64,000 nt of DNA. Origin: Paenibacillus taihuensis (GTDB lineage: Bacteria > Bacillota > Bacilli > Paenibacillales > Paenibacillaceae). The notes beneath the pieces were generated by a model that had not been told where the DNA came from, searched no databases, and saw nothing but the letters and a program-made list of their open reading frames with translations. Location: positions 1-64,000 of the forward strand of contig NZ_QTTN01000001.1 in NCBI RefSeq assembly GCF_003386535.1. Reading direction: 5' to 3'. Of this stretch, positions 1 through 64,000 are shown one piece after another; the first letter of the stretch is position 1; every line of letters begins with the position of its first letter. A program made the position numbers and the translations under genes.

Positions 1-261
1 AAACGATTCCGAGATCTCGATGGTTGGATAAGAAGAAGACTCCGGTCGGTACAGCTGCGAAGCTGGAGGAAGATAAGGAAACTTCATCGAGAGATGCGCA
101 AACGAGGATGGGATAGAGAACTGCCGGGGTTACGAATGACCGCTTGGCGCAGCTCCTACTCGACGTATGCGCAGTATGCGATGCCAAACAAGTGGTTTGA
201 AGAAATCGGTCTAAGTAGTTTGTCCTCGATCCAAAAAGACCTTCATCCCCAACGGGGATAA
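1..261 (+). CDS. Group II intron reverse transcriptase/maturase, C-terminal 86 residues (partial)
   Basis: Frame 1 is open from the window edge to a TAA at 259-261. The peptide contains DGWIRRRLRSVQLRSWRK, the basic maturase (domain X) signature of group II intron proteins, and a W-F-E-E-I-G-L-S-S-L segment typical of the extreme C-terminus. Such proteins splice the intron and reverse-transcribe it during retrohoming. The reverse transcriptase palm lies outside the window, so activity cannot be judged. The intron RNA domains V and VI follow at once, which confirms the family. This is the only clearly mobile gene in the window. Confidence 0.88.
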   Translation, partial: KRFRDLDGWIRRRLRSVQLRSWRKIRKLHREMRKRGWDRELPGLRMTAWRSSYSTYAQYAMPNKWFEEIGLSSLSSIQKDLHPQRG

Positions 262-340
262 TCATGGAGGAGCCGGATGCGATGACCCGCACGTCCGGAT
301 CTGTGAGAGGCCCATGCAATTGCGCATGGGCCTACTCGAT
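262..340 (+). mobile_element. Group II intron 3' end, RNA domains V and VI
   Basis: Directly after the maturase stop, GAGCCGGATGCGATGACC with its paired CGCACGTCCGGATC (about 273-302) matches the highly conserved catalytic domain V hairpin. It is followed by a second stem, GGCCCATGC/GCGCATGGGCC, and the CTACTCGAT tail, which fits domain VI with its branch-point A. The intron probably ends near 340, judging by the usual AY terminal dinucleotide. The 5' end is outside the window. The exact 3' splice site is inferred. Confidence 0.8.
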
Positions 341-350
341 TTTGTTGGGC

Positions 351-370
351 TTGGCTTGGCTTGGCTTGGC
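351..370 (+). repeat. Four tandem copies of TTGGC
   Basis: A perfect 5-bp tandem repeat, TTGGC x4, lies ten bases after the inferred intron end and just before the nested inverted repeats. It may be a slippage-prone microsatellite. No function is evident. Confidence 0.7.
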
Positions 371-566
371 GGGGCTATAGTGGATTTATCCACTAAGAAC
401 CACTGATATTTGGCAATTTGGGCTTCTATGTTGGATTTATCCCACGATATTTTAACGAATGCGCACAAATAGCGCATTCCGACGAAAAATGAGTGGAATA
501 ATCCAACATAGCCCGTAGAATCAGCGGTTTTGCGCGAAAATGAGTGGAAAAATCCATTATAGGGGC
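371..566. repeat. Nested inverted-repeat element (three concentric arm pairs)
   Basis: Three arm pairs sit inside one another. The outer pair is 371-394 with 543-566 (19 of 24 positions complementary, core TGGATTT/AAATCCA). The middle pair is CTATGTTGGATT at 426-437 with its exact complement at 500-511. The inner pair is GAATGCGC at 457-464 with GCGCATTC at 472-479, loop of 7. Outer and middle left arms resemble each other (CTATAGTGGATTTATCCAC and CTATGTTGGATTTATCCCAC), suggesting duplication of one half-site. No convincing protein is encoded. It could be a non-autonomous repeat element; I have only a vague memory of similar sequences in Paenibacillus genomes. The stretch 567-685 shows nothing else I can support. 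Confidence 0.65.
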
Positions 567-685
567 GTAGAGTCGGCTGGGGTTTATTCCAGCGAGGAAC
601 GAAGCAGGTCGAATGATTCTGGAGAAGCGTTAGCGTTCGCCTATGTATTCGAATATCAACCTTTGAAAATTGTTCATGATATTTT

Positions 686-715
686 GAATACAACAGCGAT
701 CGAAAGAACATTCGC
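686..715 (+). promoter_or_regulatory. Candidate sigma-G/sigma-F promoter for dacF
   Basis: GAATA at 686-690, an 18-nt spacer and CATTCGC at 709-715 fit the forespore consensus GHATR-N18-CATNHTA at the -35 box and spacing, and at five of seven -10 positions. dacF is a forespore gene in B. subtilis, which fits. A short hairpin, AGCCGAG/CTCGGCT at 782-797, lies in the resulting leader just upstream of the Shine-Dalgarno. Confidence 0.4.
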
Positions 716-827
716 CTGTGAAGTGGTAATTCGCTGGAATAATTTCCCCCTTGTTCGTCCACACTAATGAATGGAGATTTTAGCCGAGCCCTCGGCTTTG
801 ACTTACCATTCAGGAGGAGAACAACCT

Positions 828-2018
828 ATGAACAGCAAATGGAAGCAACTGCTCGTTACTAGCGTAACGGCGATGATGGTTTTGTCTGCACCCGCAGTAA
901 GCTGGGCGAAAGAAGGGGCTGCACCGAATACGGCACCGACCGCAAGCGCGGATCTGGCTCCGTCTGCACGATCGGCAATTCTCATGGACGCTGACAGCGG
1001 CACGATTATTTACGAGAAAAACAGCCACGCGGCACTGCCGCCGGCGAGCATAACGAAGGTCATGACGATGCTGCTCATTATGGAAGCGCTCGACCAGGGC
1101 CGCATCAAGCTGACGGATAAAGTTCCGACCAGCGAATATGCCGCATCAATGGGCGGTTCGCAAATCTTCCTCGAGCCGGGCGAACAGATGAGTGTGGATG
1201 AGATGCTGAAGGGCATCGCGCTCGCATCCGGCAATGATGCCTCTGTTGCAATGGCAGAGAAGATTGCCGGCACGGAATCGGCATTCGTCGACATGATGAA
1301 CAAGCGGGCACAGGAGCTGGGGCTGAAGAATACCCATTTTGCCAACTGTAATGGCCTGCCTGCTGCAGAGCACCACTCGTCTGCGCATGACATTGCTGTA
1401 ATGTCGCGCGAGCTTCTCAAGCATAGCGAAATTACGAAGTATACAGGGTTGTACCAAGACTACCTCCGCAAATCGAGCGAGAAGCCGTTCTGGCTTGTAA
1501 ACACGAATAAGCTCGTACGCTTCTACTCCGGAGCGGATGGTCTGAAAACAGGCTTCACGAACGAAGCGAGATTTTGCCTTACAGCGACAGCACGCCGCGA
1601 TAATCTGCGCGTCATCGCCGTTGTTATGGGAGAGCCGAACACGAAGACACGGAATGCTGAAGTGTCCCAGATGTTCGATTACTCGTTCGCCCAATATATG
1701 AACCATACCATCTTCAAAAAAGGCGACATCATGGGCACGGTCCCAATTGTGAAAGGCGTGCAGCCGTCGCTCGAGCTGAAGGCGAAGCATTCCTACAGCG
1801 TGCTGCTGAAGAAAGGCAGCTCCGTGAAGGACATTCGTTACGAGCTGAAGCTGAACCCGCTCAAAGCACCGGTTACGATCAATGAACCGATCGGCAAGCT
1901 CATCGTCTTCCAAGGCGATCAAGTGTTGACGGAGTTTGCTGTGGATTCACCTGCAACCGTGAAAAAGGCGGGCTGGTGGACGCTGTTCAAGCGCTCCTGC
2001 AGCAGCTTGTTCTCCTAA
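828..2018 (+). CDS. dacF: D-alanyl-D-alanine carboxypeptidase DacF (penicillin-binding protein)
   Basis: This serine DD-carboxypeptidase of peptidase family S11 removes the terminal D-Ala from peptidoglycan stem peptides; in B. subtilis it works on the spore cortex. The 396-residue product has a signal peptide ending near Ala27 (SAPAVSWA). Its active-site motifs are S74-I-T-K77, S134-G-N136 and K240-T-G242, in the family order and spacing. The ATG at 828 is chosen because AGGAGG lies 7-12 nt upstream and the signal peptide begins there. An in-frame ATG at 771 lacks a ribosome-binding site. dacF directly precedes spoIIAA-spoIIAB-sigF as in B. subtilis, where read-through from dacF boosts that operon. 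The exact substrate is inferred from family and context. Confidence 0.93.
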   Translation: MNSKWKQLLVTSVTAMMVLSAPAVSWAKEGAAPNTAPTASADLAPSARSAILMDADSGTIIYEKNSHAALPPASITKVMTMLLIMEALDQGRIKLTDKVPTSEYAASMGGSQIFLEPGEQMSVDEMLKGIALASGNDASVAMAEKIAGTESAFVDMMNKRAQELGLKNTHFANCNGLPAAEHHSSAHDIAVMSRELLKHSEITKYTGLYQDYLRKSSEKPFWLVNTNKLVRFYSGADGLKTGFTNEARFCLTATARRDNLRVIAVVMGEPNTKTRNAEVSQMFDYSFAQYMNHTIFKKGDIMGTVPIVKGVQPSLELKAKHSYSVLLKKGSSVKDIRYELKLNPLKAPVTINEPIGKLIVFQGDQVLTEFAVDSPATVKKAGWWTLFKRSCSSLFS

Positions 2019-2109
2019 CCTGGACATCCTGTTCTCAACATACAAAATCTGCAAACTTTTCAGCGTATTTTGTCTGCTCATAGCGCTCTTCTTCTAGTTT
2101 TGTCGGGGG

Positions 2110-2139
2110 GCAGGAAAAGGCAGCCGATATGTAGAAAAC
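2110..2139 (+). promoter_or_regulatory. Candidate sigma-H promoter of the spoIIA operon
   Basis: GCAGGAAAA at 2110-2118 matches the sigma-H -35 consensus RNAGGAWWW completely. A 12-nt spacer leads to GTAGAAAAC at 2131-2139, which fits RNNGAAT-like -10 elements. spoIIA of B. subtilis is the classic sigma-H operon, so position, spacing and target agree. Confidence 0.65.
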
Positions 2140-2200
2140 CTTGTTCAACACTAACCTATCCCTCGCTATGAAGCGCAATCTAAGATTAGGAGTGAACAAG

Positions 2201-2554
2201 ATGAGTTTGCAGGTTGAATTGGAGCATTACCGGAATGTGCTCATTGTCAGACTGCGCGGTGAACTCGATCATCACACGGCGGACGTCGTCCGTTTCAAGA
2301 TGGAGGAAGCCATTCTGCGCGGCAATAGCGCCCATGTCATTCTAAGCTTGAAGGAACTTCTGTTTATGGACAGCTCCGGACTTGGCGTCATTCTTGGCCG
2401 TTACAAGCAGTTGAAGGCCAAAGGCGGCAAAATGGTCGTCTGTGACGTGAATCAGAGCGTCCACCGTCTGTTCGAGTTGTCAGGTTTGTTTAAAATATTG
2501 CCGATTCACGAGAACGAGCGGCTCGCGCTCACAAGTTTGGAGGTCGTTTCATGA
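2201..2554 (+). CDS. spoIIAA: Anti-anti-sigma factor SpoIIAA
   Basis: STAS-domain protein that binds and displaces SpoIIAB, freeing sigma-F in the forespore. Unphosphorylated SpoIIAA is active; SpoIIAB phosphorylates it and SpoIIE dephosphorylates it. The 117-residue length equals that of B. subtilis SpoIIAA, and the phosphorylation site [14 protein letters not shown] is present with Ser58 at the same position. GELDHHTA near residue 20 is another family signature. The ATG at 2201 follows TTAGGAGTGA; an earlier in-frame ATG at 2141 would add 20 residues without family match. The stop overlaps the start of spoIIAB by 4 nt (ATGA), so the two are translationally coupled. Confidence 0.96.
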
Positions 2555-2997
2555 ACGGAAGAAATGAGATGACACTGACATTCTCCGCCCGTTCGGAGAA
2601 TGAGGCGTTTGCGCGTGTTGCAGTAGCGGCTTTCGTCTCCCAGCTGGACCCGACGCTGGATGAGCTTAACGACCTGAAGACAGCAATTTCCGAAGCGGTA
2701 ACCAATGCGATCATCCATGGCTACGACAGCGACCCTAGCGGCATGGTCACCATCGAAGGTCTGATTGAAGGCGACACCGTAACACTTGTCGTCAAAGATC
2801 AAGGCCGCGGTATAGAAGATTTGGAATTGGCGCGTCAGCCGCTCTACACGTCCAAACCTGAAATGGAGCGCTCCGGTATGGGCTTTACCATTATGGAGAA
2901 CTTCATGGACGGCTTCGACGTACACAGCCAGCCGGGCAATGGGACGTCCATTGCGATGACAAAGCGCATCGAATCGAAAAAAGCGCTTTTTAATTAG
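2551..2997 (+). CDS. spoIIAB: Anti-sigma F factor / serine kinase SpoIIAB
   Basis: GHKL-family kinase that holds sigma-F inactive and phosphorylates SpoIIAA with ATP. The 148 residues are close to the usual 146. The N-box [12 protein letters not shown] (Glu48, Asn52), the G1 box DQGRGIED (Asp83) and the [14 protein letters not shown] segment, which carries the G2 box, are all present. It overlaps spoIIAA by 4 nt and is followed within about 20 nt by sigF, keeping the three-gene stoichiometric operon. Confidence 0.96.
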
Positions 2998-3017
2998 GCG
3001 CATAGGGGTTGGACCGC

Positions 3018-3773
3018 ATGGATGTCGATATGAAACAAACGGCGCAGCCGTATTTGGATGATTCCGAAGTCAAGCGGTTGATAGCGCTGAGTCAATCCGG
3101 AGATACGCTGGCGCGCGATACGCTCGTACAATGCAATATCCGGCTCGTTTGGTCCGTCGTTCAGCGTTTTATGGGGCGGGGCTATGAGCCGGAGGATTTG
3201 TTCCAGATCGGCTGTATCGGGCTATTGAAGTCGGTCGATAAGTTCGATCTGTCCTATGAGGTCAAATTTTCTACCTATGCGGTGCCGATGATCATCGGGG
3301 AGATCCAACGATTCCTGCGGGATGACGGTACCCTGAAGGTCAGCCGCTCCTTGAAGGAGACGGCCAACAAGGTGCGCAAGACGAAGGACGAGCTGTCCAA
3401 GGTGCTCGGCCGGCTGCCTACGATCAAGGAAGTGGCGGAACGGCTCGGCATTACGCCGGAGGATGTCGTATTCGCTCAGGAAGCGAACAAGCCGCCAACC
3501 TCGATTCACGAGACCGTGTTCGAGAACGATGGCGATCCGATAACGCTGATGGATCAAATCGCAGACGATTCACAGGAGCGCTGGTTCGATAAGCTGGCGC
3601 TGAATGAAGCGATCGGCGGGTTGTCGGAGCGGGAGCGGCTCATCGTCTTCCTGCGCTATTATCGCGATCAGACTCAGTCCGAGGTCGCTGCGAGGCTCGG
3701 GATATCGCAAGTGCAAGTCTCACGCTTGGAGAAGAAGATATTGCAGCTCATACGCAACCAAATTGCGCAATGA
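3018..3773 (+). CDS. sigF: RNA polymerase sporulation sigma factor F
   Basis: First compartment-specific sigma factor of the forespore. The 251-residue protein carries region 2 (LVQCNIRLVWSVVQRF, then GCIGLLKSVDKFD and FSTYAVPMIIGEIQRFLRD, roughly residues 35-105), region 3, and the region 4 helix-turn-helix (QTQSEVAARLGISQVQVSRL, near residues 215-235). The length fits sigma-F (255 in B. subtilis) rather than sigma-G or sigma-B. The ATG at 3018 lies 9 nt after AGGGG. An in-frame TTG at 3009 is an alternative three codons upstream. The gene ends the spoIIA operon and is followed by a strong terminator. Confidence 0.95.
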   Translation: MDVDMKQTAQPYLDDSEVKRLIALSQSGDTLARDTLVQCNIRLVWSVVQRFMGRGYEPEDLFQIGCIGLLKSVDKFDLSYEVKFSTYAVPMIIGEIQRFLRDDGTLKVSRSLKETANKVRKTKDELSKVLGRLPTIKEVAERLGITPEDVVFAQEANKPPTSIHETVFENDGDPITLMDQIADDSQERWFDKLALNEAIGGLSERERLIVFLRYYRDQTQSEVAARLGISQVQVSRLEKKILQLIRNQIAQ

Positions 3774-3792
3774 CTGCAGCGGCACAGGTCAA

Positions 3793-3828
3793 AGCCAAAT
3801 TGTCCATCTCGGACGATTTGGCTTTTTT
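3793..3828 (+). terminator. Rho-independent terminator after sigF
   Basis: AGCCAAATTGTCC at 3793-3805 pairs with GGACGATTTGGCT at 3811-3823 (one G-T pair, 5-nt loop) and runs into seven T residues. It separates the spoIIA and spoVA transcripts. Confidence 0.88.
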
Positions 3829-3843
3829 TGCTGCGTTTGCTCT

Positions 3844-3873
3844 GATTATCCTGACCCTCCTTTAATCATACTA
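3844..3873 (+). promoter_or_regulatory. Candidate sigma-G promoter of spoVAA
   Basis: GATTA at 3844-3848, exactly 18 nt, then CATACTA at 3867-3873. The -10 box is a perfect forespore (sigma-G) element and the -35 box matches four of five positions. spoVA transcription by sigma-G is well established in B. subtilis. The start codon is 34 nt downstream. Confidence 0.65.
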
Positions 3874-3906
3874 ACGAGGAAATGAACAGAGTAAGGGGGA
3901 GAGTGG

Positions 3907-4590
3907 ATGAGTGAGGGCCAGCCATCCTGTCTCTATTTGCGGCTGCGGAAGCGTGTGGGCATCAGACCCGGCGAGGATGTAACGCTTGGACGAGCCGCCC
4001 GCTTATTTTGCAGTGATTCCACCCTTGAGAAGCAATTGGAATCGCTTGTGCTTCATCGTCATCGGCAGCATGACGGCAACCGGGTCGTCATCGATTTGCT
4101 CCAGGTTGTGAAGCTGATCAGGGACGTAGCGCCGGGTATGGTCGTCGATTCCTATGGCGATCCGCAGGTGCTCGTTATCGTTGCCGATGAGCCGCGCAAG
4201 CCTCGCCTGTGGATTCTTATGCTGGCATGGCTGCTGCTGTTTTTTGGGTCAGGGCTTGCGATCATGAATTTTCATACAGATGTCAACATGAAGGATGTCC
4301 ATACCCGGATCACGGAGCTCGTTACGGGCCGGAAGTCGGAGCATCCGCTCTGGTTTCAAGTGCCTTACTCCATCGGTATTGGCGTCGGGATGCTCGTATT
4401 CTTCAACCATCTGTTCCGCAAAAGGTTCAACGAGGAGCCGAATCCGCTCGAAGTCGAGCTGTACATGTACGAAGAGAACGTCAATGCCTATGTTATAGCA
4501 GATGAGATGCGCAAAAAGAGCGAGCCGGGGCAGCCAGCACCTCGGAGTAAGCAGGAGCGGGAGCAGGAAGCAGGCGCGGACGATGGTTAA
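3907..4590 (+). CDS. spoVAA: Stage V sporulation protein AA
   Basis: Membrane component of the SpoVA apparatus that moves calcium-dipicolinate into the forespore and out during germination. The 227-residue protein opens with a soluble domain (LYLRLRKRVGIRPGEDVTLG). Two hydrophobic helices follow near residues 100-115 (LWILMLAWLLLFFGSGLAI) and 150-165 (YSIGIGVGMLVFFNHL), the usual SpoVAA layout. AAGGGGGAG lies just upstream of the ATG. The 3' end overlaps spoVAB by 8 nt. The hydrophilic tail (about residues 200-227) is rich in Lys, Arg, Glu and Gln. Confidence 0.88.
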   Translation: MSEGQPSCLYLRLRKRVGIRPGEDVTLGRAARLFCSDSTLEKQLESLVLHRHRQHDGNRVVIDLLQVVKLIRDVAPGMVVDSYGDPQVLVIVADEPRKPRLWILMLAWLLLFFGSGLAIMNFHTDVNMKDVHTRITELVTGRKSEHPLWFQVPYSIGIGVGMLVFFNHLFRKRFNEEPNPLEVELYMYEENVNAYVIADEMRKKSEPGQPAPRSKQEREQEAGADDG

Positions 4591-5029
4591 GACGATTGCG
4601 GCCGATCTGTTCGTCGCGGTGCTCGGCTTCGCCGGAGGGTTAGGCGTCGGCAGCGCATTCGTAGCGCTCCTGATCGTGCTGGACATCATCCCTCGGCTTG
4701 CGCAAATTGCGTATGCATTCCGCAAGTCGATCTGGTTTGAGACAGCGGTCATGAGCGGAGCGGTCTTCTGGTCGCTGGCGGACTTCCTCGAATGGCGGCT
4801 GTGGCTCCCGAAGGCGGTCACGCTCGCGTTGATCGGCACGTTTGACGGCATATTCGTCGGCATGCTTGGCGCCGCGCTGACCGAGGTGATGAACGTGCTG
4901 CCCATTCTCGCGAAGCGAATGCGGCTGAGCCGTTATATGGTCGGTCTCGTTATGGCGATGGTGCTCGGCAAGGTGACCGGCTCGCTGTTTGATTGGCTCG
5001 TTTTTCAATGGTTGGATGATGAATCGTGA
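4583..5029 (+). CDS. spoVAB: Stage V sporulation protein AB
   Basis: Small polytopic membrane protein of the SpoVA channel. The 148 residues contain about four hydrophobic helices, including FVAVLGFAGGLGVGSAFVAL and VTLALIGTFDGIFVGMLGAA, and match SpoVAB in length (about 141). The ATG at 4583 starts MVKTIAADLF and overlaps the end of spoVAA; the upstream in-frame extension from 4502 reads through spoVAA coding sequence and is rejected. The next gene is spoVAF, so spoVAC, spoVAD and spoVAE are not at this locus. Confidence 0.87.
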   Translation: MVKTIAADLFVAVLGFAGGLGVGSAFVALLIVLDIIPRLAQIAYAFRKSIWFETAVMSGAVFWSLADFLEWRLWLPKAVTLALIGTFDGIFVGMLGAALTEVMNVLPILAKRMRLSRYMVGLVMAMVLGKVTGSLFDWLVFQWLDDES

Positions 5030-5060
5030 GTAAGAAGGTTTCAAGAAAGGATGGTACCGT

Positions 5061-6809
5061 ATGACCGATCGCGAACAAAATGGGGAAGAACAATCCGGCT
5101 CTTCGTTCAAGAAGCCAGTTCATGTATTCTGGTACGACGAGCATGGCGGGAAGACAACGGAGGAAGCTTCGGCTGAGGCACAAGCTCAACCACAGGCTCA
5201 ATCACAAGCTCAGTCCCAGGCTCAGGGCGGTAATCAGGCAGAAGCCGAAGGGAAGATCATATTCACCGAACCTCCATTCGAAGACGCTGAGCAGCCGATC
5301 GTTGGTCACTACAAGCAGCCGAAGCAGCAGCCTGAGAAAGAAGTCAAGCCGATTCCAAGGCAGCTCGACGATGTAATCACGAAGCTCGAGGACGATGTCG
5401 GTTACAAGACGAGCTTCGATATCGTCGTACGCGAAATGACATTCGGGAACAAGCGAACCGCCTTCTACTTTATGAACGGTTTCGCGAAGGATACGATCCT
5501 GACTGAGGTTCTGAAGCGGTTGACCTATCTGGAGTCGGACAGTTTGTCCACAGATGCGCTGCACTCTTTCTTCTCGATTTACTTGCCAGCCATTCAAGTT
5601 GTGGAGGAGCAGGACTGGGACAATGTGATGACCAATGTGCTCGCTGGCGGTACAGCGATGTTCATCGATGGCGAAGCTAAGGCGATCCTGATCGATGCCA
5701 AAGCGTTCCCGGCACGCAATCCGGAGGAGGCCTCTCTCGAACGTGTCGTGCGGGGTTCGCGCGACGGCTTCGTCGAGACGATGCTGACGAACGTGACGCT
5801 CGTTAGGCGTCGCTTGCGGGATAAGAAGCTGCGCTACGAAATTATGCGCGTCGGCGATCGGACGCAAACGGATATTTGTATCGCCTACATCGACGACATT
5901 GTTGACAAAGAAATGCTGAAATCGATCAAGGACAAAATCAACCTGATCAAGCTCGATGGCTTGCCGCTGGGCGATAAACAGCTGGAGGAAGCGACGGTTA
6001 AGCGTGGATGGAACCCCTATCCGCTGGTTCGCTACTCCGAAAGGCCCGATACCGTAGCCGTCAACCTGTTGGAGGGACACATCGCGCTCTTCGTCGATAC
6101 GACGCCAAGCGTTATGATCCTGCCGACGACGTTCTTCGATCTGATACAGCACGCGGAGGAGAACAGGCAAACGCCGTTCATTGGAACGTACTTGCGCTGG
6201 GTTCGATTTATCGGCGTTCTGATGTCGCTGTTCCTGCTGCCGCTCTGGTTCCTGTTTACGCTGCGGCCGGAGCTTAAACCTGCAGGGCTGGACTTCATCG
6301 GCGCGCAACAAGCGGGCAGAATCCCGATGGTAGCCCAGTTTCTGCTAGCTGAATTCGGGGTCGATCTTCTGCGCATGGCTTCGATTCATACGCCGTCTCC
6401 GCTCGTTACCGCAATGTCCTTGATCTCTGCCATCTTGATCGGTGACATTGCGGTTAAGACGGGATTGTTCGTGAACGAGGTCGTGCTTTATATGGCCATC
6501 TCGGCCATCGGAATGTTCGCCACGCCGAGCTACGAGCTTGGACTTGCCAATCGGATCGTCAGGCTGATGCTCATTGTTACGGTAGCCATGTTCAAAGTGT
6601 CCGGATTTATGATCGCGACGACGGCTTTCATCGTCTATTTGACGCTGATGCGTTCGTTCAACCGTCCGTATATGTGGCCGCTAATTCCGTTTGATGCTAA
6701 AGGGCTCATGAGCATTTTCATCCGTGTGCCGGTATTATCGAACCGTACGCGTCCGAATTTGCTGAAGCCGCAGCAGCGTAATCGGATGCCGAATGATGAG
6801 CATCAATAA
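5061..6809 (+). CDS. spoVAF: SpoVAF, GerA-family spore membrane protein
   Basis: 582-residue homologue of germinant receptor A subunits, encoded in the spoVA operon; SpoVAF is a spore inner-membrane protein affecting germination. After a hydrophilic N-terminus comes the GerA domain (FDIVVREMTFGNKRTAFYF, from about residue 118). Near residues 340-350 is the conserved NPYPLVRYSERPD segment, followed by four to six membrane helices (about 380-560) including RWVRFIGVLMSLFLLPLW. Residues 37-60 are an odd Gln-Ala repeat encoded by degenerate 12-nt repeats. The ATG at 5061 follows AGAAAGGATGG. Distinguishing SpoVAF from other GerA proteins rests on operon context. Confidence 0.88.
   Translation: MTDREQNGEEQSGSSFKKPVHVFWYDEHGGKTTEEASAEAQAQPQAQSQAQSQAQGGNQAEAEGKIIFTEPPFEDAEQPIVGHYKQPKQQPEKEVKPIPRQLDDVITKLEDDVGYKTSFDIVVREMTFGNKRTAFYFMNGFAKDTILTEVLKRLTYLESDSLSTDALHSFFSIYLPAIQVVEEQDWDNVMTNVLAGGTAMFIDGEAKAILIDAKAFPARNPEEASLERVVRGSRDGFVETMLTNVTLVRRRLRDKKLRYEIMRVGDRTQTDICIAYIDDIVDKEMLKSIKDKINLIKLDGLPLGDKQLEEATVKRGWNPYPLVRYSERPDTVAVNLLEGHIALFVDTTPSVMILPTTFFDLIQHAEENRQTPFIGTYLRWVRFIGVLMSLFLLPLWFLFTLRPELKPAGLDFIGAQQAGRIPMVAQFLLAEFGVDLLRMASIHTPSPLVTAMSLISAILIGDIAVKTGLFVNEVVLYMAISAIGMFATPSYELGLANRIVRLMLIVTVAMFKVSGFMIATTAFIVYLTLMRSFNRPYMWPLIPFDAKGLMSIFIRVPVLSNRTRPNLLKPQQRNRMPNDEHQ
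5175..5226 (+). repeat. Degenerate 12-nt tandem repeats coding (Q-A-Q-S)n
   Basis: Repeats of the type CARGCTCARYCM code for alternating Gln-Ala and Gln-Ser/Pro in the N-terminal linker of SpoVAF. Such arrays can change copy number by slippage; the frame is preserved here because each unit is four codons. Confidence 0.65.
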
Positions 6810-6999
6810 GAACTTGGCTAGCACTGATCGGCAGAAGTGAGCGGGGGCGAATGCCCCATGGGGAAGGCTGCGCTGCAAAAAATGCAAATGAAATGTGAAT
6901 TTATCCATTTCGGCGATGGAGCGAATGCGTTATACTGATGCTAAATGGTGCAAATATATCATGAATGGGAATAGCCAGGAGAACTCGGAGGGGAATTAC

Positions 7000-8331
7000 A
7001 TGTACTTACATGGTACTAGCAAAATCAACGCACAAGGTCATTTAGTTATTGGCGGTTGTGATACAACCGAACTGGCTGCACAATTCGGAACGCCGCTTTA
7101 CATCGTCGACGAAGCGCTCGTTCGTCAGCGCGCCCGCGAATACGTAGAATCGTTCCGCGCATCGGGCTTGAAATTCCAAGTCGCATATGCAAGCAAAGCA
7201 TTCAGCGTAATGGCTATGTGTGCCATCGCCGAGCAAGAGGATCTGTCGCTTGACGTCGTTTCCGACGGCGAGCTCTATACAGCATTGAAAGCAGGCTTCC
7301 CTGCTCATCGCATTCACTTCCACGGCAACAACAAGACGCCGGAAGAGATCAACATGGCGCTTGACGCTAACATCGGCTGCTTCGTAGTCGACAACTTCAA
7401 CGAGCTGTACTTGCTGAACGCGCTCGCGGGCGACAAAGGCAAGAAAGTGAACGTATTGCTCCGTATTACGCCAGGCGTAGAAGCACATACACATGACTAC
7501 ATCTCGACAGGTCAAACGGACTCCAAGTTCGGTTTCGACGTGGGCAACGGTACTGCGTACAAAGCGATTCAAGAAGCGGCTGCTCAGCCAAACCTTGAGC
7601 TGCTTGGCGTACACTCGCATATCGGCTCGCAAATTTTCGAAGTCGAAGGCTTCGTAATGGCGGTTGATAAAGTTGCAGGCTTCGCGGTAAAAGTACGCGA
7701 TGAGCTGAACATCCTGTTCCGCGTCATCAACCTTGGCGGCGGCTTCGGCATCCGCTATGTGGAAGGCGACACTCCGCTTCCAATCTCGCAATACGTGAAA
7801 GCAATCACGGATTCGATCAAGACAAACTTCTCTGCAGCAGGCTATCCGCTTCCCGAGATCTGGGTTGAACCGGGCAGAAGCATGGTTGGCGATGCAGGTA
7901 CGACACTGTACACGGTTGGGACAAGCAAAGATATCCCTGGCGTGCGCAAATATATCGCGGTTGACGGCGGTATGACGGACAACCCGCGCCCAGCGCTTTA
8001 TGAGTCCAAATACGAGGCGATTCTTGCAAACCGTGCGAACGATGCGGTAGAAGAAACGGTTACTGTAGCGGGCAAATGCTGCGAGAGCGGCGACAAATTG
8101 ATCATTGATATTGAGCTGCCGAAGGCGAACAATGGCGACTTACTTGCTGTATTCTGCACAGGCGCGTACAATTATGCTATGGCGAGCAACTATAACCGCA
8201 TTCGCCGTCCTGCAGTTGTCTTCGTAAAAGACGGTGCAGCAGACCTGGCTGTTAAGCGCGAATCGCTGGATGATATTGTCGGCAATGACGTTATTCCGGC
8301 ACGCATGCAGCAGGCTTCTGCAGCTAAATAA
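7000..8331 (+). CDS. lysA: Diaminopimelate decarboxylase
   Basis: Last step of lysine synthesis: meso-diaminopimelate to L-lysine plus CO2, PLP dependent. The 443-residue fold-type III enzyme has the PLP lysine in [10 protein letters not shown] (Lys66), the HSHIGSQIF and [10 protein letters not shown] phosphate-binding loops, GRSMVGDAG, and the C-terminal CESGDKL and [12 protein letters not shown] segments of the dimer active site. The ATG at 7000 is preceded by CGGAGGGG at correct spacing; the in-frame extension from 6895 has no Shine-Dalgarno. No lysine riboswitch is seen in the 190-nt gap after spoVAF. It sits between spoVAF and ppiB as in B. subtilis. Confidence 0.95.
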
Positions 8332-8351
8332 TCAAGGAGGAAATTCCCCCA

Positions 8352-8783
8352 ATGGCAAAGAAAGCAAAGATTACAATGGCGAACGGTAAGGAAGTCCACT
8401 TCGACTTGTTCGATCAGGACGCACCTAACACTGTAGCTAACTTCGAGAAGCTCGCGAACTCCGGCTTCTACAACGGATTGACGTTCCACCGCGTTATCCC
8501 TGGTTTCGTCGCGCAAGGCGGCTGCCCGAACGGCACAGGCACAGGCGGTCCTGGCTACCAAATTAACTGCGAGATCAACCCGAACAAGCATGAGCGCGGT
8601 GCGCTTGCAATGGCGCATGCCGGCCGTAACACAGGCGGCAGCCAGTTCTACATCACCTACCAGCCGCAGCCGCATCTCGATGGCGGTCACACGGTTTTCG
8701 GTAAAGTGACTGAAGGCATGGAGCATGTTGATGCATTCCAAGGCCGCGACAGAATGGAAAAAGTCGAAGTTTACGACGCGTAA
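8352..8783 (+). CDS. ppiB: Peptidyl-prolyl cis-trans isomerase, cyclophilin type
   Basis: Cytoplasmic cyclophilin of 143 residues that speeds proline isomerisation during folding. The signature [17 protein letters not shown] (catalytic Arg), [17 protein letters not shown] and [11 protein letters not shown] are all present. There is no signal peptide. AAGGAGG precedes the ATG, and only 20 nt separate it from lysA, so co-transcription is likely. A strong terminator follows. Confidence 0.94.
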
Positions 8784-8792
8784 TTGCCATAG

Positions 8793-8829
8793 CCCGCAGC
8801 AGGTCTTTCGAGACCGGCTGCGGGTTTTG
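8793..8829 (+). terminator. Rho-independent terminator after ppiB
   Basis: CCCGCAGCAGGTCT pairs with GAGACCGGCTGCGGG (small mismatch) around a short loop, followed by TTTTGATTT. It closes the lysA-ppiB unit before the riboflavin leader. Confidence 0.82.
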
Positions 8830-8936
8830 ATTTATCGGTAACTAGGCTAGGGAGGAAGACGCTGTCTCTAATTGTTGAAAACAAGTTGCATTTTCAAAGC
8901 GTAAGTGGTAACATTTCTTCAAAGTATTTGCGTTTT

Positions 8937-9140
8937 TCCTTCGGGGTCGGGTGAAATTCCCAACCGGCGGTGATCAAAGGGCTGAACTTCTCGCTTCGAG
9001 CGAATGGCAGCCGTTAGCTTTGTCAGTCCGTGACCCGGATTGCTTTAGGAAGCGATGCCTTCGTGGTGAGCATCCAATAAGCGATACGGTGGACCTGGTG
9101 CAAATCCGGGACCGACAGTATAGTCTGGATGGGAGAAGGA
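8937..9140 (+). promoter_or_regulatory. FMN riboswitch (RFN element)
   Basis: All hallmark blocks are present in order: CTTCGGGGTCGGGTG, AAATTCCCAACCGGCGGTGA, CAGTCCGTGACCCG, GGTGGACCTGGTGCAAATCC, GGGACCGACAGT and AGTCTGGATGGGAGAAGGA. TCCTTC at 8937-8942 pairs with GAAGGA at 9135-9140 to close P1. Two peripheral arms are longer than in the B. subtilis ribD leader. FMN binding should turn off the downstream rib operon. A weak upstream promoter is possible: TTGCAT at 8886, 17 nt, TAACAT at 8909. Confidence 0.95.
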
Positions 9141-9258
9141 GACGGTACGCGAATTCCATTTTTTCATTTCTCGCCAACTTTGTTCATTTTTTCACATAGT
9201 TGCCGAGTTTGTTTGAATGCGTCTTCGAATGCGACCTCTTTCATGTTTTTACAAACCC

Positions 9259-9295
9259 ATCACCCCGTTGGCTAATCGCCATGGGGTGATTTTTG
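9259..9295 (+). terminator. Expression-platform hairpin of the FMN riboswitch: terminator and SD sequesterer
   Basis: ATCACCCC at 9259-9266 pairs exactly with GGGGTGAT at 9283-9290, extended inside by TGGC/GCCA, and is followed by TTTTTG. It has the form of an intrinsic terminator. The 3' arm GGGGTGAT is also the only plausible Shine-Dalgarno for ribD, whose ATG is at 9299. One hairpin could therefore act at both transcription and translation. Confidence 0.75.
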
Positions 9296-9298
9296 TTT

Positions 9299-10414
9299 AT
9301 GTCCATCGAAGTGTTGAATGATGAGATGTATATGCGTCTTGCGCTAGACATGGCGCAGAAGGCGAAAGGCCAGACAGACATAAACCCGATCGTCGGCTGT
9401 GTTGTCGTTAAGGATGGCCGAATCGTAGGAATAGGCGCGCATCTTCGCCGCGGTGAAGGGCATGCAGAAGTGCATGCGCTGCGGATGGCAGGCGAGCAGG
9501 CGGAAGGCGCGACGGCGTATGTCACGCTGGAGCCGTGCAGCCATCACGGCCGCACGCCGCCATGCTGCGAGCGGCTGATCGAGGCGCAGGTGAAGCGTGT
9601 TGTCGTCGCCTGCACGGACCCGAATCCGCAGGTGGCCGGCAGAGGAATTGCAAGGCTGCGCGAAGCCGGCATCGAAGTTGAAGTCGGGCTGCTTGAGCAA
9701 GAGTCGCTGCGGATGAACGAGATGTTCAACAAGTACATCGTGACACGGATACCGTTCGTGACGATGAAGTCCGCGATGACGCTGGATGGCAAGCTGGCGG
9801 CAAAGACTGGCGACAGCCGGTACGTGAGCGGGCCGGAGGCGCGGGCAGTGACGCACACGCTGCGGCATCAGCACATGGGCATCATGGTCGGCGCGGAAAC
9901 GGCGCTGGCGGATGATCCGGAGCTGACGACCCGGCTGAGCGTACCAGCGGTGCACCCGGCGCGCATCGTCGTTGATTCGAAGCTGCGGATGCCGCTCACT
10001 TCAAGGCTGCTGAAGGACCGTTCAGCACGGGTCATCGTGCTGACGGTGGAAGGCGCTGACCCCGCTCGCCGGGCGGCGCTTGAAGCGGCAGGCGCTGAAG
10101 TGATCGCTTGCGGCAGCGGCGAACGCGTTGATCTGGCGGTTGCCATGCGAAAGCTCGGCGAGCGCGAGATCGGCTCGATCTTGCTGGAAGGCGGCGGCAA
10201 GCTGAACGGCGCGATGCTCGAGCAAGGCTTGATCGACAAGCTGCTGCTGTTCATCGCTCCGAAGGTAATCGGCGGGGCTGAGGCAACAGGCGTATTTGAT
10301 TTTCATGGCTTCGAGCTCATGGCGGACGCGATAACGTTCAAGGAAATGCAAGTGGAGCGGGTCGGTCAAGACTTCCTGCTTAGCGGCTATCCGAGCTATG
10401 AAGCTCGCAGCTAA
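9299..10414 (+). CDS. ribD: Bifunctional riboflavin deaminase/reductase RibD
   Basis: Catalyses the second and third riboflavin steps: deamination of the pyrimidine and NADPH reduction of the ribose side chain. The N-terminal cytidine-deaminase-like domain has the zinc site H55-A-E57 and P-C80-SHHGRTPPC89. The reductase domain starts near residue 150 (FVTMKSAMTLDGKLAAKTGD) and includes ILLEGGGKLNGAML. The length of 371 residues is normal. The ATG at 9299 is used because GGGGTGAT lies 8 nt upstream; an in-frame TTG two codons earlier is less likely. It is the first gene of ribD-ribE-ribBA-ribH under the FMN riboswitch. Confidence 0.95.
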   Translation: MSIEVLNDEMYMRLALDMAQKAKGQTDINPIVGCVVVKDGRIVGIGAHLRRGEGHAEVHALRMAGEQAEGATAYVTLEPCSHHGRTPPCCERLIEAQVKRVVVACTDPNPQVAGRGIARLREAGIEVEVGLLEQESLRMNEMFNKYIVTRIPFVTMKSAMTLDGKLAAKTGDSRYVSGPEARAVTHTLRHQHMGIMVGAETALADDPELTTRLSVPAVHPARIVVDSKLRMPLTSRLLKDRSARVIVLTVEGADPARRAALEAAGAEVIACGSGERVDLAVAMRKLGEREIGSILLEGGGKLNGAMLEQGLIDKLLLFIAPKVIGGAEATGVFDFHGFELMADAITFKEMQVERVGQDFLLSGYPSYEARS

Positions 10415-10461
10415 AGACAAGCAAACCCCAAACTACAGCGAAGGGAGAGGGGAAACGCGAC

Positions 10462-11142
10462 ATGTTTACAGGACTTATTGAAGAAATCGGCACGCTGAAA
10501 CGAACTTATAAGCAAGGCGAGGCCATGGTGCTCGCAATCGAGGCTTCCCGCATTCTCGAAGATGCAGCGATTGGCGATAGCATATCGGTGAATGGCGTCT
10601 GCTTGACGGTTACGGAGATGAGCTCTAATTCTTTCACGGTCGATGTGATGCCGCAGACGTTCCGGCATACGAACCTCAAGGATATGCGTCCTGGAGAGCG
10701 AGTAAACCTCGAGCGGGCGATGCAAGCAGGCGGCCGTTTCGGCGGTCATATTGTGCAGGGCCATGCAGACGGCACAGGAGCTGTCGTGTCCCGCGAGAAC
10801 GATGTGAATGCGGTCGTGTTCACGATCAGGCCGCATGATCCGGCGCTCATGCGCTATGTCATTCCGCAAGGCTCGGTTACGCTTGATGGCATCAGCCTGA
10901 CGGTCGTGCGAGCGGATCATAACAGCTTCTCAGTGTCCATCATTCCGCATACGCTGCGCGAAACCGCGCTTCAAGGGAAGCAGGCAGGCAGCGTCATTAA
11001 TATCGAATGCGATGTGCTTGGGAAGTACGTCGATCATCTGCTCCATTTCAAGGGAGCTGGCGATACGCAGGACGCGGGCAGCAAGCCGGCCGCGAAGAAC
11101 GGCATTACGGCGGCGTTTCTGGCTGATAACGGATTTTTCTAA
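10462..11142 (+). CDS. ribE: Riboflavin synthase alpha chain
   Basis: Dismutates two 6,7-dimethyl-8-ribityllumazine molecules into riboflavin and the pyrimidine precursor. The protein starts [12 protein letters not shown], the near-invariant N-terminus. It holds two lumazine-binding repeats, marked by SVNGVCLTV (about residue 38) and [10 protein letters not shown] (about residue 137), with [11 protein letters not shown] between. At 226 residues it is slightly longer than usual (about 215) because of a Gly/Asp/Ala/Lys-rich tail. GAAGGGAGAGGGG lies upstream of the ATG. Confidence 0.95.
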
Positions 11143-11162
11143 CGATAAGGGGTGTGAGGGAA

Positions 11163-12383
11163 ATGAGCGAGCAAGCATTTAACACGATTGAAGAAGCGCT
11201 TCAAGATTTGATGCTCGGCAAGTCGGTCATCGTCGTTGATGATGAAGACCGTGAGAATGAAGGCGATTTGATCGCGCTGGCAAGCAAGGCAACGCCGGAA
11301 GTCATCAACTTCATGATCTCCGAAGCACGCGGTCTGGTGTGCGTGCCGATTACGCAAGAACGGGCGGAAGAGCTGGACCTGCCTCCGATGGTACAGCGCA
11401 ACACAGACTACCACGGTACGGCATTCACCGTATCCGTCGACCATATCTCAACTTCAACCGGCATCTCGGCGTATGAGCGCTCACAAACCGTTCAAGCGTT
11501 GATCGATCCGAGTACCAAAGCAGATGATTTCCGCAGACCTGGCCATATTTTCCCGCTAATTGCGAAGAAGGGCGGCGTACTGCGCCGTGCAGGACATACG
11601 GAAGCAGCGATTGATCTAGCGCGCATGTGCGGTCAGGCGCCAGCAGCCGTTATCTGCGAGATCATTAAGGAAGACGGTTCGATGGCTCGTCTGCCGGACC
11701 TGATCGAATTTAAAGAGAAGCACGGGCTGAAACTAATCTCGATTCGGGAGATGATTCATTACCGCAACGAGAAAGAGAAGCTTGTTGAGCGCGTCGTCGA
11801 TGTGCAAATGCCAACAGACTTCGGCGTGTTCCGGGCGGTTGCTTACACGAACGAAGTGGATAATAAGGAGCATGTCGCGCTTGTCAAAGGCGAGATCGAT
11901 CCGGAACAGCCGACGCTCGTACGTGTTCACTCGGAATGCTTGACCGGCGATGTATTCCACTCGCACCGCTGCGATTGCGGTCCGCAGCTTGAAGCAGCTC
12001 TTCGTCAGATCGACGAAGCTGGCAAAGGCGTGCTGCTCTATATGCGTCAAGAAGGGCGCGGAATCGGCCTTATTAACAAATTGAAAGCCTATCAGCTGCA
12101 GGAGCAGGGATTAGACACTGTCGATGCGAATATTAAACTTGGCTTTGCTCCCGATTTGCGCGATTATGGTATAGGTGCACAAATTTTGAAAGATCTCGGC
12201 GTTCGCCAAATGAAACTGCTGACGAATAACCCACGTAAGATTCGCGGGCTGGAAGGCTACGGTATCGAAGTAGTCGAGCGTGTTCCGATCCAGATGGATG
12301 CGAACGAGAGCAACAATAATTATTTGCACACGAAGAAAGCGAAGCTCGGCCATCTGCTCAAATTTGACGATGTTCAGAGCTAA
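11163..12383 (+). CDS. ribBA: Bifunctional DHBP synthase / GTP cyclohydrolase II
   Basis: The N-terminal half (about 1-200) is 3,4-dihydroxy-2-butanone-4-phosphate synthase ([12 protein letters not shown] acidic loop; [11 protein letters not shown]). The C-terminal half is GTP cyclohydrolase II, with the zinc site [17 protein letters not shown] and the RQEGRGIGL loop. Together they provide both precursors for the lumazine. The ATG at 11163 lies 11 nt after AAGGGG; a GTG three codons upstream sits too close to it. 406 residues, the usual fusion seen in Bacillus. Confidence 0.95.
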
Positions 12384-12454
12384 CCCATAGCTAAACAATC
12401 AAGAACAAAAGCACAAAACACAAAAGCACACACATACGAGAGGATGAATCATCA

Positions 12455-12925
12455 ATGCCACATGTATTTGAAGGTAACTTAATTTCCGAAGGTTTGCGTT
12501 ACGGCGTCGTAGTCGGCCGTTTCAACGAGTTTATTAGCAGCAAGCTGCTTGGCGGCGCGCTGGATGCATTCAAACGCCACGGCGCAGCAGATAGCGAAGT
12601 CGATGTTGCGTGGGTACCAGGCGCATTCGAAATTCCGCTGATCGCACAGAAGATGGCGGAGAGCGGCAAATATGATGCAGTCATTACCCTTGGCGCTGTT
12701 ATCCGGGGATCAACGCCTCATTTTGACTACGTATGTAATGAAGCGGCGAAAGGCGTAGCAGCAATCGGCCTCAAGACAGGCGTACCTACAATCTTCGGCG
12801 TGCTCACTGTGGATTCGATCGAGCAAGCAATTGAGCGTGCGGGCACGAAAGCTGGCAACAAAGGCTGGGAAGCAGCTGTTACAGCGATCGAAATGGCGAA
12901 TTTGACTAAAGTACTTCAAGGCTAA
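12455..12925 (+). CDS. ribH: 6,7-dimethyl-8-ribityllumazine synthase
   Basis: Condenses the ribitylamino-pyrimidine with dihydroxybutanone phosphate; forms icosahedral capsids in Bacillus. The 156-residue protein shows [48 protein letters not shown] and the conserved [29 protein letters not shown] is upstream of the ATG. No ribT follows, unlike B. subtilis. Confidence 0.95.
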
Positions 12926-12989
12926 GGTTAAGCTTAAAGTCAAGGCTAAGGCTAAGAAAATCACCTATGTTTAGGAGTTGGCTCTCACC

Positions 12990-13772
12990 ATGGCGGTGAC
13001 GTATAAGCTGGAATCGTTCGAAGGCCCGCTCGATCTGCTGCTTCATCTTATCGATAAAGCGGAAATCGACATTCACGAGGTGTCCATCAGCGAGATTACG
13101 GATCAATATATGGACTATTTGAATGCGATGCAGGAGCTAGAGCTCGAGGTTACGAGCGAATTCCTCGTCATGGCGGCCACGCTGCTCTCGATCAAGAGCA
13201 AGCAGCTGCTGCCGAAGCCGCCGATTATCGATGATGATCAGTACGAGGAATGGCCGGATGATGGTCTGGACCCTCGTGATGAGCTCATCGCGAAGCTGGT
13301 GGAGTACCGGAAATATAAACAGATCGCCGAGCAGCTCAGAGAGCAGGAATTTGAGCGCAGCCTTGTGTACACGAAGGAGCCGGAGGATCTCACGCCTTTC
13401 ATGAAGGTCGTGCCTGAAAATCCGGTCAAAGGCTTAAGCGTCGGCGATCTCATCGCTGCATTCCAGAAGGCGCTTCGCAAGGCGTCCAGGCGCAACATGA
13501 TTGCGACGATTCAGCGCGATGAGATTTCGGTGAAAGACCGGATTCGCGATATCGTCGACGTGCTGCGCGAGTTCGAGACGGTTCGCTTCTCGAAGTTAAT
13601 TCGCGAAGATATGAGCCGGCACGAGATCGTTGTGACATTCCTGGCTATTCTGGAGCTGATGAAGATGAAGCATATCCGCTGTTTTCAGAACAGCCTGTTT
13701 GAGGATATTGTTGTGCATTGGAGAGGGGATGCGGCCCTAGATGGACTTCTCGAAGCTGAGGTCGATTATTGA
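12990..13772 (+). CDS. scpA: Segregation and condensation protein A
   Basis: Kleisin subunit that bridges SMC heads for chromosome condensation. The 260-residue protein begins with the typical FEGPLDLLLHLIDKAEIDIHEV and has ISEITDQYMDYLNAMQ; the C-terminal winged helix contains VVTFLAILELMKMKHIRC. AGGAG lies 12 nt before the ATG at 12990; a TTG at 12978 is too close to that Shine-Dalgarno. The short gap after ribH contains AAGGCTAAGG-type direct repeats. The gene overlaps scpB by 32 nt. Confidence 0.94.
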   Translation: MAVTYKLESFEGPLDLLLHLIDKAEIDIHEVSISEITDQYMDYLNAMQELELEVTSEFLVMAATLLSIKSKQLLPKPPIIDDDQYEEWPDDGLDPRDELIAKLVEYRKYKQIAEQLREQEFERSLVYTKEPEDLTPFMKVVPENPVKGLSVGDLIAAFQKALRKASRRNMIATIQRDEISVKDRIRDIVDVLREFETVRFSKLIREDMSRHEIVVTFLAILELMKMKHIRCFQNSLFEDIVVHWRGDAALDGLLEAEVDY

Positions 13773-14373
13773 GGGACTGCTGTTTATGGCTGGAGATGAG
13801 GGGCTGACGACGAAGCAGCTTGCCGAGATTCTGCAGCTGGATGCAGTAATAACGGGAGATCTGGTCAATGATCTCACGAAGGAATTGAAAGCGAAGAAAC
13901 GCGGTGTCCAGGTCTCCTTCGTCGCTGGTGCATACCGGCTGACGACGAACCCGGCACATGCGGCTTATTTTGAACGGATGGCTTACTCGCCTACGCGTTC
14001 AAGCTTGTCACAAGCTGCGCTCGAGACGTTATCGATCGTTGCGTATCGCCAGCCGATTACGCGGGTCGATATCGAAGAGATTCGCGGCGTGAAGAGCGAC
14101 AGAGCGCTGCAATCGCTCGTCAATAAGGACTTGATTGAAGAGGTGGGCCGTGCCGAGCAGATTGGCCGTCCAATTCTATATGGAACGACAAAGTCCTTCC
14201 TCGACTACTTCGGTCTCGCCGGTCTCGATTCACTTCCTGAGCCGTCGTCGATTCCGGATGCATCGCTCGACGAACAGACGCAAATGCTGTTCGAGCGTAT
14301 GGAAGGCCGTCAGATGACGATCGAGGAAATGCCGCCGATGCCAGACTCGGACTTGGAAGATCACCAAGATTAA
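13741..14373 (+). CDS. scpB: Segregation and condensation protein B
   Basis: Winged-helix dimer that binds ScpA in the SMC complex. The 210 residues include IIEGLLFMAGDEGLTTKQLAEIL near the start, LSQAALETLSIVAYRQPITR and VDIEEIRGVKSDRALQSLV, and GRPILYGTTKSFLDYFGL, all hallmarks. It starts inside scpA (32-nt overlap), so translation is likely coupled. The acidic C-terminal tail (residues 185-210) is variable in the family. Confidence 0.94.
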   Translation: MDFSKLRSIIEGLLFMAGDEGLTTKQLAEILQLDAVITGDLVNDLTKELKAKKRGVQVSFVAGAYRLTTNPAHAAYFERMAYSPTRSSLSQAALETLSIVAYRQPITRVDIEEIRGVKSDRALQSLVNKDLIEEVGRAEQIGRPILYGTTKSFLDYFGLAGLDSLPEPSSIPDASLDEQTQMLFERMEGRQMTIEEMPPMPDSDLEDHQD

Positions 14374-14437
14374 AGAATGAGATTTGTCCGCAAGGTCATA
14401 CTATATCCGACCAATTAAGGGAAATGGGGGAAGCGCC

Positions 14438-15136
14438 ATGCTTGGCTACCCGTTCGGATGGATGATCGGGGCAGGTCTCTTTTTTTTGCTGCTGCTTATT
14501 GTTGCGCTTTCGCCAGTTGTAATTCAGGGGCATGTTCGGAGGATCGGTACCGATGATGATGCGGAGCTGCGTATTCGTGCATTGTTTGGGCTCATTCATT
14601 ATCACTGGCAGCTGCCCATCGTCAAATTCAAATTAACGAGTGTGGAAGTGAAGGAAGAGAAAACGGCGGAGAATGCCGGCGGAGAGAGCAGCGACTCGAT
14701 GATGCAGCATATTAACTCGCACACGATTATGCAATCGATCGACCAATGGAAGCTGCTGCTGAAGCAGACACACGATATGATGGGCTGGATGCGCAAAACA
14801 TTGTCTCACGTGAAGCTGACGGAATGGAAGTGGAAGACGCAGGTGGGCGTGGAAGATGCGATGTGGACGGCGATGCTGACAGGACTGATCTGGTCGGTGA
14901 AGACGACCACGATCGGTGTGCTGTCTCAGTTCATCCGGCTGATTGCTGATCCGAAGGTGACGGTCGATCCGGTGTATCAGCGTTCTTACTTCGCAACAGA
15001 AGGCCAGTTTACAGCGAGTGTGTCTTTCGGCTATGCGATCTTTGCTGCCATCCGGCTCATCTTCAAAATGCGCAAAGCCGCGAAAGGTGTACCAGACGGC
15101 TTCGTAGGTCTACAACGAATCCTGCTTCGCGGATAA
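14438..15136 (+). CDS. DUF2953 domain membrane protein (YtfI-like)
   Basis: 232 residues with one N-terminal membrane helix (GWMIGAGLFFLLLLIVALSP) and a soluble part containing RIRALFGLIHYHWQLPIVKF and VTVDPVYQRSYFATEGQFTASV, a pattern of the DUF2953 family. In B. subtilis the relative YtfI is encoded next to ytfJ, as here, and is sporulation associated; the molecular role is unknown. The ATG at 14438 follows GGGGGAAGCGCC. An upstream in-frame ATG at 14384 lacks a ribosome-binding site. Confidence 0.8.
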   Translation: MLGYPFGWMIGAGLFFLLLLIVALSPVVIQGHVRRIGTDDDAELRIRALFGLIHYHWQLPIVKFKLTSVEVKEEKTAENAGGESSDSMMQHINSHTIMQSIDQWKLLLKQTHDMMGWMRKTLSHVKLTEWKWKTQVGVEDAMWTAMLTGLIWSVKTTTIGVLSQFIRLIADPKVTVDPVYQRSYFATEGQFTASVSFGYAIFAAIRLIFKMRKAAKGVPDGFVGLQRILLRG

Positions 15137-15219
15137 GTACATAATGAGCAGGGTGCGAGGGAACGCTATATTCGGCAAGGTGCAGATTAACGCTTCGATC
15201 AAGGAGGACGAAAACTACG

Positions 15220-15681
15220 ATGACTGACCATCCGATTCAAGGCTTAATGCAAACCGCAATGGAAAATATTAAAGAAATGGTCGATGTCAATACGATTGTC
15301 GGCGATCCTGTCCAAACCCCTGACGGCAGCGTCATAATGCCGATAAGCAAGGTGGGCTTCGGCTTTGTTGCAGGCGGCAGCGATATTCGATTTGATGAGC
15401 AAAGCGGCAAGAACGACGTTCATAACGCACAGGTGCAGCTCCCATTTGGCGGCGGCAGCGGCGGCGGCGTCTCCATTACGCCAATTGCTTTTCTTGTTGT
15501 AGGCGCACAGGGCGTGCGGATTGTTCCGCTCGATAACCAAACACATCTGATGGAACGAGTGATCGATTCCGCGCCGCAGGTGTTCGAGAAGATTCAGAGC
15601 ATGTTCAAGAAAAACGCATCGTCGTCGAACGCCGACAGTGGATTGGAATCCGTTCTCATCGAAAGTATGGATGGCCATTAA
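15220..15681 (+). CDS. ytfJ: GerW-family sporulation protein YtfJ
   Basis: 153 residues: HPIQGLMQTAMENIKEMVD at the start, then TIVGDPVQTPDGSVIMPISK, GFGFVAGGSD and a Gly-rich GGGSGGGVSITPIAFLVV stretch, all diagnostic of YtfJ/GerW. The family is made in the forespore and is needed for a normal germination response, probably through cortex hydrolysis. AAGGAGG lies upstream of the ATG. A terminator follows directly. Confidence 0.9.
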   Translation: MTDHPIQGLMQTAMENIKEMVDVNTIVGDPVQTPDGSVIMPISKVGFGFVAGGSDIRFDEQSGKNDVHNAQVQLPFGGGSGGGVSITPIAFLVVGAQGVRIVPLDNQTHLMERVIDSAPQVFEKIQSMFKKNASSSNADSGLESVLIESMDGH

Positions 15682-15688
15682 TGAGGAA

Positions 15689-15722
15689 GGAACCGCCCCG
15701 TGTGGGCGGTTTCTTTTTTTTT
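15689..15722 (+). terminator. Rho-independent terminator after ytfJ
   Basis: AACCGCCC/GGGCGGTT stem with a short loop, then C and nine T residues. Confidence 0.9.
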
Positions 15723-15754
15723 ACCAGTTCATGGGTTCAGCTTTGGACAGGTTG

Positions 15755-15782
15755 GGATAATTTCAAGTCCCCCTCATATACT
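15755..15782 (+). promoter_or_regulatory. Candidate sigma-E promoter of dacB
   Basis: GGATAAT at 15755-15761, 13 nt, CATATACT at 15775-15782. The -10 box matches seven of eight positions of the sigma-E consensus and the -35 box five of seven. dacB-spmA-spmB is a mother-cell (sigma-E) operon in B. subtilis. Confidence 0.5.
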
Positions 15783-15860
15783 GTACAAGGATGTATATTT
15801 TTTTTTCACCCGAACTAATGACGCAAGGCTACACGGCTTTTGCAAACTAGGAGGAACTGT

Positions 15861-17081
15861 ATGAGGCTTACCCGCATCACTAATGGTCTGCTGCGCGTGT
15901 TTGCTGCCGGCTGTATCTTCCTCTCGAGCGTACCTTTGGCGGCTGATTCCACATCGGCAGCTGAAAGATCGGTCAGGACGGTGACGACTCAAGCGAAAGG
16001 GGCGGCGCTGATCGACGTGGAATCCGGGCGGATTCTGTACAGCCATAATGGGGACAAGCCCATGCTCATTGCCAGCTTGACCAAAATCATGACGGCGATT
16101 GTCGCGATCGAACATGGCAATTTGAACGACATGGTGCAGACAAGCATTCGGGCCGCGGGCAAGGAAGGCTCATCGATCTATTTGCAGCGAGGAGAGAAAA
16201 TGAGCCTGCTCAATATGCTGTATGGGCTTATGCTGCGGTCTGGCAATGATGCTGCGACGGCAATTGCCGAGCATGTCGGCGGCTCAGAGGAAGGCTTCGT
16301 CTTGATGATGAATGATAAGGCGCAGATGCTGGGCCTCGAGAATTCACAATTCATGAACCCGAGCGGTCTGGATGCTCCGGGGCATTATTCATCCGCCAAC
16401 GACTTGGCCAAGCTGACAGCATATGCGCTGAAGAATCCAATCTTCAAAGAGATTGTGAAGACGAAGAGCAAGACCGCACCGAACCCGAATGATCAATGGG
16501 ACTATCTCTGGAAAAATAAAAATAAGATGCTCACGATGTACGAAGGGGCAGATGGCGTGAAAACCGGCTATACGAAAAAGTCGCTTCGCTGCCTTGTCAG
16601 CTCCGCGACTCGAGATGGCCAGCAGCTCGTAGCCGTCACCTTGAATGACAGCGATGATTGGCAAGACCATCAGAAGCTGCTCGATTTCGGCTTCGCGAAC
16701 TATCACTTAAGTGAGGTCGCCCATAAAGGGCAGCCGATCAATGGGTACCCGCTGGCGGTCGGGCGGACGCTCGTTTATCCGTTTGCGGAGGGCGAGAAAG
16801 AGCAGCTTCGCTCGAAGCTGAACCTGATCGATGCGAAGGCAACGGCGTATCTGCTTGGCGAGCGGGGAACGATCGATTGGTTCGTCGGCGAGACGAAGAT
16901 CGGATCTACTCCGGTGTACGATCCGCAGAGCCAGCGTATTAAGCAGCCAGATAAACCATCATGGGTCATCGGCGGTGATTCGTCTAGATCCGTGTTCGGA
17001 TCGTTCTCATCGGACACGTTCTGGCACGCATTCAGAGCGACCTTCAAAGCGCTATTCGGAGGGGAGGCGGCGGGATGGTAA
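15861..17081 (+). CDS. dacB: D-alanyl-D-alanine carboxypeptidase DacB (PBP5*)
   Basis: Second S11 carboxypeptidase of the window. DacB trims peptides during spore cortex synthesis, setting cross-linking and hence core dehydration. 406 residues: signal peptide to about residue 30 (CIFLSSVPLAADSTSAA), S-L-T-K in IASLTKIMTAI, SGND in LRSGNDAATAI, and KTG in GVKTGYTKKSL. The ATG at 15861 follows AGGAGGAACTGT. It is assigned as DacB rather than DacF because it is followed by spmA and spmB, with a 7-nt overlap, as in B. subtilis. Confidence 0.92.
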   Translation: MRLTRITNGLLRVFAAGCIFLSSVPLAADSTSAAERSVRTVTTQAKGAALIDVESGRILYSHNGDKPMLIASLTKIMTAIVAIEHGNLNDMVQTSIRAAGKEGSSIYLQRGEKMSLLNMLYGLMLRSGNDAATAIAEHVGGSEEGFVLMMNDKAQMLGLENSQFMNPSGLDAPGHYSSANDLAKLTAYALKNPIFKEIVKTKSKTAPNPNDQWDYLWKNKNKMLTMYEGADGVKTGYTKKSLRCLVSSATRDGQQLVAVTLNDSDDWQDHQKLLDFGFANYHLSEVAHKGQPINGYPLAVGRTLVYPFAEGEKEQLRSKLNLIDAKATAYLLGERGTIDWFVGETKIGSTPVYDPQSQRIKQPDKPSWVIGGDSSRSVFGSFSSDTFWHAFRATFKALFGGEAAGW

Positions 17082-17767
17082 ACTATATATGGCTGTTCTT
17101 TATAGCCGTCAGTTTTATTGCTGCCATTGCGAACGGCCGAATGGAAGCTTTGACGGAAGCCGCATTCGAAGGCGCGAAGAGCGGTGTCACGGTCAGCTTC
17201 GGGCTTATCAGCGTCATGGTGTTCTGGCTGGGCCTGATGCGTATCGGTGAGGACGCCGGACTGCTTCGCAAGATTGCGGTGCTGCTCCAGCCGGCTATTC
17301 GTTTCCTCTTCCCGGAGGTACCGAAGGGACATCCAGCGCTCGGGTACATTATGAGCAACATGAGTGCGAATATACTGGGGCTTGGCAATGCAGCGACGCC
17401 GATGGGCATCAAAGCGATGCAGGAGCTTCAGAAGCTTAATCCGGATAAAGAAACGGCGTCAGCGGCGATGTGTACGCTGCTGGCGCTCAATACATCAAGT
17501 ATAACCCTCGTACCTACTACACTCATCGCCATTCGAATGACCTACAGCTCTGCACACCCCGCCGAAATCGTCGGCACCACACTTGCAGCAACCTTAATCG
17601 CAACCGCAGCAGCGATCCTCGCAGATCGTTGGTACCGTACACGAGACAAGCATAAACCGCCGAAGTGGACCGACACTCATCCTAGCAAGCATTGGGCGGA
17701 TGCTAAACCGCAAGCTCCGCCTGGTTCTGCCGCTGGAGGACAAGGAAAGGGTGAGGCCGTTGTATGA
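17075..17767 (+). CDS. spmA: Spore maturation protein A
   Basis: Integral membrane protein needed with SpmB for spore core dehydration. 230 residues with several hydrophobic helices and the nucleoside-recognition (Gate) domain, including EAAFEGAKSGVTVSFGLISV and YIMSNMSANILGLGNAATP. Residues about 190-230 form a hydrophilic Lys/Pro/Gly-rich tail (KPPKWTDTHPSKHWADAKPQ) longer than in the B. subtilis protein. It overlaps dacB and spmB. Confidence 0.92.
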   Translation: MVNYIWLFFIAVSFIAAIANGRMEALTEAAFEGAKSGVTVSFGLISVMVFWLGLMRIGEDAGLLRKIAVLLQPAIRFLFPEVPKGHPALGYIMSNMSANILGLGNAATPMGIKAMQELQKLNPDKETASAAMCTLLALNTSSITLVPTTLIAIRMTYSSAHPAEIVGTTLAATLIATAAAILADRWYRTRDKHKPPKWTDTHPSKHWADAKPQAPPGSAAGGQGKGEAVV

Positions 17768-18293
17768 GTGGATTACGACGATATCAGCTTGGCTAATCCC
17801 GTTCATGATCGTATTTATCCCGCTGTATGCTGCTTTTAAGAAGGTTCCCGTATACGAGACATTCATCGAAGGGGCAAAAGATGGCTTCGGCACGGCCATC
17901 AACATCATTCCGCATCTGGTCGGCATGATGGTCGCTATCAGCATGTTCCGCGCTTCAGGCGCAATGGACATGATGGCATCGCTCATTCGCCCGCTGTTTG
18001 ACGGGCTAGGCATCCCAAGCGAGGTGCTGCCGCTCGGACTATTGCGGCCGCTCACGGGAGCGGGCTCGCTCGCGTTCACGACCGAGCTTATCAAGACCTA
18101 TGGACCGGATTCGATGATCGGCCGAATCGCATCCACCATTCAAGGCAGCACGGATACGACGCTATATGTGCTTACCGTATATTTCGGAGCTGTTGGCATC
18201 CGCAGAAGCAAGTATGCGCTCAAAGTAGGCCTTTTCTCCGATCTTGTCGGCTTCTTTGCAGCAATCGTCATCTGTTTACTTGTATTCGAATAA
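17751..18293 (+). CDS. spmB: Spore maturation protein B
   Basis: Partner of SpmA; also a Gate-domain membrane protein. The conserved core is ETFIEGAKDGFGTAINIIPH, VGMMVAISMFRASGAMD, LLRPLTGAGSL and STIQGSTDTTLYVLTVYFG. No ATG exists at the homologous start. The GTG at 17751 (after GGAGGACAAGGAAAGG) gives 180 residues; a TTG at 17760 is a possible alternative, and the upstream ATG at 17700 reads through spmA coding sequence. The gene overlaps spmA by 17 nt. Confidence 0.9.
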   Translation: MRPLYEWITTISAWLIPFMIVFIPLYAAFKKVPVYETFIEGAKDGFGTAINIIPHLVGMMVAISMFRASGAMDMMASLIRPLFDGLGIPSEVLPLGLLRPLTGAGSLAFTTELIKTYGPDSMIGRIASTIQGSTDTTLYVLTVYFGAVGIRRSKYALKVGLFSDLVGFFAAIVICLLVFE

Positions 18294-18331
18294 GATGCAA
18301 TCATGGATATCTTACATAGTCCGAACGAGCT

Positions 18332-18374
18332 GAATGCCGCTGCTGCAGCGGTATTCGCTTGATCGGGCTTTTTG
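18332..18374 (+). terminator. Possible weak terminator after spmB
   Basis: GAATGCCGCTG/CAGCGGTATTC forms an 11-bp stem (18332-18356). The T run (CTTTTTGG) is 12 nt further on, so termination is uncertain. Confidence 0.35.
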
Positions 18375-18404
18375 GTGTATGATGGTGGGTGAGGTGAAAA
18401 TCAT

Positions 18405-19145
18405 TTGGAACGTTTACAGAAGATTTTAGCGCAGGCTGGCGTCGCATCGCGCCGCAAATGTGAGGAATTGATTTTGTCCGGTGTTGTCGAGGTTAATGGC
18501 GAACCGGTCACAACGCTCGGCGTGAAGGCTGATCCGGCCGTGGATGTCATTACGGTCAAAGGCCGCCAGATCAAGGGCGAGAGCAAGCTTTACTTGATGC
18601 TTCATAAGCCGAAAGGCGTTATTACGAGCGCTAGCGACCCGCAAGGCCGTAAGGTTGTGAAGGACTACTTGCCGGGCATTAAAGAGCGTGTTTATCCGGT
18701 CGGCCGGCTGGATTACGATACGGAAGGGCTGCTGCTGCTGACGAATGACGGCGAATTCGCCAATTTGCTGACGCACCCAAGCCATCACGTGCCAAAGACG
18801 TATTGGGCGACAGTGAAAGGTATCCCGCACGGGTCCGCGCTGGAGCGGCTGCAGCAAGGCATTCTGCTTGAGGACGGAATGACTGCGCCTGCGGAGGTTG
18901 AATACCACGACGTCAATACGGAGAAGAATCAGGCGACGATTACGATTACGATCTATGAAGGCCGGAACCGCCAAGTTCGGCGGATGTTCGATGCCATCAA
19001 TCATCCTGTCATCCTGCTCAGAAGGGTTCGTTTCGGCGAGCTCGGCTTGCACGGACTGGCCCGCGGCAAGTTCCGTCATCTGACGCCGAAGGAAGTACAG
19101 GAGCTGCGCGGAGCAGCGACTAGGACACATAAAATTCAAAAATAA
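18405..19145 (+). CDS. rluB: 23S rRNA pseudouridine synthase RluB-type
   Basis: Modifies a uridine in domain V of 23S rRNA (U2605 in E. coli numbering). 246 residues: N-terminal S4 RNA-binding domain (ERLQKILAQAGVASRRKCEE), then the RsuA/RluB catalytic domain with YPVGRLDYDTEGLLLLTNDG (catalytic Asp) and the C-terminal EGRNRQVRRMFDAINHPV. The start is a TTG at 18405, supported by GGGTGAGGTGA upstream; no ATG is near. In B. subtilis it lies between spmB and resA, as here. Confidence 0.93.
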   Translation: MERLQKILAQAGVASRRKCEELILSGVVEVNGEPVTTLGVKADPAVDVITVKGRQIKGESKLYLMLHKPKGVITSASDPQGRKVVKDYLPGIKERVYPVGRLDYDTEGLLLLTNDGEFANLLTHPSHHVPKTYWATVKGIPHGSALERLQQGILLEDGMTAPAEVEYHDVNTEKNQATITITIYEGRNRQVRRMFDAINHPVILLRRVRFGELGLHGLARGKFRHLTPKEVQELRGAATRTHKIQK

Positions 19146-19248
19146 CGAGCGGCGGCAACCTCAATTGCCGTCCCATTTTCGTTATAATGAATATAGTCCA
19201 AATGAAGTATTTTGCAGCACAAGAACAGGCGGTGAATGACGAAATCTT

Positions 19249-19779
19249 ATGAAGAAAAACCGCAGAATGATTCAGTTGGTCATTTTCCTCGGCGTCCTGC
19301 TGCTCGGCGGTTATGCGATCGGCCATTCGATCTTTGCCGCGAAGGATGGACAGCTCCCTCGCAAGGGCTCGAAGCCACCGGAGTTCGCGCTCCTCGGAAC
19401 AGACGGGAAGACACACCGGCTGTCCGATTATAAGGGGAAGGCGCTTGTCATCAATTTCTGGGGTACATATTGTCCAGGCTGTGTAACGGAAACGCCGGAC
19501 TTGGTCGCTCAGTACAAGAAGCATAACGGAGAACCGCTCGAGATCGTCGGCATTAATTTAGGTGAAGACAGCATGGCTGTGAACAATTTCGTGAAGCAAT
19601 ACGACATCAATTACACCATTCTGCGCAACGAAGCAAATGATGTACAGCGTAAATACGGTTTAAGGTCGTATCCCACAACCTTCTTTGTGAAGCCGGACGG
19701 AACGATAATGGATGTTTTCGTCGGTGCAATGGCAGAAAAGGACATGGACGAGCGTATCACGAAGCTGCTGAAGTCCTAG
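19249..19779 (+). CDS. resA: Thiol-disulfide oxidoreductase ResA
   Basis: Membrane-anchored thioredoxin-like protein that reduces the CXXC of apocytochrome c for haem attachment. 176 residues: one N-terminal helix (QLVIFLGVLLLGGYAIG), thioredoxin fold, active site C75-P-G-C78, cis-Pro in SYPTTFFV. The usual ResA motif is CEPC, so Pro-Gly here is different and resembles other thioredoxin-like oxidoreductases. First gene of resABCDE. TATAAT at 19183-19188 may be its -10 box, but no good -35 box is seen. Translation initiation looks weak: AGGCGGTGA lies 16 nt upstream. Confidence 0.9.
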   Translation: MKKNRRMIQLVIFLGVLLLGGYAIGHSIFAAKDGQLPRKGSKPPEFALLGTDGKTHRLSDYKGKALVINFWGTYCPGCVTETPDLVAQYKKHNGEPLEIVGINLGEDSMAVNNFVKQYDINYTILRNEANDVQRKYGLRSYPTTFFVKPDGTIMDVFVGAMAEKDMDERITKLLKS

Positions 19780-19795
19780 CCATGAAGGAGGTAGC

Positions 19796-21466
19796 TTGAA
19801 CTTGTTAGCGTTTGAAAATACGAAATGCGAGTGCGGCCATCAGAATCCAGTTGGCACCGTCCTGTGCGAAAGCTGCGGCTATCCGCTCGAGATCGGTGAA
19901 CAGGAGAACGATGCGCCGCTTGAAATGCGTTATGACGGCATTGCCCGCCGCTCGCAGAAGAGCAATCCGAATGTGATTGACCGCGTGTGGAACTTCTTCT
20001 CGTCGGTAAAGGTCGCGATCCGGCTCATCATAATTACATTGCTGGCTGCGATGATCGGTACGATTTTCACGCAGGAAAATGCCTTTATTTCATTCGATCC
20101 TTCCACCTACTATGAGGAAAGATACGGCTGGATCGGCAAGTGGTATTACAAGCTGGGCTTCTCGAATACATACGAGTCGTGGTGGTTTATCCTTCTGCTT
20201 GTCATGATCGGCACCTCGCTTGTTATCTGCAGTCTTGACCGGGTGCTTCCGCTATACCGAGCGCTGAACAAGCAGCAGATCCGTAAACACAGCCAGTTCC
20301 TGACCCGTCAGAAGACGGTATACACGGGACCGATTGAAGGTGCGGAAGAAGCGTGGACAAGCAGCATTGGCGCGCAGCTGAAGCGCAAGCATTACCGGGT
20401 TCACCAAGACGGCAGCGCGCTGCTTGCGGAGAAATACCGATTCAGCCGCTGGGGGCCGTATATTAACCATATTGGCCTCATCGTGTTCCTGCTCGCTGTA
20501 CTGCTTCGGTCGCTGCCAGGCTGGGCGATGGATAACTACGTGACGGTTGCGGAAGGCTCCACGGTCCAAATTCCCGACACGAAGTACTATATTAAGAACG
20601 AGAAGTTTACGATCGACTATTATACCGATGCAGAGCTGCCCAAGGAGCTCAAAGGTACGTCTCGTGCGAAGCTTTATGAGACGAGAGCGGTGCTCTACAC
20701 ATGTTCGGCCGACTGCGACGATCCGTCGAAGCAGCCTCAGCTGACCGAAGTGAACCGGCATAATATCGTCGTGAATGACCCTCTGTCTTACAAAGGTTTG
20801 AAAGCTTATCAGTTCGGATTCGATGACACGCCGAAGCTTAAAGCAGTGAATCCGGTGCTGATCGATCATAAAACAGGAAAAACTTATGGTCCGTTCAATC
20901 TGGTCATGAAGGACCCGCAGCTGACTTACAACCTCGGGCCTTACACGCTTGAATTGAAGCAAACGTATATGGACTTTGCGCTTGATGCAGAAGGCAAGCC
21001 GACGACGAAGTCTCGCGAGCCGAATGCGCCAGCGTTCGTATTCGTCATCAAAGGGCCGGATCTGGCTGCAGATGGCGAGCCTTATATGTACTTTCCGAAG
21101 CAGAACGATAAAGTCCGCTTCAGCCAAGATATGATTAACGGCGAGCTTGCCAAGCGCTTTGAGATCAAAGTGCCGTCGATGACGGGCGTAGAGTTTGCTC
21201 CAGTCGAGACATCGCTGAATATCCGAACAGACCGCGCAATGCCATACATCTGGTTCGGCGCAGCAATCTCAATGATTGGTCTGATCATGGGCTCTTACTG
21301 GCAGCATCGCAGAATTTGGCTTCGTATCGATGATGGAGAAGTGACGCTGGGCGCACATACGAACAAGAATAATTACGGCATGCGTGCCGAGGTCGCTTCC
21401 GCGCTGCGCGGTATAGGCGTCGTCGTAGAGCCGAAGTTGCTCGATAACGGGAGGAACAAATCGTGA
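19796..21466 (+). CDS. resB: Cytochrome c biogenesis protein ResB with N-terminal zinc ribbon
   Basis: System II cytochrome c assembly: ResB and ResC deliver haem across the membrane. 556 residues. Helices lie near 75-95 (VAIRLIIITLLAAMIGTIFT), 130-150, 230-250, and near the C-terminus (YIWFGAAISMIGLIMGSYW), with a large extracellular domain between. Residues 11-27 carry C-E-C and C-E-S-C (Cys11, 13, 24, 27), a putative zinc ribbon absent from B. subtilis ResB as I know it. The TTG start at 19796 has AAGGAGG 5 nt upstream. It overlaps resC by 4 nt. Confidence 0.9.
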   Translation: MNLLAFENTKCECGHQNPVGTVLCESCGYPLEIGEQENDAPLEMRYDGIARRSQKSNPNVIDRVWNFFSSVKVAIRLIIITLLAAMIGTIFTQENAFISFDPSTYYEERYGWIGKWYYKLGFSNTYESWWFILLLVMIGTSLVICSLDRVLPLYRALNKQQIRKHSQFLTRQKTVYTGPIEGAEEAWTSSIGAQLKRKHYRVHQDGSALLAEKYRFSRWGPYINHIGLIVFLLAVLLRSLPGWAMDNYVTVAEGSTVQIPDTKYYIKNEKFTIDYYTDAELPKELKGTSRAKLYETRAVLYTCSADCDDPSKQPQLTEVNRHNIVVNDPLSYKGLKAYQFGFDDTPKLKAVNPVLIDHKTGKTYGPFNLVMKDPQLTYNLGPYTLELKQTYMDFALDAEGKPTTKSREPNAPAFVFVIKGPDLAADGEPYMYFPKQNDKVRFSQDMINGELAKRFEIKVPSMTGVEFAPVETSLNIRTDRAMPYIWFGAAISMIGLIMGSYWQHRRIWLRIDDGEVTLGAHTNKNNYGMRAEVASALRGIGVVVEPKLLDNGRNKS

Positions 21467-22722
21467 GTTTGCTTGATTTCAGCAGCGACGCGTTTATCGT
21501 CGCATTCTTTCTATACTGCTTTGGCTTTATGTTTTACGGCATTACAGCACTCGGGCGCAAATGGAGTGACCGCAGCCCGGAGGAGCATGTGCGCCGCTGG
21601 GGACGCATCGCTTACTTCGTCTCGCTGCTCGGCTTCGCTGCGCATTTGACGTTCTTCTTCACGCGTTGGGCGGGCGGCGGCCATATCCCGACAAGTAATA
21701 TGTACGAATTTATGACCTTCCTGGCGATGGCGATCATGTTCGCCTTCATCATCGTCAATGCGATTTACCGCAAGCCGCTGCTCGGCTTGTTCACCTTGCC
21801 GCTCGTCGTCATCATCGTGGCGTTCGCCGCGGTGTTCCCGCAGGAAGTGCAGCCGCTTATTCCGGCGCTGCAGTCGATCTGGCTGAAAGTGCACGTAACG
21901 ACAGCCGCTACGGGCGAAGCATTCTTCGCAGTCGGTTTCGCAGCGGGTCTGATGTACTTGCTGCGCACGGTTGACTTCAAACAAACGAGCGAGAAAGCGA
22001 AACGCGAGCAGCGCTGGGTTGAATTTACGCTGTACGTCATCATTATTATCATCGCGTTCATCAGCTCCGTGTTTGCTTTCCGCGGTGCGGGTTACGAAGC
22101 ATCGTTCACGCAAGAGAACGTAACGATTGATGAGAAGGGGATCGAGAATTCCACGACGGAGACTGTGGAATATTCGCTTCCGCCGATCTTCAAGCCTTAC
22201 AACAGCCAAGTGGTTGCGATGGACACATTCCTTGGCATGAAAGAGCCGCTGTTCGAAACGCCGCACTGGATGAAGGGCGTCAACGCAGCTCGTAAGCTGA
22301 ACACCATCACGTGGTCGATCATTAACGGTTCGATTCTTTATGCTTTGATCCGTCTCGCACTTCGTAAACGGGTTGGCGCAGCGATTCACCCATTGCTTGG
22401 CGATATCGATGCAGACGATATCGACGAAATTAGCTACCGTGCAATTGCAATCGGTTATCCGGTCTTTATGCTGGGCGCCCTTATTTTTGCGATGATCTGG
22501 GCTTACATTGCCTGGTCGCGCTTCTGGGGCTGGGACCCGAAAGAAGTATGGGCGCTCATTACCTGGCTCTATTACACAGCATATTTGCACTTCCGTCTGT
22601 CCCGCGGCTGGCACGGCGCCAAGTCGGCTTGGCTTGCGGTTATCGGCTTCGTGGTCGTGATGTTCACGCTGATCGGGGTTAACCTTGTCCTTGTCGGCTT
22701 GCACTCCTACGCAGGTGTATAA
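21463..22722 (+). CDS. resC: Cytochrome c biogenesis protein ResC (CcsA/CcsB type)
   Basis: Polytopic haem-handling protein, partner of ResB. 419 residues, about eight helices. It has the WWD-type haem-binding motif SRFWGWDPKEVWALITWL near residues 350-365 and conserved histidines flanking it (AAHLTFFFTRWAGG, VHVTTAATGEAFF, YLHFRLSRGWHG). The GTG start overlaps resB. Confidence 0.92.
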   Translation: MSLLDFSSDAFIVAFFLYCFGFMFYGITALGRKWSDRSPEEHVRRWGRIAYFVSLLGFAAHLTFFFTRWAGGGHIPTSNMYEFMTFLAMAIMFAFIIVNAIYRKPLLGLFTLPLVVIIVAFAAVFPQEVQPLIPALQSIWLKVHVTTAATGEAFFAVGFAAGLMYLLRTVDFKQTSEKAKREQRWVEFTLYVIIIIIAFISSVFAFRGAGYEASFTQENVTIDEKGIENSTTETVEYSLPPIFKPYNSQVVAMDTFLGMKEPLFETPHWMKGVNAARKLNTITWSIINGSILYALIRLALRKRVGAAIHPLLGDIDADDIDEISYRAIAIGYPVFMLGALIFAMIWAYIAWSRFWGWDPKEVWALITWLYYTAYLHFRLSRGWHGAKSAWLAVIGFVVVMFTLIGVNLVLVGLHSYAGV

Positions 22723-22770
22723 AGGTACTGCACGCTAAGAAGTTAAGACTTGAGAGGAGACTAGAGGGAC

Positions 22771-23487
22771 ATGTCAGAAGAACTTCACCGTATTCTCGTT
22801 GTTGATGATGAAGAGCGTATCCGCAGATTGCTCAAGATGTATCTGGAGAAGGAAGGGTATATCATTGAAGAAGCGGAAGACGGCGAGTCTGCGCTGCGCC
22901 TTGCGACTGCGAATGACTTTGACCTGATTCTGCTCGATGTGATGCTGCCAGGCATGGACGGCATTGAAGTGTGCTCCAGACTCCGCCAGATCAAAGCTAC
23001 GCCGGTCATTATGCTGACGGCGAAGGGCGAGGAGATGAACCGTGTTCAAGGCTTTGAGGTCGGCGCCGACGATTATGTCGTGAAGCCGTTCAGCCCGCGC
23101 GAAGTGATCTATCGGGTAAAAGCAATCCTGCGCCGCTCCTCGGCAACGGCGTTCCTGACGAAGGAAGCGATCACGAGCAACAACATCGTATTCCCGCATC
23201 TCATTATTGAGCATGATGCACATCGGGTAATGGCAGGCGGCCAGGAAGTAAGCCTGACGCCGAAAGAATATGAATTGCTTCATTATCTTGCGATTTCGCC
23301 GGACAAGGTGTTCTCGCGTGAAGAACTGTTGAAAGACGTCTGGAACTATGAATTCTTCGGTGATCTTCGTACTGTCGATACGCATGTGAAGCGTCTGCGT
23401 GAGAAGCTGAACAAGGTTTCTCCGGAAGCGGCGATGATGATTACGACGGTTTGGGGCGTAGGCTATAAGCTTGAGGTGCCGAAGTAA
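22771..23487 (+). CDS. resD: Response regulator ResD
   Basis: OmpR/PhoB-type regulator of respiration and anaerobic genes. 238 residues: receiver domain with VVDDEERIRR, phospho-acceptor in LLDVMLPGMDG and VVKPFSPREV; winged helix with EYELLHYLAISPDKVFSREE and TVDTHVKRLREKL. AGGAG lies upstream of the ATG. It abuts resE (TAA directly followed by GTG). ResD in B. subtilis activates resA and ctaA. Confidence 0.94.
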   Translation: MSEELHRILVVDDEERIRRLLKMYLEKEGYIIEEAEDGESALRLATANDFDLILLDVMLPGMDGIEVCSRLRQIKATPVIMLTAKGEEMNRVQGFEVGADDYVVKPFSPREVIYRVKAILRRSSATAFLTKEAITSNNIVFPHLIIEHDAHRVMAGGQEVSLTPKEYELLHYLAISPDKVFSREELLKDVWNYEFFGDLRTVDTHVKRLREKLNKVSPEAAMMITTVWGVGYKLEVPK

Positions 23488-24897
23488 GTGAAGATTTGGC
23501 GTAGTGTTGTCGGCAAGCTATGGATTACGATTATTGCGCTTGTCGCAGTCGTGCTGCTCATTCTGGGGATGTTCCTGCTGCAATATATCGATCTGGCGTT
23601 CAAGAAGAACTCGCATGATGTGAAGATGCTGTTCGTGTATACGTCGATTATCGGATTTCTGTTATCTACGTTCTTCGCGTTCTTCCTATCGACGAAGATT
23701 ACGCAGCCGCTCTTGCAAATGAAGAAAGCGGCAGACTTGATCGCTCAGGGCGAATACCGGACAAGAGTTCCGATTCGTTCGACCGATGAGATCGGTGAAC
23801 TCGCGAACACGTTCAACCACATGGCTTCGGAGCTTGATACGCTCATCCGTGATTTGAATCACGAGAAGGAGCATCTGGCGAGCGTACACCGCAGCATGGC
23901 GGACGCCGTCGTCACGTTCGACGCGGAAGGCCAGATCATTCTGGCGAACCCGCACGGACAAGAGCTCATCGAGACGTGGAGCGAGCTGGAGTGGACGGAA
24001 GACTACCGTCCGCAGACACAGGTGCCTGGGCCGCTCTTCGAGCTATTCCGCAAAGTGCTGCGGGAAGGCCGGGACTTAACGGACAAGGTCCATGTGCAGA
24101 GCGGCGTGTGGTCGGTTGTAATGGCGCCGCTCAAGTCGAATGATACCGTCCGCGGGGCTGTTGCTGTTATGCGGAACGTAACAGAAGAATCGAAACTGGA
24201 GAAGCTGCGCCGCGACTTCGTGGCGAACGTCTCGCACGAGATTCGGACGCCGCTCTCGATGCTGCAAGGCTACAGCGAGGCGCTCATTGATGATATCGCA
24301 GCTTCGCCGGAAGAGCGCAAGGAGCTCGCGCAGGTCATCTACGAAGAGTCGCTTCGTATGGGACGGCTCGTGAAGGACTTGCTCGATCTTGCCAGGATGG
24401 AAGCCGGCCATATCGAGATGAAGCTGGTATCGACCGACCTGTCGGTGCTTCTGCGGCGTGTCCACCGTAAGTTCCAGGTGCTTGCCAAAGAGCAGGAGAT
24501 TCAGCTGAAGCTTGAGCTGCCGGACGCCCCTCTCGTCATCGCTCAGGCGGATGAAGACCGGCTGGAACAAGTGCTTACGAATTTGCTCGACAATGCGATC
24601 CGGCATACGCCGAAGAACGCTGAAATCGAGATGAGTACCAAGCAGGTCACGGTGGACAGTAAGCCGTTTGTCGAGCTGAAGGTGAAGGACCAAGGGGAAG
24701 GCATTCCGAATGAGGACTTGCCGTTTATCTTCGAAAGGTTCTACAAAGCAGACAAAGCGCGTACGCGCGGCGCAGGCGGTACAGGACTTGGGCTCGCGAT
24801 CGTGAGGAACATCATCGAGTCGCACAGAGGTACGATCAAGGCGGAGAGTGTGCTCGGATCCGGCACGACGTTTACGATTCGACTGCCAGTTCAGTAG
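23488..24897 (+). CDS. resE: Sensor histidine kinase ResE
   Basis: 469 residues. Two helices (LWITIIALVAVVLLILGMFL and YTSIIGFLLSTFFAFFLS) enclose a very short extracytoplasmic loop, unlike B. subtilis ResE, which has a larger one. A HAMP domain (about 70-120), a PAS-like segment, the HisKA box FVANVSHEIRTPLSMLQGY and the ATPase boxes QVLTNLLDNAIRHTP, KDQGEGIPNEDL and GGTGLGLAIVRNI follow. The GTG start follows GAGGTG. The input signal is probably cytoplasmic or intramembrane, inferred from the missing sensor domain. Confidence 0.93.
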   Translation: MKIWRSVVGKLWITIIALVAVVLLILGMFLLQYIDLAFKKNSHDVKMLFVYTSIIGFLLSTFFAFFLSTKITQPLLQMKKAADLIAQGEYRTRVPIRSTDEIGELANTFNHMASELDTLIRDLNHEKEHLASVHRSMADAVVTFDAEGQIILANPHGQELIETWSELEWTEDYRPQTQVPGPLFELFRKVLREGRDLTDKVHVQSGVWSVVMAPLKSNDTVRGAVAVMRNVTEESKLEKLRRDFVANVSHEIRTPLSMLQGYSEALIDDIAASPEERKELAQVIYEESLRMGRLVKDLLDLARMEAGHIEMKLVSTDLSVLLRRVHRKFQVLAKEQEIQLKLELPDAPLVIAQADEDRLEQVLTNLLDNAIRHTPKNAEIEMSTKQVTVDSKPFVELKVKDQGEGIPNEDLPFIFERFYKADKARTRGAGGTGLGLAIVRNIIESHRGTIKAESVLGSGTTFTIRLPVQ

Positions 24898-24919
24898 ATT
24901 AGCAGTATAGTGAGCGAGT

Positions 24920-24946
24920 AAGCCGCCCCATTGTGGGCGGCTTTTT
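24920..24946 (+). terminator. Rho-independent terminator after resE
   Basis: AAGCCGCCC/GGGCGGCTT stem with loop CATTGT, then a T run. It ends the res operon. sigX-rsiX, which follow resE in B. subtilis, are absent. Confidence 0.9.
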
Positions 24947-25040
24947 AATTTGTTCAAAAAGTCGGTTCTTGTTGAAGGAAGTAGTTAAATCTTGTTGGTC
25001 GTGAAACATTTTCATGGGTAGTCGCCCGTTCACGCCAATT

Positions 25041-25074
25041 AAAAAGCGCCGCCCATCCGAAGAAGGGCGGCGCT
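25041..25074 (-). terminator. Rho-independent terminator of serA
   Basis: On the minus strand AGCGCCGCCC pairs with GGGCGGCGCT around CTTCTTCGGAT-type loop sequence, followed by TTTTTAATT. Confidence 0.9.
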
Positions 25075-25082
25075 GCTTATTT

Positions 25083-26675
25083 TTACAAAAGGTTAATTTC
25101 TTTCGCTTTGTTCAGATCTGGCAGCTTAACCAGTTCGGCAATAACTTCCTTCGAAGCGCCTTTGTCGACTGTCAGCACCATGATTGCGGCGCCGCCGACA
25201 AGCTCACGTCCTACTTGCATCGTTGCAATGTTGACGTTGTTGTTGCCAAGCAGTGTACCAACGTTACCGATGATACCCGGCTTATCGTTATGCGAGATCA
25301 GAATCAGGTTGCCTTCTGGCGCAACATCGACTGGGAAGCGGTCGATTTGAACGATACGCGGGCCATAGCCTGTCAGCATCGTGCCCGTTACTTGGCGAGT
25401 TGCAGTCTTGGATTTCAGCACAACCGTCAGGGAGTTCGTGAAGTCACGCGCTACATGCGACTTTTGAACAACGACATTGACGTGGCGCTCTTTCGCAAGA
25501 TGCATCGAGTTCACGACATTGACCTGGTCTTTGCCAAGGTGGTGGGAAAGCACGCCGCGCACAACATAACGAGTCAGCGGCTGTGTGTCAACTTCAGCAA
25601 GATCGCCTGCATAGCTGACCGTAATTTCTTCGACTGCGCCTTCAATCAATTGGGAGACGAAGCTTCCGAGCTTCTCGCCAAGACCGAAGTAAGGCTGCAG
25701 CTTGTTCAGAACGTCCGCCGGGATAGGCGGCATGTTCACGGCATTCATGAACGGCTGCTCGCGCAGAATGTTAAGTACTTGCTCGGATACGTCAATCGCA
25801 ACGTTCTCTTGCGCTTCAACAGTGGATGCGCCAAGATGCGGAGTGACGATGATCTTCGGATGTTTCAGGAACGGGTGATCTGCTGCCGGCGGTTCAATTT
25901 CAAATACGTCGAACGCTGCGCCTGCAACGATGCCTTGATCCACGGCTTCAACGAGTGCATGCTCATCAATGATGCCGCCGCGTGCGCAGTTCACGATGCG
26001 CATGCCTTTCTTCATCACTTCGAATTGAGGGCGGGAGATCATGTGACGAGTTTCCGGTGTGAGCGGCGTATGAACCGTCATAAAGTCTGCATTACGAACG
26101 ATATCATCTACGCTGGAGAGGCGAATGCCCATCTTCTCAGCACGCTCTTCGGTCAAGAATGGGTCATAGCCCATAATTTCCATCCCGAACGCTTTCGCAC
26201 GTTTAGCTACCTCGCTGCCGATCCGGCCCATACCGAGAACGCCGAGCGTTTTGCCGCGAAGCTCTACGCCTACGAACGATTTGCGGTCCCACTCGCCGCC
26301 TACTGTTTTGTGATAAGCTTGCGGGATGTGGCGGGCTACCGACATCATCATTGCGAATGTGTGCTCACAAGTGGTGATCGTGTTGCCGTCAGGAGCGTTG
26401 ATAACGATAATTCCGCGTTGTGTTGCTGCTTCCAAATCGATGTTGTCAACGCCTACGCCTGCACGACCGATGACTTTGAGCGCTTTGCCGGCTTCCATAA
26501 TACGAGCAGTTACTCGTGTCTGGCTGCGTACGAGCAATGCATCGTATTGACCGATAATTGCTACGAGCTCATCTTCATTTAATCCAGGTTTCTTGTCAAC
26601 AATGACATCATCTGCATCCATAAGCTTCTGAATGCCTAAATCGCTGATTGGATCTGATACCAATACTTTAAACAT
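25083..26675 (-). CDS. serA: D-3-phosphoglycerate dehydrogenase
   Basis: First committed step of serine synthesis: 3-phosphoglycerate to 3-phosphohydroxypyruvate with NAD. 530 residues, the long form: substrate and NAD domains ([53 protein letters not shown]), an intervening ASB domain, and a C-terminal ACT domain ([20 protein letters not shown]) for serine control. TAGGAGGCAAATCCAAC precedes the ATG on the minus strand. It is transcribed against its neighbours. An open frame of 522 codons on the other strand is a shadow. Confidence 0.96.
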
Positions 26676-26728
26676 GTTGGATTTGCCTCCTAAAGCGTTT
26701 GTATGATGGATGTATAGTGGAAGTGAAA

Positions 26729-26778
26729 GACCCTCTTCCTAAAAGCCATTGCACAGCGCAGCAGCTTAGGTGAGGGTC
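26729..26778. other. Inverted repeat in the serA leader
   Basis: GACCCTC at 26729-26735 pairs with GAGGGTC at 26772-26778, and CCTAA with TTAGG just inside. It lies about 54-104 nt upstream of serA in its 5' leader. No T-box sequence (AGGGTGGNACCGCG) or T run was found, so a regulatory role is unproven. A possible serA promoter on the minus strand is TTGCTT (26881-26876), 16 nt, TATAAA (26859-26854). Confidence 0.35.
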
Positions 26779-26891
26779 AATTCACACGATCACACGTCAA
26801 GCTTTTGTTGTACCGGATTAATGGTGAAGCCCCTGTTGCATAATTGTTACTATTTTATAGCAAGAGGAACTATAAAAGCAATGACTAAAAC

Positions 26892-26920
26892 TTGCTCAAT
26901 TGTGAAAATTTCGTTATGAT
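26892..26920 (+). promoter_or_regulatory. Candidate sigma-A promoter of the rhodanese gene
   Basis: TTGCTC at 26892-26897, a 17-nt spacer and TATGAT at 26915-26920, ending 25 nt upstream of the start codon. It diverges from serA. Confidence 0.5.
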
Positions 26921-26945
26921 CTTGCCATGCAAAGGAGGGGTTACC

Positions 26946-27272
26946 GTGGAGCAATGGAACAATATGAGACCAGAAACATTCCTGCAGCTGGTGAAAACTG
27001 GAGAGCTGTCGGTTGATCAGATTATTGATGTGCGGGAGCAGGAAGAGTGGAATTATTATCATTTGGATCGTAGTACGCTGATGCCGTTGTCATCGTTCGA
27101 AGAGAGCTTCGAGAGCATTACTAAGGAGAAGCCTGTCTATATTGTATGTGCACATGGCGTACGAAGCGCTGCGGTTTGCCGATACTTAAGCGAAAGAGGA
27201 TACGGCAACCTCACCAATGTAGTTGGCGGTATGGCTGCAGTATCCTCTCTGGAAGGCTTTCAATACGACTAG
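26946..27272 (+). CDS. Rhodanese-like domain protein
   Basis: Single-domain rhodanese of 108 residues, probably a sulfur carrier or sulfurtransferase. IIDVREQEEWNYYHL is the family N-terminal motif. The active-site loop is C-A-H-G-V-R in VYIVCAHGVRSA; the Cys is present. VVGGMAAVSSLEGFQYD closes the domain. The GTG start at 26946 has AAGGAGGGG 5 nt upstream. Only 4 nt separate its stop from the stop of the convergent gene. The in vivo substrate is not deducible. Confidence 0.85.
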   Translation: MEQWNNMRPETFLQLVKTGELSVDQIIDVREQEEWNYYHLDRSTLMPLSSFEESFESITKEKPVYIVCAHGVRSAAVCRYLSERGYGNLTNVVGGMAAVSSLEGFQYD

Positions 27273-27276
27273 GTTA

Positions 27277-28197
27277 TTATTTCTCTGGGAAGAAGAACGG
27301 CAGCTGTGGAAGCAACTGCTTGGTGTACAGCTCAGCTTTGCTATCGGCAAAGTCGCCCTGACGAACTGCATCTGTACGGATCAGCAGGTCAACGACCGAC
27401 GTGACCGTTCCCTTATTCATATTAGCAGCTTGGCCCGAGCCGATGAATTGATCGACGCGTGCAGTGAGATCTTGCGGATAGAACGGCGCAAGCAGCTTAC
27501 GCGTGGTCAGTTCGTCGGCCATTAATTTGTTCTTAATCGTCAATGGCAGAGCGTTCCACGACTTGATGCTGAGTGAAGCGTTGGAGCTGTAAGTGCTTGG
27601 GATGTTCGGGTTTACCGAGGCGCCCCACTTCTGCATCGAGGTGTAGTACGCTTGTTGGCCGCTTAGTGCAAATTTGACGCCATCTACATAATACGCATCT
27701 TTCTGCAATGATTTAATAAGTGCTCCTGCTTCCATATCTTTGGAGGAGCCGGCCGCACGTTTGGCGTTCTCGCTGAACAGCTTGAGGCTCTTCAAGAAAT
27801 CAAGCTGCGCGGATTGAAGTAGCGGTGAGCTGTTCGGAACGGCTGCTTGCTCAGCCTCCGCGTATTTCTGGCTGGCAATGCTTGCGAGCTCCTTTAGAGC
27901 AGAGCTGACATCGCTGATCTGCGATGTAGACAGCTTATGAATCGTGTCGAACCATTCGGTTTGAAATTCACGATATGGTAAAAATACAGTATGATAGAAG
28001 GATACGAGGTCTTGCTGCTGATAGCTGCCGATTTTGGTGGTTTTGCCGGACAAGCTCTTCGTGTTCTCAACGAATTTCGCTTCAGTCTTGTCTGATCCAA
28101 CCTGTACGCCGTAGAAGAAGGCGCCGACCGCGACAATGAGCATGAATAGGAACCCGAGGCTAAAGAGCATTTCAGTACGTGTAAGTCGTTTCTCCAT
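27277..28197 (-). CDS. Unknown membrane-anchored protein
   Basis: 306 residues that I do not recognise. One N-terminal helix (LFSLGFLFMLIVAVGAFFYG, residues 12-31) is preceded by basic residues, so a signal anchor with the rest outside the membrane is likely. The remainder is mostly helical, rich in Ala, Ser, Gln and Lys, with no Cys. AAAGGGG lies 8 nt upstream of the ATG on the minus strand. It converges on the rhodanese gene and diverges from the CPBP protease gene. No domain suggests a function. Confidence 0.75.
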   Translation of the reverse strand: MEKRLTRTEMLFSLGFLFMLIVAVGAFFYGVQVGSDKTEAKFVENTKSLSGKTTKIGSYQQQDLVSFYHTVFLPYREFQTEWFDTIHKLSTSQISDVSSALKELASIASQKYAEAEQAAVPNSSPLLQSAQLDFLKSLKLFSENAKRAAGSSKDMEAGALIKSLQKDAYYVDGVKFALSGQQAYYTSMQKWGASVNPNIPSTYSSNASLSIKSWNALPLTIKNKLMADELTTRKLLAPFYPQDLTARVDQFIGSGQAANMNKGTVTSVVDLLIRTDAVRQGDFADSKAELYTKQLLPQLPFFFPEK

Positions 28198-28271
28198 TAT
28201 GAATCCCCTTTGTCCTAGTATTAGATATGTATGTATAATGAGGTTGATAGACTTCTTGAATTATCATTTTT

Positions 28272-28285
28272 TCGGCATGTGCCGA
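28272..28285. promoter_or_regulatory. Perfect 14-bp palindrome between divergent genes
   Basis: TCGGCATGTGCCGA is a perfect palindrome in the 156-nt intergenic region between the unknown anchored protein (minus) and the CPBP protease gene (plus). It could be an operator; no T run follows, so it is unlikely to be a terminator. Confidence 0.35.
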
Positions 28286-28353
28286 TATCCTAAACTAGTA
28301 TAGGATAAAAGATTTGAAAATGAAATATCAACCTATTCTGCCAGGAGCTGAAC

Positions 28354-28947
28354 ATGAAAAAATTCGACATTCGAAATATAAAGCTGAAAACAATAAGCGT
28401 CGACCAACTGGATGATCGAATGCTGCTTATCAATTTATACGCCACACAGGCAATTACTTTAGTTATCGGTTTTGTATGGTTATTATTTCAGCACCGCAAC
28501 CCATTCTTTTTATTCTCGGCGGCGAATAGTCTGGACTACCTGTACTGGGGCGTTGGTTTAGCTGCTGCGGCCATCGCGGCCGACTTGCTTGCGGCGAGGT
28601 TCATACCTGATGAAGCGAACGATGATGGCGGCGTGAACGAGCGCATATTTGGCAATCGTCCGATATGGCACATCGTGCTGTTGTCGCTGATTGTAGCCAT
28701 ATGCGAGGAGACGCTGTTTCGGGGGGCGGTGCAGTATCATATCGGCCCTTATTGGACGAGTATTATTTTCGCGACGATTCATGTCCGTTATCTTCGACAC
28801 TGGATTCCAACAGGACTCGTATTCGGAATCAGCTATGCGCTCGGTTGGATCTATATCAAGACCGGTACCTTATGGGCACCTATAACAGCACATTTCTTGA
28901 TTGATTTGATAATGGGTCTAGTTATACGTTTTCGGAGGGAAGAATGA
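28354..28947 (+). CDS. CPBP-family intramembrane metalloprotease (YpbD-like)
   Basis: 197 residues with about six membrane helices. The CPBP (Abi, CAAX-protease-like) motifs are AICEETLFRGA (EExxxR), FATIHVR (FxxxH) and WAPITAHFLID (third His). It corresponds in position to B. subtilis ypbD, upstream of a ypbG-like gene. The substrate is unknown. CAGGAGCTGAAC precedes the ATG. The next gene starts within its stop codon region (4-nt overlap). Confidence 0.85.
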   Translation: MKKFDIRNIKLKTISVDQLDDRMLLINLYATQAITLVIGFVWLLFQHRNPFFLFSAANSLDYLYWGVGLAAAAIAADLLAARFIPDEANDDGGVNERIFGNRPIWHIVLLSLIVAICEETLFRGAVQYHIGPYWTSIIFATIHVRYLRHWIPTGLVFGISYALGWIYIKTGTLWAPITAHFLIDLIMGLVIRFRREE

Positions 28948-29180
28948 GCAGAGTAGAGAAATTTGGCAGAAGAAATGCTGTTCCGGAAACAGCAAGAACC
29001 AAGGAAAAGAAAGGAAGGAAGTCTTTCCAAGCGGATTCAGAGAATGAGAAGCTTCCTTCGCGCAGAGATATTCATCCGTCGAATAAGCAGCAGATGACGA
29101 AGTGGTTCTTCCGTATATTGATATTCTTGTTTCTATTGTTAATGGTCGGACTGCTCATGTGGGGCAGGCAATACTCCTAA
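28944..29180 (+). CDS. Small protein with a C-terminal membrane helix
   Basis: 78 residues. A strongly basic N-terminal half (RTKEKKGRKSFQADSENEK) is followed by one helix near residues 52-73 (FFRILIFLFLLLMVGLLMWG). It starts with ATGA overlapping the CPBP protease stop, so it is translationally coupled. The position suggests B. subtilis ypbE, but the LysM domain of YpbE is missing; it may be a truncated or unrelated counterpart. Confidence 0.65.
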   Translation: MSRVEKFGRRNAVPETARTKEKKGRKSFQADSENEKLPSRRDIHPSNKQQMTKWFFRILIFLFLLLMVGLLMWGRQYS

Positions 29181-29204
29181 TTATTCTCTATTTAAAAGGA
29201 AGGT

Positions 29205-30053
29205 GTGCTGACGATTGTGTTGATCATGCTCGCAGCTGCAGCTGTAATCGTACTCCTGCTAATAGTCGTCTTATTCGTCTTCCTGTCCTATCAATATCGA
29301 TTGGACGAGCAGACCGCTCAGCTAGAGCGGCTGCCTGCTTCGTTCGATGGAACGAATTTCGTATTTATATCGGATATTCATCGCCGTGTAATCCCTGAGC
29401 ACCTGATAGAGAAATGTATCGCTGCCGGCGGAGCAGATTTGGTGCTTATTGGCGGCGATCTCAGAGAGCGGAATGTGCCGATGGCGCGCATTCGCAGCAA
29501 TATTCAAAAGTTGACGCGCATTGCACCGGTTTATCTCGTGTATGGTAATCATGACTACGATGATGATATGAGAGAGTTGGAAGTGATGCTAGCTGAGGAG
29601 CGCGTCAGGCTGCTCGTGAACGAATCGGTCGTGCTTGAGCAGCGAGATGGCAGCCGAATTCGGCTCACAGGCGTTGATGATCCGCGTACGAAGCGAGATC
29701 GGCTGTCGCTTGCGTTAAGCGAGCCGGAGGATGGCAACGAGCTGTGCACGATTGTGCTGGCGCATGCACCGATCTTGGCAACGAGGCTGCCGGACGATGC
29801 GGCGATCGATTTGATCTTGGCGGGGCATACGCATGGCGGGCAAATCGCGCTGCCGTTCATGGGCCCTGTCCTGCGGAGGGAAACAGACTCGCCGTGGTTG
29901 CGAGGCTGGTTTCAATTCGCAAGAAAACAAACAACCGGGCCAAGGTTGACCCGGTTGTTCGTAAGCTGCGGATTCGGCACGTCTGGATTGCCGATCCGGT
30001 TTATGACACCGCCTGAGCTGCACCGCATTACTTTGCGGCGGTCTGGTCAGTAG
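29205..30053 (+). CDS. Membrane-anchored metallophosphoesterase (YpbG-like)
   Basis: 282 residues: N-terminal helix (VLIMLAAAAVIVLLLIVVLF), then a calcineurin-like phosphoesterase domain with the metal ligands FISDIH (Asp57, His59), IGGDLRER, VYGNHDYDD, LAHAP and LAGHTHGGQI. The substrate is unknown. The GTG at 29205 sits 4 nt after AAGGA; a GTG at 29217 is an alternative. Its last 26 nt overlap the end of the convergent deacetylase gene, and its coding sequence contains that gene's terminator. Confidence 0.85.
   Translation: MLTIVLIMLAAAAVIVLLLIVVLFVFLSYQYRLDEQTAQLERLPASFDGTNFVFISDIHRRVIPEHLIEKCIAAGGADLVLIGGDLRERNVPMARIRSNIQKLTRIAPVYLVYGNHDYDDDMRELEVMLAEERVRLLVNESVVLEQRDGSRIRLTGVDDPRTKRDRLSLALSEPEDGNELCTIVLAHAPILATRLPDDAAIDLILAGHTHGGQIALPFMGPVLRRETDSPWLRGWFQFARKQTTGPRLTRLFVSCGFGTSGLPIRFMTPPELHRITLRRSGQ
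29921..29959 (-). terminator. Terminator of the deacetylase gene, inside the metallophosphoesterase gene
   Basis: AACAACCGGG at 29930-29939 is the exact complement of CCCGGTTGTT at 29950-29959 (10 bp, loop 10). Read on the minus strand it ends in GTTGTTTGTTTT, so it fits a terminator for the minus-strand gene that stops at 30028. The hairpin lies in the coding region of the convergent gene. Confidence 0.55.
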
Positions 30054-31098
30054 AAGTCTGGTCGGTAGCGGTCGCGGCAGCTGTAGTAGGCGCATCAAGT
30101 CCGAGGTCGATCGTATCCGGATCGATGAAGCCATAGCCCTTCTCTTCCAGCTTCGTAAGCAGCTTATCGAGTGCTTCCGTAGTCCAAGGCAGCTCATGCA
30201 TGAGAATGTTAACGCCTGGATGAAGCTGGTCGAGTACGTTCGCAATCACTTTGTCCGGCTTATCCTTCGTGCTGGCATCCCAGTCAAGCGAGCCATCTGA
30301 CCAAGTCATATATAACATGCCATGACCACGGACGACGCTCTTGACGAAGTCATTGCCGTTTCCGAACGGCGGGCGGAAGAAGACAGGCTCCTTACCGGTG
30401 ACGTTCTTCACAATTTGCTGCACATCGCCGACTTGCTTCTTCACAGAAGCTTCGGATTCTTTCTTCAAGTCAATATGATCCCAGGAATGGTTGCCGATCG
30501 TCTGCCCGCGATCGGCTATTTTTTTGAGCAATTCCGGATGTGCTTTCACCCGGTAGCCGTTTACGAAGAAGATCGCCTTCGCTTTATGCTTATCTAAAGT
30601 GTCAAGCAACGCAGTGACCGTCTTATCCGCCTTGGGACCATCATCGAAAGTGAGCAGCACGACTTTGTTGCTTGTTGTTGCATTATCGATCGGGACGAAG
30701 CTGTATACCTTATTCATCTTGTACAGCTTCTTCGGTGCCTCTGTTGCTGGCGGAGTATCGGCTTGGTTCGAATTCGCCGGAGTTGTTGCCTCACCATTAT
30801 TCGAAGTCCCTGAGTTGCTTCCTTCATTTGTCGAAGTGCCTTGATTCGTACTAGTATTTCCTGTGCCTGTGTTCGTTTCTGTATTTGTTCCTGTGCTCGT
30901 CCCTGTGTCCGCTTCTGAATTCGTCCCAGTGCCTGCATTTGTACTCGCGTCTGCAGTCGTATTCGCGTTCGTTGTAGTCGTCTGATCATTAACGGCTGTC
31001 TTCGTGTCGTTGTTATTGCCCGTGGAACCGCAGCCAGTCAAGGCGAGCAGCACGGTCAGCGTAATCAAGCTAATCTGGTATGCACGTCGTTTCGGCAT
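30028..31098 (-). CDS. Lipoprotein polysaccharide deacetylase (NodB domain)
   Basis: 356 residues. The signal peptide ends in the lipobox LLALTGC, so the protein is predicted to be a lipoprotein on the outer face of the membrane. A Thr/Asn/Gly/Ser-rich linker spans about residues 30-100. The NodB domain has VLLTFDDGPKADKTV (motif 1), NHSWDHIDL (motif 2, HSxxH-like), FRPPFGNGN (motif 3) and WSDGSLDWDAS (motif 4). It likely deacetylates peptidoglycan or a related glycan; the true substrate is unclear. The ATG at 31098 follows GGGGGTTACAT on the minus strand. Confidence 0.88.
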   Translation of the reverse strand: MPKRRAYQISLITLTVLLALTGCGSTGNNNDTKTAVNDQTTTTNANTTADASTNAGTGTNSEADTGTSTGTNTETNTGTGNTSTNQGTSTNEGSNSGTSNNGEATTPANSNQADTPPATEAPKKLYKMNKVYSFVPIDNATTSNKVVLLTFDDGPKADKTVTALLDTLDKHKAKAIFFVNGYRVKAHPELLKKIADRGQTIGNHSWDHIDLKKESEASVKKQVGDVQQIVKNVTGKEPVFFRPPFGNGNDFVKSVVRGHGMLYMTWSDGSLDWDASTKDKPDKVIANVLDQLHPGVNILMHELPWTTEALDKLLTKLEEKGYGFIDPDTIDLGLDAPTTAAATATDQTSTDQTAAK

Positions 31099-31275
31099 GT
31101 ATGTAACCCCCTGTTGCCATGTCTGCATTCGCTTTCAAACAATGCCCTCATTGTATCATATTTCGATTTTGCGGCGAACTTTACTACTTCCTTTATTTGT
31201 GATGGCATGAACCCTTTCGGCAGGGGCAAGATATACGCGAGCCTTAAAGCAGCACAGCATAAGGAGGTTAGACGA

Positions 31276-31626
31276 GTGAGATTAACCGGTTTTCTTATTG
31301 GAGGTCTTGCTGGTATGGTCGCAGCGGCTTATGTGGCGAGGAAGCGTCCAGGGATGTTTGCATGGGCGAGCAGCGCTGCAGGTTCAGCGATTAGCGGCAT
31401 GTCGCGTGGAATGACGCGCAAGGCGATGGGAGCAATGATGAGCCGCAAGCTCGCGCACGCGAGCGAGAGCATGCATGAAGTGTCACATGCTGCCCCAAAG
31501 TCTACAGGCGCCTCCGCAGGCGGCGGTTCTGGTAATGCATGGGGCCAGATTGAAATGCTGCTGAACGCTGATCCGAGCGTCAAAGCTCAGGTCGATGAAA
31601 TTAAAGCGGATGCGAAGCCTCATTAA
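31276..31626 (+). CDS. Small protein of unknown function with N-terminal helix
   Basis: 116 residues. A hydrophobic N-terminus (LTGFLIGGLAGMVAAAYVA) is followed by an Ala/Gly/Ser/Met-rich amphipathic stretch with repeated SGMSRGMTRKAMGAMMSRK, then a polar tail. The start resembles YtxH-type envelope proteins but is not enough to assign a family. The GTG at 31276 has AAGGAGG upstream; the in-frame ATG at 31114 lacks one. A terminator follows. Confidence 0.65.
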   Translation: MRLTGFLIGGLAGMVAAAYVARKRPGMFAWASSAAGSAISGMSRGMTRKAMGAMMSRKLAHASESMHEVSHAAPKSTGASAGGGSGNAWGQIEMLLNADPSVKAQVDEIKADAKPH

Positions 31627-31654
31627 AAAATAATTGCATTTTTTGCTGATGAAA

Positions 31655-31715
31655 GAGAATCGTTTTGCCCCTCAATTGCGTATAAACAATTGACGAGGCA
31701 GCGATTCTTTTTTTG
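31655..31715 (+). terminator. Rho-independent terminator
   Basis: AGAATCG and CCTCAATTG pair with CAATTG-GAGG and CGATTCT (interrupted stem), then a run of seven or more T residues. Confidence 0.75.
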
Positions 31716-31898
31716 TGTCCTCAAGTAGCATTCCACCCACAGACATGCTAACATAGTTACATAGCACAATTTTATCACCAAACAGCTGCTGCTTCATACG
31801 CTGTGTATAACAGATACGCGTTCGCGTTCAATGTGCTTTCGAAGACAGTTTTTGCTCCGAGAACGAAGCAGATGCTTTTCGAAAAGGAGGATCCTATC

Positions 31899-32504
31899 AT
31901 GAAAATCGAACGGCTCAATCAAGACAAAATACGAATATTCCTGACGTTCGACGACTTGCTGGAGCGGGGGATCCAGAAGGAAGACATGTGGCGCGAAATT
32001 CCGAAGGTACACGAGCTATTCAGTGAAATGATGGATCAAGCCTATAGTGAGCTCGGTTTCGATGCCAGCGGCCCACTCGCTGTTGAAGTGTTCGCACTGC
32101 CTGCTCAAGGAATGGTCGTCATCGTGACACGTGGCAAAGTGAACGGTAAGAACGAGGATCACATCCAGGAAGATGAGAACGATGAAGACGTATACGAGAT
32201 GGAAGTGACGCTTGAGCAAAGCGACATCGTTCTTTACGCGTTTCGAGACATCGAGGATGTCATCTCCGTCTGCAAGCAGCTGAAGGCTGCAGAGCTGATC
32301 GAAGATGGACGTCTATACGCCTACAACGGTAAATATATGCTTGCCTTTGAGCCGGTTGGAATTGAGCTGCCGCGCTATCATGCCATTATCGCTCTGCTAG
32401 CCGAGTACGGGGAGGCAACGTCGATCACGACCGCGGTTCTTGACGAATACGGTAAAGTGATCGTGCCTGCCAAAGCCGTTCTCGAAATTTGCACTCATTT
32501 CTAA
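31899..32504 (+). CDS. MecA-family adaptor for ClpC (YpbH/MecB position)
   Basis: 201 residues. The N-terminal domain MKIERLNQDKIRIFLTFDDL and the C-terminal domain (DIVLYAFRDIEDVISVCKQL, YNGKYMLAFEP) define the MecA/MecB family, which delivers proteins to ClpCP and activates its ATPase. Position between a ypbG-like gene and glutamate dehydrogenase matches B. subtilis ypbH (MecB), but the sequence alone does not decide MecA versus MecB. The ATG at 31899 follows AAAAGGAGG. The acidic middle (residues 93-107) is typical. Confidence 0.88.
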   Translation: MKIERLNQDKIRIFLTFDDLLERGIQKEDMWREIPKVHELFSEMMDQAYSELGFDASGPLAVEVFALPAQGMVVIVTRGKVNGKNEDHIQEDENDEDVYEMEVTLEQSDIVLYAFRDIEDVISVCKQLKAAELIEDGRLYAYNGKYMLAFEPVGIELPRYHAIIALLAEYGEATSITTAVLDEYGKVIVPAKAVLEICTHF

Positions 32505-32523
32505 CAAATAAGGCCATGCTTAT

Positions 32524-32570
32524 GAAAGCATCAGAAATGCGGTTTCTCCGTAGGTCTGATGCTTTTGTTT
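32524..32570 (+). terminator. Rho-independent terminator after the MecA-type gene
   Basis: AAAGCATCAGA at 32525-32535 pairs with TCTGATGCTTT at 32555-32565, followed by TGTTTG. Confidence 0.7.
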
Positions 32571-32670
32571 GTTATGCCTTCTTTTATCGTCCCTAGAAGT
32601 CCGCCTGAATCACCGCATAGCCTGACCTTTTACCGCTCATATTACAAAGGAAAAGGTGGTGAACATTCCT

Positions 32671-33921
32671 GTGAATGGAATGGAGAACAGTAATGTATTA
32701 ACCTCGACGCAAACGGTCATCGAAGAGGCGCTTCGCAAGCTTGGATATGGCGATGATATGATTGCATTGTTGAAAGAGCCGATGCGCATGATGACAGTCC
32801 GGATTCCTGTGCGGATGGACGATGGCAAGACGCGCGTATTCGTTGGCTACCGGGCGCAGCATAATGATTCAGTGGGACCGACTAAAGGCGGTGTCCGGTT
32901 TCACCCGGATGTCGATGAGATAGAAGTAAAAGCGCTGTCGATCTGGATGAGCATCAAGTGCGGCATTGCCGATCTGCCATACGGCGGCGGCAAAGGCGGC
33001 ATTATCTGTGATCCGCGCAAAATGTCATTCCGGGAGCTTGAGCGGCTCAGCCGCGGCTATGTTCGGGCGATCAGCCAAATCGTAGGGCCGACGAAGGACA
33101 TTCCAGCGCCGGACGTCATGACGAACTCGCAAATTATGGCGTGGATGATGGATGAGTACAGCCGGATCCGCGAGTTTGATTCGCCTGGGTTCATTACCGG
33201 CAAGCCGCTCGTGCTTGGCGGTTCTTTGGGGCGCGAGAGCGCAACAGCAAGAGGCGTCGCGATCATGATCGACGAAGCGATGGCGAAGAAGAGCATTCCG
33301 CTCCCTGGCTCGCGGATAGTCATTCAAGGCTTCGGCAACGCCGGCAGTTACCTGGCGAAATTCATGCATGATGCCGGTGCCAAGGTTATAGGTATTTCCG
33401 ATGTGAACGGCGCGTTGTATAATGAGCAAGGACTCGATATCGAAGACTTGATGGACCGCCGAGATTCATTCGGGACCGTCACGAACCTGTTCAAGAATAC
33501 GATCTCCAATGATGAGCTGCTGACGCTGGATTGCGACGTGCTCGTGCCGGCTGCGATCGAGAACCAAATAACGGCAGACAACGCAGACCGAATTCGTGCT
33601 AAAATCATAGTCGAGGCTGCGAATGGCCCAACGACGCTGGAAGCGACACGTACGGTGACGGAACGGGGCATTCTGCTCGTGCCGGATGTGCTTGCAAGTG
33701 CTGGCGGTGTTATAGTATCGTACTTTGAATGGGTACAAAACAATCAAGGCTACTATTGGTCTGAGGCTGAAGTGGATGCCAAGCTGCGCGACATGATGAT
33801 CCGGGGCTTTAATAGTGTATATGAGCTGCATAAGCTCAAGAAAGTGGATATGCGGCTTGCCGCCTACATGGTAGGCGTGCGCAAAATGGCGGAGGCCGTC
33901 CGGCTGCGCGGCTGGGTATAA
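32671..33921 (+). CDS. gudB: NAD-type glutamate dehydrogenase (GudB/RocG family)
   Basis: Converts glutamate to 2-oxoglutarate and ammonia; catabolic in Bacillus. 416 residues: VGYRAQHNDSVGPTKGGVRF (catalytic Lys), ADLPYGGGKGGI, DIPAPDVMTNSQIMAWM, then the Rossmann domain with VIQGFGNAGSYLAKFMHDAG. The GTG at 32671 is preferred because GGTGGTGA lies 8 nt upstream; a GTG at 32656 is an alternative. The locus is that of B. subtilis gudB; no tandem duplication like the inactive B. subtilis 168 allele was noticed. Confidence 0.9.
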   Translation: MNGMENSNVLTSTQTVIEEALRKLGYGDDMIALLKEPMRMMTVRIPVRMDDGKTRVFVGYRAQHNDSVGPTKGGVRFHPDVDEIEVKALSIWMSIKCGIADLPYGGGKGGIICDPRKMSFRELERLSRGYVRAISQIVGPTKDIPAPDVMTNSQIMAWMMDEYSRIREFDSPGFITGKPLVLGGSLGRESATARGVAIMIDEAMAKKSIPLPGSRIVIQGFGNAGSYLAKFMHDAGAKVIGISDVNGALYNEQGLDIEDLMDRRDSFGTVTNLFKNTISNDELLTLDCDVLVPAAIENQITADNADRIRAKIIVEAANGPTTLEATRTVTERGILLVPDVLASAGGVIVSYFEWVQNNQGYYWSEAEVDAKLRDMMIRGFNSVYELHKLKKVDMRLAAYMVGVRKMAEAVRLRGWV

Positions 33922-34008
33922 GTCTTACCGACGCCGCGCTGCTTTGCTCTTCATGGGCAGGATGCAAATCGCGCAGGAAAGTTTTAACGTCGGAAGGTGA
34001 CTCTATCT

Positions 34009-34707
34009 ATGCTGCTTTTTTCAATCTTAACAGCCGCGGTTGCTCCGGGCATCTCGCTGCTTACGTATTTTTACTTGAAGGACCGGTATGATGCCGAGCC
34101 GATTCATATGGTGGTGCGGGTGTTTCTGCTCGGCGTGCTCATCGTTCTGCCGATTATGGTGTTGCAGCGAGGACTCGTGCTGTGGCTGGGCGATAGTCCG
34201 ATTCTGTTCTCGTTCGGGATTTCGGCAGGTGTCGAAGAAGTGATCAAGTGGTTCGTGCTGTACCATATCATCTTTAATCATACCGAATTCGATGAGCCTT
34301 ACGACGGTATCGTCTATGCCGTAGCGATCTCGCTTGGCTTCGCGACTGTAGAGAATGTGCTCTACGCGGTGTTCCAGCCAGCTACGGTTGGCTCGCTGAC
34401 CATACGTGCGCTGCTTCCGGTATCGGGGCATGCTCTATTCGGCGTAACGATGGGCTTCTATCTGGGCAAAGCGAGGTTTGCGACCGATAAGCTGAAGGTC
34501 ATGCAATTTCTAGCGCTTGCGGCCGTTGTTCCGCTCTTGGAGCACGGCATCTATGACTGGATTATGGGTTCCGGCACGACTTATTGGGTATGGTTCATCG
34601 TTCCGCTCATGGTTTATCTATGGATCAAAGGCGTACGCAAGATGAAATTAGCTAATGCTGGCTCGCCGTTTCGGGTGCTTGGGCACGAGGAAGAGATTAA
34701 GCTTTAG
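34009..34707 (+). CDS. prsW: PrsW-family intramembrane metalloprotease
   Basis: 232 residues with about seven helices. Motifs AGVEEVIKWFVLYHI (Glu76, Glu77), AISLGFATVENVLY and SGHALFGVTMG are those of PrsW. In B. subtilis PrsW makes the first cut in the anti-sigma factor RsiW, releasing sigma-W under antimicrobial-peptide stress. The ATG at 34009 has GGAAGGTGA upstream. Target identity here is inferred from the family. Confidence 0.9.
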   Translation: MLLFSILTAAVAPGISLLTYFYLKDRYDAEPIHMVVRVFLLGVLIVLPIMVLQRGLVLWLGDSPILFSFGISAGVEEVIKWFVLYHIIFNHTEFDEPYDGIVYAVAISLGFATVENVLYAVFQPATVGSLTIRALLPVSGHALFGVTMGFYLGKARFATDKLKVMQFLALAAVVPLLEHGIYDWIMGSGTTYWVWFIVPLMVYLWIKGVRKMKLANAGSPFRVLGHEEEIKL

Positions 34708-34752
34708 GATTTCCGTCCATAATAAGGAAAAAAAGTGCCTTAGGAGGAATCC

Positions 34753-34911
34753 ATGATTTCGGCTCGTGTAAAAGTGGCGATTCGGTGCAATATGTGCGGG
34801 GAGAAGTTTGTACTTCGCGGCCGCAGAGAGAAAGACAAGATCGACACCGGCTTCAAGCAGTGCTTGTGCAACAATATCCATGATTTTGACGTGGAAGAGA
34901 TTGCGCTGTAG
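34753..34911 (+). CDS. Tiny Cys-containing protein, possible zinc ribbon
   Basis: 52 residues, unrecognised. TAGGAGGAATCC directly precedes the ATG, which makes it a credible gene despite its size. The peptide has C-N-M-C at residues 13-16 and C-L-C near residue 39, a possible CxxC...CxC metal site, with basic and acidic stretches between. It takes the place where sleB lies before ypeB in B. subtilis. Confidence 0.6.
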   Translation: MISARVKVAIRCNMCGEKFVLRGRREKDKIDTGFKQCLCNNIHDFDVEEIAL

Positions 34912-34954
34912 CAGGCTGGAATCGGCAAACAGGATATGTTATACAAAAATGCAT

Positions 34955-35011
34955 AAAGCTCCTTTCGGCGAACCAAACTAACACCAGGTTTTGCATACGA
35001 AAGGAGCTTTT
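34955..35011 (+). promoter_or_regulatory. SD-masking hairpin upstream of ypeB
   Basis: AAAGCTCCTTTCG at 34955-34967 is the exact complement of CGAAAGGAGCTTT at 34998-35010, with a 30-nt loop. The right arm contains AAAGGAGC, the ribosome-binding site of ypeB, and a short T run follows. Transcripts starting upstream would have the site hidden; one starting in the loop would not. It may also act as a terminator. Confidence 0.6.
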
Positions 35012-35016
35012 GCCAT

Positions 35017-36351
35017 ATGTATCGTCGATTGAGCGCTATACTTTTTCCGGTGATGACGCTGTTCTTCATCGGCTCGATCTATTGGGGCTATCAAGAGCAC
35101 CAGGAGAAAAACTCCATTCTTATTAAGGCTGAGAATCAGTACCAGCGGGCCTTTCATGATCTGTCGTATCATATGGATCAGCTGCATCGGGAGCTCGGCA
35201 ATACGCTGGCGGTTAACAGCACCTCGCAAGCTTTCCATCGGAAAGGGCTTGTGAATGTGTGGCGGCTGACGAGCGAGGCGCAGAATGAGATCAACCAGCT
35301 GCCGCTGACGCTGCTGCCATTCAGCCAGACAGAGGAGTTCTTGTCCAAGATCGCCAACTTCTCGTATAAAACGTCGGTTCGGGATTTGAGCAAGAAGCCA
35401 CTTAGTCCGGCGGAGTTTAAGACATTGAAGTCGTTATACCAAGATTCGGATGACATTTCCAAATCGCTTTACGGCGTACAGGATAAAGTTATCGCGAACA
35501 ATTTACGCTGGATGGACGTTGAAGCAGCGCTCGCTACGGAGAAATCGACACTTGATAATACGATCATCGACGGCTTCAAAACCGTGGATAAGAAAGTGAG
35601 CGAATATCCGGAAATCAACTGGGGTCCTTCGGTTGCCAGCATGTACGAGAAACGTACAGTTAAAATGCTTGCCGGCAAGAAAAGCACACCGGACGATATT
35701 AAGCGGCTTGCCGCCAAGTTTCTGAAGCTTAACGATACGAAGGGCATTCGCGTTGTTGAGAACGGGAAAGGGACGGAATACGAGTCTTATTCCGCTACAT
35801 ACCAAGAGAACGGTGCTGACAATCCGATTGAGCTGGATTACACCAAGCGCGGCGCGCAGCTGATCTGGTACCAAAATCCGCGCACCGTTGGAAAAGCGAT
35901 CCTTTCCGTGGATACTGCGAAGCAGAAGGCTGCGGATTTCCTGGCGCGACACGGCTATCCGGGTATGAAAGCCATCACGTATAACAAAGACGATTCCACA
36001 GCTGTGTTCACCTATATCACGAACCAGAACGGTGTGCTCATCTATCCAGAGAAACTGACGGTCAAAATTGCGCTCGACAACGGCGAACCTGTCAGCCTGC
36101 AGGCTGCGGACTACGTCTATGAGCATCATAAACGCAATTTGCCGAAGCCGAAGCTGATGAGCGCAGATGCTCGTGCTGCGCTCAATCCGGACTTCAAAGT
36201 GAAGAAGGAGCAAATGTCCCTGATTAAGAACGACATGGGCGAAGAAGTGCTTTGTTATGAGTTTATAGGCAGCATTAACGGCGGATTGTACAAAATCTAC
36301 GTCAATGCAGAGTCCGGCGTCGAGGAATCGATCGAGCAAATGCCAGCGTAA
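35017..36351 (+). CDS. ypeB: Germination protein YpeB
   Basis: In B. subtilis YpeB and the cortex-lytic enzyme SleB stabilise each other in the spore. 444 residues: N-terminal helix (LSAILFPVMTLFFIGSIYWG), a helical N-terminal domain (YQRAFHDLSYHMDQLHRELG), and C-terminal PepSY/YPEB repeats (about 200-444; YPGMKAITYNKDDSTAVFTY, EEVLCYEFIGSINGGLYKIY). AAAGGAGC is 6 nt upstream of the ATG. sleB is not adjacent, unlike B. subtilis. A terminator follows. Confidence 0.9.
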   Translation: MYRRLSAILFPVMTLFFIGSIYWGYQEHQEKNSILIKAENQYQRAFHDLSYHMDQLHRELGNTLAVNSTSQAFHRKGLVNVWRLTSEAQNEINQLPLTLLPFSQTEEFLSKIANFSYKTSVRDLSKKPLSPAEFKTLKSLYQDSDDISKSLYGVQDKVIANNLRWMDVEAALATEKSTLDNTIIDGFKTVDKKVSEYPEINWGPSVASMYEKRTVKMLAGKKSTPDDIKRLAAKFLKLNDTKGIRVVENGKGTEYESYSATYQENGADNPIELDYTKRGAQLIWYQNPRTVGKAILSVDTAKQKAADFLARHGYPGMKAITYNKDDSTAVFTYITNQNGVLIYPEKLTVKIALDNGEPVSLQAADYVYEHHKRNLPKPKLMSADARAALNPDFKVKKEQMSLIKNDMGEEVLCYEFIGSINGGLYKIYVNAESGVEESIEQMPA

Positions 36352-36364
36352 TGAACAATGAACT

Positions 36365-36405
36365 AGGACGCTCGTCCCATGCGGATGCGCGTCCTTTGTT
36401 TATTT
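36365..36405 (+). terminator. Probable terminator after ypeB
   Basis: AGGACGC at 36365-36371 pairs with GCGTCCT at 36389-36395, followed by TTGTTTATTTT. Confidence 0.6.
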
Positions 36406-36436
36406 TCGGGCCCCTCCCCAAATATTCGACAGCCTA

Positions 36437-36445
36437 TGCTATAAT
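36437..36445 (+). promoter_or_regulatory. Candidate extended -10 promoter of ypfA
   Basis: TGCTATAAT, a perfect extended -10 element, 25 nt upstream of the ATG. No clear -35 box. Confidence 0.45.
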
Positions 36446-36470
36446 CGAACCAGGAGGGGGGGAAGCCTGG

Positions 36471-37124
36471 ATGCTGCCGAAAATAAACCAATTTCTATTT
36501 TTGCATGTCGCTTCTTCCGATGAAGAGGAAGCAGCCGTTGAATATAAGTCCAGAATTGCCGATATTGACGGTGAAGAGCTGCATATAGAAGTTCCTATCT
36601 TAGAGAAAACAGGACGTTTAAAACGATTATTCCTTGGGGATGAAATCTCCGCCTACTTCGTTACGGAGGAAGGCGTAAAGAACTATTTTAATAGCCACGT
36701 ATTAGGCTTTAAGGAAGATGGCGTCAGGCTTGTTCGCATTCGGAAGCCGGAGCCGGATTCTATAACGAAGGTACAGCGCCGCAATTTCTTGCGCGTAGCA
36801 GCTGATCTGGAAATCGCCATCAAGATGGCGAACCAAATCCGCATTCTCGGCATGACTGACGATGTTGGCGGCGGCGGAATATCGTTCTTGATCGATGGCA
36901 AATGGCCAATCAAGCAAGGGACCGAGCTTGATTGCTGGCTGCTTGTTCCTTACCGGAACGGTTCGATTGACCATTCGCAATTCAAAGCGGAGGTTGTTCG
37001 CGTAAAGCCGCTTGAGAGCGGCAGGAATCAGGTGATGGCGAAGTTCTCGCAGATCAATGACAGTGAGAGACAGCGTATCATTCGTTATTGCTTTGAGCGC
37101 CAGCTTGACTTCCGCAAACGATAA
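36471..37124 (+). CDS. ypfA: PilZ-domain c-di-GMP receptor, YpfA (MotI) type
   Basis: 217 residues: N-terminal YcgR-like domain (LEKTGRLKRLFLGDEISAYF) and C-terminal PilZ domain beginning QRRNFLRVAADLEI (RxxxR, Arg104 and Arg108). In B. subtilis YpfA binds c-di-GMP and slows the flagellar motor through MotA. The second PilZ motif is D-V-G-G-G-G (from Asp131), where the family usually has DxSxxG; the Ser is Gly here. The ATG at 36471 follows AGGAGGGGGG; the longer frame from 36351 overlaps the promoter and is rejected. Confidence 0.87.
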   Translation: MLPKINQFLFLHVASSDEEEAAVEYKSRIADIDGEELHIEVPILEKTGRLKRLFLGDEISAYFVTEEGVKNYFNSHVLGFKEDGVRLVRIRKPEPDSITKVQRRNFLRVAADLEIAIKMANQIRILGMTDDVGGGGISFLIDGKWPIKQGTELDCWLLVPYRNGSIDHSQFKAEVVRVKPLESGRNQVMAKFSQINDSERQRIIRYCFERQLDFRKR

Positions 37125-37235
37125 GACCGAATACATATAATGTGCACCACCAGAGTGCATAAGGATTGCCACCTGTGGAAAAGCTAGCCTTAATCTCGAG
37201 AAGATGTGCTGCAGAAGCAGGGGGCTTGTCCATCC

Positions 37236-37412
37236 ATGTTCGACCGTTCACAGAAGCATTACGAAACCGTCACGGATCAAGTGACGAGAATACTTAAAAT
37301 GATTATTATTGTGCTGCTTGCCGCAATCCTTCTAAGCCAGCTCGCACTGCAAATTCCAGCGGTCCGATTATGGGTAACGGGCGTCGATAAGCTGGAAGGA
37401 ACTCCCTTCTAG
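37236..37412 (+). CDS. Small membrane protein, YpfB-like
   Basis: 58 residues: a polar N-terminus and one helix (IIIVLLAAILLSQLALQI). Position between ypfA and cmk matches B. subtilis ypfB, a small membrane protein of unknown role (DUF5359). The ATG at 37236 follows AGGGGGC at a loose spacing of about 11 nt; a GTG at 37206 is an alternative. Family assignment is mainly positional. Confidence 0.6.
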   Translation: MFDRSQKHYETVTDQVTRILKMIIIVLLAAILLSQLALQIPAVRLWVTGVDKLEGTPF

Positions 37413-37428
37413 CAAGCGCTCTCGTTCT

Positions 37429-37457
37429 TTGCACTTGGGTTTGCGCTGTGGTATAAT
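37429..37457 (+). promoter_or_regulatory. Candidate sigma-A promoter of cmk
   Basis: TTGCAC at 37429-37434, 17 nt, TATAAT at 37452-37457. The -10 box is perfect, the -35 box only half conserved. Confidence 0.5.
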
Positions 37458-37531
37458 TTTCACTATCGCAGGCAGAGCCTGCTTTTTTAATGGCGATTAG
37501 CGCAAGGTAGCAGTCAAGGAGGCAACAAAAG

Positions 37532-38233
37532 TTGGGCATGGATGGGGGAAACATGAGCAGCCGCATTAATGTGGCGATCGACGGGCCTGCAGGCGCAGGG
37601 AAGAGCACCGTCGCCCGCAAAGTCGCGCAGCAATTAGGATACGTCTACATAGATACAGGCGCGATGTACCGGGCAGTCGCTTTTGCAGCGAACCGGGCAG
37701 GCATTCCGGCTAGCGGCGCAGCAAGGTTGGCCGAGCTCATGAAGACAATTGAGATTGCACTCGAACCAGGTCCAGACGGACAGCTTGTCCGCTTGAATGG
37801 CGAGGATATTACGACGGGAATCAGATCTCGCGAAGTGACCTTACAGGTATCCGAGATTGCTTCGCACGAAGCGGTTCGCGTCAAACTCGTCGAGATGCAG
37901 CGGCAGCTTGCTGCGATGAAAGGCATCGTCATGGACGGCCGAGATATCGGAACGACTGTATTGCCGAACGCCGAAGTAAAAGTGTTTCTGATCGCCAGCG
38001 TTCAAGTTAGAGCGCTTCGCCGTTTCCAAGAGTTAAGCGGCATCGAAGCAGTACCGATCGAGCAGCTGGAGAAGGAGATTGCCGAGCGTGACCGGAGCGA
38101 TGAGAGCAGAGAGATTTCTCCGCTTACGCGAGCGCAGGATGCTGTAGTTGTGGATAGTACAGAGCTGTCGATCGACCAAGTCGTCGCAGTTATTCTGGAC
38201 TTATGCCGAACCAAAACGGTGGAGGCGAAGTAA
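37532..38233 (+). CDS. cmk: Cytidylate kinase
   Basis: Phosphorylates CMP and dCMP with ATP. The P-loop is VAIDGPAGAGKSTVARKVA, followed by GYVYIDTGAMYRAVA, GIVMDGRDIGTTVLPNAEVK and EIAERDRSDESREISPL. 233 residues from the TTG at 37532, which has AAGGAGG 9 nt upstream. An ATG at 37553 (GGGGGAAAC upstream) aligns better with the usual N-terminus and would shorten the protein by 7 residues; the sequence does not settle this. Confidence 0.93.
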   Translation: MGMDGGNMSSRINVAIDGPAGAGKSTVARKVAQQLGYVYIDTGAMYRAVAFAANRAGIPASGAARLAELMKTIEIALEPGPDGQLVRLNGEDITTGIRSREVTLQVSEIASHEAVRVKLVEMQRQLAAMKGIVMDGRDIGTTVLPNAEVKVFLIASVQVRALRRFQELSGIEAVPIEQLEKEIAERDRSDESREISPLTRAQDAVVVDSTELSIDQVVAVILDLCRTKTVEAK

Positions 38234-38236
38234 ACT

Positions 38237-38815
38237 ATGATATACAACATCTGCCGAGGCTTGCTGCGAATCATTTACGCCGTCTGTTTCAGATTTGAAG
38301 CGACGGGATTGGAGAACATACCGGCCGATGGGCCAGTCGTTCTTTGTTCCAATCATATCAGTCTGCTTGATCCGCCGACAGTCGGCACGAAGGTGAACCG
38401 CAAAGTCCATTACATGGCCAAAGCGGAGCTCTTCGATGTTCCGTTATTCGGCAAGTTCATTCGAACACTTGGCGCATTTCCGGTAAAACGGGGCGGGGTC
38501 AGCAAGGATGCCATCCGAACAGCAATTAACTTGCTGAAGGAAGGCAACGTGATGGGGATTTTCCCCGAAGGAACGAGAAGCTCAGGTGACAACAGCGCAG
38601 GCAAGAAGGGTGCAGCGATGATCGCGCTGCGCAGCGGTGCAGTCGTTATCCCTGTAGCGATACTCGGCCGCTATCGTTTGTTCCGCAAGATGCGCATCAA
38701 GTATGGCAAGCCTATTGATATGACGGCCTTTATACAAGATTCTTCATCTGATGTACTTGAGAAAGTAACCGACACCATTATGGCGCGAATCCGCGCGATG
38801 GTGAAAGAAGGGTAA
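38237..38815 (+). CDS. plsC: 1-acyl-sn-glycerol-3-phosphate acyltransferase
   Basis: Second acylation of phosphatidic acid synthesis at the inner membrane face. 192 residues with the HX4D motif CSNHISLLDPP (His40, Asp45), the GAFPVKRGG block, IFPEGTRSSG and AVVIPVAILG. It follows cmk with only 3 nt between, so they are co-transcribed. Together with plsY downstream (43656) it completes glycerophosphate acylation. Confidence 0.92.
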   Translation: MIYNICRGLLRIIYAVCFRFEATGLENIPADGPVVLCSNHISLLDPPTVGTKVNRKVHYMAKAELFDVPLFGKFIRTLGAFPVKRGGVSKDAIRTAINLLKEGNVMGIFPEGTRSSGDNSAGKKGAAMIALRSGAVVIPVAILGRYRLFRKMRIKYGKPIDMTAFIQDSSSDVLEKVTDTIMARIRAMVKEG

Positions 38816-38962
38816 TTGGCATAAAACGATTCGTCCGTGATTGAAGTTGAACGGCGAACCTGTTTTTGCTGGCGTTTTAGACGGTGTGCCTGCGAGAGGT
38901 GTTTCAATCTGCGGCTGCACGTTTAAATAAAGTTGGGGTATGAATTGAGGAGGTAATTTCAA

Positions 38963-40207
38963 ATGTCAGAAGAAACAAAAGTTCAAGAGTCCGCAGCAGC
39001 GGAAAGCCAAGAAGCGATGGACAATTTCGTGTCCTTGAAAAAAGGGGACACAGTGAATGGTACGATCGTCAAAATCGAAGATAACCAAGTGTTCGTTAGC
39101 CTTGGATATAAATATGACGGCGTTATTCCCCTCCGTGAGCTTTCCTCCGTACAGCTTGACAACGCAGCAGATGCTGTTCAAGTTGGTCAAGAGGTACAAC
39201 TGAAAGTCGTCAGCATCGACGACGGTAAAGAAAAGCTCGTTCTTTCCAAGAAAGCAATCGATAGCGAGAGCGCTTGGGATACGCTGCAAGCACGCTTCGA
39301 TTCCGGCGAAGTTTTCGAAATTTCTGTCGCTGACGTAGTTAAAGGCGGCCTTGTTGCCGACGTTGGCGTACGCGGATTCATTCCAGCTTCCATGGTGGAG
39401 CGTCATTTCGTAGAAGATTTCAGCGATTACAAAGGTCGTACGCTTCGCGTGAAAGTGAAAGAGATCGACAGAGAAAACAACAAAGTAATCCTTTCTGCTA
39501 AAGAAGTGCTTGATGCAGAATTCGAACAAAATAAACAAAACATCATCGGCGGCCTGCAAGTTGGCCAAGAGCTTGATGGTACAGTACAACGTTTGACTCC
39601 GTTCGGCGCATTCGTTGATATCGGCGGCATTGACGGCCTTGTACACGTATCCGAGCTGTCCTGGCAGCACGTTGCACATCCGAAGGATGTTGTAACAGAA
39701 GGCCAATCCGTTCGCGTTAAAGTACTTAAGGTTGATCCGGCTAACGGCAAAATCAGCCTGAGCATCAAAGCGGCTCAACCAGGTCCTTGGGAGCAATCCA
39801 GCGGTCAATTCAATATTGGCGATATCGTAACAGGTACGGTTCGCCGTATCGTGAGTTTCGGCGTATTCGTTGAGATCGCGCCAGGCGTTGAAGGCTTGGT
39901 TCACATTTCGCAGCTTGCGCACCGTCACGTAGCAACTCCGAACGAAGTTGTTAAAGAAGGTCAAGAAGTGAAAGCGAAAATCCTTGATTTCAACCCTGCT
40001 GAGAAGCGTGTATCCCTCAGCATCAAAGAAACTGAGGAAGCGCCTGAGCAAGCTCCACGTCCGGAGAGAGAGCGCAGTGAACGCGGTGAGCGCGCACCTC
40101 GCGGGCCGAAAGTCGAGCTGAACAACCCGAACGTTTCCTTGAGCAACGAGAGCATGAGCTTCACGCTTGCTGAGCGTTTCGGCGACAAGCTGAGCAAATT
40201 GAAATAA
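38963..40207 (+). CDS. ypfD: S1-domain RNA-binding protein (RpsA/YpfD type)
   Basis: 414 residues with four S1 repeats, beginning near residues 27 (KKGDTVNGTIVKIEDNQVFV), 113 (FEISVADVVKGGLVADVGVR), 198 (ELDGTVQRLTPFGAFVDIGG) and 285 (IVTGTVRRIVSFGVFVEIAP). Four repeats are typical of the Gram-positive S1 homologue, which is not an integral ribosomal protein in B. subtilis. A Arg/Glu/Pro-rich linker follows residue 365. AGGAGGTAA lies upstream of the ATG. Codon use is visibly more biased than in neighbours, which suggests high expression. Confidence 0.92.
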   Translation: MSEETKVQESAAAESQEAMDNFVSLKKGDTVNGTIVKIEDNQVFVSLGYKYDGVIPLRELSSVQLDNAADAVQVGQEVQLKVVSIDDGKEKLVLSKKAIDSESAWDTLQARFDSGEVFEISVADVVKGGLVADVGVRGFIPASMVERHFVEDFSDYKGRTLRVKVKEIDRENNKVILSAKEVLDAEFEQNKQNIIGGLQVGQELDGTVQRLTPFGAFVDIGGIDGLVHVSELSWQHVAHPKDVVTEGQSVRVKVLKVDPANGKISLSIKAAQPGPWEQSSGQFNIGDIVTGTVRRIVSFGVFVEIAPGVEGLVHISQLAHRHVATPNEVVKEGQEVKAKILDFNPAEKRVSLSIKETEEAPEQAPRPERERSERGERAPRGPKVELNNPNVSLSNESMSFTLAERFGDKLSKLK

Positions 40208-40224
40208 TTAGTATGAGTTTCTTG

Positions 40225-40256
40225 AAAGAGCTGTCCTCAGGGCGGCTCTTTTTTAT
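40225..40256 (+). terminator. Rho-independent terminator after the S1 protein gene
   Basis: AGAGCTGTCC/GGGCGGCTCT (one G-T pair) with loop TCA, then TTTTTTATTTT. Confidence 0.85.
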
Positions 40257-40351
40257 TTTGCTCTCATGGTCTTGGTCATGGTCGATTTCCCCTGCTCTGG
40301 ATTAGCTTCACCATTTGCGGCGCATAATAGGGCAATGAGGTGAAACCAATC

Positions 40352-40978
40352 GTGAATGATGGATTTATAGCGTTCTGGCTTCTGTCGATGGCGGCTATCC
40401 TGTATATGACCGGCTGGAAGGAGCATGTAGCGGATGGGGTTCCGCACAGGGTTATTGTGTACTTTGTTCTATTCGCGCTATTGCTGCACTATGTTCAGCT
40501 GCCGATTGGCGACTCTGCTCTGATAACAGGCAGTGCGACGATTGCTGTCACTCTCGCAGTTGCACTCTTAATTGCGATGCGGAACATCGGTGCGATGCTC
40601 TTCGTGCTGTTCTCTGCATTGCTCACGGGCTTCATGTGGATGTGGATGCGGTACATCTACAGCATTGATCCTGTGTTTATCGTCGTGTCTCCGAACTGGG
40701 ACGGACCGCTGCTTGCGGGCTTGTTCGCCGGACTGCTCGCGGATCGGTTTAAGACGCAGTTCATTCTGGCTGTAATGGCTGCTGTCTTCTCGGTTGGCGA
40801 TCAGCTGCTGAGTCCGCTTGCGGTATCGAAGCCGATTCTTATCGGTACAGCAACTTGGTGGGACGGTCTTGTCATTGCGCTGTGCGCGGCTAGATTGACC
40901 GGTAATGTGAAGCACTGGCTTAAGGAGAAGACGCTCCGCATGATGGAGAGCCGCGGTGAACGGGGAGGGAGTGCGTAG
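40352..40978 (+). CDS. Polytopic membrane protein, YphA-like
   Basis: 208 residues with about six hydrophobic helices (IVYFVLFALLLHYVQL; ATIAVTLAVALLIAMR; MLFVLFSALLTGFMWMWM; FILAVMAAVFSVGDQLL). It corresponds in position and size to B. subtilis yphA. No catalytic motif is visible. The GTG at 40352 has GAGGTGA 8 nt upstream; the GTG at 40340 would overlap that site. It stops 3 nt before the YIEGIA gene, so they form an operon. Confidence 0.75.
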   Translation: MNDGFIAFWLLSMAAILYMTGWKEHVADGVPHRVIVYFVLFALLLHYVQLPIGDSALITGSATIAVTLAVALLIAMRNIGAMLFVLFSALLTGFMWMWMRYIYSIDPVFIVVSPNWDGPLLAGLFAGLLADRFKTQFILAVMAAVFSVGDQLLSPLAVSKPILIGTATWWDGLVIALCAARLTGNVKHWLKEKTLRMMESRGERGGSA

Positions 40979-40981
40979 CTA

Positions 40982-41935
40982 ATGTTTGATCTCAATCTCA
41001 ATCATATTTGGTCCGATCTGAAAGCCGGGCATCCGCACAACGTGCTGTTTGGTATCTTGCTCGGGGTTGCTTTTGGCGTAATTGCGCGGCTTCTTATGCT
41101 GCGTACAGACTATCGGCAATACCCCACATACCCGCATGGCCGTATCATTCATATTGCTCTCGGTGTAATCGCAGCGGCGCTAGGAGCAGTTGCGGTTCCG
41201 GCTATGTACAAGAAGGACTTTACGGCGATTACGTTCCTGACGCTTGCAGCGCAGCAGTTCCGAGATGTCCGTAATATGGAGCGGGAGACTTTAACGAAGA
41301 TCGACAGCATGGAGCTGGTGTCGCGGGGGTCTACGTATATTGAAGGAATCGCGATGGTATTCGAAGGACGGAACTATCTCGTCATCTTGTCGGCGCTGCT
41401 GACGAGCCTAGCTTCATTGGCGCTCGGGCTGCCTTTTGGCATTGTGATGGGACTGCTCTCGCTGCTGCTTGTTAACCGTTTGAAGTCGGGGAAATCCATC
41501 TCGCACATCGCGAAAGCGGAGATTGCACCGGTCGTGATCAATGGGCCGGATCTGCTCGTTGGCGATATCTATATCATGAACGTGGGGCTCAAAGAGAATC
41601 AGCAAATTATTGCCGAACGCGGACTCGGCATTATTTTGAAGCCGTACAATCCCAATGGCAAGGCGACGCTCAGCAATCTCGGCCAACGACAGGCGATTCT
41701 GTTCGATCTTTGTACGATTCTTGGCGTTTATCGGGATGATGGAGAGCCAGCGCTAATTCCGATGGCGAAGCTCGATATAAAGGACGGACGTTTGGCGATC
41801 TTCCTGCTGCCGCATGAGAAGGATCCTGGGAAAGCGATAGCCGTCGTCGAGAGAGCGCCTATTCTGGAATCTGCGGTACGAATGCCGACAGAGGCAAGCG
41901 TAAATAAGCGGGAAGGGGAGCGGCAGCATGGCTAA
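40982..41935 (+). CDS. YIEGIA-domain membrane protein
   Basis: 317 residues. The family name motif Y-I-E-G-I-A occurs literally near residue 120 (STYIEGIAMVFEGRNYL). About five helices (VLFGILLGVAFGVIARLLML, IIHIALGVIAAALGAVAVPA, LVILSALLTSLASLALGLPF) and a cytoplasmic or exported domain follow. In spore formers the family is sporulation associated (B. subtilis YphB, spore envelope assembly); the mechanism is unknown. It overlaps the next small gene by 8 nt. Confidence 0.85.
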   Translation: MFDLNLNHIWSDLKAGHPHNVLFGILLGVAFGVIARLLMLRTDYRQYPTYPHGRIIHIALGVIAAALGAVAVPAMYKKDFTAITFLTLAAQQFRDVRNMERETLTKIDSMELVSRGSTYIEGIAMVFEGRNYLVILSALLTSLASLALGLPFGIVMGLLSLLLVNRLKSGKSISHIAKAEIAPVVINGPDLLVGDIYIMNVGLKENQQIIAERGLGIILKPYNPNGKATLSNLGQRQAILFDLCTILGVYRDDGEPALIPMAKLDIKDGRLAIFLLPHEKDPGKAIAVVERAPILESAVRMPTEASVNKREGERQHG

Positions 41936-42110
41936 AATTGTGGCGATCATTACGACAGAGCACGAGAAGGTGGCGGGCGGCGCACCAATCATTATCGAGC
42001 CTGACAATGAGAAGCGGGAACAGACGGCATTCCTTCTGGAAAAAATTTTAGACGCGACCGTGCATGATCTGAAGAACGGCTGCCTGATCCTGGTTAGTCA
42101 TCAGCATTAA
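41928..42110 (+). CDS. Capping-complex-like small partner of YIEGIA
   Basis: 60 residues with no membrane helix: IVAIITTEHEKVAGGAPIII then AFLLEKILDATVHDL. A protein of this size is typically encoded directly behind the YIEGIA gene and named for that link. It overlaps its partner by 8 nt, so a coupled, equimolar product is likely. Function is inferred from association only. Confidence 0.75.
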   Translation: MAKIVAIITTEHEKVAGGAPIIIEPDNEKREQTAFLLEKILDATVHDLKNGCLILVSHQH

Positions 42111-42257
42111 TGAAATGTTAGCCATTCCCGTTGTTTTTTGCTATGATGGTAGGCGTGAGTATGAGAGGTACCCAATCTTTACTAATCCAAATTGGTTGCT
42201 GCGCACACACAAGGTTCTATCATCATAGTCGGCAAGAGAATTTGAGGAGTGAAACGA

Positions 42258-43580
42258 ATGTCTAAACCCATTATTGCCATTGTAGGGCGGCCAAACGTGG
42301 GGAAGTCTACGATATTTAATCGTGTAATCGGCGATCGGCTAGCGATCGTTGAAGATAAGCCTGGCGTTACCCGCGACCGGCTGTACGGCTCGGGCGAGTG
42401 GAACGGCCGCGCGTTCAGCATTGTCGATACCGGCGGTATCGAAATCGACGGCGAAGATGAAATTATGAAATCCGTTCGGATGCAAGCGGAGCTTGCCGTC
42501 GAGGAAGCGGACGTCATTATTTTCATGGTCGATGCCAAGGCTGGACTGACGCACGCTGACGATGAAGTGGCACAGATGCTGCTTCGTTCGCGCAAGCCGA
42601 TCGTTGTTGCGGTCAACAAAGTGGACAACCTGAACCGCCGCGACGATATTTATGAATTCTATAACCTCGGCTTCGGTGATCCGATCGGGATCTCGGGCTC
42701 TCACGGCACAGGCATCGGCGATCTGCTCGATGCAGCCGTTGAGAAGCTGCCGGAAGAAGTGGAAGACGATTACGATGATGATGTCATCCGCGTTGCTCTG
42801 ATCGGGCGCCCGAATGTCGGCAAATCGTCGCTCGTCAACGCGCTGCTCGGCGAAGAGCGGGTTATCGTCAGCAACGTGGCTGGCACAACGCGCGATGCGA
42901 TTGATACACCGTTCGAACGCGATGGCCAGAAGTACGTGCTCATCGATACTGCTGGTATGCGTAAGCGCGGCAAAGTGTACGAGACGACGGAGAAGTACAG
43001 CGTTATGCGTGCTTTGAAGGCGATCGAACGCGCGGATGTCGTGCTCGTGCTGATTAACGGCGAGGAAGGCATCATCGACCAGGACAAGCATATTGCCGGC
43101 TACGCGCATGAAGCAGGCAAAGCAGCGATCTTCGTCGTGAACAAGTGGGACGTCGTCGAGAAGGATGATAAGACGATGCAAAACTTCGAGAAGACGATCC
43201 GCGATCACTTCTTGTTCATGACGTATGCGCCTGTCGTGTTCCTGTCGGCGAAGACGAAGCAGCGCTTGCATAAGCTGCTGCCAGTCGTTCAGCACGTATC
43301 GGAGCAGCACGCATTGCGTATTCCGACGCATGTTTTGAACGATGTCGTATCGGATGCGATTGCAATCAATCCGCCTCCATCGGACAAAGGCAGACGTCTG
43401 CGTATCAATTACGCGACGCAGGTGGCGGTGAAGCCGCCTACGTTCGTGCTGTTCGCGAATGATCCGGATATGATGCATTTCTCGTACGAGCGTTACCTCG
43501 AGAACAAGATTCGCGCAGCCTTCCAGTTCGAAGGCACGCCTGTCCGCATCTTTACGAGAAAGAAATCAGACGAAGATTAA
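42258..43580 (+). CDS. der: Ribosome biogenesis GTPase Der (EngA)
   Basis: Essential GTPase for 50S subunit assembly. 440 residues: two G domains in tandem, each with G1 ([31 protein letters not shown]), G3 (DTGGI; DTAGM) and G4 (NKVD; NKWD), then a C-terminal KH-like domain ([20 protein letters not shown]). The ATG at 42258 has GAGGAG 8 nt upstream; a GTG three codons earlier is too close to it. Confidence 0.95.
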
Positions 43581-43629
43581 TTTGCAGCGGCCAGTCTGGT
43601 GTCCCGTCCCGGGGCACCAGATTGCTGCA
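43581..43629 (+). other. Intercistronic hairpin between der and plsY
   Basis: TGCAGC and TCTGGTG pair with CACCAGA and GCTGCA, a strong stem without a T run. It begins just after the der stop and may stabilise mRNA or cause pausing. Confidence 0.45.
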
Positions 43630-43655
43630 TTTATAAAGAGAGAGGCGATTATTCG

Positions 43656-44252
43656 GTGTATACAGTGCTTGCGATTCTTATTAGCTATTTAGTTGGTTCG
43701 CTATCTTTCAGTATTTTAATTGCAAAATGGGTGAAGGGGATCGACATCCGCCAGCATGGCAGCGGTAACGCTGGTGCGACGAACACGCTTCGCGTGCTTG
43801 GCAAAGGCCCAGGCATCGCCGTATTCCTGCTTGATATCGCTAAAGGCGTTGTTGCCGTACTGCTCGGCATATACATGGCCGGCGGCGATTGGGGTCCGGT
43901 ACTTTGCGCACTCGCGGCGATTTTCGGACATAACTGGCCGGTATGGTTCGGCTTCAAAGGCGGCAAAGGCATTGCGACGACTGTCGGCGCAATGGCGACG
44001 CTTGCTTTTATTCCAACGCTGATTGCCGGAATCGTTGCGATTGTCATTATTGCGATTACACGGTTCGTATCGCTTGGCTCGCTTATTTTTGCGCTGCTTG
44101 TGCCCATCTTTATCTGGAACATCGGCAACAATCCGCTCTCCTATGTATGGGCGGGGCTTATCGTTTGTATTCTCGCTTTCGTTCGTCACCGAACGAATAT
44201 CGTAAAGCTGCTGCAAGGGAAAGAAAACAAGCTTGGTGCTAGAAAAGGGTAG
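43656..44252 (+). CDS. plsY: Glycerol-3-phosphate acyltransferase PlsY
   Basis: Membrane enzyme that transfers acyl from acyl-phosphate to glycerol-3-phosphate. 198 residues, five helices. The three conserved motifs are GSGNAGATNTLRVLG, GHNWPVWFGFKGGKGIAT and the C-terminal RHRTNIVKLLQGKENK. The GTG at 43656 begins MYTVLAILISYLVGSLSFS, the family N-terminus; AGAGAGAGG lies upstream at a loose spacing. Confidence 0.93.
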   Translation: MYTVLAILISYLVGSLSFSILIAKWVKGIDIRQHGSGNAGATNTLRVLGKGPGIAVFLLDIAKGVVAVLLGIYMAGGDWGPVLCALAAIFGHNWPVWFGFKGGKGIATTVGAMATLAFIPTLIAGIVAIVIIAITRFVSLGSLIFALLVPIFIWNIGNNPLSYVWAGLIVCILAFVRHRTNIVKLLQGKENKLGARKG

Positions 44253-44261
44253 GAGGCCTCT

Positions 44262-45287
44262 ATGTCAACGAAACGTAAAGTAGCTGTACTCGTTGCGGGC
44301 AGCTGGGGAACGGCTCTTGCCACCGTTTTGGCAGACAATCAATTTGATGTTGCGCTGTGGACCCGCAATGAGGCGCAAGCCGATGAAATCAACACTCACC
44401 GTAAGAACAGCCGATACTTGAACGATGCTGTGCTGCCGGAAGGCATTACCGCTACAACTGAAATGAAGGTCGCGATTACAGGTGCGGAGCTTGTACTCTT
44501 CGCGGCTCCATCTGCAGCGATGCGTGATGTAGCAAAGCTGGCGCAGCCGTTCTTGGAGCCAGATGCAATCTGCGTTCATGCGACAAAAGGGTTCGAGTCC
44601 GTTACTTACAAGCGGATGACGACTGTCCTATCGGAAGAGCTGCAAATTCCGCTCGAGCGGCTTGTTGTGCTGTCTGGCCCAAGCCATGCGGAGGAAGTGG
44701 TCAGACGTCTGCCGACAACGGTCGTTGTGGCGTCTGCCAGCATCGAAACCGCGGAGAAGGCGCAGGACGCGTTCATCACGCGCCACTTTCGCGTATATAC
44801 GAACAAAGATGTTATCGGCGTCGAAGTTGCCGGTGCCATTAAGAATATTATCGCGCTCGGCGCTGGCCTTACCGACGGGCTCGGCTTCGGCGACAATGCG
44901 AAGGCTGCGCTCTTGACGCGCGGCTTGGCGGAGATTAGCCGCCTCGGCACTGCGATGGGCGCAAGCCCGCTCACGTTCGCCGGTCTCGCCGGCGTCGGCG
45001 ATTTGGTCGTGACCTGTACGAGCAAGCACAGCCGTAACTGGCGTGCAGGCTCGATGCTTGCGGAAGGCCTCACGCTGGACGAGGTGCTGAGGAAGATGGG
45101 CATGGTCGTCGAGGGCGTGCGCACGACGAGCATCGCGCGTGAGCTCGCGCAGCATTACGGCGTTGAGATGCCGATCACCGAGCAGCTCTTCGCGGTGCTG
45201 TTCCAGAAAAAGACGCCGCGCAGCGCCGTCGAGTCCTTGATGGGGCGCGGACGTACACACGAGACAGAAGACGTGGCAGGAGCATAG
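44262..45287 (+). CDS. gpsA: Glycerol-3-phosphate dehydrogenase [NAD(P)+]
   Basis: Makes sn-glycerol-3-phosphate from dihydroxyacetone phosphate for phospholipids, the substrate of PlsY encoded just upstream. 341 residues: VLSGPSHAEEV, GVEVAGAIKNIIALGAGLTD (catalytic Lys), GDNAKAALLTRGLAEI and TSKHSRNWRAG. The nucleotide-binding motif reads V11-A-G-S-W-G where the family usually has G-A-G-S-W-G (codon GTT instead of GGN). Everything else looks intact. GTAGGAGGCCTCT is upstream of the ATG. Confidence 0.94.
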   Translation: MSTKRKVAVLVAGSWGTALATVLADNQFDVALWTRNEAQADEINTHRKNSRYLNDAVLPEGITATTEMKVAITGAELVLFAAPSAAMRDVAKLAQPFLEPDAICVHATKGFESVTYKRMTTVLSEELQIPLERLVVLSGPSHAEEVVRRLPTTVVVASASIETAEKAQDAFITRHFRVYTNKDVIGVEVAGAIKNIIALGAGLTDGLGFGDNAKAALLTRGLAEISRLGTAMGASPLTFAGLAGVGDLVVTCTSKHSRNWRAGSMLAEGLTLDEVLRKMGMVVEGVRTTSIARELAQHYGVEMPITEQLFAVLFQKKTPRSAVESLMGRGRTHETEDVAGA

Positions 45288-45291
45288 CCTA

Positions 45292-45319
45292 CACCATTCC
45301 CGGTCGTCCCTCATATGAT
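45292..45319 (+). promoter_or_regulatory. Candidate sigma-K promoter of spoVIF
   Basis: CACC at 45292-45295, exactly 16 nt, CATATGAT at 45312-45319. This fits the sigma-K pattern mACm-N16-CATANNNT. The target is a late mother-cell gene, which agrees. Confidence 0.5.
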
Positions 45320-45399
45320 GCTAGGAGCACCTCACGGCAGGTGGCTAGCAGATCCAAGTTTTTACCTACCACTGTAAAAGCTTGAAGGAGGGACTAAGG

Positions 45400-45684
45400 T
45401 TGAGCGGTAAGAAGGATCTTTCCAAGGATGTTCTGAACGCTGTCAACAAGAAGACAGGCAAACCGGTAACAGAGGGTGCGGTTAAGAAGCTTGCCAGCGG
45501 CGTGACTGAAGATACGATGCAAAGCGAAGAAGAGCTTCGCAAGCTGATTATGAACGTCTCTGCGATGGCGAAAGTGCCTGTTTCAGAAAAAACGATTAAT
45601 GACATCATCGGAGCCGTTAAGAAAAGCGGCATGAATATGGGTAACCTTGAAACGCTGATGAAGTTCATGCTACTCAAGAAGTAA
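45400..45684 (+). CDS. spoVIF: Stage VI sporulation protein F
   Basis: 94 residues, hydrophilic and helical: VLNAVNKKTGKPVTEGAVKK, LRKLIMNVSAMAKVPVSE and MGNLETLMKFMLLKK correspond to the SpoVIF (YjcC) pattern of a small coat-assembly regulator needed with GerE for late coat proteins. The TTG at 45400 has GGAGG 9 nt upstream; an ATG at 45382 overlaps that site. The assignment is from recognised family pattern, not a search. Confidence 0.8.
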   Translation: MSGKKDLSKDVLNAVNKKTGKPVTEGAVKKLASGVTEDTMQSEEELRKLIMNVSAMAKVPVSEKTINDIIGAVKKSGMNMGNLETLMKFMLLKK

Positions 45685-45884
45685 CGTTTGTGACTTTCGC
45701 GTGAAGCGCTTAGCCTTAGGCAGATGCCAGGCTCGCTTGCTGCGGAAGTCCTTTTTTCTATCATGGCTGCCTGTGCCTTCGCCCGCGCCTCGTCCTCCCG
45801 TAATTTTCAGCAAAAGTAGCTGACCAATCCGTACAAGTGGTATAATAATATGAATAATTGGCGCACAAGGTGGTAGTAAGCATT

Positions 45885-46064
45885 ATGGATCCAATGATGA
45901 AGATGTGGGTGTCTTTCGTAGGCATCGGATTAATGGCTTTGGCCGCAGTTATGATTTCGCTGGCCAGGCTGAAGACGAAAGGCATTTTGCGGGTTATACT
46001 TTCGATGACTGCCTTTCTGCTTCTCGTGATCGGCGGGTTTCTCGGCCTGTTCTCCATCACATAA
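45885..46064 (+). CDS. yphE: DUF2768 small membrane protein (YphE-like)
   Basis: 59 residues, two hydrophobic helices (MWVSFVGIGLMALAAVMISL and VILSMTAFLLLVIGGFLGLF) separated by a basic turn (ARLKTKG), the DUF2768 layout. It lies after gpsA as yphE does in B. subtilis. The ATG at 45885 follows AAGGTGGT by 10 nt. A TATAAT box at 45841-45846 is a possible -10 element. Function unknown. Confidence 0.75.
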   Translation: MDPMMKMWVSFVGIGLMALAAVMISLARLKTKGILRVILSMTAFLLLVIGGFLGLFSIT

Positions 46065-46114
46065 TACGCAGCTGACTTTCGAAATAGTTATGGAGTGGAA
46101 AGGACGAGTTATTC

Positions 46115-46411
46115 ATGCTGGAGCTGAAAGGCCGGACAAAGTTTGCAACCGTAGAAGTGGAGTCTGGAATGTCACTGCTTGATCTGGCGATCAAGCATAA
46201 CGTGGATTTTGCATTTTCATGCACAAGAGGCACTTGTGCCAGATGCCGCTGCCAGATCGAAGCTGGCGCAGAGTTTCTAGAAGAAGTGACGGATGAAGAG
46301 TGGGATCGTCTTGAGCCGGAAGAGCTGGAGGAAGGCTACCGTCTAGGCTGTCAGGCGATCATTAAGCCAGGCGCAGGTACGATCGTAGCTGTAAACCGGC
46401 CTTATTTCTGA
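46115..46411 (+). CDS. [2Fe-2S] plant-type ferredoxin (first of two)
   Basis: 98 residues. The cluster ligands are Cys36, Cys41 and Cys44 in SCTRGTCARCRC plus Cys79 in YRLGCQ, the CX4CX2C...C pattern of plant-type ferredoxins. An acidic insert (about residues 55-74, EEVTDEEWDRLEPEELEEG) could be a partner-binding face. No signal peptide, so cytoplasmic. The redox partner is unknown. The next gene starts 16 nt downstream. Confidence 0.87.
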   Translation: MLELKGRTKFATVEVESGMSLLDLAIKHNVDFAFSCTRGTCARCRCQIEAGAEFLEEVTDEEWDRLEPEELEEGYRLGCQAIIKPGAGTIVAVNRPYF

Positions 46412-46427
46412 GGAGGGCGAGAGCGCT

Positions 46428-47006
46428 ATGAACGACGCTGCACCATTCATCCGTGCGCTTGAGAAGATTGCTGAGGCGGCCGCGGGAACAGAGGCCACAT
46501 GGCTGATCGGCGGCAGTACAGGGCTGCTGCTGCGGGGAATAGATCTTGAGACTATTCCCAGAGACCTGGATCTTTATGCAGATGACGCGGACGCGGTAGT
46601 GCTCCATCAAGCGCTGCTGCCTTACGCCATCGATGAACAGCATCATTCTGTGAGCCCGATCTATCGTTCGGTGCTCAGCCATTACCTGATCGAAGGTATT
46701 CAGGTCGAGCTTGTCGGCGGATTCGTCGTGACGGCAGGCGAAGACTGTTATAAGGTTGAAGTTCGAGATATGTTAGCGGCACGCGGAGCCTTCATTGAAG
46801 CAGGTGCTTACAGGCTCGGCATCGTTCCTCTGGCGCATGAGCTTTGGTTCAATGTGCTGAGAGACCGCGAAGATCGCGTAGCGCTTATTGCTTCTCAGAT
46901 TCGGCAGGAGCCGGATCAGCACGCGGAGGCGGTGCATAGGATTGCCTCCAGAAATCAGCTATCGGCAAGAACGGTAGCGAATGTACAGCGTCTTATCGAG
47001 CAATGA
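46428..47006 (+). CDS. Nucleotidyltransferase-fold protein of unknown function
   Basis: 192 residues. WLIGGSTGLLLRG (Gly28-Gly29-Ser30) followed by PRDLDLY (Asp46, Asp48) is the polymerase-beta-like nucleotidyltransferase signature GGS...DxD. A third acidic residue may be Glu or Asp near QVELVGGF. The rest is helical. Such minimal enzymes can add nucleotides to RNA, proteins or small molecules, or act as antitoxins; nothing here decides. GAGGAGGG is upstream of the ATG. It lies between two ferredoxin genes with short gaps (16 and 38 nt). Confidence 0.7.
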   Translation: MNDAAPFIRALEKIAEAAAGTEATWLIGGSTGLLLRGIDLETIPRDLDLYADDADAVVLHQALLPYAIDEQHHSVSPIYRSVLSHYLIEGIQVELVGGFVVTAGEDCYKVEVRDMLAARGAFIEAGAYRLGIVPLAHELWFNVLRDREDRVALIASQIRQEPDQHAEAVHRIASRNQLSARTVANVQRLIEQ

Positions 47007-47044
47007 TTCGTTTCAACATTGAATAAGGAAGCGAGGAGATTACG

Positions 47045-47392
47045 TTGAACGTAACGATTACGTTTCTCCCTTCCGGACGCAGTGCAACTGTACGTGCAGG
47101 GACGACAGTACTGGAAGCTGCAAGACGGGCAGGTGTGCCGATTCGCACGCGTTGCGATGGCAAGGCCGCATGCCTCATGTGCAAAGTGACAGCTCCGAAC
47201 AGCTCTTCGGGACTGTCTCCGCTAAATGACAATGAGCGCAATAAGCTCGCAGGACTTGACCGTTCGGGGACAAGGCTCGCTTGTCAGGCCAGAGTGTTCG
47301 GCCGTACCGTTGTAGAAGTGCCGGAGGACCCGCTGCGTGCAGCAGTCCGGAAACAGATGATGCGGCAAGCGGAAGAAGATGAACTTTGGTAA
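47045..47392 (+). CDS. [2Fe-2S] ferredoxin-like protein (second)
   Basis: 115 residues with cluster ligands Cys37, Cys43 and Cys46 in RCDGKAACLMC and Cys80 in RLACQARV: a CX5CX2C...C spacing, one residue longer than in the first ferredoxin. The C-terminal tail (DPLRAAVRKQMMRQAEEDEL) is helical and extra. The TTG at 47045 has GAGGAG upstream. It and the first ferredoxin share little sequence beyond the fold, so they are not a recent duplication. Confidence 0.82.
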   Translation: MNVTITFLPSGRSATVRAGTTVLEAARRAGVPIRTRCDGKAACLMCKVTAPNSSSGLSPLNDNERNKLAGLDRSGTRLACQARVFGRTVVEVPEDPLRAAVRKQMMRQAEEDELW

Positions 47393-47423
47393 TTTAAGGT
47401 TAGGCTAGGGGGATAAACGCACC

Positions 47424-48149
47424 ATGAGAAGGATTAGAAGCGCGGCTGCAGCTATCATTATGCTCGTTATGGCTGTTACGCTGTCCGGCTGTTTGTATCC
47501 GAAGGATAAGCTGGGCCAGTTTCAGAAGCCGCCGAAGGACGCAATCATGAATGTACAAGCAGTTATAGACCAATTTCAGAAAGATACGGGTTTGCTCCCT
47601 ATGCAGAATAGTGAAGCCGACACGCCGATATATGAGAAATTTAAAGTTGATTTCGATAAGCTGCAGCGGATGGGATACATCTCGAGCGTGCCGGAAACCG
47701 CCTATGAGAAAGGCGGCAGCTACTATTATTTAATCATTAACGAGGAAACCGACCCTACCGTTAAGCTTATGAATCTCGTGATCTATCAACAAATGAATGA
47801 CCTGCAAGCGTCTATAAAAGCGTACTCGGACGCTCATAGCGGCAAGGTGCCGGCTGGTGCCGAACTCTACCCAGGCTTCTCCACGATTGACTTCAAGACG
47901 TTGGGCGGGAAGGAGCCGGATATGCACAGCATGTTCTCCGGCAGCACGTTAACGCCGATGGTGGATGCCAATGGGATGGTCTACCTCGACTACGGTCCGG
48001 ACATTATGCAGCTGTTAGCCAAAGAGACCAAAAAGCCTGCAGATAATGAAGATTTGCGTGTTGTCTTGGTGAACAACTCCGACTTCGTGCCAGTTAAATC
48101 GCCGGTTTACCAACTCGTTAACGGTGATCCGCAAGCTGTTTCGAAATAA
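47424..48149 (+). CDS. yphF: Lipoprotein YphF
   Basis: 241 residues. Signal peptide with lipobox TLSGC (Cys near residue 23), then a soluble domain with MNVQAVIDQFQKDTGLLPMQ, YYYLIINEETDPTVKLMNL and DYGPDIMQL. Length and place before spoIVA match B. subtilis yphF. Function unknown, probably sporulation associated by context. A terminator follows. Confidence 0.85.
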   Translation: MRRIRSAAAAIIMLVMAVTLSGCLYPKDKLGQFQKPPKDAIMNVQAVIDQFQKDTGLLPMQNSEADTPIYEKFKVDFDKLQRMGYISSVPETAYEKGGSYYYLIINEETDPTVKLMNLVIYQQMNDLQASIKAYSDAHSGKVPAGAELYPGFSTIDFKTLGGKEPDMHSMFSGSTLTPMVDANGMVYLDYGPDIMQLLAKETKKPADNEDLRVVLVNNSDFVPVKSPVYQLVNGDPQAVSK

Positions 48150-48167
48150 GTGTGCAAAACACCATTG

Positions 48168-48203
48168 AATACTCCTGCCGAATAGGGCAGGAGTATTTTT
48201 TTA
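48168..48203 (+). terminator. Rho-independent terminator after yphF
   Basis: AATACTCCTGCC/GGCAGGAGTATT, a 12-bp stem, followed by TTTTTT. Confidence 0.93.
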
Positions 48204-48266
48204 TTATCGCAATTATGTTCTTGCCGATCAGCAGCGAAACTTATTTTGATTATGACGCAAAAAAGC

Positions 48267-48295
48267 GCATAGCTTTGGTCTTTCTCTCATATATC
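48267..48295 (+). promoter_or_regulatory. Candidate sigma-E promoter of spoIVA
   Basis: GCATAGC at 48267-48273, 14 nt, CATATATC at 48288-48295. It is a moderate fit to the sigma-E consensus (five of seven and about five of eight). spoIVA is sigma-E controlled in B. subtilis. The rest of the 326-nt gap 48204-48529 shows no gene. Confidence 0.4.
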
Positions 48296-48529
48296 TCAAT
48301 CTTGGAAGGCCGGAAGTGTTATGGCTAATGGAAATCTATAAGATTTCATCTCTGCAGTCGTCATAATTAGGAAGAGAACGCAATAAGCTATTACTAGTCC
48401 AAAATCATGTACGAGTTGCGTCGCTAGCATGATAGCGAAGCGGCGAAACCTGACGACGAACAGCAGGAGGCAAAGCAGCAGTACGGTACGTCCATGTACA
48501 GGCGAATTACGATTGGGAGGGGATATTCA

Positions 48530-50008
48530 GTGGAGAAAGTGGACATTTTCAAGGACATTGCCGAACGAACCGGCGGGGATATTTACCTCGGCGTCGTCGG
48601 TGCGGTCCGCACAGGCAAATCAACCTTCATCAAGCGGTTCATGGAGACGGTTGTGCTGCCAAACATCACGAACGATGCCGATCGGGTTAGAGCGATTGAT
48701 GAATTGCCGCAAAGCGCGGCAGGCAAAACAATCATGACAACTGAGCCAAAATTCGTACCGAACCAAGCGGTGCAGCTTCGGGTAGCGGAAGGGCTTGATG
48801 TGAATATCAGGCTCGTCGATTGTGTCGGCTATGCCGTTGTCGGCGCGAAAGGCTACGAGGATGAGAACGGTCCGCGGATGATTACGACTCCGTGGTTCGA
48901 AGAGCCGATTCCTTTCCAAGAAGCGGCGGAGATCGGCACACGCAAAGTAATCCAGGAGCATTCGACGCTTGGCGTCGTCGTTACGACTGACGGAACGATT
49001 GCTGAAATTCCGCGCAGCTCGTACGTCGAAGCCGAGGAGCGGGTTGTAGGCGAGCTGAAGGAAGTCGGCAAGCCGTTCGTCCTCATCGTCAACTCCACGC
49101 GTCCGAAGAGCGAAGAGGCGCTGCAGCTGCGCAGCGAGCTCCAAGCGAAATACGATATTCCAGTCATTACGCTGAGTGTCGCAACGATGGGCGAAGAAGA
49201 AGTTATGTCCGTTCTGCGCGAGGTGCTCTACGAGTTCCCTGTGCATGAAGTGAACGTGAACCTTCCAAGCTGGGTTATGGTGCTCAACGACAATCACTGG
49301 CTGCGCAACAACTACGAGAACTCCGTACGCGACACTGTCAAAGACATTCGCCGTCTGCGCGATGTCGACCGCGTCGTTACGCAGTTTATGGAATACGAGT
49401 TCATCGCCCGTGCCGGCCTAAGCGGCATGAACATGGGGCAAGGAGTCGCTGAGATCGATCTCTACGCGCCGGATGAATTGTATGACCAAATCTTGATGGA
49501 AGTCGTCGGCGTCGAGATTCGCGGCAAAGACCATCTGCTCCAGCTGATGCAGGACTTCGCGCATGCGAAGCGGGAGTACGATCGGTTCGCAGAAGCGCTC
49601 GAAATGGTCAAGACGACAGGCTACGGCATTGCGGCACCTACGCTTGCTGAGATGGCGCTTGATGAGCCGGAGCTGATCCGCCAAGGCTCGCGCTTCGGTG
49701 TCCGCCTGAAAGCGACTGCCCCGTCTATCCATATGATTCGCGTCGATGTCGAGTCCGAGTTTGCGCCGATTATCGGAACCGAGAAGCAAAGCGAGGAGCT
49801 CGTCCGGTACTTAATGCAGGACTTCGAGAACGATCCGATCAAGATTTGGGAATCCGACATCTTCGGCAGGTCGCTTCATTCGATCGTAAGGGAAGGCATC
49901 CAGGGCAAAATCGCGATGATGCCGGACAATGCACGGTACAAACTGCAGGAAACATTGGGCCGGATTATCAACGAAGGCTCTGGCGGACTCATTGCCATTA
50001 TCTTGTAA
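48530..50008 (+). CDS. spoIVA: Spore coat morphogenetic ATPase SpoIVA
   Basis: Mother-cell ATPase that polymerises around the forespore as the base layer of the coat. 492 residues, the same length as in B. subtilis. The P-loop GAVRTGKST (Lys30, Ser31), VDCVGYAVVGAKGYEDENG and VIQEHSTLGVVVTTDG mark the ATPase domain; the C-terminus EGSGGLIAIIL carries the localisation determinants. The GTG at 48530 (GGGAGGGG 7 nt upstream) gives the family N-terminus MEKVDIFKDIAERTGG; longer starts at 48494 are rejected. Confidence 0.97.
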   Translation: MEKVDIFKDIAERTGGDIYLGVVGAVRTGKSTFIKRFMETVVLPNITNDADRVRAIDELPQSAAGKTIMTTEPKFVPNQAVQLRVAEGLDVNIRLVDCVGYAVVGAKGYEDENGPRMITTPWFEEPIPFQEAAEIGTRKVIQEHSTLGVVVTTDGTIAEIPRSSYVEAEERVVGELKEVGKPFVLIVNSTRPKSEEALQLRSELQAKYDIPVITLSVATMGEEEVMSVLREVLYEFPVHEVNVNLPSWVMVLNDNHWLRNNYENSVRDTVKDIRRLRDVDRVVTQFMEYEFIARAGLSGMNMGQGVAEIDLYAPDELYDQILMEVVGVEIRGKDHLLQLMQDFAHAKREYDRFAEALEMVKTTGYGIAAPTLAEMALDEPELIRQGSRFGVRLKATAPSIHMIRVDVESEFAPIIGTEKQSEELVRYLMQDFENDPIKIWESDIFGRSLHSIVREGIQGKIAMMPDNARYKLQETLGRIINEGSGGLIAIIL

Positions 50009-50015
50009 AACAAGG

Positions 50016-50045
50016 AAGACACGCCCGCAGGCGTGTCTTTTTTTC
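50016..50045 (+). terminator. Rho-independent terminator after spoIVA
   Basis: AGACACGCC/GGCGTGTCT stem, loop CGCA, followed by seven T residues. Confidence 0.93.
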
Positions 50046-50075
50046 GTGCTCATAAGTGAAAAAAACGATAAAAAA

Positions 50076-50104
50076 CCTAGGATTGGCCTAGGAAATCGCC
50101 TAGA
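50076..50104. repeat. Three CCTAG(G) boxes upstream of hbs
   Basis: CCTAGG at 50076-50081, CCTAGG at 50087-50092 and CCTAGA at 50099-50104, spaced 11 and 12 nt, about one helical turn. They may form an operator on one DNA face. A TATAAT at about 50213-50218 nearer to hbs has no good -35 box. Confidence 0.4.
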
Positions 50105-50283
50105 GCCTCTTGAAATATACGTACTAACTGTATTACTATAAATCTGTTCATTGGTTCAATATGCAGGATTTGCACATAACGGAATTTCTTTGCACCTAAG
50201 CCTGCATGTATAATTTTACGGGTTTCGGTAAAACAAGATGATAATGGTGTGCATACGAACTGCCGTCAGGGGAGGTGAAAGAA

Positions 50284-50559
50284 ATGAACAAAACGGAACT
50301 GATTGCGAAAGTAGCCGAATTGACTGACCTTTCCAAGAAAGATGCTTCCAAAGCGGTTGATGCCGTTTTTGATGCCATCTCCGAATCGCTGCAAAGCGGG
50401 GATAAAGTACAATTGGTGGGCTTCGGTAACTTCGAAGTGAAGAGCCGCGAAGCGCGCAAAGGTCGTAACCCGCAAACGGGTGAAGAGATCGACATCCCAG
50501 CAAGCAAAATTCCATCTTTCAAAGCTGGTAAATCTCTGAAGGATCAAGTTTCCCAATAA
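50284..50559 (+). CDS. hbs: DNA-binding protein HU (HBsu)
   Basis: Nucleoid protein that bends DNA. 91 residues, standard size. The N-terminal [21 protein letters not shown] and the DNA-arm region [20 protein letters not shown] followed by [12 protein letters not shown] are hallmarks. The ATG at 50284 follows GGGGAGGTGA. A terminator lies 22 nt after the stop. Confidence 0.97.
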
Positions 50560-50581
50560 GAAGCGGTTAAGCCGTTTGATG

Positions 50582-50615
50582 ACGTCCGAGTGCATCCTGC
50601 ATTCGGACGTTTTTC
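50582..50615 (+). terminator. Rho-independent terminator after hbs
   Basis: ACGTCCGAGTGCA/TGCATTCGGACGT, 13-bp stem with one G-T pair and loop TCC, then TTTTTC. Confidence 0.92.
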
Positions 50616-50729
50616 GTGAGAGAGATGTGTCTTTCGTCTCTATTGACAAGGATATGCAATTCCAGTAGACTGTTGCTTGCTCGTATACATAAGGAAATCA
50701 AGAAGCTTGATGAAGCGGAGGCTGTGCAC

Positions 50730-50957
50730 ATGGAGGACATGAACGGCGAGTATATCGTCATCAAAGCGAAGGCTCAGGGCGTACAGGTGATTGGCTTGAC
50801 GCGCGGGCAAGATACGAAGTTTCACCACACGGAGAAGCTCGATAAAGGCGAAGTGCTTATTTGTCAGTTCACGAATCATACGTCTGCGATCAAGATTCGC
50901 GGCAAAGCAACCGTGCTAACCAAATATGGCACCGTCGATACGGAAGATGAACGTTAA
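50730..50957 (+). CDS. mtrB: trp RNA-binding attenuation protein (TRAP)
   Basis: Tryptophan-activated 11-mer that wraps RNA carrying GAG/UAG triplets and stops trp transcription. 75 residues, the same as in B. subtilis. [20 protein letters not shown] and [14 protein letters not shown] are near-identical to it. RNA contacts equivalent to Lys37, Lys56 and Arg58 are Lys36, Lys55 and Arg57 here. The ATG at 50730 follows GCGGAGG; the longer frame from 50616 lacks homology. folE, which precedes mtrB in B. subtilis, is absent. Confidence 0.96.
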
Positions 50958-50981
50958 AAGCAGGCATAGCCTGCTTTTTTA
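50956..50981 (+). terminator. Rho-independent terminator after mtrB
   Basis: AAAAGCAGGC/GCCTGCTTTT stem with a tiny loop and a T run. Confidence 0.9.
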
Positions 50982-51038
50982 GTTTGTAGACTAAGAGAAG
51001 AAGGACATTCTATGCTATAAAAAGGCGGAGGATGCGTC

Positions 51039-51593
51039 ATGGCTCAATGGTCACGAAGCTCGTCACACTGGCGAAGGCTTCTCTTAGCTTGTTCGATCAC
51101 ACTTTCACTCACGCTGCTCTTATCGGTGTTCCCTATGCTCATACAACGGAGTGCGGAGAGTAAAGGCGATGTATCGGTGTTTCACCCTGTTCCGGTCAAA
51201 AGGCTGAACTCCGATGTGATTGTAGACACGATGCTGAGCCTCGGACTCTCGCTGCAGGTGAAGAGCGTTGGTTGGAAGGGCTCGGTGCTGTCGGTCGATT
51301 TATCAACGGATGGATATGGGCAAGCTGAGGATGTATGGATTGCTGATTTGCAGCGGCTACTCGAGTTTTCTTTTGTCCAGGCCGATAATGTGAGCAGGCT
51401 GCTTGTCCGGTTCGTAACGCCAGTTCGCCAGGCGGGCGAAAGCGATGAAACGAAGCTGCAGCTCATCGCTGCATCCGATGTAAGAAAGACCGATTCGTGG
51501 CTGTCCACAGATCTGTCAAAATTGAAAGGGGAAGAGTCGTTTTTTGACGAAAATTGGCGGAAGCGGCTGCGGTTGTCCGTCTCCCGGTTGTAG
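51039..51593 (+). CDS. Unknown protein with N-terminal signal anchor
   Basis: 184 residues, not recognised. Arg-rich start, then one hydrophobic helix (LLLACSITLSLTLLLSVFPM), so the rest is likely extracytoplasmic. The remainder is mixed alpha/beta with no Cys after the helix and no obvious motif. GGCGGAGG lies before the ATG. It sits alone between the mtrB terminator and the hepS promoter, where B. subtilis has nothing comparable that I know of. Confidence 0.65.
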   Translation: MAQWSRSSSHWRRLLLACSITLSLTLLLSVFPMLIQRSAESKGDVSVFHPVPVKRLNSDVIVDTMLSLGLSLQVKSVGWKGSVLSVDLSTDGYGQAEDVWIADLQRLLEFSFVQADNVSRLLVRFVTPVRQAGESDETKLQLIAASDVRKTDSWLSTDLSKLKGEESFFDENWRKRLRLSVSRL

Positions 51594-51610
51594 CATAACG
51601 GTTGACATAG

Positions 51611-51619
51611 TGCTATAAT
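51611..51619 (+). promoter_or_regulatory. Candidate extended -10 promoter of hepS
   Basis: TGCTATAAT, a perfect extended -10 box, 56 nt upstream of hepS. A TTGACA at 51602 is too close to serve as its -35. Confidence 0.45.
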
Positions 51620-51674
51620 AATTAGATTAAAAAGCAGCAACACTCTCGCTGTACTGTTCGGAGGCTAGGCCACA

Positions 51675-52538
51675 ATGAAATCGTATAGAATACCCGAAAT
51701 GGCTAAAAAGTACGTTGAGTACGATATGATTCAAGCACACACGGAGCTGCCGGAATTTCCTGAATCGCGGATCCGGCTGCTCTTTACATTTCTGGCCAAT
51801 CAGCGTACCCCGCTGATTCACAGCGAGCTGTATTCGCTCGTCGTATTGCTCGTGCAATTCGGCATGGATACGCATGATATGATTGATTCCGAGTCTGGAC
51901 GCCTCGGCGAGAAGGATATGCGGTCGCGGCAGTTGAAGGTGCTTGCTGGCGATTACTACTCCAGCCGCTTTTATCAGCTGCTGGCTCAAGCGGGTCAAGT
52001 AGAGATGATCCGCCGCATTAGCAATGGTGTTACAGAGGTCAACAAGCTGAAGGTGAGCCTCTACATGAGGATGAAGCAGCTGAAGCTGACAGCAGAAGAG
52101 TATGTGTCGCAGTACGTCCGGATTAAGACGGAGCTGTTCCAAGCCTTCACTTCTGTACTCGATGACAAAATGGCGCTAATATGGACCGAGCTGCTCCACG
52201 GCGTAGGCCGATGCGAAGTAGTGATGGACGAACTGATCCGCAGCGAGAAGCCGGAAAGCTTTGACGGCAGCTGGGGTTATTGGCATGTCATGGACAGCGG
52301 AAGCGATGAAGAGAAGCGCAGGCTCACCTCGGATTTGGCGAACGAACCGGCATTCACCTCGTCCCTGTTGGCGAAGTATGATGTTCGCGGCCAATTGACC
52401 GAGAAGCTGAAGCAGTCTGTTCAGCAGGTACAGTCGCTTGCTTCGAAGCTTGAATCCGATAAGCTTGTCCGTGAGCTGCAGCAGCTTGGCGATTCGTTTC
52501 TACGTCCGGTAATGCCCGCAGCTTCGGCTTTCGAATAG
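51675..52538 (+). CDS. hepS: Heptaprenyl diphosphate synthase component I
   Basis: Small regulatory subunit that pairs with HepT to set a 35-carbon chain for menaquinone-7. 287 residues, mostly helical, with HTELPEFPESRIRLLFTFLA, the QLKVLAGDYYSSRFYQLLAQ segment and VTEVNKLKVSLYMRMKQLKL, typical of HepS. It lacks the DDXXD motifs, as expected for this subunit. First gene of hepS-menG-mqnP-ubiX-mqnA-hepT. Confidence 0.9.
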   Translation: MKSYRIPEMAKKYVEYDMIQAHTELPEFPESRIRLLFTFLANQRTPLIHSELYSLVVLLVQFGMDTHDMIDSESGRLGEKDMRSRQLKVLAGDYYSSRFYQLLAQAGQVEMIRRISNGVTEVNKLKVSLYMRMKQLKLTAEEYVSQYVRIKTELFQAFTSVLDDKMALIWTELLHGVGRCEVVMDELIRSEKPESFDGSWGYWHVMDSGSDEEKRRLTSDLANEPAFTSSLLAKYDVRGQLTEKLKQSVQQVQSLASKLESDKLVRELQQLGDSFLRPVMPAASAFE

Positions 52539-52557
52539 AGAAAGTAAGGTGAAATGA

Positions 52558-53277
52558 GTGCAATCCAAGTCAAAAGAAGAACATGTACACGCCGTATTTG
52601 AGAGCATCGCGCCGAAGTATGACCTCATGAACGATCTGATCAGCTTCGGACGGCACAAAGCATGGCGTAAATTTACGATGCGCAAAATGGACATGAATCC
52701 AGGGGCGACAGCGATTGATCTGTGCTGCGGCACTTGCGATTGGACGATTGCGCTGGCGAAGGAAAGCGTGAGCGGAGGCATCGTCGGCCTCGACTTCAGC
52801 CAGAACATGCTTGAGGTCGGCAAGCAGAAGGTGAAGCACGAGGGACTTGATCACCAGATCTCGCTCGTGCAGGGCAATGCGATGGCCCTCCCGTTTGAAG
52901 ATAACCGGTTCGACTATGCGACGATCGGCTTCGGTCTTCGCAACGTGCCTGACCTGGAGCAGGTGCTTCGCGAAATGATGCGTGTGGTGAAGCCTGGCGG
53001 ACAAGTTGTCTGCCTCGAGATGTCGAAGCCAACATTGCAGCCGTTCAAAGCGATCTATTACTTCTATTTCGAGAAGGTCATGCCTGCGATCGGGAAGCTT
53101 GTTGCGAAGAAGTACGAGCAGTACAAATGGCTGCCGGAATCGCTCAAGACATTCCCGGACTCCAAGCAGCTCGCGGCGAAATACCGTGAGATCGGTCTGA
53201 CCAATGTGCGCGTCTTCCCGTTCGTTTTCGGTGTCGCGGCATTGCACATCGGGACGAAGGGAACGGACAACGCATGA
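52558..53277 (+). CDS. menG: Demethylmenaquinone methyltransferase
   Basis: SAM-dependent C-methylation of demethylmenaquinone, last step to menaquinone. 239 residues: [38 protein letters not shown] (SAM loop), [38 protein letters not shown] and [16 protein letters not shown], all MenG/UbiE signatures. The GTG start has AAGGTGA upstream. It overlaps the prenyltransferase gene by 4 nt. Confidence 0.93.
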
Positions 53278-54149
53278 TTCGCAAAACCAAAATAATTCTC
53301 GAAATGATTAAAGTAGAGCATACGATCTTCGCGCTCCCGTTTGCGTTCATGGGCGCGATGCTTGGCGCAGTAATGCTCGAGAACCGGATGCCGCATTGGG
53401 CGGAGATCGGATGGATCCTGCTCGCGATGATCGGCGCTAGAAGCGCGGCGATGGCGCTGAACCGCGTAATCGATCGTGTCATTGATGCGAAGAATCCTCG
53501 CACAGAGAAACGTGCCATCCCAGCAGGCTTGCTGAAGGTTGGCGAAGTTATTTTATTTATTGTCGTCTCGTTCGCGGTGCTGTTTATCGCGGCCTCACAG
53601 CTCGATCCGATATGCATGAAGCTGATGCCAATTGCGGTCTTCTTCCTTGTCTTATATTCGTATACAAAACGTTTTACATGGCTGTGCCACGTTGTACTTG
53701 GCCTTACAATCGGACTTGCTCCGCTCGGCGGGTGGGTTGCGATTACAGGTGAGTTCGAGCTGTCGGCATGGGTGCTTTACGGGGCGGTTGTATGCTGGCT
53801 TGCCGGGTTTGACATTATCTATGCGTGTCAGGATTTCGACTTTGACCGCAAAGAGGGCGTTCATTCCATTCCTGCACGCTTCGGCATAGCAGGAGCGCTT
53901 CGCCTCGCACGCGGATTTCATTTGCTCACGGCCATCGGATTCATTTCTTTATTCTGGCTAACTCCGCTCAGCTGGCTGTACTTGATTGGCGCAGTCGTCT
54001 CGGTTGGCATGCTCTGCTACGAGCACATGATTGTGCGTGAGGATGATATGAGCCGTGTTCAAACTGCATTCTTCACCATGAACAGTACCCTTAGCGTTAT
54101 CCTGTTTATTTCGACGCTGCTTGACTTGGTGGTGCTTCACAAGTGGTAG
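53274..54149 (+). CDS. mqnP: UbiA-family prenyltransferase, likely MqnP
   Basis: 291 residues, eight or nine helices. The two Asp-rich motifs of UbiA enzymes are [20 protein letters not shown] (NxxxDxxxD) and [15 protein letters not shown] (DxxxD). It resembles 4-hydroxybenzoate octaprenyltransferases; with MqnA and UbiX beside it, the likely acceptor is 1,4-dihydroxy-6-naphthoate of the futalosine menaquinone route, with the HepS/HepT product as donor. That acceptor is inferred from context. Overlaps menG and ubiX. Confidence 0.85.
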
Positions 54150-54769
54150 AACTGGCATCACGTAAGCGGTGGGTTGTCGGCATAACGGGAGCGAGCGGCG
54201 CTCTCTACGGTCTTCAGCTGATCCGCAGCCTCATTGAAGCGGACCAGGATGTGCATCTGGTTGTTACGGAAGCAGGCTGGCGCGTGCTGAAGGAAGAGCA
54301 GGGCTGGGAAACATCGAAGCGTCAGCAAGCCATCGATGCTGCATTCCCGGGTCTCGTAGAGAGCGGGCGGCTGAAGCTTCACCCGAACGCCGACATTGGC
54401 GCAAGTATCGCAAGCGGCTCCTTCCGTGTGGAAGGCATGATTATTATGCCTTGCTCCATGGGCACCCTTGCTTCGATCGCACATGGGATTTCGGACGATT
54501 TGATGACGCGCGCTGCGGATGTTATGCTGAAGGAAGGCCGCAAGCTGCTAATCGTGCCTCGCGAAACACCGCTGCATGCGATACATCTGGAGAACATGCT
54601 TACGCTGGCGAAGCTTGGGGTTAAGATCATCCCAGCTATGCCGGCGTTCTATTATGGACCGCAAACGATTCACGATATGGTTAATTTTCTAGTCGGGAAA
54701 GTGCTCGATCAACTTCCGCTGGATCATGATTTGTACAGAAGATGGGGAGATGAACAGCATGGCGTTTAA
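54143..54769 (+). CDS. ubiX: Flavin prenyltransferase UbiX
   Basis: Makes prenylated FMN, the cofactor of UbiD-type decarboxylases. 208 residues: VVGITGASGALYGLQLIRSL, GMIIMPCSMGTLASIAHGIS, KEGRKLLIVPRETPLHAIHL, and PAMPAFYYGPQTIHDMVNF. The GTG at 54143 overlaps the previous gene by 7 nt. In the futalosine pathway it would serve the decarboxylase acting after MqnP; no ubiD-like gene is in the window. Confidence 0.92.
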   Translation: MVELASRKRWVVGITGASGALYGLQLIRSLIEADQDVHLVVTEAGWRVLKEEQGWETSKRQQAIDAAFPGLVESGRLKLHPNADIGASIASGSFRVEGMIIMPCSMGTLASIAHGISDDLMTRAADVMLKEGRKLLIVPRETPLHAIHLENMLTLAKLGVKIIPAMPAFYYGPQTIHDMVNFLVGKVLDQLPLDHDLYRRWGDEQHGV

Positions 54770-55625
54770 TCGCCCGATCACAGTCGGCCGCATTGACTAT
54801 GCGAACGTTTGGCCTATTTTTCATTATGCAGAGGAACAGCTTCCATCTGATCAATTCAAGATTGAGAAGCGCGTGCCGTCTGCACTAAACCGTGCACTGC
54901 GCCAAGGTGAAATCGACATCACCTCGATGTCATCATTCGCTTATGCAGAGAACGCGGAGAATTACTTGCTGCTGCCGGACTTGTCGGTAAGCGCCAAGGG
55001 ACGAGTCAATTCCATATTGCTATTTCTGAAGAAGCCGCTTGAAGAAGTGCTCAAAGGGCGAATCGCGCTTACAACAACTTCAGCGACAAGCGTTAATTTA
55101 CTCAAAATACTCATGAAGCTCTATTACAATGCAGAGCCTTCTTATATTACAATGGAACCGAAGCTGGACGAGATGCTGGAGGAAGCAGACGCTGCCCTTC
55201 TCATCGGAGATACGGCGATTACGGCTTCGTGGGAAAATGCAGAGCGTGGTTTGCAAGTTATCGACCTCGGCGAGCTGTGGCGCAATTGGACAGGCTATGG
55301 CATGACCTTCGCACTCGTAGCGGTACGCCGCGAAATTGCGGAAACGTATCCCGAGATGGTCGCTGAAGTGCATCGCGCCTTGACAGCCAGCAAAGAGAAG
55401 AGCTTGCGAGAGCTGACGCCGCTCGTAGAGAAGGCATGTATGCTCCTTGGCGGGGGACCTGCCTACTGGAGTCGTTATTTCAAGGAGCTGCACTATGATT
55501 TCGGCGCGAATGAACAGGCAGGGCTGACGCTTTACTTTGATTACGCGCATCAGCTGGGCTTATTGCCGAATGAAGTGCAGATGAAATTTTTTGAAGACCA
55601 AAACGTCCTTAAGGTGAACAAATGA
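54759..55625 (+). CDS. mqnA: Chorismate dehydratase MqnA (menaquinone, futalosine route)
   Basis: Dehydrates chorismate to 3-[(1-carboxyvinyl)oxy]benzoate, the entry step of the futalosine pathway. 288 residues with a periplasmic-binding-protein-like fold: VGRIDYANVWPIFHY, EIDITSMSSFAYAENAENYL, GRIALTTTSATSVNLLKILM and ALLIGDTAITAS are MqnA hallmarks. The ATG at 54759 has GGGGAG 10 nt upstream; earlier in-frame ATGs are too close or without a site. It overlaps ubiX by 11 nt and hepT by 4 nt. Chorismate comes from aroC nearby. Confidence 0.92.
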   Translation: MAFNRPITVGRIDYANVWPIFHYAEEQLPSDQFKIEKRVPSALNRALRQGEIDITSMSSFAYAENAENYLLLPDLSVSAKGRVNSILLFLKKPLEEVLKGRIALTTTSATSVNLLKILMKLYYNAEPSYITMEPKLDEMLEEADAALLIGDTAITASWENAERGLQVIDLGELWRNWTGYGMTFALVAVRREIAETYPEMVAEVHRALTASKEKSLRELTPLVEKACMLLGGGPAYWSRYFKELHYDFGANEQAGLTLYFDYAHQLGLLPNEVQMKFFEDQNVLKVNK

Positions 55626-56596
55626 ACCTACTTCAAATTTACGCCAAACTGAAAAGCGATCTTGATGCCATAGAGGCAAAGCTAGCGAGCAGCGTGACGA
55701 GTGATCATGCGCTTCTTAGCGACGCCTCGACGCATCTGCTCAAAGCGGGCGGTAAGCGTATTCGTCCGGTCGTTGTACTGCTTGCAGGCAAGTTCGGCGA
55801 TTATCGGCTCGATGTGCTCGAGAAAGTGGCCGTGCCGCTAGAACTTATACATATGGCTTCTCTTGTCCATGATGATGTTATAGACAACGCGGAGACGCGC
55901 CGCGGTCAGCTGACCGTGAAGTCCAAATGGGACAACCGGATTGCGATGTACACGGGCGACTATATCTACGGTAAAGCGCTTGCCCTCGCAACCGAACTGC
56001 CAAACCCGCAAATCCATCAAATTTTATCGCATGCGATGGTTCAGATGTGTATTGGCGAGATGGAGCAAATCCGAGATTTCTTCAATACCGATCAGTCCGT
56101 TCGCAATTATTTGCTTCGTATCCGCCGTAAAACGGCACTGCTTATCGCAATTAGCTGCCAACTGGGCGCAATCGCTGCAGGTGCGGACCGCAAAACAGCG
56201 AACTGCTTGTACCGTTACGGGTACAATATGGGCATGGCTTTCCAAATTCGCGATGACTTGCTGGACCTGCTTGGTACGGAGAAACAGATCGGCAAACCGC
56301 CGGGCTCTGATATTAAACAAGGCAATATGACATTGCCGGTACTTCTTGCGCTGAAAGAACCAGGACATTCGGAGGAATTGCTTGCAGAAATAAAAAAAAT
56401 TCATGAGTCGAATGGAGCAGGGGAAACGAAGCGCGCGTTGAACATAATACGTAAGAGTGCAGGCATACATATCGCTGATGAGATGGCGACCCGCTATATT
56501 AACAAAGCGATCGAAGCGCTTAGCAGCTTGCCAAGCATTCCAGCTAAGAAGAATTTAACCGATATCGCCCATTTTGTAGGGAAACGAAACTACTAA
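55622..56596 (+). CDS. hepT: Heptaprenyl diphosphate synthase component II
   Basis: Catalytic trans-prenyltransferase subunit. 324 residues with [15 protein letters not shown], the first Asp-rich motif [15 protein letters not shown] and the second [12 protein letters not shown], plus [17 protein letters not shown]. Chain length is set with HepS. It ends the operon, 23 nt before ndk. Confidence 0.94.
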
Positions 56597-56619
56597 TCGC
56601 GTCAAGGAGGGAACATTCG

Positions 56620-57063
56620 ATGGAAAGAACGTTTCTAATGGTTAAGCCAGACGGCGTACAGCGCGGCTTGATCGGAGAAATTGTATCACGCTTCGAGCGG
56701 AAGGGACTAAAGCTTGTCGCTGCCAAATTTATGATGATTACACCAGAGCTGGCTGAACGCCACTATGCAGAGCACATCGGGAAGCCCTTTTACCCGCCGC
56801 TTGTAGCGTTTGTGACGTCTGGGCCGGTATTTGCAATGGTGTGGCAAGGAGACAATGTCATCGGGTTGACCCGTGCCATGATTGGCAAGACAGATGCCCT
56901 TGAAGCAGCGCCTGGCACAATTCGTTCCGATTTTGCCGTACATACCAATTTTAATTTAATCCACGGTTCGGATTCGCCGGAAAGCGCAGCACGAGAGATT
57001 GGCATTTTCTTTGCATCGCATGAGCTCGTTGATTATAACCAAACCATACAACAGTGGATCTAA
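56620..57063 (+). CDS. ndk: Nucleoside diphosphate kinase
   Basis: Balances NTP and dNTP pools by phosphate transfer through a phospho-histidine. 147 residues: [37 protein letters not shown], and the active-site His in [25 protein letters not shown] is upstream of the ATG. Confidence 0.96.
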
Positions 57064-57107
57064 TTTCATAAATTGCCACCAAGAGTCGGCATGATGGGGG
57101 TTCGTGC

Positions 57108-57893
57108 ATGTTCGAGGATAAGGACTTCGGTTTATTCATCTCGAAGATTAAAGAGAAGACCGCAATCGATCTATCGCAGTATAAGGAAGCCCAGATGAAG
57201 CGGCGGCTGACGACCTTACGACAGAAGTACGGATATGATACGTTCGCGGCTTATTGGAACGGTCTTGAGAAAGACAAGAAGCTGATGAATGAGTTTCTGG
57301 ACCGAATGACGATCAACGTATCGGAGTTCTGGCGCAACCCAAGCAGATGGGATGCGATGGAGAAGAAGTTTCTCCCGGAAGCGCTGAAGAACAATAGCCG
57401 CGTCAAAATTTGGAGCGCTGCCTGCTCGACAGGAGAAGAGCCTTATACGCTTTCGATGATCATGGCCGAACTCGGCGCGCATGACCGAACGTCCATACTC
57501 GCCACGGACCTTGATAACATTGTGCTGCAGAAGGCGATGCAAGGCGTGTACCAAGACCGATCTGTTCGAGATGTACCCCGCAATTATATGTCCAAATATT
57601 TCGTGAAACAGGGCGAGGATATGCTTGCCATTACGCCCCAGCTCAAAAAAAATATTACGTTTAAACAGCAGAATCTGCTGCATGATACGTTTGACACCGG
57701 ATTTGATATCATCGTTTGCCGCAATGTTATGATCTATTTTACCGAAGAAGCGAAGCACATGCTTTATCATAAGTTTTCGAAAGCGCTTAAGCCTGGCGGG
57801 CTCTTGTTCGTCGGCAGCACGGAGCAGATTTTCTCGCCGGGACAATATAATTTCGATTCGGTCGAAACTTTCTTTTACCGTCGCAAGGCTTAG
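57108..57893 (+). CDS. cheR: Chemotaxis protein methyltransferase CheR
   Basis: Methylates glutamates of chemoreceptors with SAM. 261 residues: N-terminal helical domain (YKEAQMKRRLTTLRQKYGYD; NVSEFWRNPSRWDAME), then the methyltransferase domain with IWSAACSTGEEPYTLSMIMA and FDIIVCRNVMIYFTEEAK. The ATG at 57108 follows TGGGGGTTCGTGC. No other chemotaxis gene is near; the same isolated place between ndk and aroF occurs in B. subtilis. Confidence 0.94.
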   Translation: MFEDKDFGLFISKIKEKTAIDLSQYKEAQMKRRLTTLRQKYGYDTFAAYWNGLEKDKKLMNEFLDRMTINVSEFWRNPSRWDAMEKKFLPEALKNNSRVKIWSAACSTGEEPYTLSMIMAELGAHDRTSILATDLDNIVLQKAMQGVYQDRSVRDVPRNYMSKYFVKQGEDMLAITPQLKKNITFKQQNLLHDTFDTGFDIIVCRNVMIYFTEEAKHMLYHKFSKALKPGGLLFVGSTEQIFSPGQYNFDSVETFFYRRKA

Positions 57894-57959
57894 TGCGTAT
57901 ATCGTTTTCCATCTTCTGCAATACTAATGCTATCACTGCTGTGGCATTGGAGGTGCAAC

Positions 57960-58127
57960 ATGGACAAGCGAAAAGTAATTACAGCGTACAAACGTGGCTT
58001 TATTACGGTCCACGAATGCGCCCAAATTCTCGGAATCGATACTAGTCAAATGAAAGGTCTTATGAATGATCCTAATTTGAACGTGGACCCGCATTTGCTG
58101 CGGAGCCAGCATTCCGCTAACGGTTAA
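57960..58127 (+). CDS. Small helix-turn-helix-like protein
   Basis: 55 residues. AYKRGFITVHECAQILGI (residues 9-26) looks like a helix-turn-helix, followed by DTSQMKGLMND. The ATG at 57960 has GGAGGTG upstream; the longer frame from 57927 overlaps that site. It could be a small DNA-binding protein or a remnant of a larger regulator. A terminator follows. Confidence 0.6.
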   Translation: MDKRKVITAYKRGFITVHECAQILGIDTSQMKGLMNDPNLNVDPHLLRSQHSANG

Positions 58128-58136
58128 TAAATCATG

Positions 58137-58184
58137 AAAGCTGTTCGTTCCGCCTTGAAGAAGGTGTGGCGGACAGCTTTTTTT
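58137..58184 (+). terminator. Rho-independent terminator before aroC
   Basis: AAAGCTGT and CCGCC pair with GGCGG and ACAGCTTT (bulged stem), followed by TTTT. Confidence 0.8.
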
Positions 58185-58232
58185 CATGGGCGCAAGCCGT
58201 GGAATTGCGCTTCGAAAGCGGCTTTCATTTCC

Positions 58233-58261
58233 TTGTCAAACCAGCGGCGCTATACTATAAT
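58233..58261 (+). promoter_or_regulatory. Sigma-A promoter of the aro operon
   Basis: TTGTCA at 58233-58238, 17 nt, TATAAT at 58256-58261: eleven of twelve consensus positions with ideal spacing, 80 nt upstream of aroC. Confidence 0.8.
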
Positions 58262-58341
58262 GAGCAAAAGATATTTTGGCAGACAAGCTTACATAAGCGG
58301 CCATCAAGTTTTCGGTGTTCAAAATGAGGGAGGACTTTACA

Positions 58342-59511
58342 GTGAGTTTACGTTATTTGACAGCGGGAGAGACGCATGGTCCGCAGTTGACGGCGATTAT
58401 TGAAGGATTGCCGAGCAACCTGAAGCTGGACTTCGAAGAACTGAATTTCCAATTGCATCGCAGACAGAAAGGTCACGGCCGTGGCCGCCGGATGCAAATC
58501 GAGAAGGATACGGCGAACATCGTTGGCGGTGTGCGTCATGGGAAGACAACAGGGGCGCCAGTCGCACTTATCGTTGAGAATAATGACTGGAAGCACTGGA
58601 CAACTGTAATGAACATTGAGCCGATCGAAGGCAGCGATGAAGAGAAGCGCCGCGTGCATCGTCCGCGTCCGGGTCATGCTGACTTGAACGGCGGCTTGAA
58701 ATATAACTTGAAAGATTTGCGCAATGTACTGGAGCGCTCGAGCGCTCGCGAAACAGCTGCACGTGTTGCTGTTGGTGCAGTTGCAAGACAGTTCCTTGCT
58801 GCCTTCGGCATTAAAGTTGGCGGACAAGTCATCCGTATTGGCGAGATTGAAGCGCCGGCGAACAATTTGCCGCTGGACGAGCTCATCCGTTTGACGGAAG
58901 AATCGCCAGTGCGAGTGGTCGATAAAGGGACAGAAGAGAAGATGACTGCTTACATCGATCAGATCAAAGCAGAAGGCGACTCCATTGGCGGTATCGTAGA
59001 GTGCATCGTGGAAGGCGTGCCAATTGGTCTTGGCAGCCACGTGCAGTACGACCGGAAGCTGGATGGCCGCATCGCGCAAGCGGTAGTCTCCATCAATGCG
59101 TTCAAAGGCTGCGAGATCGGTATCGGCTTCGAAGCTGGCACAATCCGCGGTTCGCAAGTGCATGACGAGATCCTGTACTCCGAAGAGCGCGGCTACCACC
59201 GCAGAACGAATCGCCTCGGCGGCTTCGAGGGCGGCATGACGAATGGCGAGCAAATCGTTGTACGCGGCGTAATGAAGCCGATCCCTACGTTGTACAAACC
59301 GCTGCAAAGCGTTGATATTGATACGAAAGAGCCGTTCACGGCACAAGTTGAACGTTCGGACAGCTGCGCAGTTCCAGCCGCAAGCGTAGTCATGGAGCAT
59401 GTCGTTGCTTGGGAAGTAGCGAAGGCGTTCCTGGAGAAGTTCGGCGGCGACTCGATGGAAGAGATCACAGCGAATTACAACAACTACCTGGCGCAATTGG
59501 AGAGCTACTAA
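58342..59511 (+). CDS. aroC: Chorismate synthase
   Basis: Makes chorismate from 5-enolpyruvylshikimate-3-phosphate with reduced FMN. 389 residues: [75 protein letters not shown] and [16 protein letters not shown]. The GTG at 58342 has GGGAGGA 9 nt upstream; the ATG at 58315 would add non-family residues. In B. subtilis this gene is called aroF. It overlaps aroB by one base. Confidence 0.96.
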
Positions 59512-60617
59512 TGAGCGGCCATCGTGAGCTGACCGTTGAGCTTGGCGAACGGTCCTATCCGATCTATATCGGGGAAGGACTGCTTGACGAAGCGGGCAAG
59601 CTGTTCGAGCGCCATGGAATTAGCAAGAAGTCGCCGCTTATGATCATCACAGATGAGAATATTGCCGGTCGTCACTTGGCCCATTTGGAATCGGTGCTGC
59701 AAACGGCGGGTTTTGCTGTGACTAGCGCGATTATTCCAGCGGGCGAGACGTCGAAGTCGCTGCGTGAACTGGAGAGATTGACCGGGATCGCGCTCGAAAG
59801 CGGGCTAGACCGTAAATCGGCCATTGTCGCGCTTGGCGGCGGCGTCGTCGGCGACCTCGCAGGCTTCGTTGCAGCATCCTATATGCGCGGTATCAAGTTC
59901 GTGCAAGTGCCTACGACGATTCTGGCGCATGACAGCAGTGTCGGCGGTAAAGTAGCGGTGAACCATCCGCTTGCGAAGAACATTATCGGTGCGTTCCATC
60001 AGCCGGAGCTTGTGCTGTACGACTTGCTTACTTTGCAAACGCTGCCGGAACGTGAAGTGAAGGCCGGTTTGTCCGAAGTAGTGAAGCATGGCCTCATCTG
60101 GGATGCGGAATTCGTGACGTGGTGCGATGAGAATGCAGGCAAACTGCTCGCGCTCGATGCGGATGCGCTTGGCTATGCGCTTTACAAAGGCTGCAGCGTG
60201 AAAGCAGCGGTGGTTTCCAAAGATGAGCGCGAGAATGATCTGCGCGCGATTCTGAATCTCGGCCATACGATCGGCCATGCGCTCGAAGCTGTTGCCGGCT
60301 ACAATGAGCTGCTGCACGGCGAAGCGATCGCGATCGGCATGATTGGATCAGCTAAGCTTGGTGTAAGGCTAGGCGCGCCGGAAGAGGTATACCATGTGAC
60401 GAAGCGAGTGTTGTCGCGGGTGGGACTGCCGGTTCGATTGCCTGAACATCTGGATACGGATGAAATTATGCGTGCCATGATGCATGATAAGAAATTCCAG
60501 GAAGGCACGATGGTGTTCATCGTTCCAACTGCCATTGGCACCGTTGAAATCAATAAATCGGTATCTGCTGCGCTCGTACGCGAGATAGTAGAAGAGCTGA
60601 AACAGGAGGCCGTGTAG
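59511..60617 (+). CDS. aroB: 3-dehydroquinate synthase
   Basis: Second shikimate step, NAD- and zinc-dependent. 368 residues: IVALGGGVVGDLAGFVAASY, QVPTTILAHDSSVGGKVAVN, EVVKHGLIWD, NLGHTIGHALEAVAGYNELL and HGEAIAIGM carry the NAD and metal ligands. The ATG overlaps the aroC stop (TAATG), so translation is coupled; the longer frame from 59409 is inside aroC. Confidence 0.96.
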   Translation: MSGHRELTVELGERSYPIYIGEGLLDEAGKLFERHGISKKSPLMIITDENIAGRHLAHLESVLQTAGFAVTSAIIPAGETSKSLRELERLTGIALESGLDRKSAIVALGGGVVGDLAGFVAASYMRGIKFVQVPTTILAHDSSVGGKVAVNHPLAKNIIGAFHQPELVLYDLLTLQTLPEREVKAGLSEVVKHGLIWDAEFVTWCDENAGKLLALDADALGYALYKGCSVKAAVVSKDERENDLRAILNLGHTIGHALEAVAGYNELLHGEAIAIGMIGSAKLGVRLGAPEEVYHVTKRVLSRVGLPVRLPEHLDTDEIMRAMMHDKKFQEGTMVFIVPTAIGTVEINKSVSAALVREIVEELKQEAV

Positions 60618-60986
60618 ATGAGTGTTCGGGGAGTTCGCGGAGCAATTACGGTAGAGGTGAACGAGGAACAGCCGATTCTGCAAGCAACGGCAGAATTGCT
60701 TAACCTTATCGTAAGTGCCAATCATATTTTGCCAGAGGACATTGCTAGTGTATTCGTAACTGTAACAGGAGATCTCGATGCAACTTTCCCTGCACGTGCG
60801 ATTCGCGCAATGGCTGGCTGGGATCTTGTTCCCCTGATGTGTGCGCTCGAAGTGCCTGTTAAAGGCAGCCTGGCGATGTGCATCCGACTCATGGTGATGG
60901 TGAACACGGACAAATCGCAGCAGGAGATCGAACACGTCTACTTAGGTGGAGCGAAGGCGCTGCGTCCGGATTTGAGCAAAGCTTAA
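60618..60986 (+). CDS. aroH: Chorismate mutase AroH
   Basis: Monofunctional chorismate-to-prephenate mutase of the trimeric AroH class. 122 residues. Active-site residues are recognisable in VRGVRGAITV (Arg), CALEVPVKGSL (Glu) and MCIRLMVMVNTDKSQ (Arg). It starts directly after the aroB stop. It competes with TrpE and MqnA for chorismate. Confidence 0.94.
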   Translation: MSVRGVRGAITVEVNEEQPILQATAELLNLIVSANHILPEDIASVFVTVTGDLDATFPARAIRAMAGWDLVPLMCALEVPVKGSLAMCIRLMVMVNTDKSQQEIEHVYLGGAKALRPDLSKA

Positions 60987-61022
60987 ACGACGATTTGGTG
61001 CAAGCCGGCCAAATAAAGTGCA

Positions 61023-61052
61023 TTGACGGATTCAATTGCACTAGTGTATAGT
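61023..61052 (+). promoter_or_regulatory. Sigma-A promoter of the trp operon
   Basis: TTGACG at 61023-61028, 18 nt, TATAGT at 61047-61052, ten of twelve consensus positions. Transcription would start near 61059, just upstream of the triplet ladder. Confidence 0.75.
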
Positions 61053-61071
61053 GATTTCATACTTAAAGAAT

Positions 61072-61194
61072 GAGCAGAGTAATAAGCAGAGCATAGATTA
61101 GCAGTAAGAGATGTTTTTAGAAGAGATGAGTAGAGCTGAGCTGAGTAGAGCTGAGAGCTTGCATGATTGAGACGAGTAGAGTGAGTGGTTGGAG
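61072..61194 (+). promoter_or_regulatory. TRAP-binding site: ladder of GAG/TAG triplets in the trp leader
   Basis: About twenty GAG or TAG triplets lie within 123 nt. Eight are in perfect 5-nt register (starts 61118, 61123, 61128, 61133, 61138, 61143, 61148, 61153), that is triplet plus 2-nt spacer. Others start at 61072, 61077, 61089, 61094, 61099, 61108, 61169, 61174 and 61179. TRAP binds eleven (G/U)AG triplets with 2-3 nt spacers, and mtrB is present at 50730. Confidence 0.88.
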
Positions 61195-61331
61195 CCATAG
61201 GTGTATTTTGCCGATTTTGTCGTACCCATTTGCTGGAATCTTGCAGCTGGGGCGTTAGATAAGTGCATCCAATTACGATTATTTCTCTATATTCGAATCA
61301 ATGCTCATCATTAATATCTTCTGATACGAAC

Positions 61332-61358
61332 ACTCCTGCTGCGGCAGGAGTTTTTTTA
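61332..61358 (+). terminator. trp attenuator (intrinsic terminator before trpE)
   Basis: ACTCCTGC pairs with GCAGGAGT around a 4-nt loop, followed by seven T residues. It ends 26 nt before the trpE ATG. Between the triplet ladder and this hairpin lie about 140 nt in which the antiterminator must form; I could not identify its pairing with confidence. Confidence 0.85.
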
Positions 61359-61383
61359 TTTTTCCTACAAGGAGAGATTAAAG

Positions 61384-62931
61384 ATGAATCAGGAGCTTCA
61401 AGAGATTATTCGATTAGCAGGTACTTATAATTTAATTCCGGTTGTACGCAATGTGCTGGCAGATACCGAAACGCCAATTCGGCTGTTCCAGCACTTCTAT
61501 AAAGAACGCCGCGCTTTTCTGCTTGAGAGCGTTGAAGGCGGAGTGAAATGGGCACGTTACTCCTTCATCGGCACGGACCCATTCATGCTAATCCGAGGCA
61601 AGAACGGCGAGATGGTTATCGAGAAGAACGGCGAAGAGACAATTCTTCGCGACAAGCCGATCGAGCTGCTCAAAGCTCACTTGCGCGCTTATCGCAGCCC
61701 ATCTATCGCAGAGCTGCCGCCATTCACGGGAGGCGCGATCGGATTCTTCGGTTACGATCTGCTGCAGTATTACGAGAAGCTGCCTGCACACCGTATCGAC
61801 GATTTGCAAATGAACGATATGCAGTTTATGTTCTGCGATCAGATCATCGTCTTCAACCATTTTAAGCAGCAGGTGCAAGTCATCGGCAACGTACATATCC
61901 CGCATGGCGCGAATGACCGGGATATAGAAGCCGTATATAACCAGACAGTGAGCAAGATCGAATCGACGATTGAGCGTCTGCAGCAGCCGCTGCAAACGCC
62001 GCTCGCAGGCGGGAAGGTTCCAACGGATCCGGAGCTTGGCGATGTGCAGTCGAACTTGACGAAAGAGCAGTTTCTAGCAAACGTTGAGAAATCGAAGGAA
62101 TATATTCGCTCAGGCGATATTTTCCAAGTGGTGCTTTCACAGCGCTTCAGCATTGAGACGGAAGTTGATCCGCTGCATGTGTACCGCGTACTGCGCACGA
62201 TGAACCCTTCGCCATACATGTACTATCTGAAAATGGATGATGAAGTCATCGTCGGCACTTCGCCGGAAGCACTCGTGAAGGTGGACGGCGAACGCGTGGA
62301 GACGCGCCCGATCGCAGGAACACGACCGCGCGGCAAGACGCCGGAGCAGGATCTTGCGCTCGAGAAGGAGCTGCTCGCTGACGAGAAAGAACGAGCAGAG
62401 CATCTGATGCTCGTTGACCTGGGACGTAACGATATCGGCCGCGTATCGGAGTTCGGTTCCGTTCGCTGCGATTCTTACATGGATATTGAGCGGTACTCGC
62501 ATGTGATGCATATCGTGTCCAACGTTTCCGGCAAGCTGCGGGCGGACAAAGATTTCTTCGATGCGTTCGTCTCTTGTATGCCAGCCGGCACGGTATCCGG
62601 CGCTCCGAAGCTTCGCGCGATGGAGATTATCGCAGAGCTTGAGAATGAAGCGCGCGGCGCATATGCCGGTGCGATCGGCTATCTCGGCTTCGGCGGGAGC
62701 TTGAATACGTGCATTACGATTCGGACGCTCATTTTCAAGAATGGCAAAGCTTACGTTCAAGCAGGAGCAGGTATCGTGTGGGACTCCATTCCAGAGAGTG
62801 AGTACCAGGAAACTGTGAACAAAGCGATGGCAATGCTCAAAGCAGTTCGCGCGGCAGAAGCGATCTTCGCAGAGCCGAAGCGCGGCGTGAACATGATAAA
62901 TATGGACTATTATGCGGGTGCGAAAGGGTGA
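61384..62931 (+). CDS. trpE: Anthranilate synthase component I
   Basis: Converts chorismate to anthranilate with ammonia from the glutaminase subunit. 515 residues: the tryptophan-binding LLESVEGG near residue 40, ARYSFIGTDP, ETRPIAGTRPRGKTPEQD, LMLVDLGRNDIGRVSEFG, FVSCMPAGTVSGAPKLRAME and GAYAGAIGYLGFGGSLNTCI. AAGGAGAG precedes the ATG. The glutaminase (trpG/pabA) is not in the window. First gene of the trp operon under TRAP control. Confidence 0.96.
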   Translation: MNQELQEIIRLAGTYNLIPVVRNVLADTETPIRLFQHFYKERRAFLLESVEGGVKWARYSFIGTDPFMLIRGKNGEMVIEKNGEETILRDKPIELLKAHLRAYRSPSIAELPPFTGGAIGFFGYDLLQYYEKLPAHRIDDLQMNDMQFMFCDQIIVFNHFKQQVQVIGNVHIPHGANDRDIEAVYNQTVSKIESTIERLQQPLQTPLAGGKVPTDPELGDVQSNLTKEQFLANVEKSKEYIRSGDIFQVVLSQRFSIETEVDPLHVYRVLRTMNPSPYMYYLKMDDEVIVGTSPEALVKVDGERVETRPIAGTRPRGKTPEQDLALEKELLADEKERAEHLMLVDLGRNDIGRVSEFGSVRCDSYMDIERYSHVMHIVSNVSGKLRADKDFFDAFVSCMPAGTVSGAPKLRAMEIIAELENEARGAYAGAIGYLGFGGSLNTCITIRTLIFKNGKAYVQAGAGIVWDSIPESEYQETVNKAMAMLKAVRAAEAIFAEPKRGVNMINMDYYAGAKG

Positions 62932-62936
62932 GGAGC

Positions 62937-63989
62937 ATGACAGTAACAAGCGAAATGATTACGATGCAGCGAGCTTTGACATCGCTGATTGGCGGTCGGG
63001 ACTTGACGCGTGATGAAGCTAGAGGTGTAATGGAATTAATTATGCGTGGAGAAGCGACAGACGCACAGATCGGCTCCGTCGCTACTGCACTCCGCATAAA
63101 AGGCGAGACGAAGGACGAAATTACGGGCTTTGCCGAAGCGATGCGCGCGCATTCCCATCATGTGCACACAGAGCGCGGCGGTCTGCTGGACACTTGCGGC
63201 ACAGGCGGCTCCGGCGTACACAAGTTTAATATTTCTACGGCTTCGGCAATTATTGCATCGGCGGCAGGCATTCGCGTGGCGAAGCACGGCAACCGCGCGA
63301 TGTCGGGCAAATCCGGCAGCGCGGATACGCTTGAAGCGCTGGGCGTCAATATTACGCTGACTGGCGAGCAAGCAGCACGCTGCTTGGATGCAATCGGCAT
63401 CTGCTTCATGTTCGCGCAGATCTACCATCCTTCGTTGAAGCACGCAGCTGCACCGCGCAGGGAGCTTGGTTTCCGCACGATCTTCAACATGCTTGGACCA
63501 TTGACGAATCCAGCGAATGCAGATCGCCAATTAATCGGTATCTATGACCGTTCGCGGACGGACACGATAGCTGCCGTTCTAGGTGATCTTGGCTTGCATC
63601 GCGCGATGGTCGTAAGCAGCCATGACGGGCTGGATGAAATCAGCATTTCGTCGCCGACCCAAATTTCCGAGCTGCTGAATGGCGATGTTCGCACGTATAC
63701 GATTACACCGGAAGAGCTCGGCTTGACGACGCGCTCTCTATCCGATATCATCGGCGGCGACGCGCAGGAGAACGCGCGTATTATCCGTACGATCTTCAGC
63801 GGCGAAGAGCAAGGCGCTTACCGCGATATCGTACTGGCGAACGCTGGAGCTTGCATCTATGTCGGCGGCAAAGCGAACTCGCTGCAAGAAGGAGTGGCTG
63901 TCGCGAAGAGCATTATTGATTCCGGCAAAGCAGCGTCGAAGCTGCAGCAGCTGATTGAAACGACAGGAGCGTTGAGCCATGTTTCTTGA
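62937..63989 (+). CDS. trpD: Anthranilate phosphoribosyltransferase
   Basis: Adds phosphoribose to anthranilate. 350 residues: LTRDEARGVMELIMRGEATD, LLDTCGTGGSGVHKFNISTA (PRPP loop), KHGNRAMSGKSGSADTLEAL, FAQIYHPSLKHAAAPRRELG and RTIFNMLGPLTNPA. The ATG at 62937 has AAAGGGTGA upstream; a GTG at 62928 overlaps the trpE stop. Ends 11 nt inside trpC. Confidence 0.95.
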   Translation: MTVTSEMITMQRALTSLIGGRDLTRDEARGVMELIMRGEATDAQIGSVATALRIKGETKDEITGFAEAMRAHSHHVHTERGGLLDTCGTGGSGVHKFNISTASAIIASAAGIRVAKHGNRAMSGKSGSADTLEALGVNITLTGEQAARCLDAIGICFMFAQIYHPSLKHAAAPRRELGFRTIFNMLGPLTNPANADRQLIGIYDRSRTDTIAAVLGDLGLHRAMVVSSHDGLDEISISSPTQISELLNGDVRTYTITPEELGLTTRSLSDIIGGDAQENARIIRTIFSGEEQGAYRDIVLANAGACIYVGGKANSLQEGVAVAKSIIDSGKAASKLQQLIETTGALSHVS

Positions 63990-64000
63990 TAAAATCGTAG
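63979..64000 (+). CDS. trpC: Start of indole-3-glycerol phosphate synthase (partial)
   Basis: An ATG at 63979 overlaps the trpD stop by 11 nt and opens MFLDKIV, like the N-terminus of TrpC (MLEKII in B. subtilis). Only seven full codons are in the window, so the call rests mostly on operon order. Confidence 0.6.

Follow-up and report, generated by a model that had tools for sequence, protein, structure and literature searches.

The locus beside spoIVA in the Paenibacillus taihuensis window (the whole stretch of 64,000 nucleotides analysed here) appears to be a conserved operon, so far uncharacterised, whose proteins are all of known kinds. Our preferred reading, to which we assign a probability of about two in three, is that of a vegetative operon containing a pair of general electron carriers together with an orphan NMP transferase, which are inherited neighbours sharing transcription. 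The genes spoVIF, yphE, fer1, NT, fer2, a yphF-type gene and spoIVA follow one another in the window. The initial annotation had described three genes in tandem between a DUF2768 gene and yphF-spoIVA, and the open reading frames, the Pfam assignments and the survey of loci confirm this layout, with gaps of 16 nt between fer1 and NT and of 38 nt between NT and fer2. All three lie on the forward strand. fer1 (46115..46411) encodes a [2Fe-2S] ferredoxin of 98 residues with the pattern CX4CX2CX34C, NT (46428..47006) encodes a TM1012-like nucleotidyltransferase of 192 residues with a predicted GS/DxD/E94 active site, and fer2 (47045..47392) starts with TTG and encodes a [2Fe-2S] ferredoxin of 115 residues with the pattern CX5CX2CX33C. 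Chance open reading frames were ruled out, as the three genes recur in this order at the same spot across the bacterial order.

The flanking genes, likewise on the forward strand, define the limits of the proposed operon. Its first gene, yphE (45885..46064), encodes a small DUF2768 protein (PF10966, 46.8 bits) and is preceded by spoVIF (PF14069, 65.3 bits in Pfam). The yphE start is likely the ATG at 45885 and not the TTG at 45858 given by the ORF caller, judging from the ATG or GTG found at this position in 21 of 22 alignment rows (all 21 that reach there). A Shine-Dalgarno-like AAGGTGG also favours the ATG at 45885. The last gene, of yphF type (47424..48149), lies upstream of spoIVA and belongs to a family present at the loci of relatives; it has no Pfam match at E 1 in the window, and its name follows from its position and from PMC13068155. 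According to this source, yphF of B. subtilis has spoIVA on one side and the DUF2768 gene yphE on the other, in agreement with the statement of the initial annotation that yphE and yphF are neighbours in this species. The sporulation gene spoIVA (48494..50008), detected in 96 of 98 genomes, served as the survey anchor. The distance from yphF to spoIVA reaches 2.4 to 5 kb in five loci (L033, L056, L086, L093 and L106), in which the order from yphE to yphF is intact.

A single vegetative SigA-type promoter is probable upstream of yphE. The candidate is the extended -10 element TGgTATAAT at 45838..45846 on the forward strand, identified from the alignment and from its conservation across loci. 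In 58 of the 98 loci surveyed, the 130 nt preceding the first operon gene contain TGnTATAAT, against a mean of 0.57 and a maximum of 3 in shuffled sequences, and plain TATAAT is found in the same region of 67 loci (shuffled mean 6.2, maximum 12); the shuffling moved blocks of two bases and does not strictly preserve dinucleotide composition. No TGnTATAAT was found in the internal spacers (0/64, 0/58, 0/72 and 0/86). A sigma-70 scan of the window region by itself gave 2 hits versus 3.3 expected, which is not above chance, and the promoter claim is made because of the conservation of the element across loci. It is missing from 40 of the 98 loci and from all 16 loci of one genus (g7, which we take to be Saccharibacillus), where NT or fer2, lying close behind gpsA, may be read through from gpsA. 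Just 3' of yphF, an intrinsic-terminator-like hairpin of 13 pairs with a T-rich tail (48167..48208, forward strand) is proposed as a terminator from its position, as one such hairpin was found in the region versus 2.8 expected in shuffles. The promoter element upstream of yphE and the hairpin after yphF together delimit a likely unit, yphE-fer1-NT-fer2-yphF, that would be transcribed as one operon from the vegetative SigA-type promoter and would probably end at the hairpin. The detection of Parageobacillus YphF in exponential-phase cells, reported in PMC13068155, is consistent with vegetative expression.

NT is confidently predicted to be a member of the nucleotidyltransferase fold superfamily. 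Structure prediction of 46428..47006 with AlphaFold2 (mean pLDDT 97.0, pTM 0.91) yielded this fold, which upholds the assignment that the initial annotation had drawn from the GGS and DLD motifs. These motifs lie at residues 28-30 and 46-48, and their GS and DxD residues are invariant in all 74 in-locus proteins: the invariant positions are G29, S30, P44, D46, D48, E94 (on strand 91-103 of the model), H137, E138, N142, R145, R147 and R150. The NT alignment A1 contains 71 of the 74 proteins, with L003, L005 and L007 omitted as near relatives of kept rows. The proteins of L108 and L109, which lie outside the locus, do not enter the conservation counts. Given the predicted fold and the invariant active-site motifs, NT is very likely a catalytic enzyme. 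On the model, it would use the metal-dependent chemistry common to such enzymes to transfer the NMP part of an NTP onto an acceptor, with G29 and S30 as the putative GS loop and D46, D48 and E94 as the putative metal ligands, while the helical patch of H137-E138, N142, R145, R147 and R150 probably holds the triphosphate.

The closest solved relative of NT is TM1012 from Thermotoga maritima (PDB 2ewr, 2fcl and 4hx0), a putative nucleotidyltransferase. Foldseek returned 12 PDB matches at E ≤ 0.001, namely TM1012 (three), ANT(2'') (five), LnuA (one), MenT1 (one) and a pair of H. pylori entries, of which one is titled putative nucleotidyltransferase. Both Foldseek (E 4.1e-11) and VIA-align (Z 19.9 over 156 residues, rmsd 2.2, with 2fcl) rank TM1012 at the top, and the NT profile matches it with E 2e-15 over profile positions 7-140, where the GS, the DxD and the third acid (E) are aligned. 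The two proteins differ in that their identity is 17-20% and that the alignment stops at model residue 162, leaving the last helices of NT uncovered. Our literature search turned up no account of the function of TM1012. The NT family offers a handy way to look for the activity of TM1012-like proteins, whose structures are solved and whose function was not found in the literature searched. Against Pfam and NCBIfam, the window NT stays below every cut-off, and a search for literature on a Paenibacillus [2Fe-2S] ferredoxin with spoIVA or with a nucleotidyltransferase found nothing; the suggestion in the initial annotation that the system is undescribed thus stands so far. These results define, within one bacterial order, a nucleotidyltransferase family that is uncharacterised, strictly conserved and predicted to have an intact active site.

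The two flanking proteins belong to the Fer2 family, with PF00111 scores of 44.5 bits for fer1 and 39.9 bits for fer2 (cut-off 21). The CX4CX2C and CX5CX2C motifs reported for fer1 and fer2 are both present, together with a fourth cysteine in each protein (C79 and C80) that had gone unmentioned. The fer1 ligands Cys36/41/44 and C79 are invariant in all 26 aligned proteins, and the fer2 ligands Cys37/43/46 and C80 in all 30 (alignments A2 and A3, picked from the in-locus sets). From the family assignment and these ligands, Fer1 and Fer2 are inferred to act as soluble [2Fe-2S] electron carriers. The fer1 profile matches PDB 1i7h (E 3.9e-14; presumably from E. coli) and the fer2 profile matches PDB 3ah7 (E 7.6e-12; presumably from P. 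putida), with the four Cys ligands in common in both cases. In contrast, the ISC-type ferredoxin model TIGR02007 scores 40.8 bits with fer1 and 38.8 bits with fer2, far below its cut-off of 132.1, and there are no isc genes among the identified locus neighbours.

Genes of fer1 type outside the spoIVA locus come after a truncated-haemoglobin gene (PF01152) in L100 (1444-1848), L101 (1469-1948) and L107 (1069-1371), and in L107 an NADPH:FMN reductase gene lies between the two. The same order of globin, flavin-reductase-like and fer1-type genes was recognised by eye in L276 (1502-1804), and a reductase-ferredoxin-globin chain for NO or oxygen chemistry is possible. In one genome (G062), fer1 is gone from the spoIVA locus and is found N-terminally extended in L063 (2370-2756), flanked, as judged by eye, by a thioredoxin-like open reading frame and a divergent Crp/Fnr-like regulator. 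As fer1-type genes outside the locus mostly follow globin genes, this context points to a general electron-donating role for proteins of the Fer1 type; for truncated haemoglobins, PMC3820574 describes proposals that ferredoxin reductases and proteins like them supply the electrons. The fer2 genes found away from spoIVA (10 neighbour proteins in 5 loci) showed no recurring partner.

The locus was mapped in all 98 genomes of the main survey, which covers the window's own genome, its genus, its family and its order (presumably Paenibacillales). NT was detected in 75 genomes, fer1 in 87 and fer2 in 91. A neighbourhood survey for the co-occurrence of the three genes, as the initial annotation had advised, shows the trio at the locus in 60 of the 98 genomes, and in the best 80 of 311 confirmed named records matching the NT profile, 75 have a ferredoxin on either side of NT and 5 have one ferredoxin. 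The titles among these 80 are Paenibacillus, Cohnella, Thermobacillus and, twice, 'Bacillus sp.'. The other loci carry fer1 and fer2 without NT (15/98), NT and fer2 without fer1 (12/98), fer2 as the sole member (4/98), fer1 and NT without fer2 (2/98; G036 and G049), fer1 as the sole member (1/98) or none of the three (4/98). These counts are corrected for position. Ferredoxins were labelled by best profile score, and the first-position ferredoxin of six loci (L032, L045, L077, L092, L093 and L098) scores higher with the fer2 profile; it was counted as fer1 by position, backed by a fer1 profile match at the same place. The raw profile labels were trio 56, NT and fer2 16, fer1 and fer2 13, fer2 6, none 4, fer1 and NT 2, and fer1 1. 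In the 75th NT genome (G024), the match is weak, contains stops and lies away from the locus, hence 74 NT genes in the locus.

In the wider class sample of 398 genomes, which includes some relatives already seen, NT matches were obtained in 54. Two of them (G399 and G433), from family f64 of another order, have the arrangement yphE-NT-yphF-spoIVA with no ferredoxin in between, and, within the sensitivity of the tool, neither is among the 165 genomes matching the fer1 profile or the 172 matching the fer2 profile at E 0.001. Conversely, family f32, which we take to be Brevibacillaceae, shows yphE-fer-fer-yphF-spoIVA without NT in 4/4 sampled loci, and its genomes are absent from the 54 NT-positive ones among the 398. 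A single fer2 separates yphE from yphF in the examined loci of families f21, f30, f33 and f37; two loci of family f17 read gpsA-fer2-spoIVA, and one locus of f22 holds fer1 alone. The pieces of the locus thus form a mosaic at one chromosomal spot. NT matches outside the window's family other than those in f64 are weak (E 1.5e-18 or worse). Neither fer1 nor fer2 was found beside these weak NT relatives in L212-L218, and in L212-L217 the search detected none of the remaining genes of the set. The 10 neighbour proteins in L212, L213 and L215-L217, which include a two-component kinase, an ABC transporter, a DXP reductoisomerase, a TetR regulator, CrcB and a hydrolase, contain no recurring partner. 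L214 resembles L213, judged by the sizes of its open reading frames. A horizontal cassette was rejected as an origin of the locus, with one strong NT copy per genome at a single locus.

The initial annotation had proposed a redox-linked nucleotidylation module. Such a module would make nucleotide transfer respond to the redox state, with NT either gated by at least one of the two ferredoxins or modifying it. The flanking of NT by two ferredoxins in 60 of 98 genomes, a promoter apparently common to NT and the ferredoxins, the presence of fer2 in 72 of 74 NT-positive loci and the adjacency of NT and fer2 in 6 asporogenous genomes all speak for such a module, but the parts come apart. In G399 and G433, NT is present and no relatives of the two ferredoxins were detected, the ferredoxins occur without NT in 15/98 genomes and in the four sampled f32 loci, fer2 also occurs alone, and the weak NT relatives have no fer1 or fer2 found beside them. 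We regard this module as improbable, even though it is the likeliest of the alternatives. Since fer1, NT and fer2 are each found without the others, they behave as long-standing neighbours more than as one redox-driven machine. In the vegetative-operon reading that we prefer, NT and the ferredoxins would not require one another, and the chromosomal spot beside spoIVA would simply have retained these genes for a long time.

The second alternative is that the trio acts in spore formation with yphE, yphF and spoIVA; the initial annotation had suggested, from the setting, a possible tie to sporulation. Its position amid spoVIF, yphE, yphF and spoIVA invites this interpretation, and B. subtilis yphF is cited second-hand as sporulation-related in PMC13068155. 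The genus g7 provides a natural experiment that separates the spore genes from their neighbours (loci L035, L058, L225, L246-L250 and L260-L275). A genome-wide search found no SpoIVA in any of its 16 genomes, with B. subtilis as a positive control, and SpoIIIAE was likewise absent from the two genomes tested (G027 and G057), which keep Spo0A. In the stretches fetched from this genus, which in L260-L275 continue for about 1.5 kb past the match and in L035, L058 and L225 for up to 6.6 kb, spoVIF, yphE, fer1 and yphF are all missing. Nevertheless, fer2 comes next after gpsA or gpsA-NT in 16/16 genomes, and NT is present in 6/16.

A tree of g7 built from gpsA and fer2 of the same locus and rooted on G026 places the ten NT-less genomes in one clade with a support of 100, which shows that NT was lost once within the genus. 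In the genomes that keep it, NT is under purifying selection, with dN/dS values of 0.087-0.118 for four unsaturated pairs; these are the 4 of 15 pairs with dS under 1.5, and the remaining pairs either exceed a dS of 2 or have no value. The g6 genomes (16) and g18 genomes (5) listed in the class sample have NT without exception. The single loss inside an asporogenous genus fits the sporulation alternative, as the absence of NT from 10 of its 16 genomes could reflect a weaker need without sporulation. The asporogenous loci also lack fer1, although the mapped g6 and g18 loci, which have spoIVA, lack it as well; accordingly, the asporogenous test covers fer2 and NT. The retention of fer2 (16/16) and NT (6/16) without SpoIVA indicates that the function of fer2, and of NT in the genomes that keep it, is independent of spore-making, and this retention, the purifying selection on NT and the vegetative-type element upstream of 58 of the 98 loci argue against a spore module, which we consider unlikely and place second among the alternatives. 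In the favoured vegetative operon, neither fer2 nor NT would serve the spore only. Because the surrounding spore genes are gone from g7 while fer2, and in one clade also NT, remains, the locus shows how little a neighbouring spore gene reveals about function.

A third alternative retains a regulatory bond between the neighbours. NT would be an order-wide housekeeping transferase that modifies RNA or protein in vegetative cells, with fer2, and perhaps fer1, as its redox sensor or target; the ferredoxin-less NT would be ancestral and the ferredoxins a later control layer. NT and fer2 co-occur above independence, fer2 being present in 72/74 NT-positive versus 19/24 NT-negative loci (Fisher p 0.009 on position-corrected counts, a test that ignores phylogeny), which leaves room for a possible functional link. 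This excess of fer2 keeps the control-layer interpretation open, and we hold it to be doubtful, third in rank among the alternatives.

The structural neighbours beyond TM1012 bear on the acceptor of NT and on the last alternative, that NT acts as a toxin or modifies antibiotics in the manner of MenT/AbiEii or ANT(2''). In VIA-align, TM1012 is followed by MenT1 (Z 14.2 over 170 residues, rmsd 3.5, covering almost the full length of NT), 5uvd, a nucleotidyltransferase-like protein from a fungus (Z 11.3), MenT3/TglT (Z 10.9 at most) and ANT(2'')-Ia (Z 10.6), and LnuA matches with Z 8.9. MenT1 and MenT3/TglT are tRNA-extending nucleotidyltransferases of the DUF1814/AbiEii group, and PMC10435456 describes residues T39 and K137 of MenT1 and the addition of nucleotides to tRNA acceptor ends. 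As MenT1, the closest structural match of known activity, acts on tRNA ends, an RNA 3' end would be the first guess for the acceptor of NT by analogy, ahead of a small molecule. With an RNA acceptor, NT would share the fold of the MenT enzymes and have a housekeeping role in place of a toxic one. Unlike MenT1, however, NT has P44 two residues before the DxD and no assured counterpart of T39 or K137, and no Lys is invariant among its 71 aligned members; the catalytic Lys and Asp of MenT1 are K137 and D152. The AbiEii/MenT model PF08843 gives no match to the window NT at E 0.1 and matches 3/71 members, with a best E of 0.025.

Similarity to the aminoglycoside adenylyltransferase model PF10706, the family of ANT(2'')-Ia, is more widespread: 61/71 NT members match at E up to 0.1 (best 3e-6), and the window NT itself, at E 0.03 and 14.9 bits, falls below the gathering score of 21. 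These resemblances in fold and profile notwithstanding, a toxin or resistance enzyme is the least probable alternative and very unlikely, since NT, in contrast to ANT(2'')-Ia, is chromosomal and kept through the whole order as a single strong copy at a single locus, its neighbours are ferredoxins, yphE, yphF or gpsA, with no antitoxin-like gene adjoining it, and it has no PADLOC match at E 1. A toxin-antitoxin pair was rejected for want of a partner gene, and a defence system was rejected with no PADLOC match to any of the three proteins at E 1.

A weak likeness to the phosphoribosyl-dephospho-CoA transferase MdcG was also observed. PF10620 picks up 25/71 NT proteins when E is allowed to reach 0.1 (best 4.5e-5) and TIGR03135 matches 8/71 (best 0.002); the window NT itself matches neither model, and no malonate decarboxylase genes are among the identified locus neighbours. 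Two genomes (G083 and G090) possess a second, diverged NT-like gene elsewhere (L108 and L109, E 1.6e-4 and 7.9e-8), whose products keep the GGS and DxD motifs and have Asp in place of NT E94.
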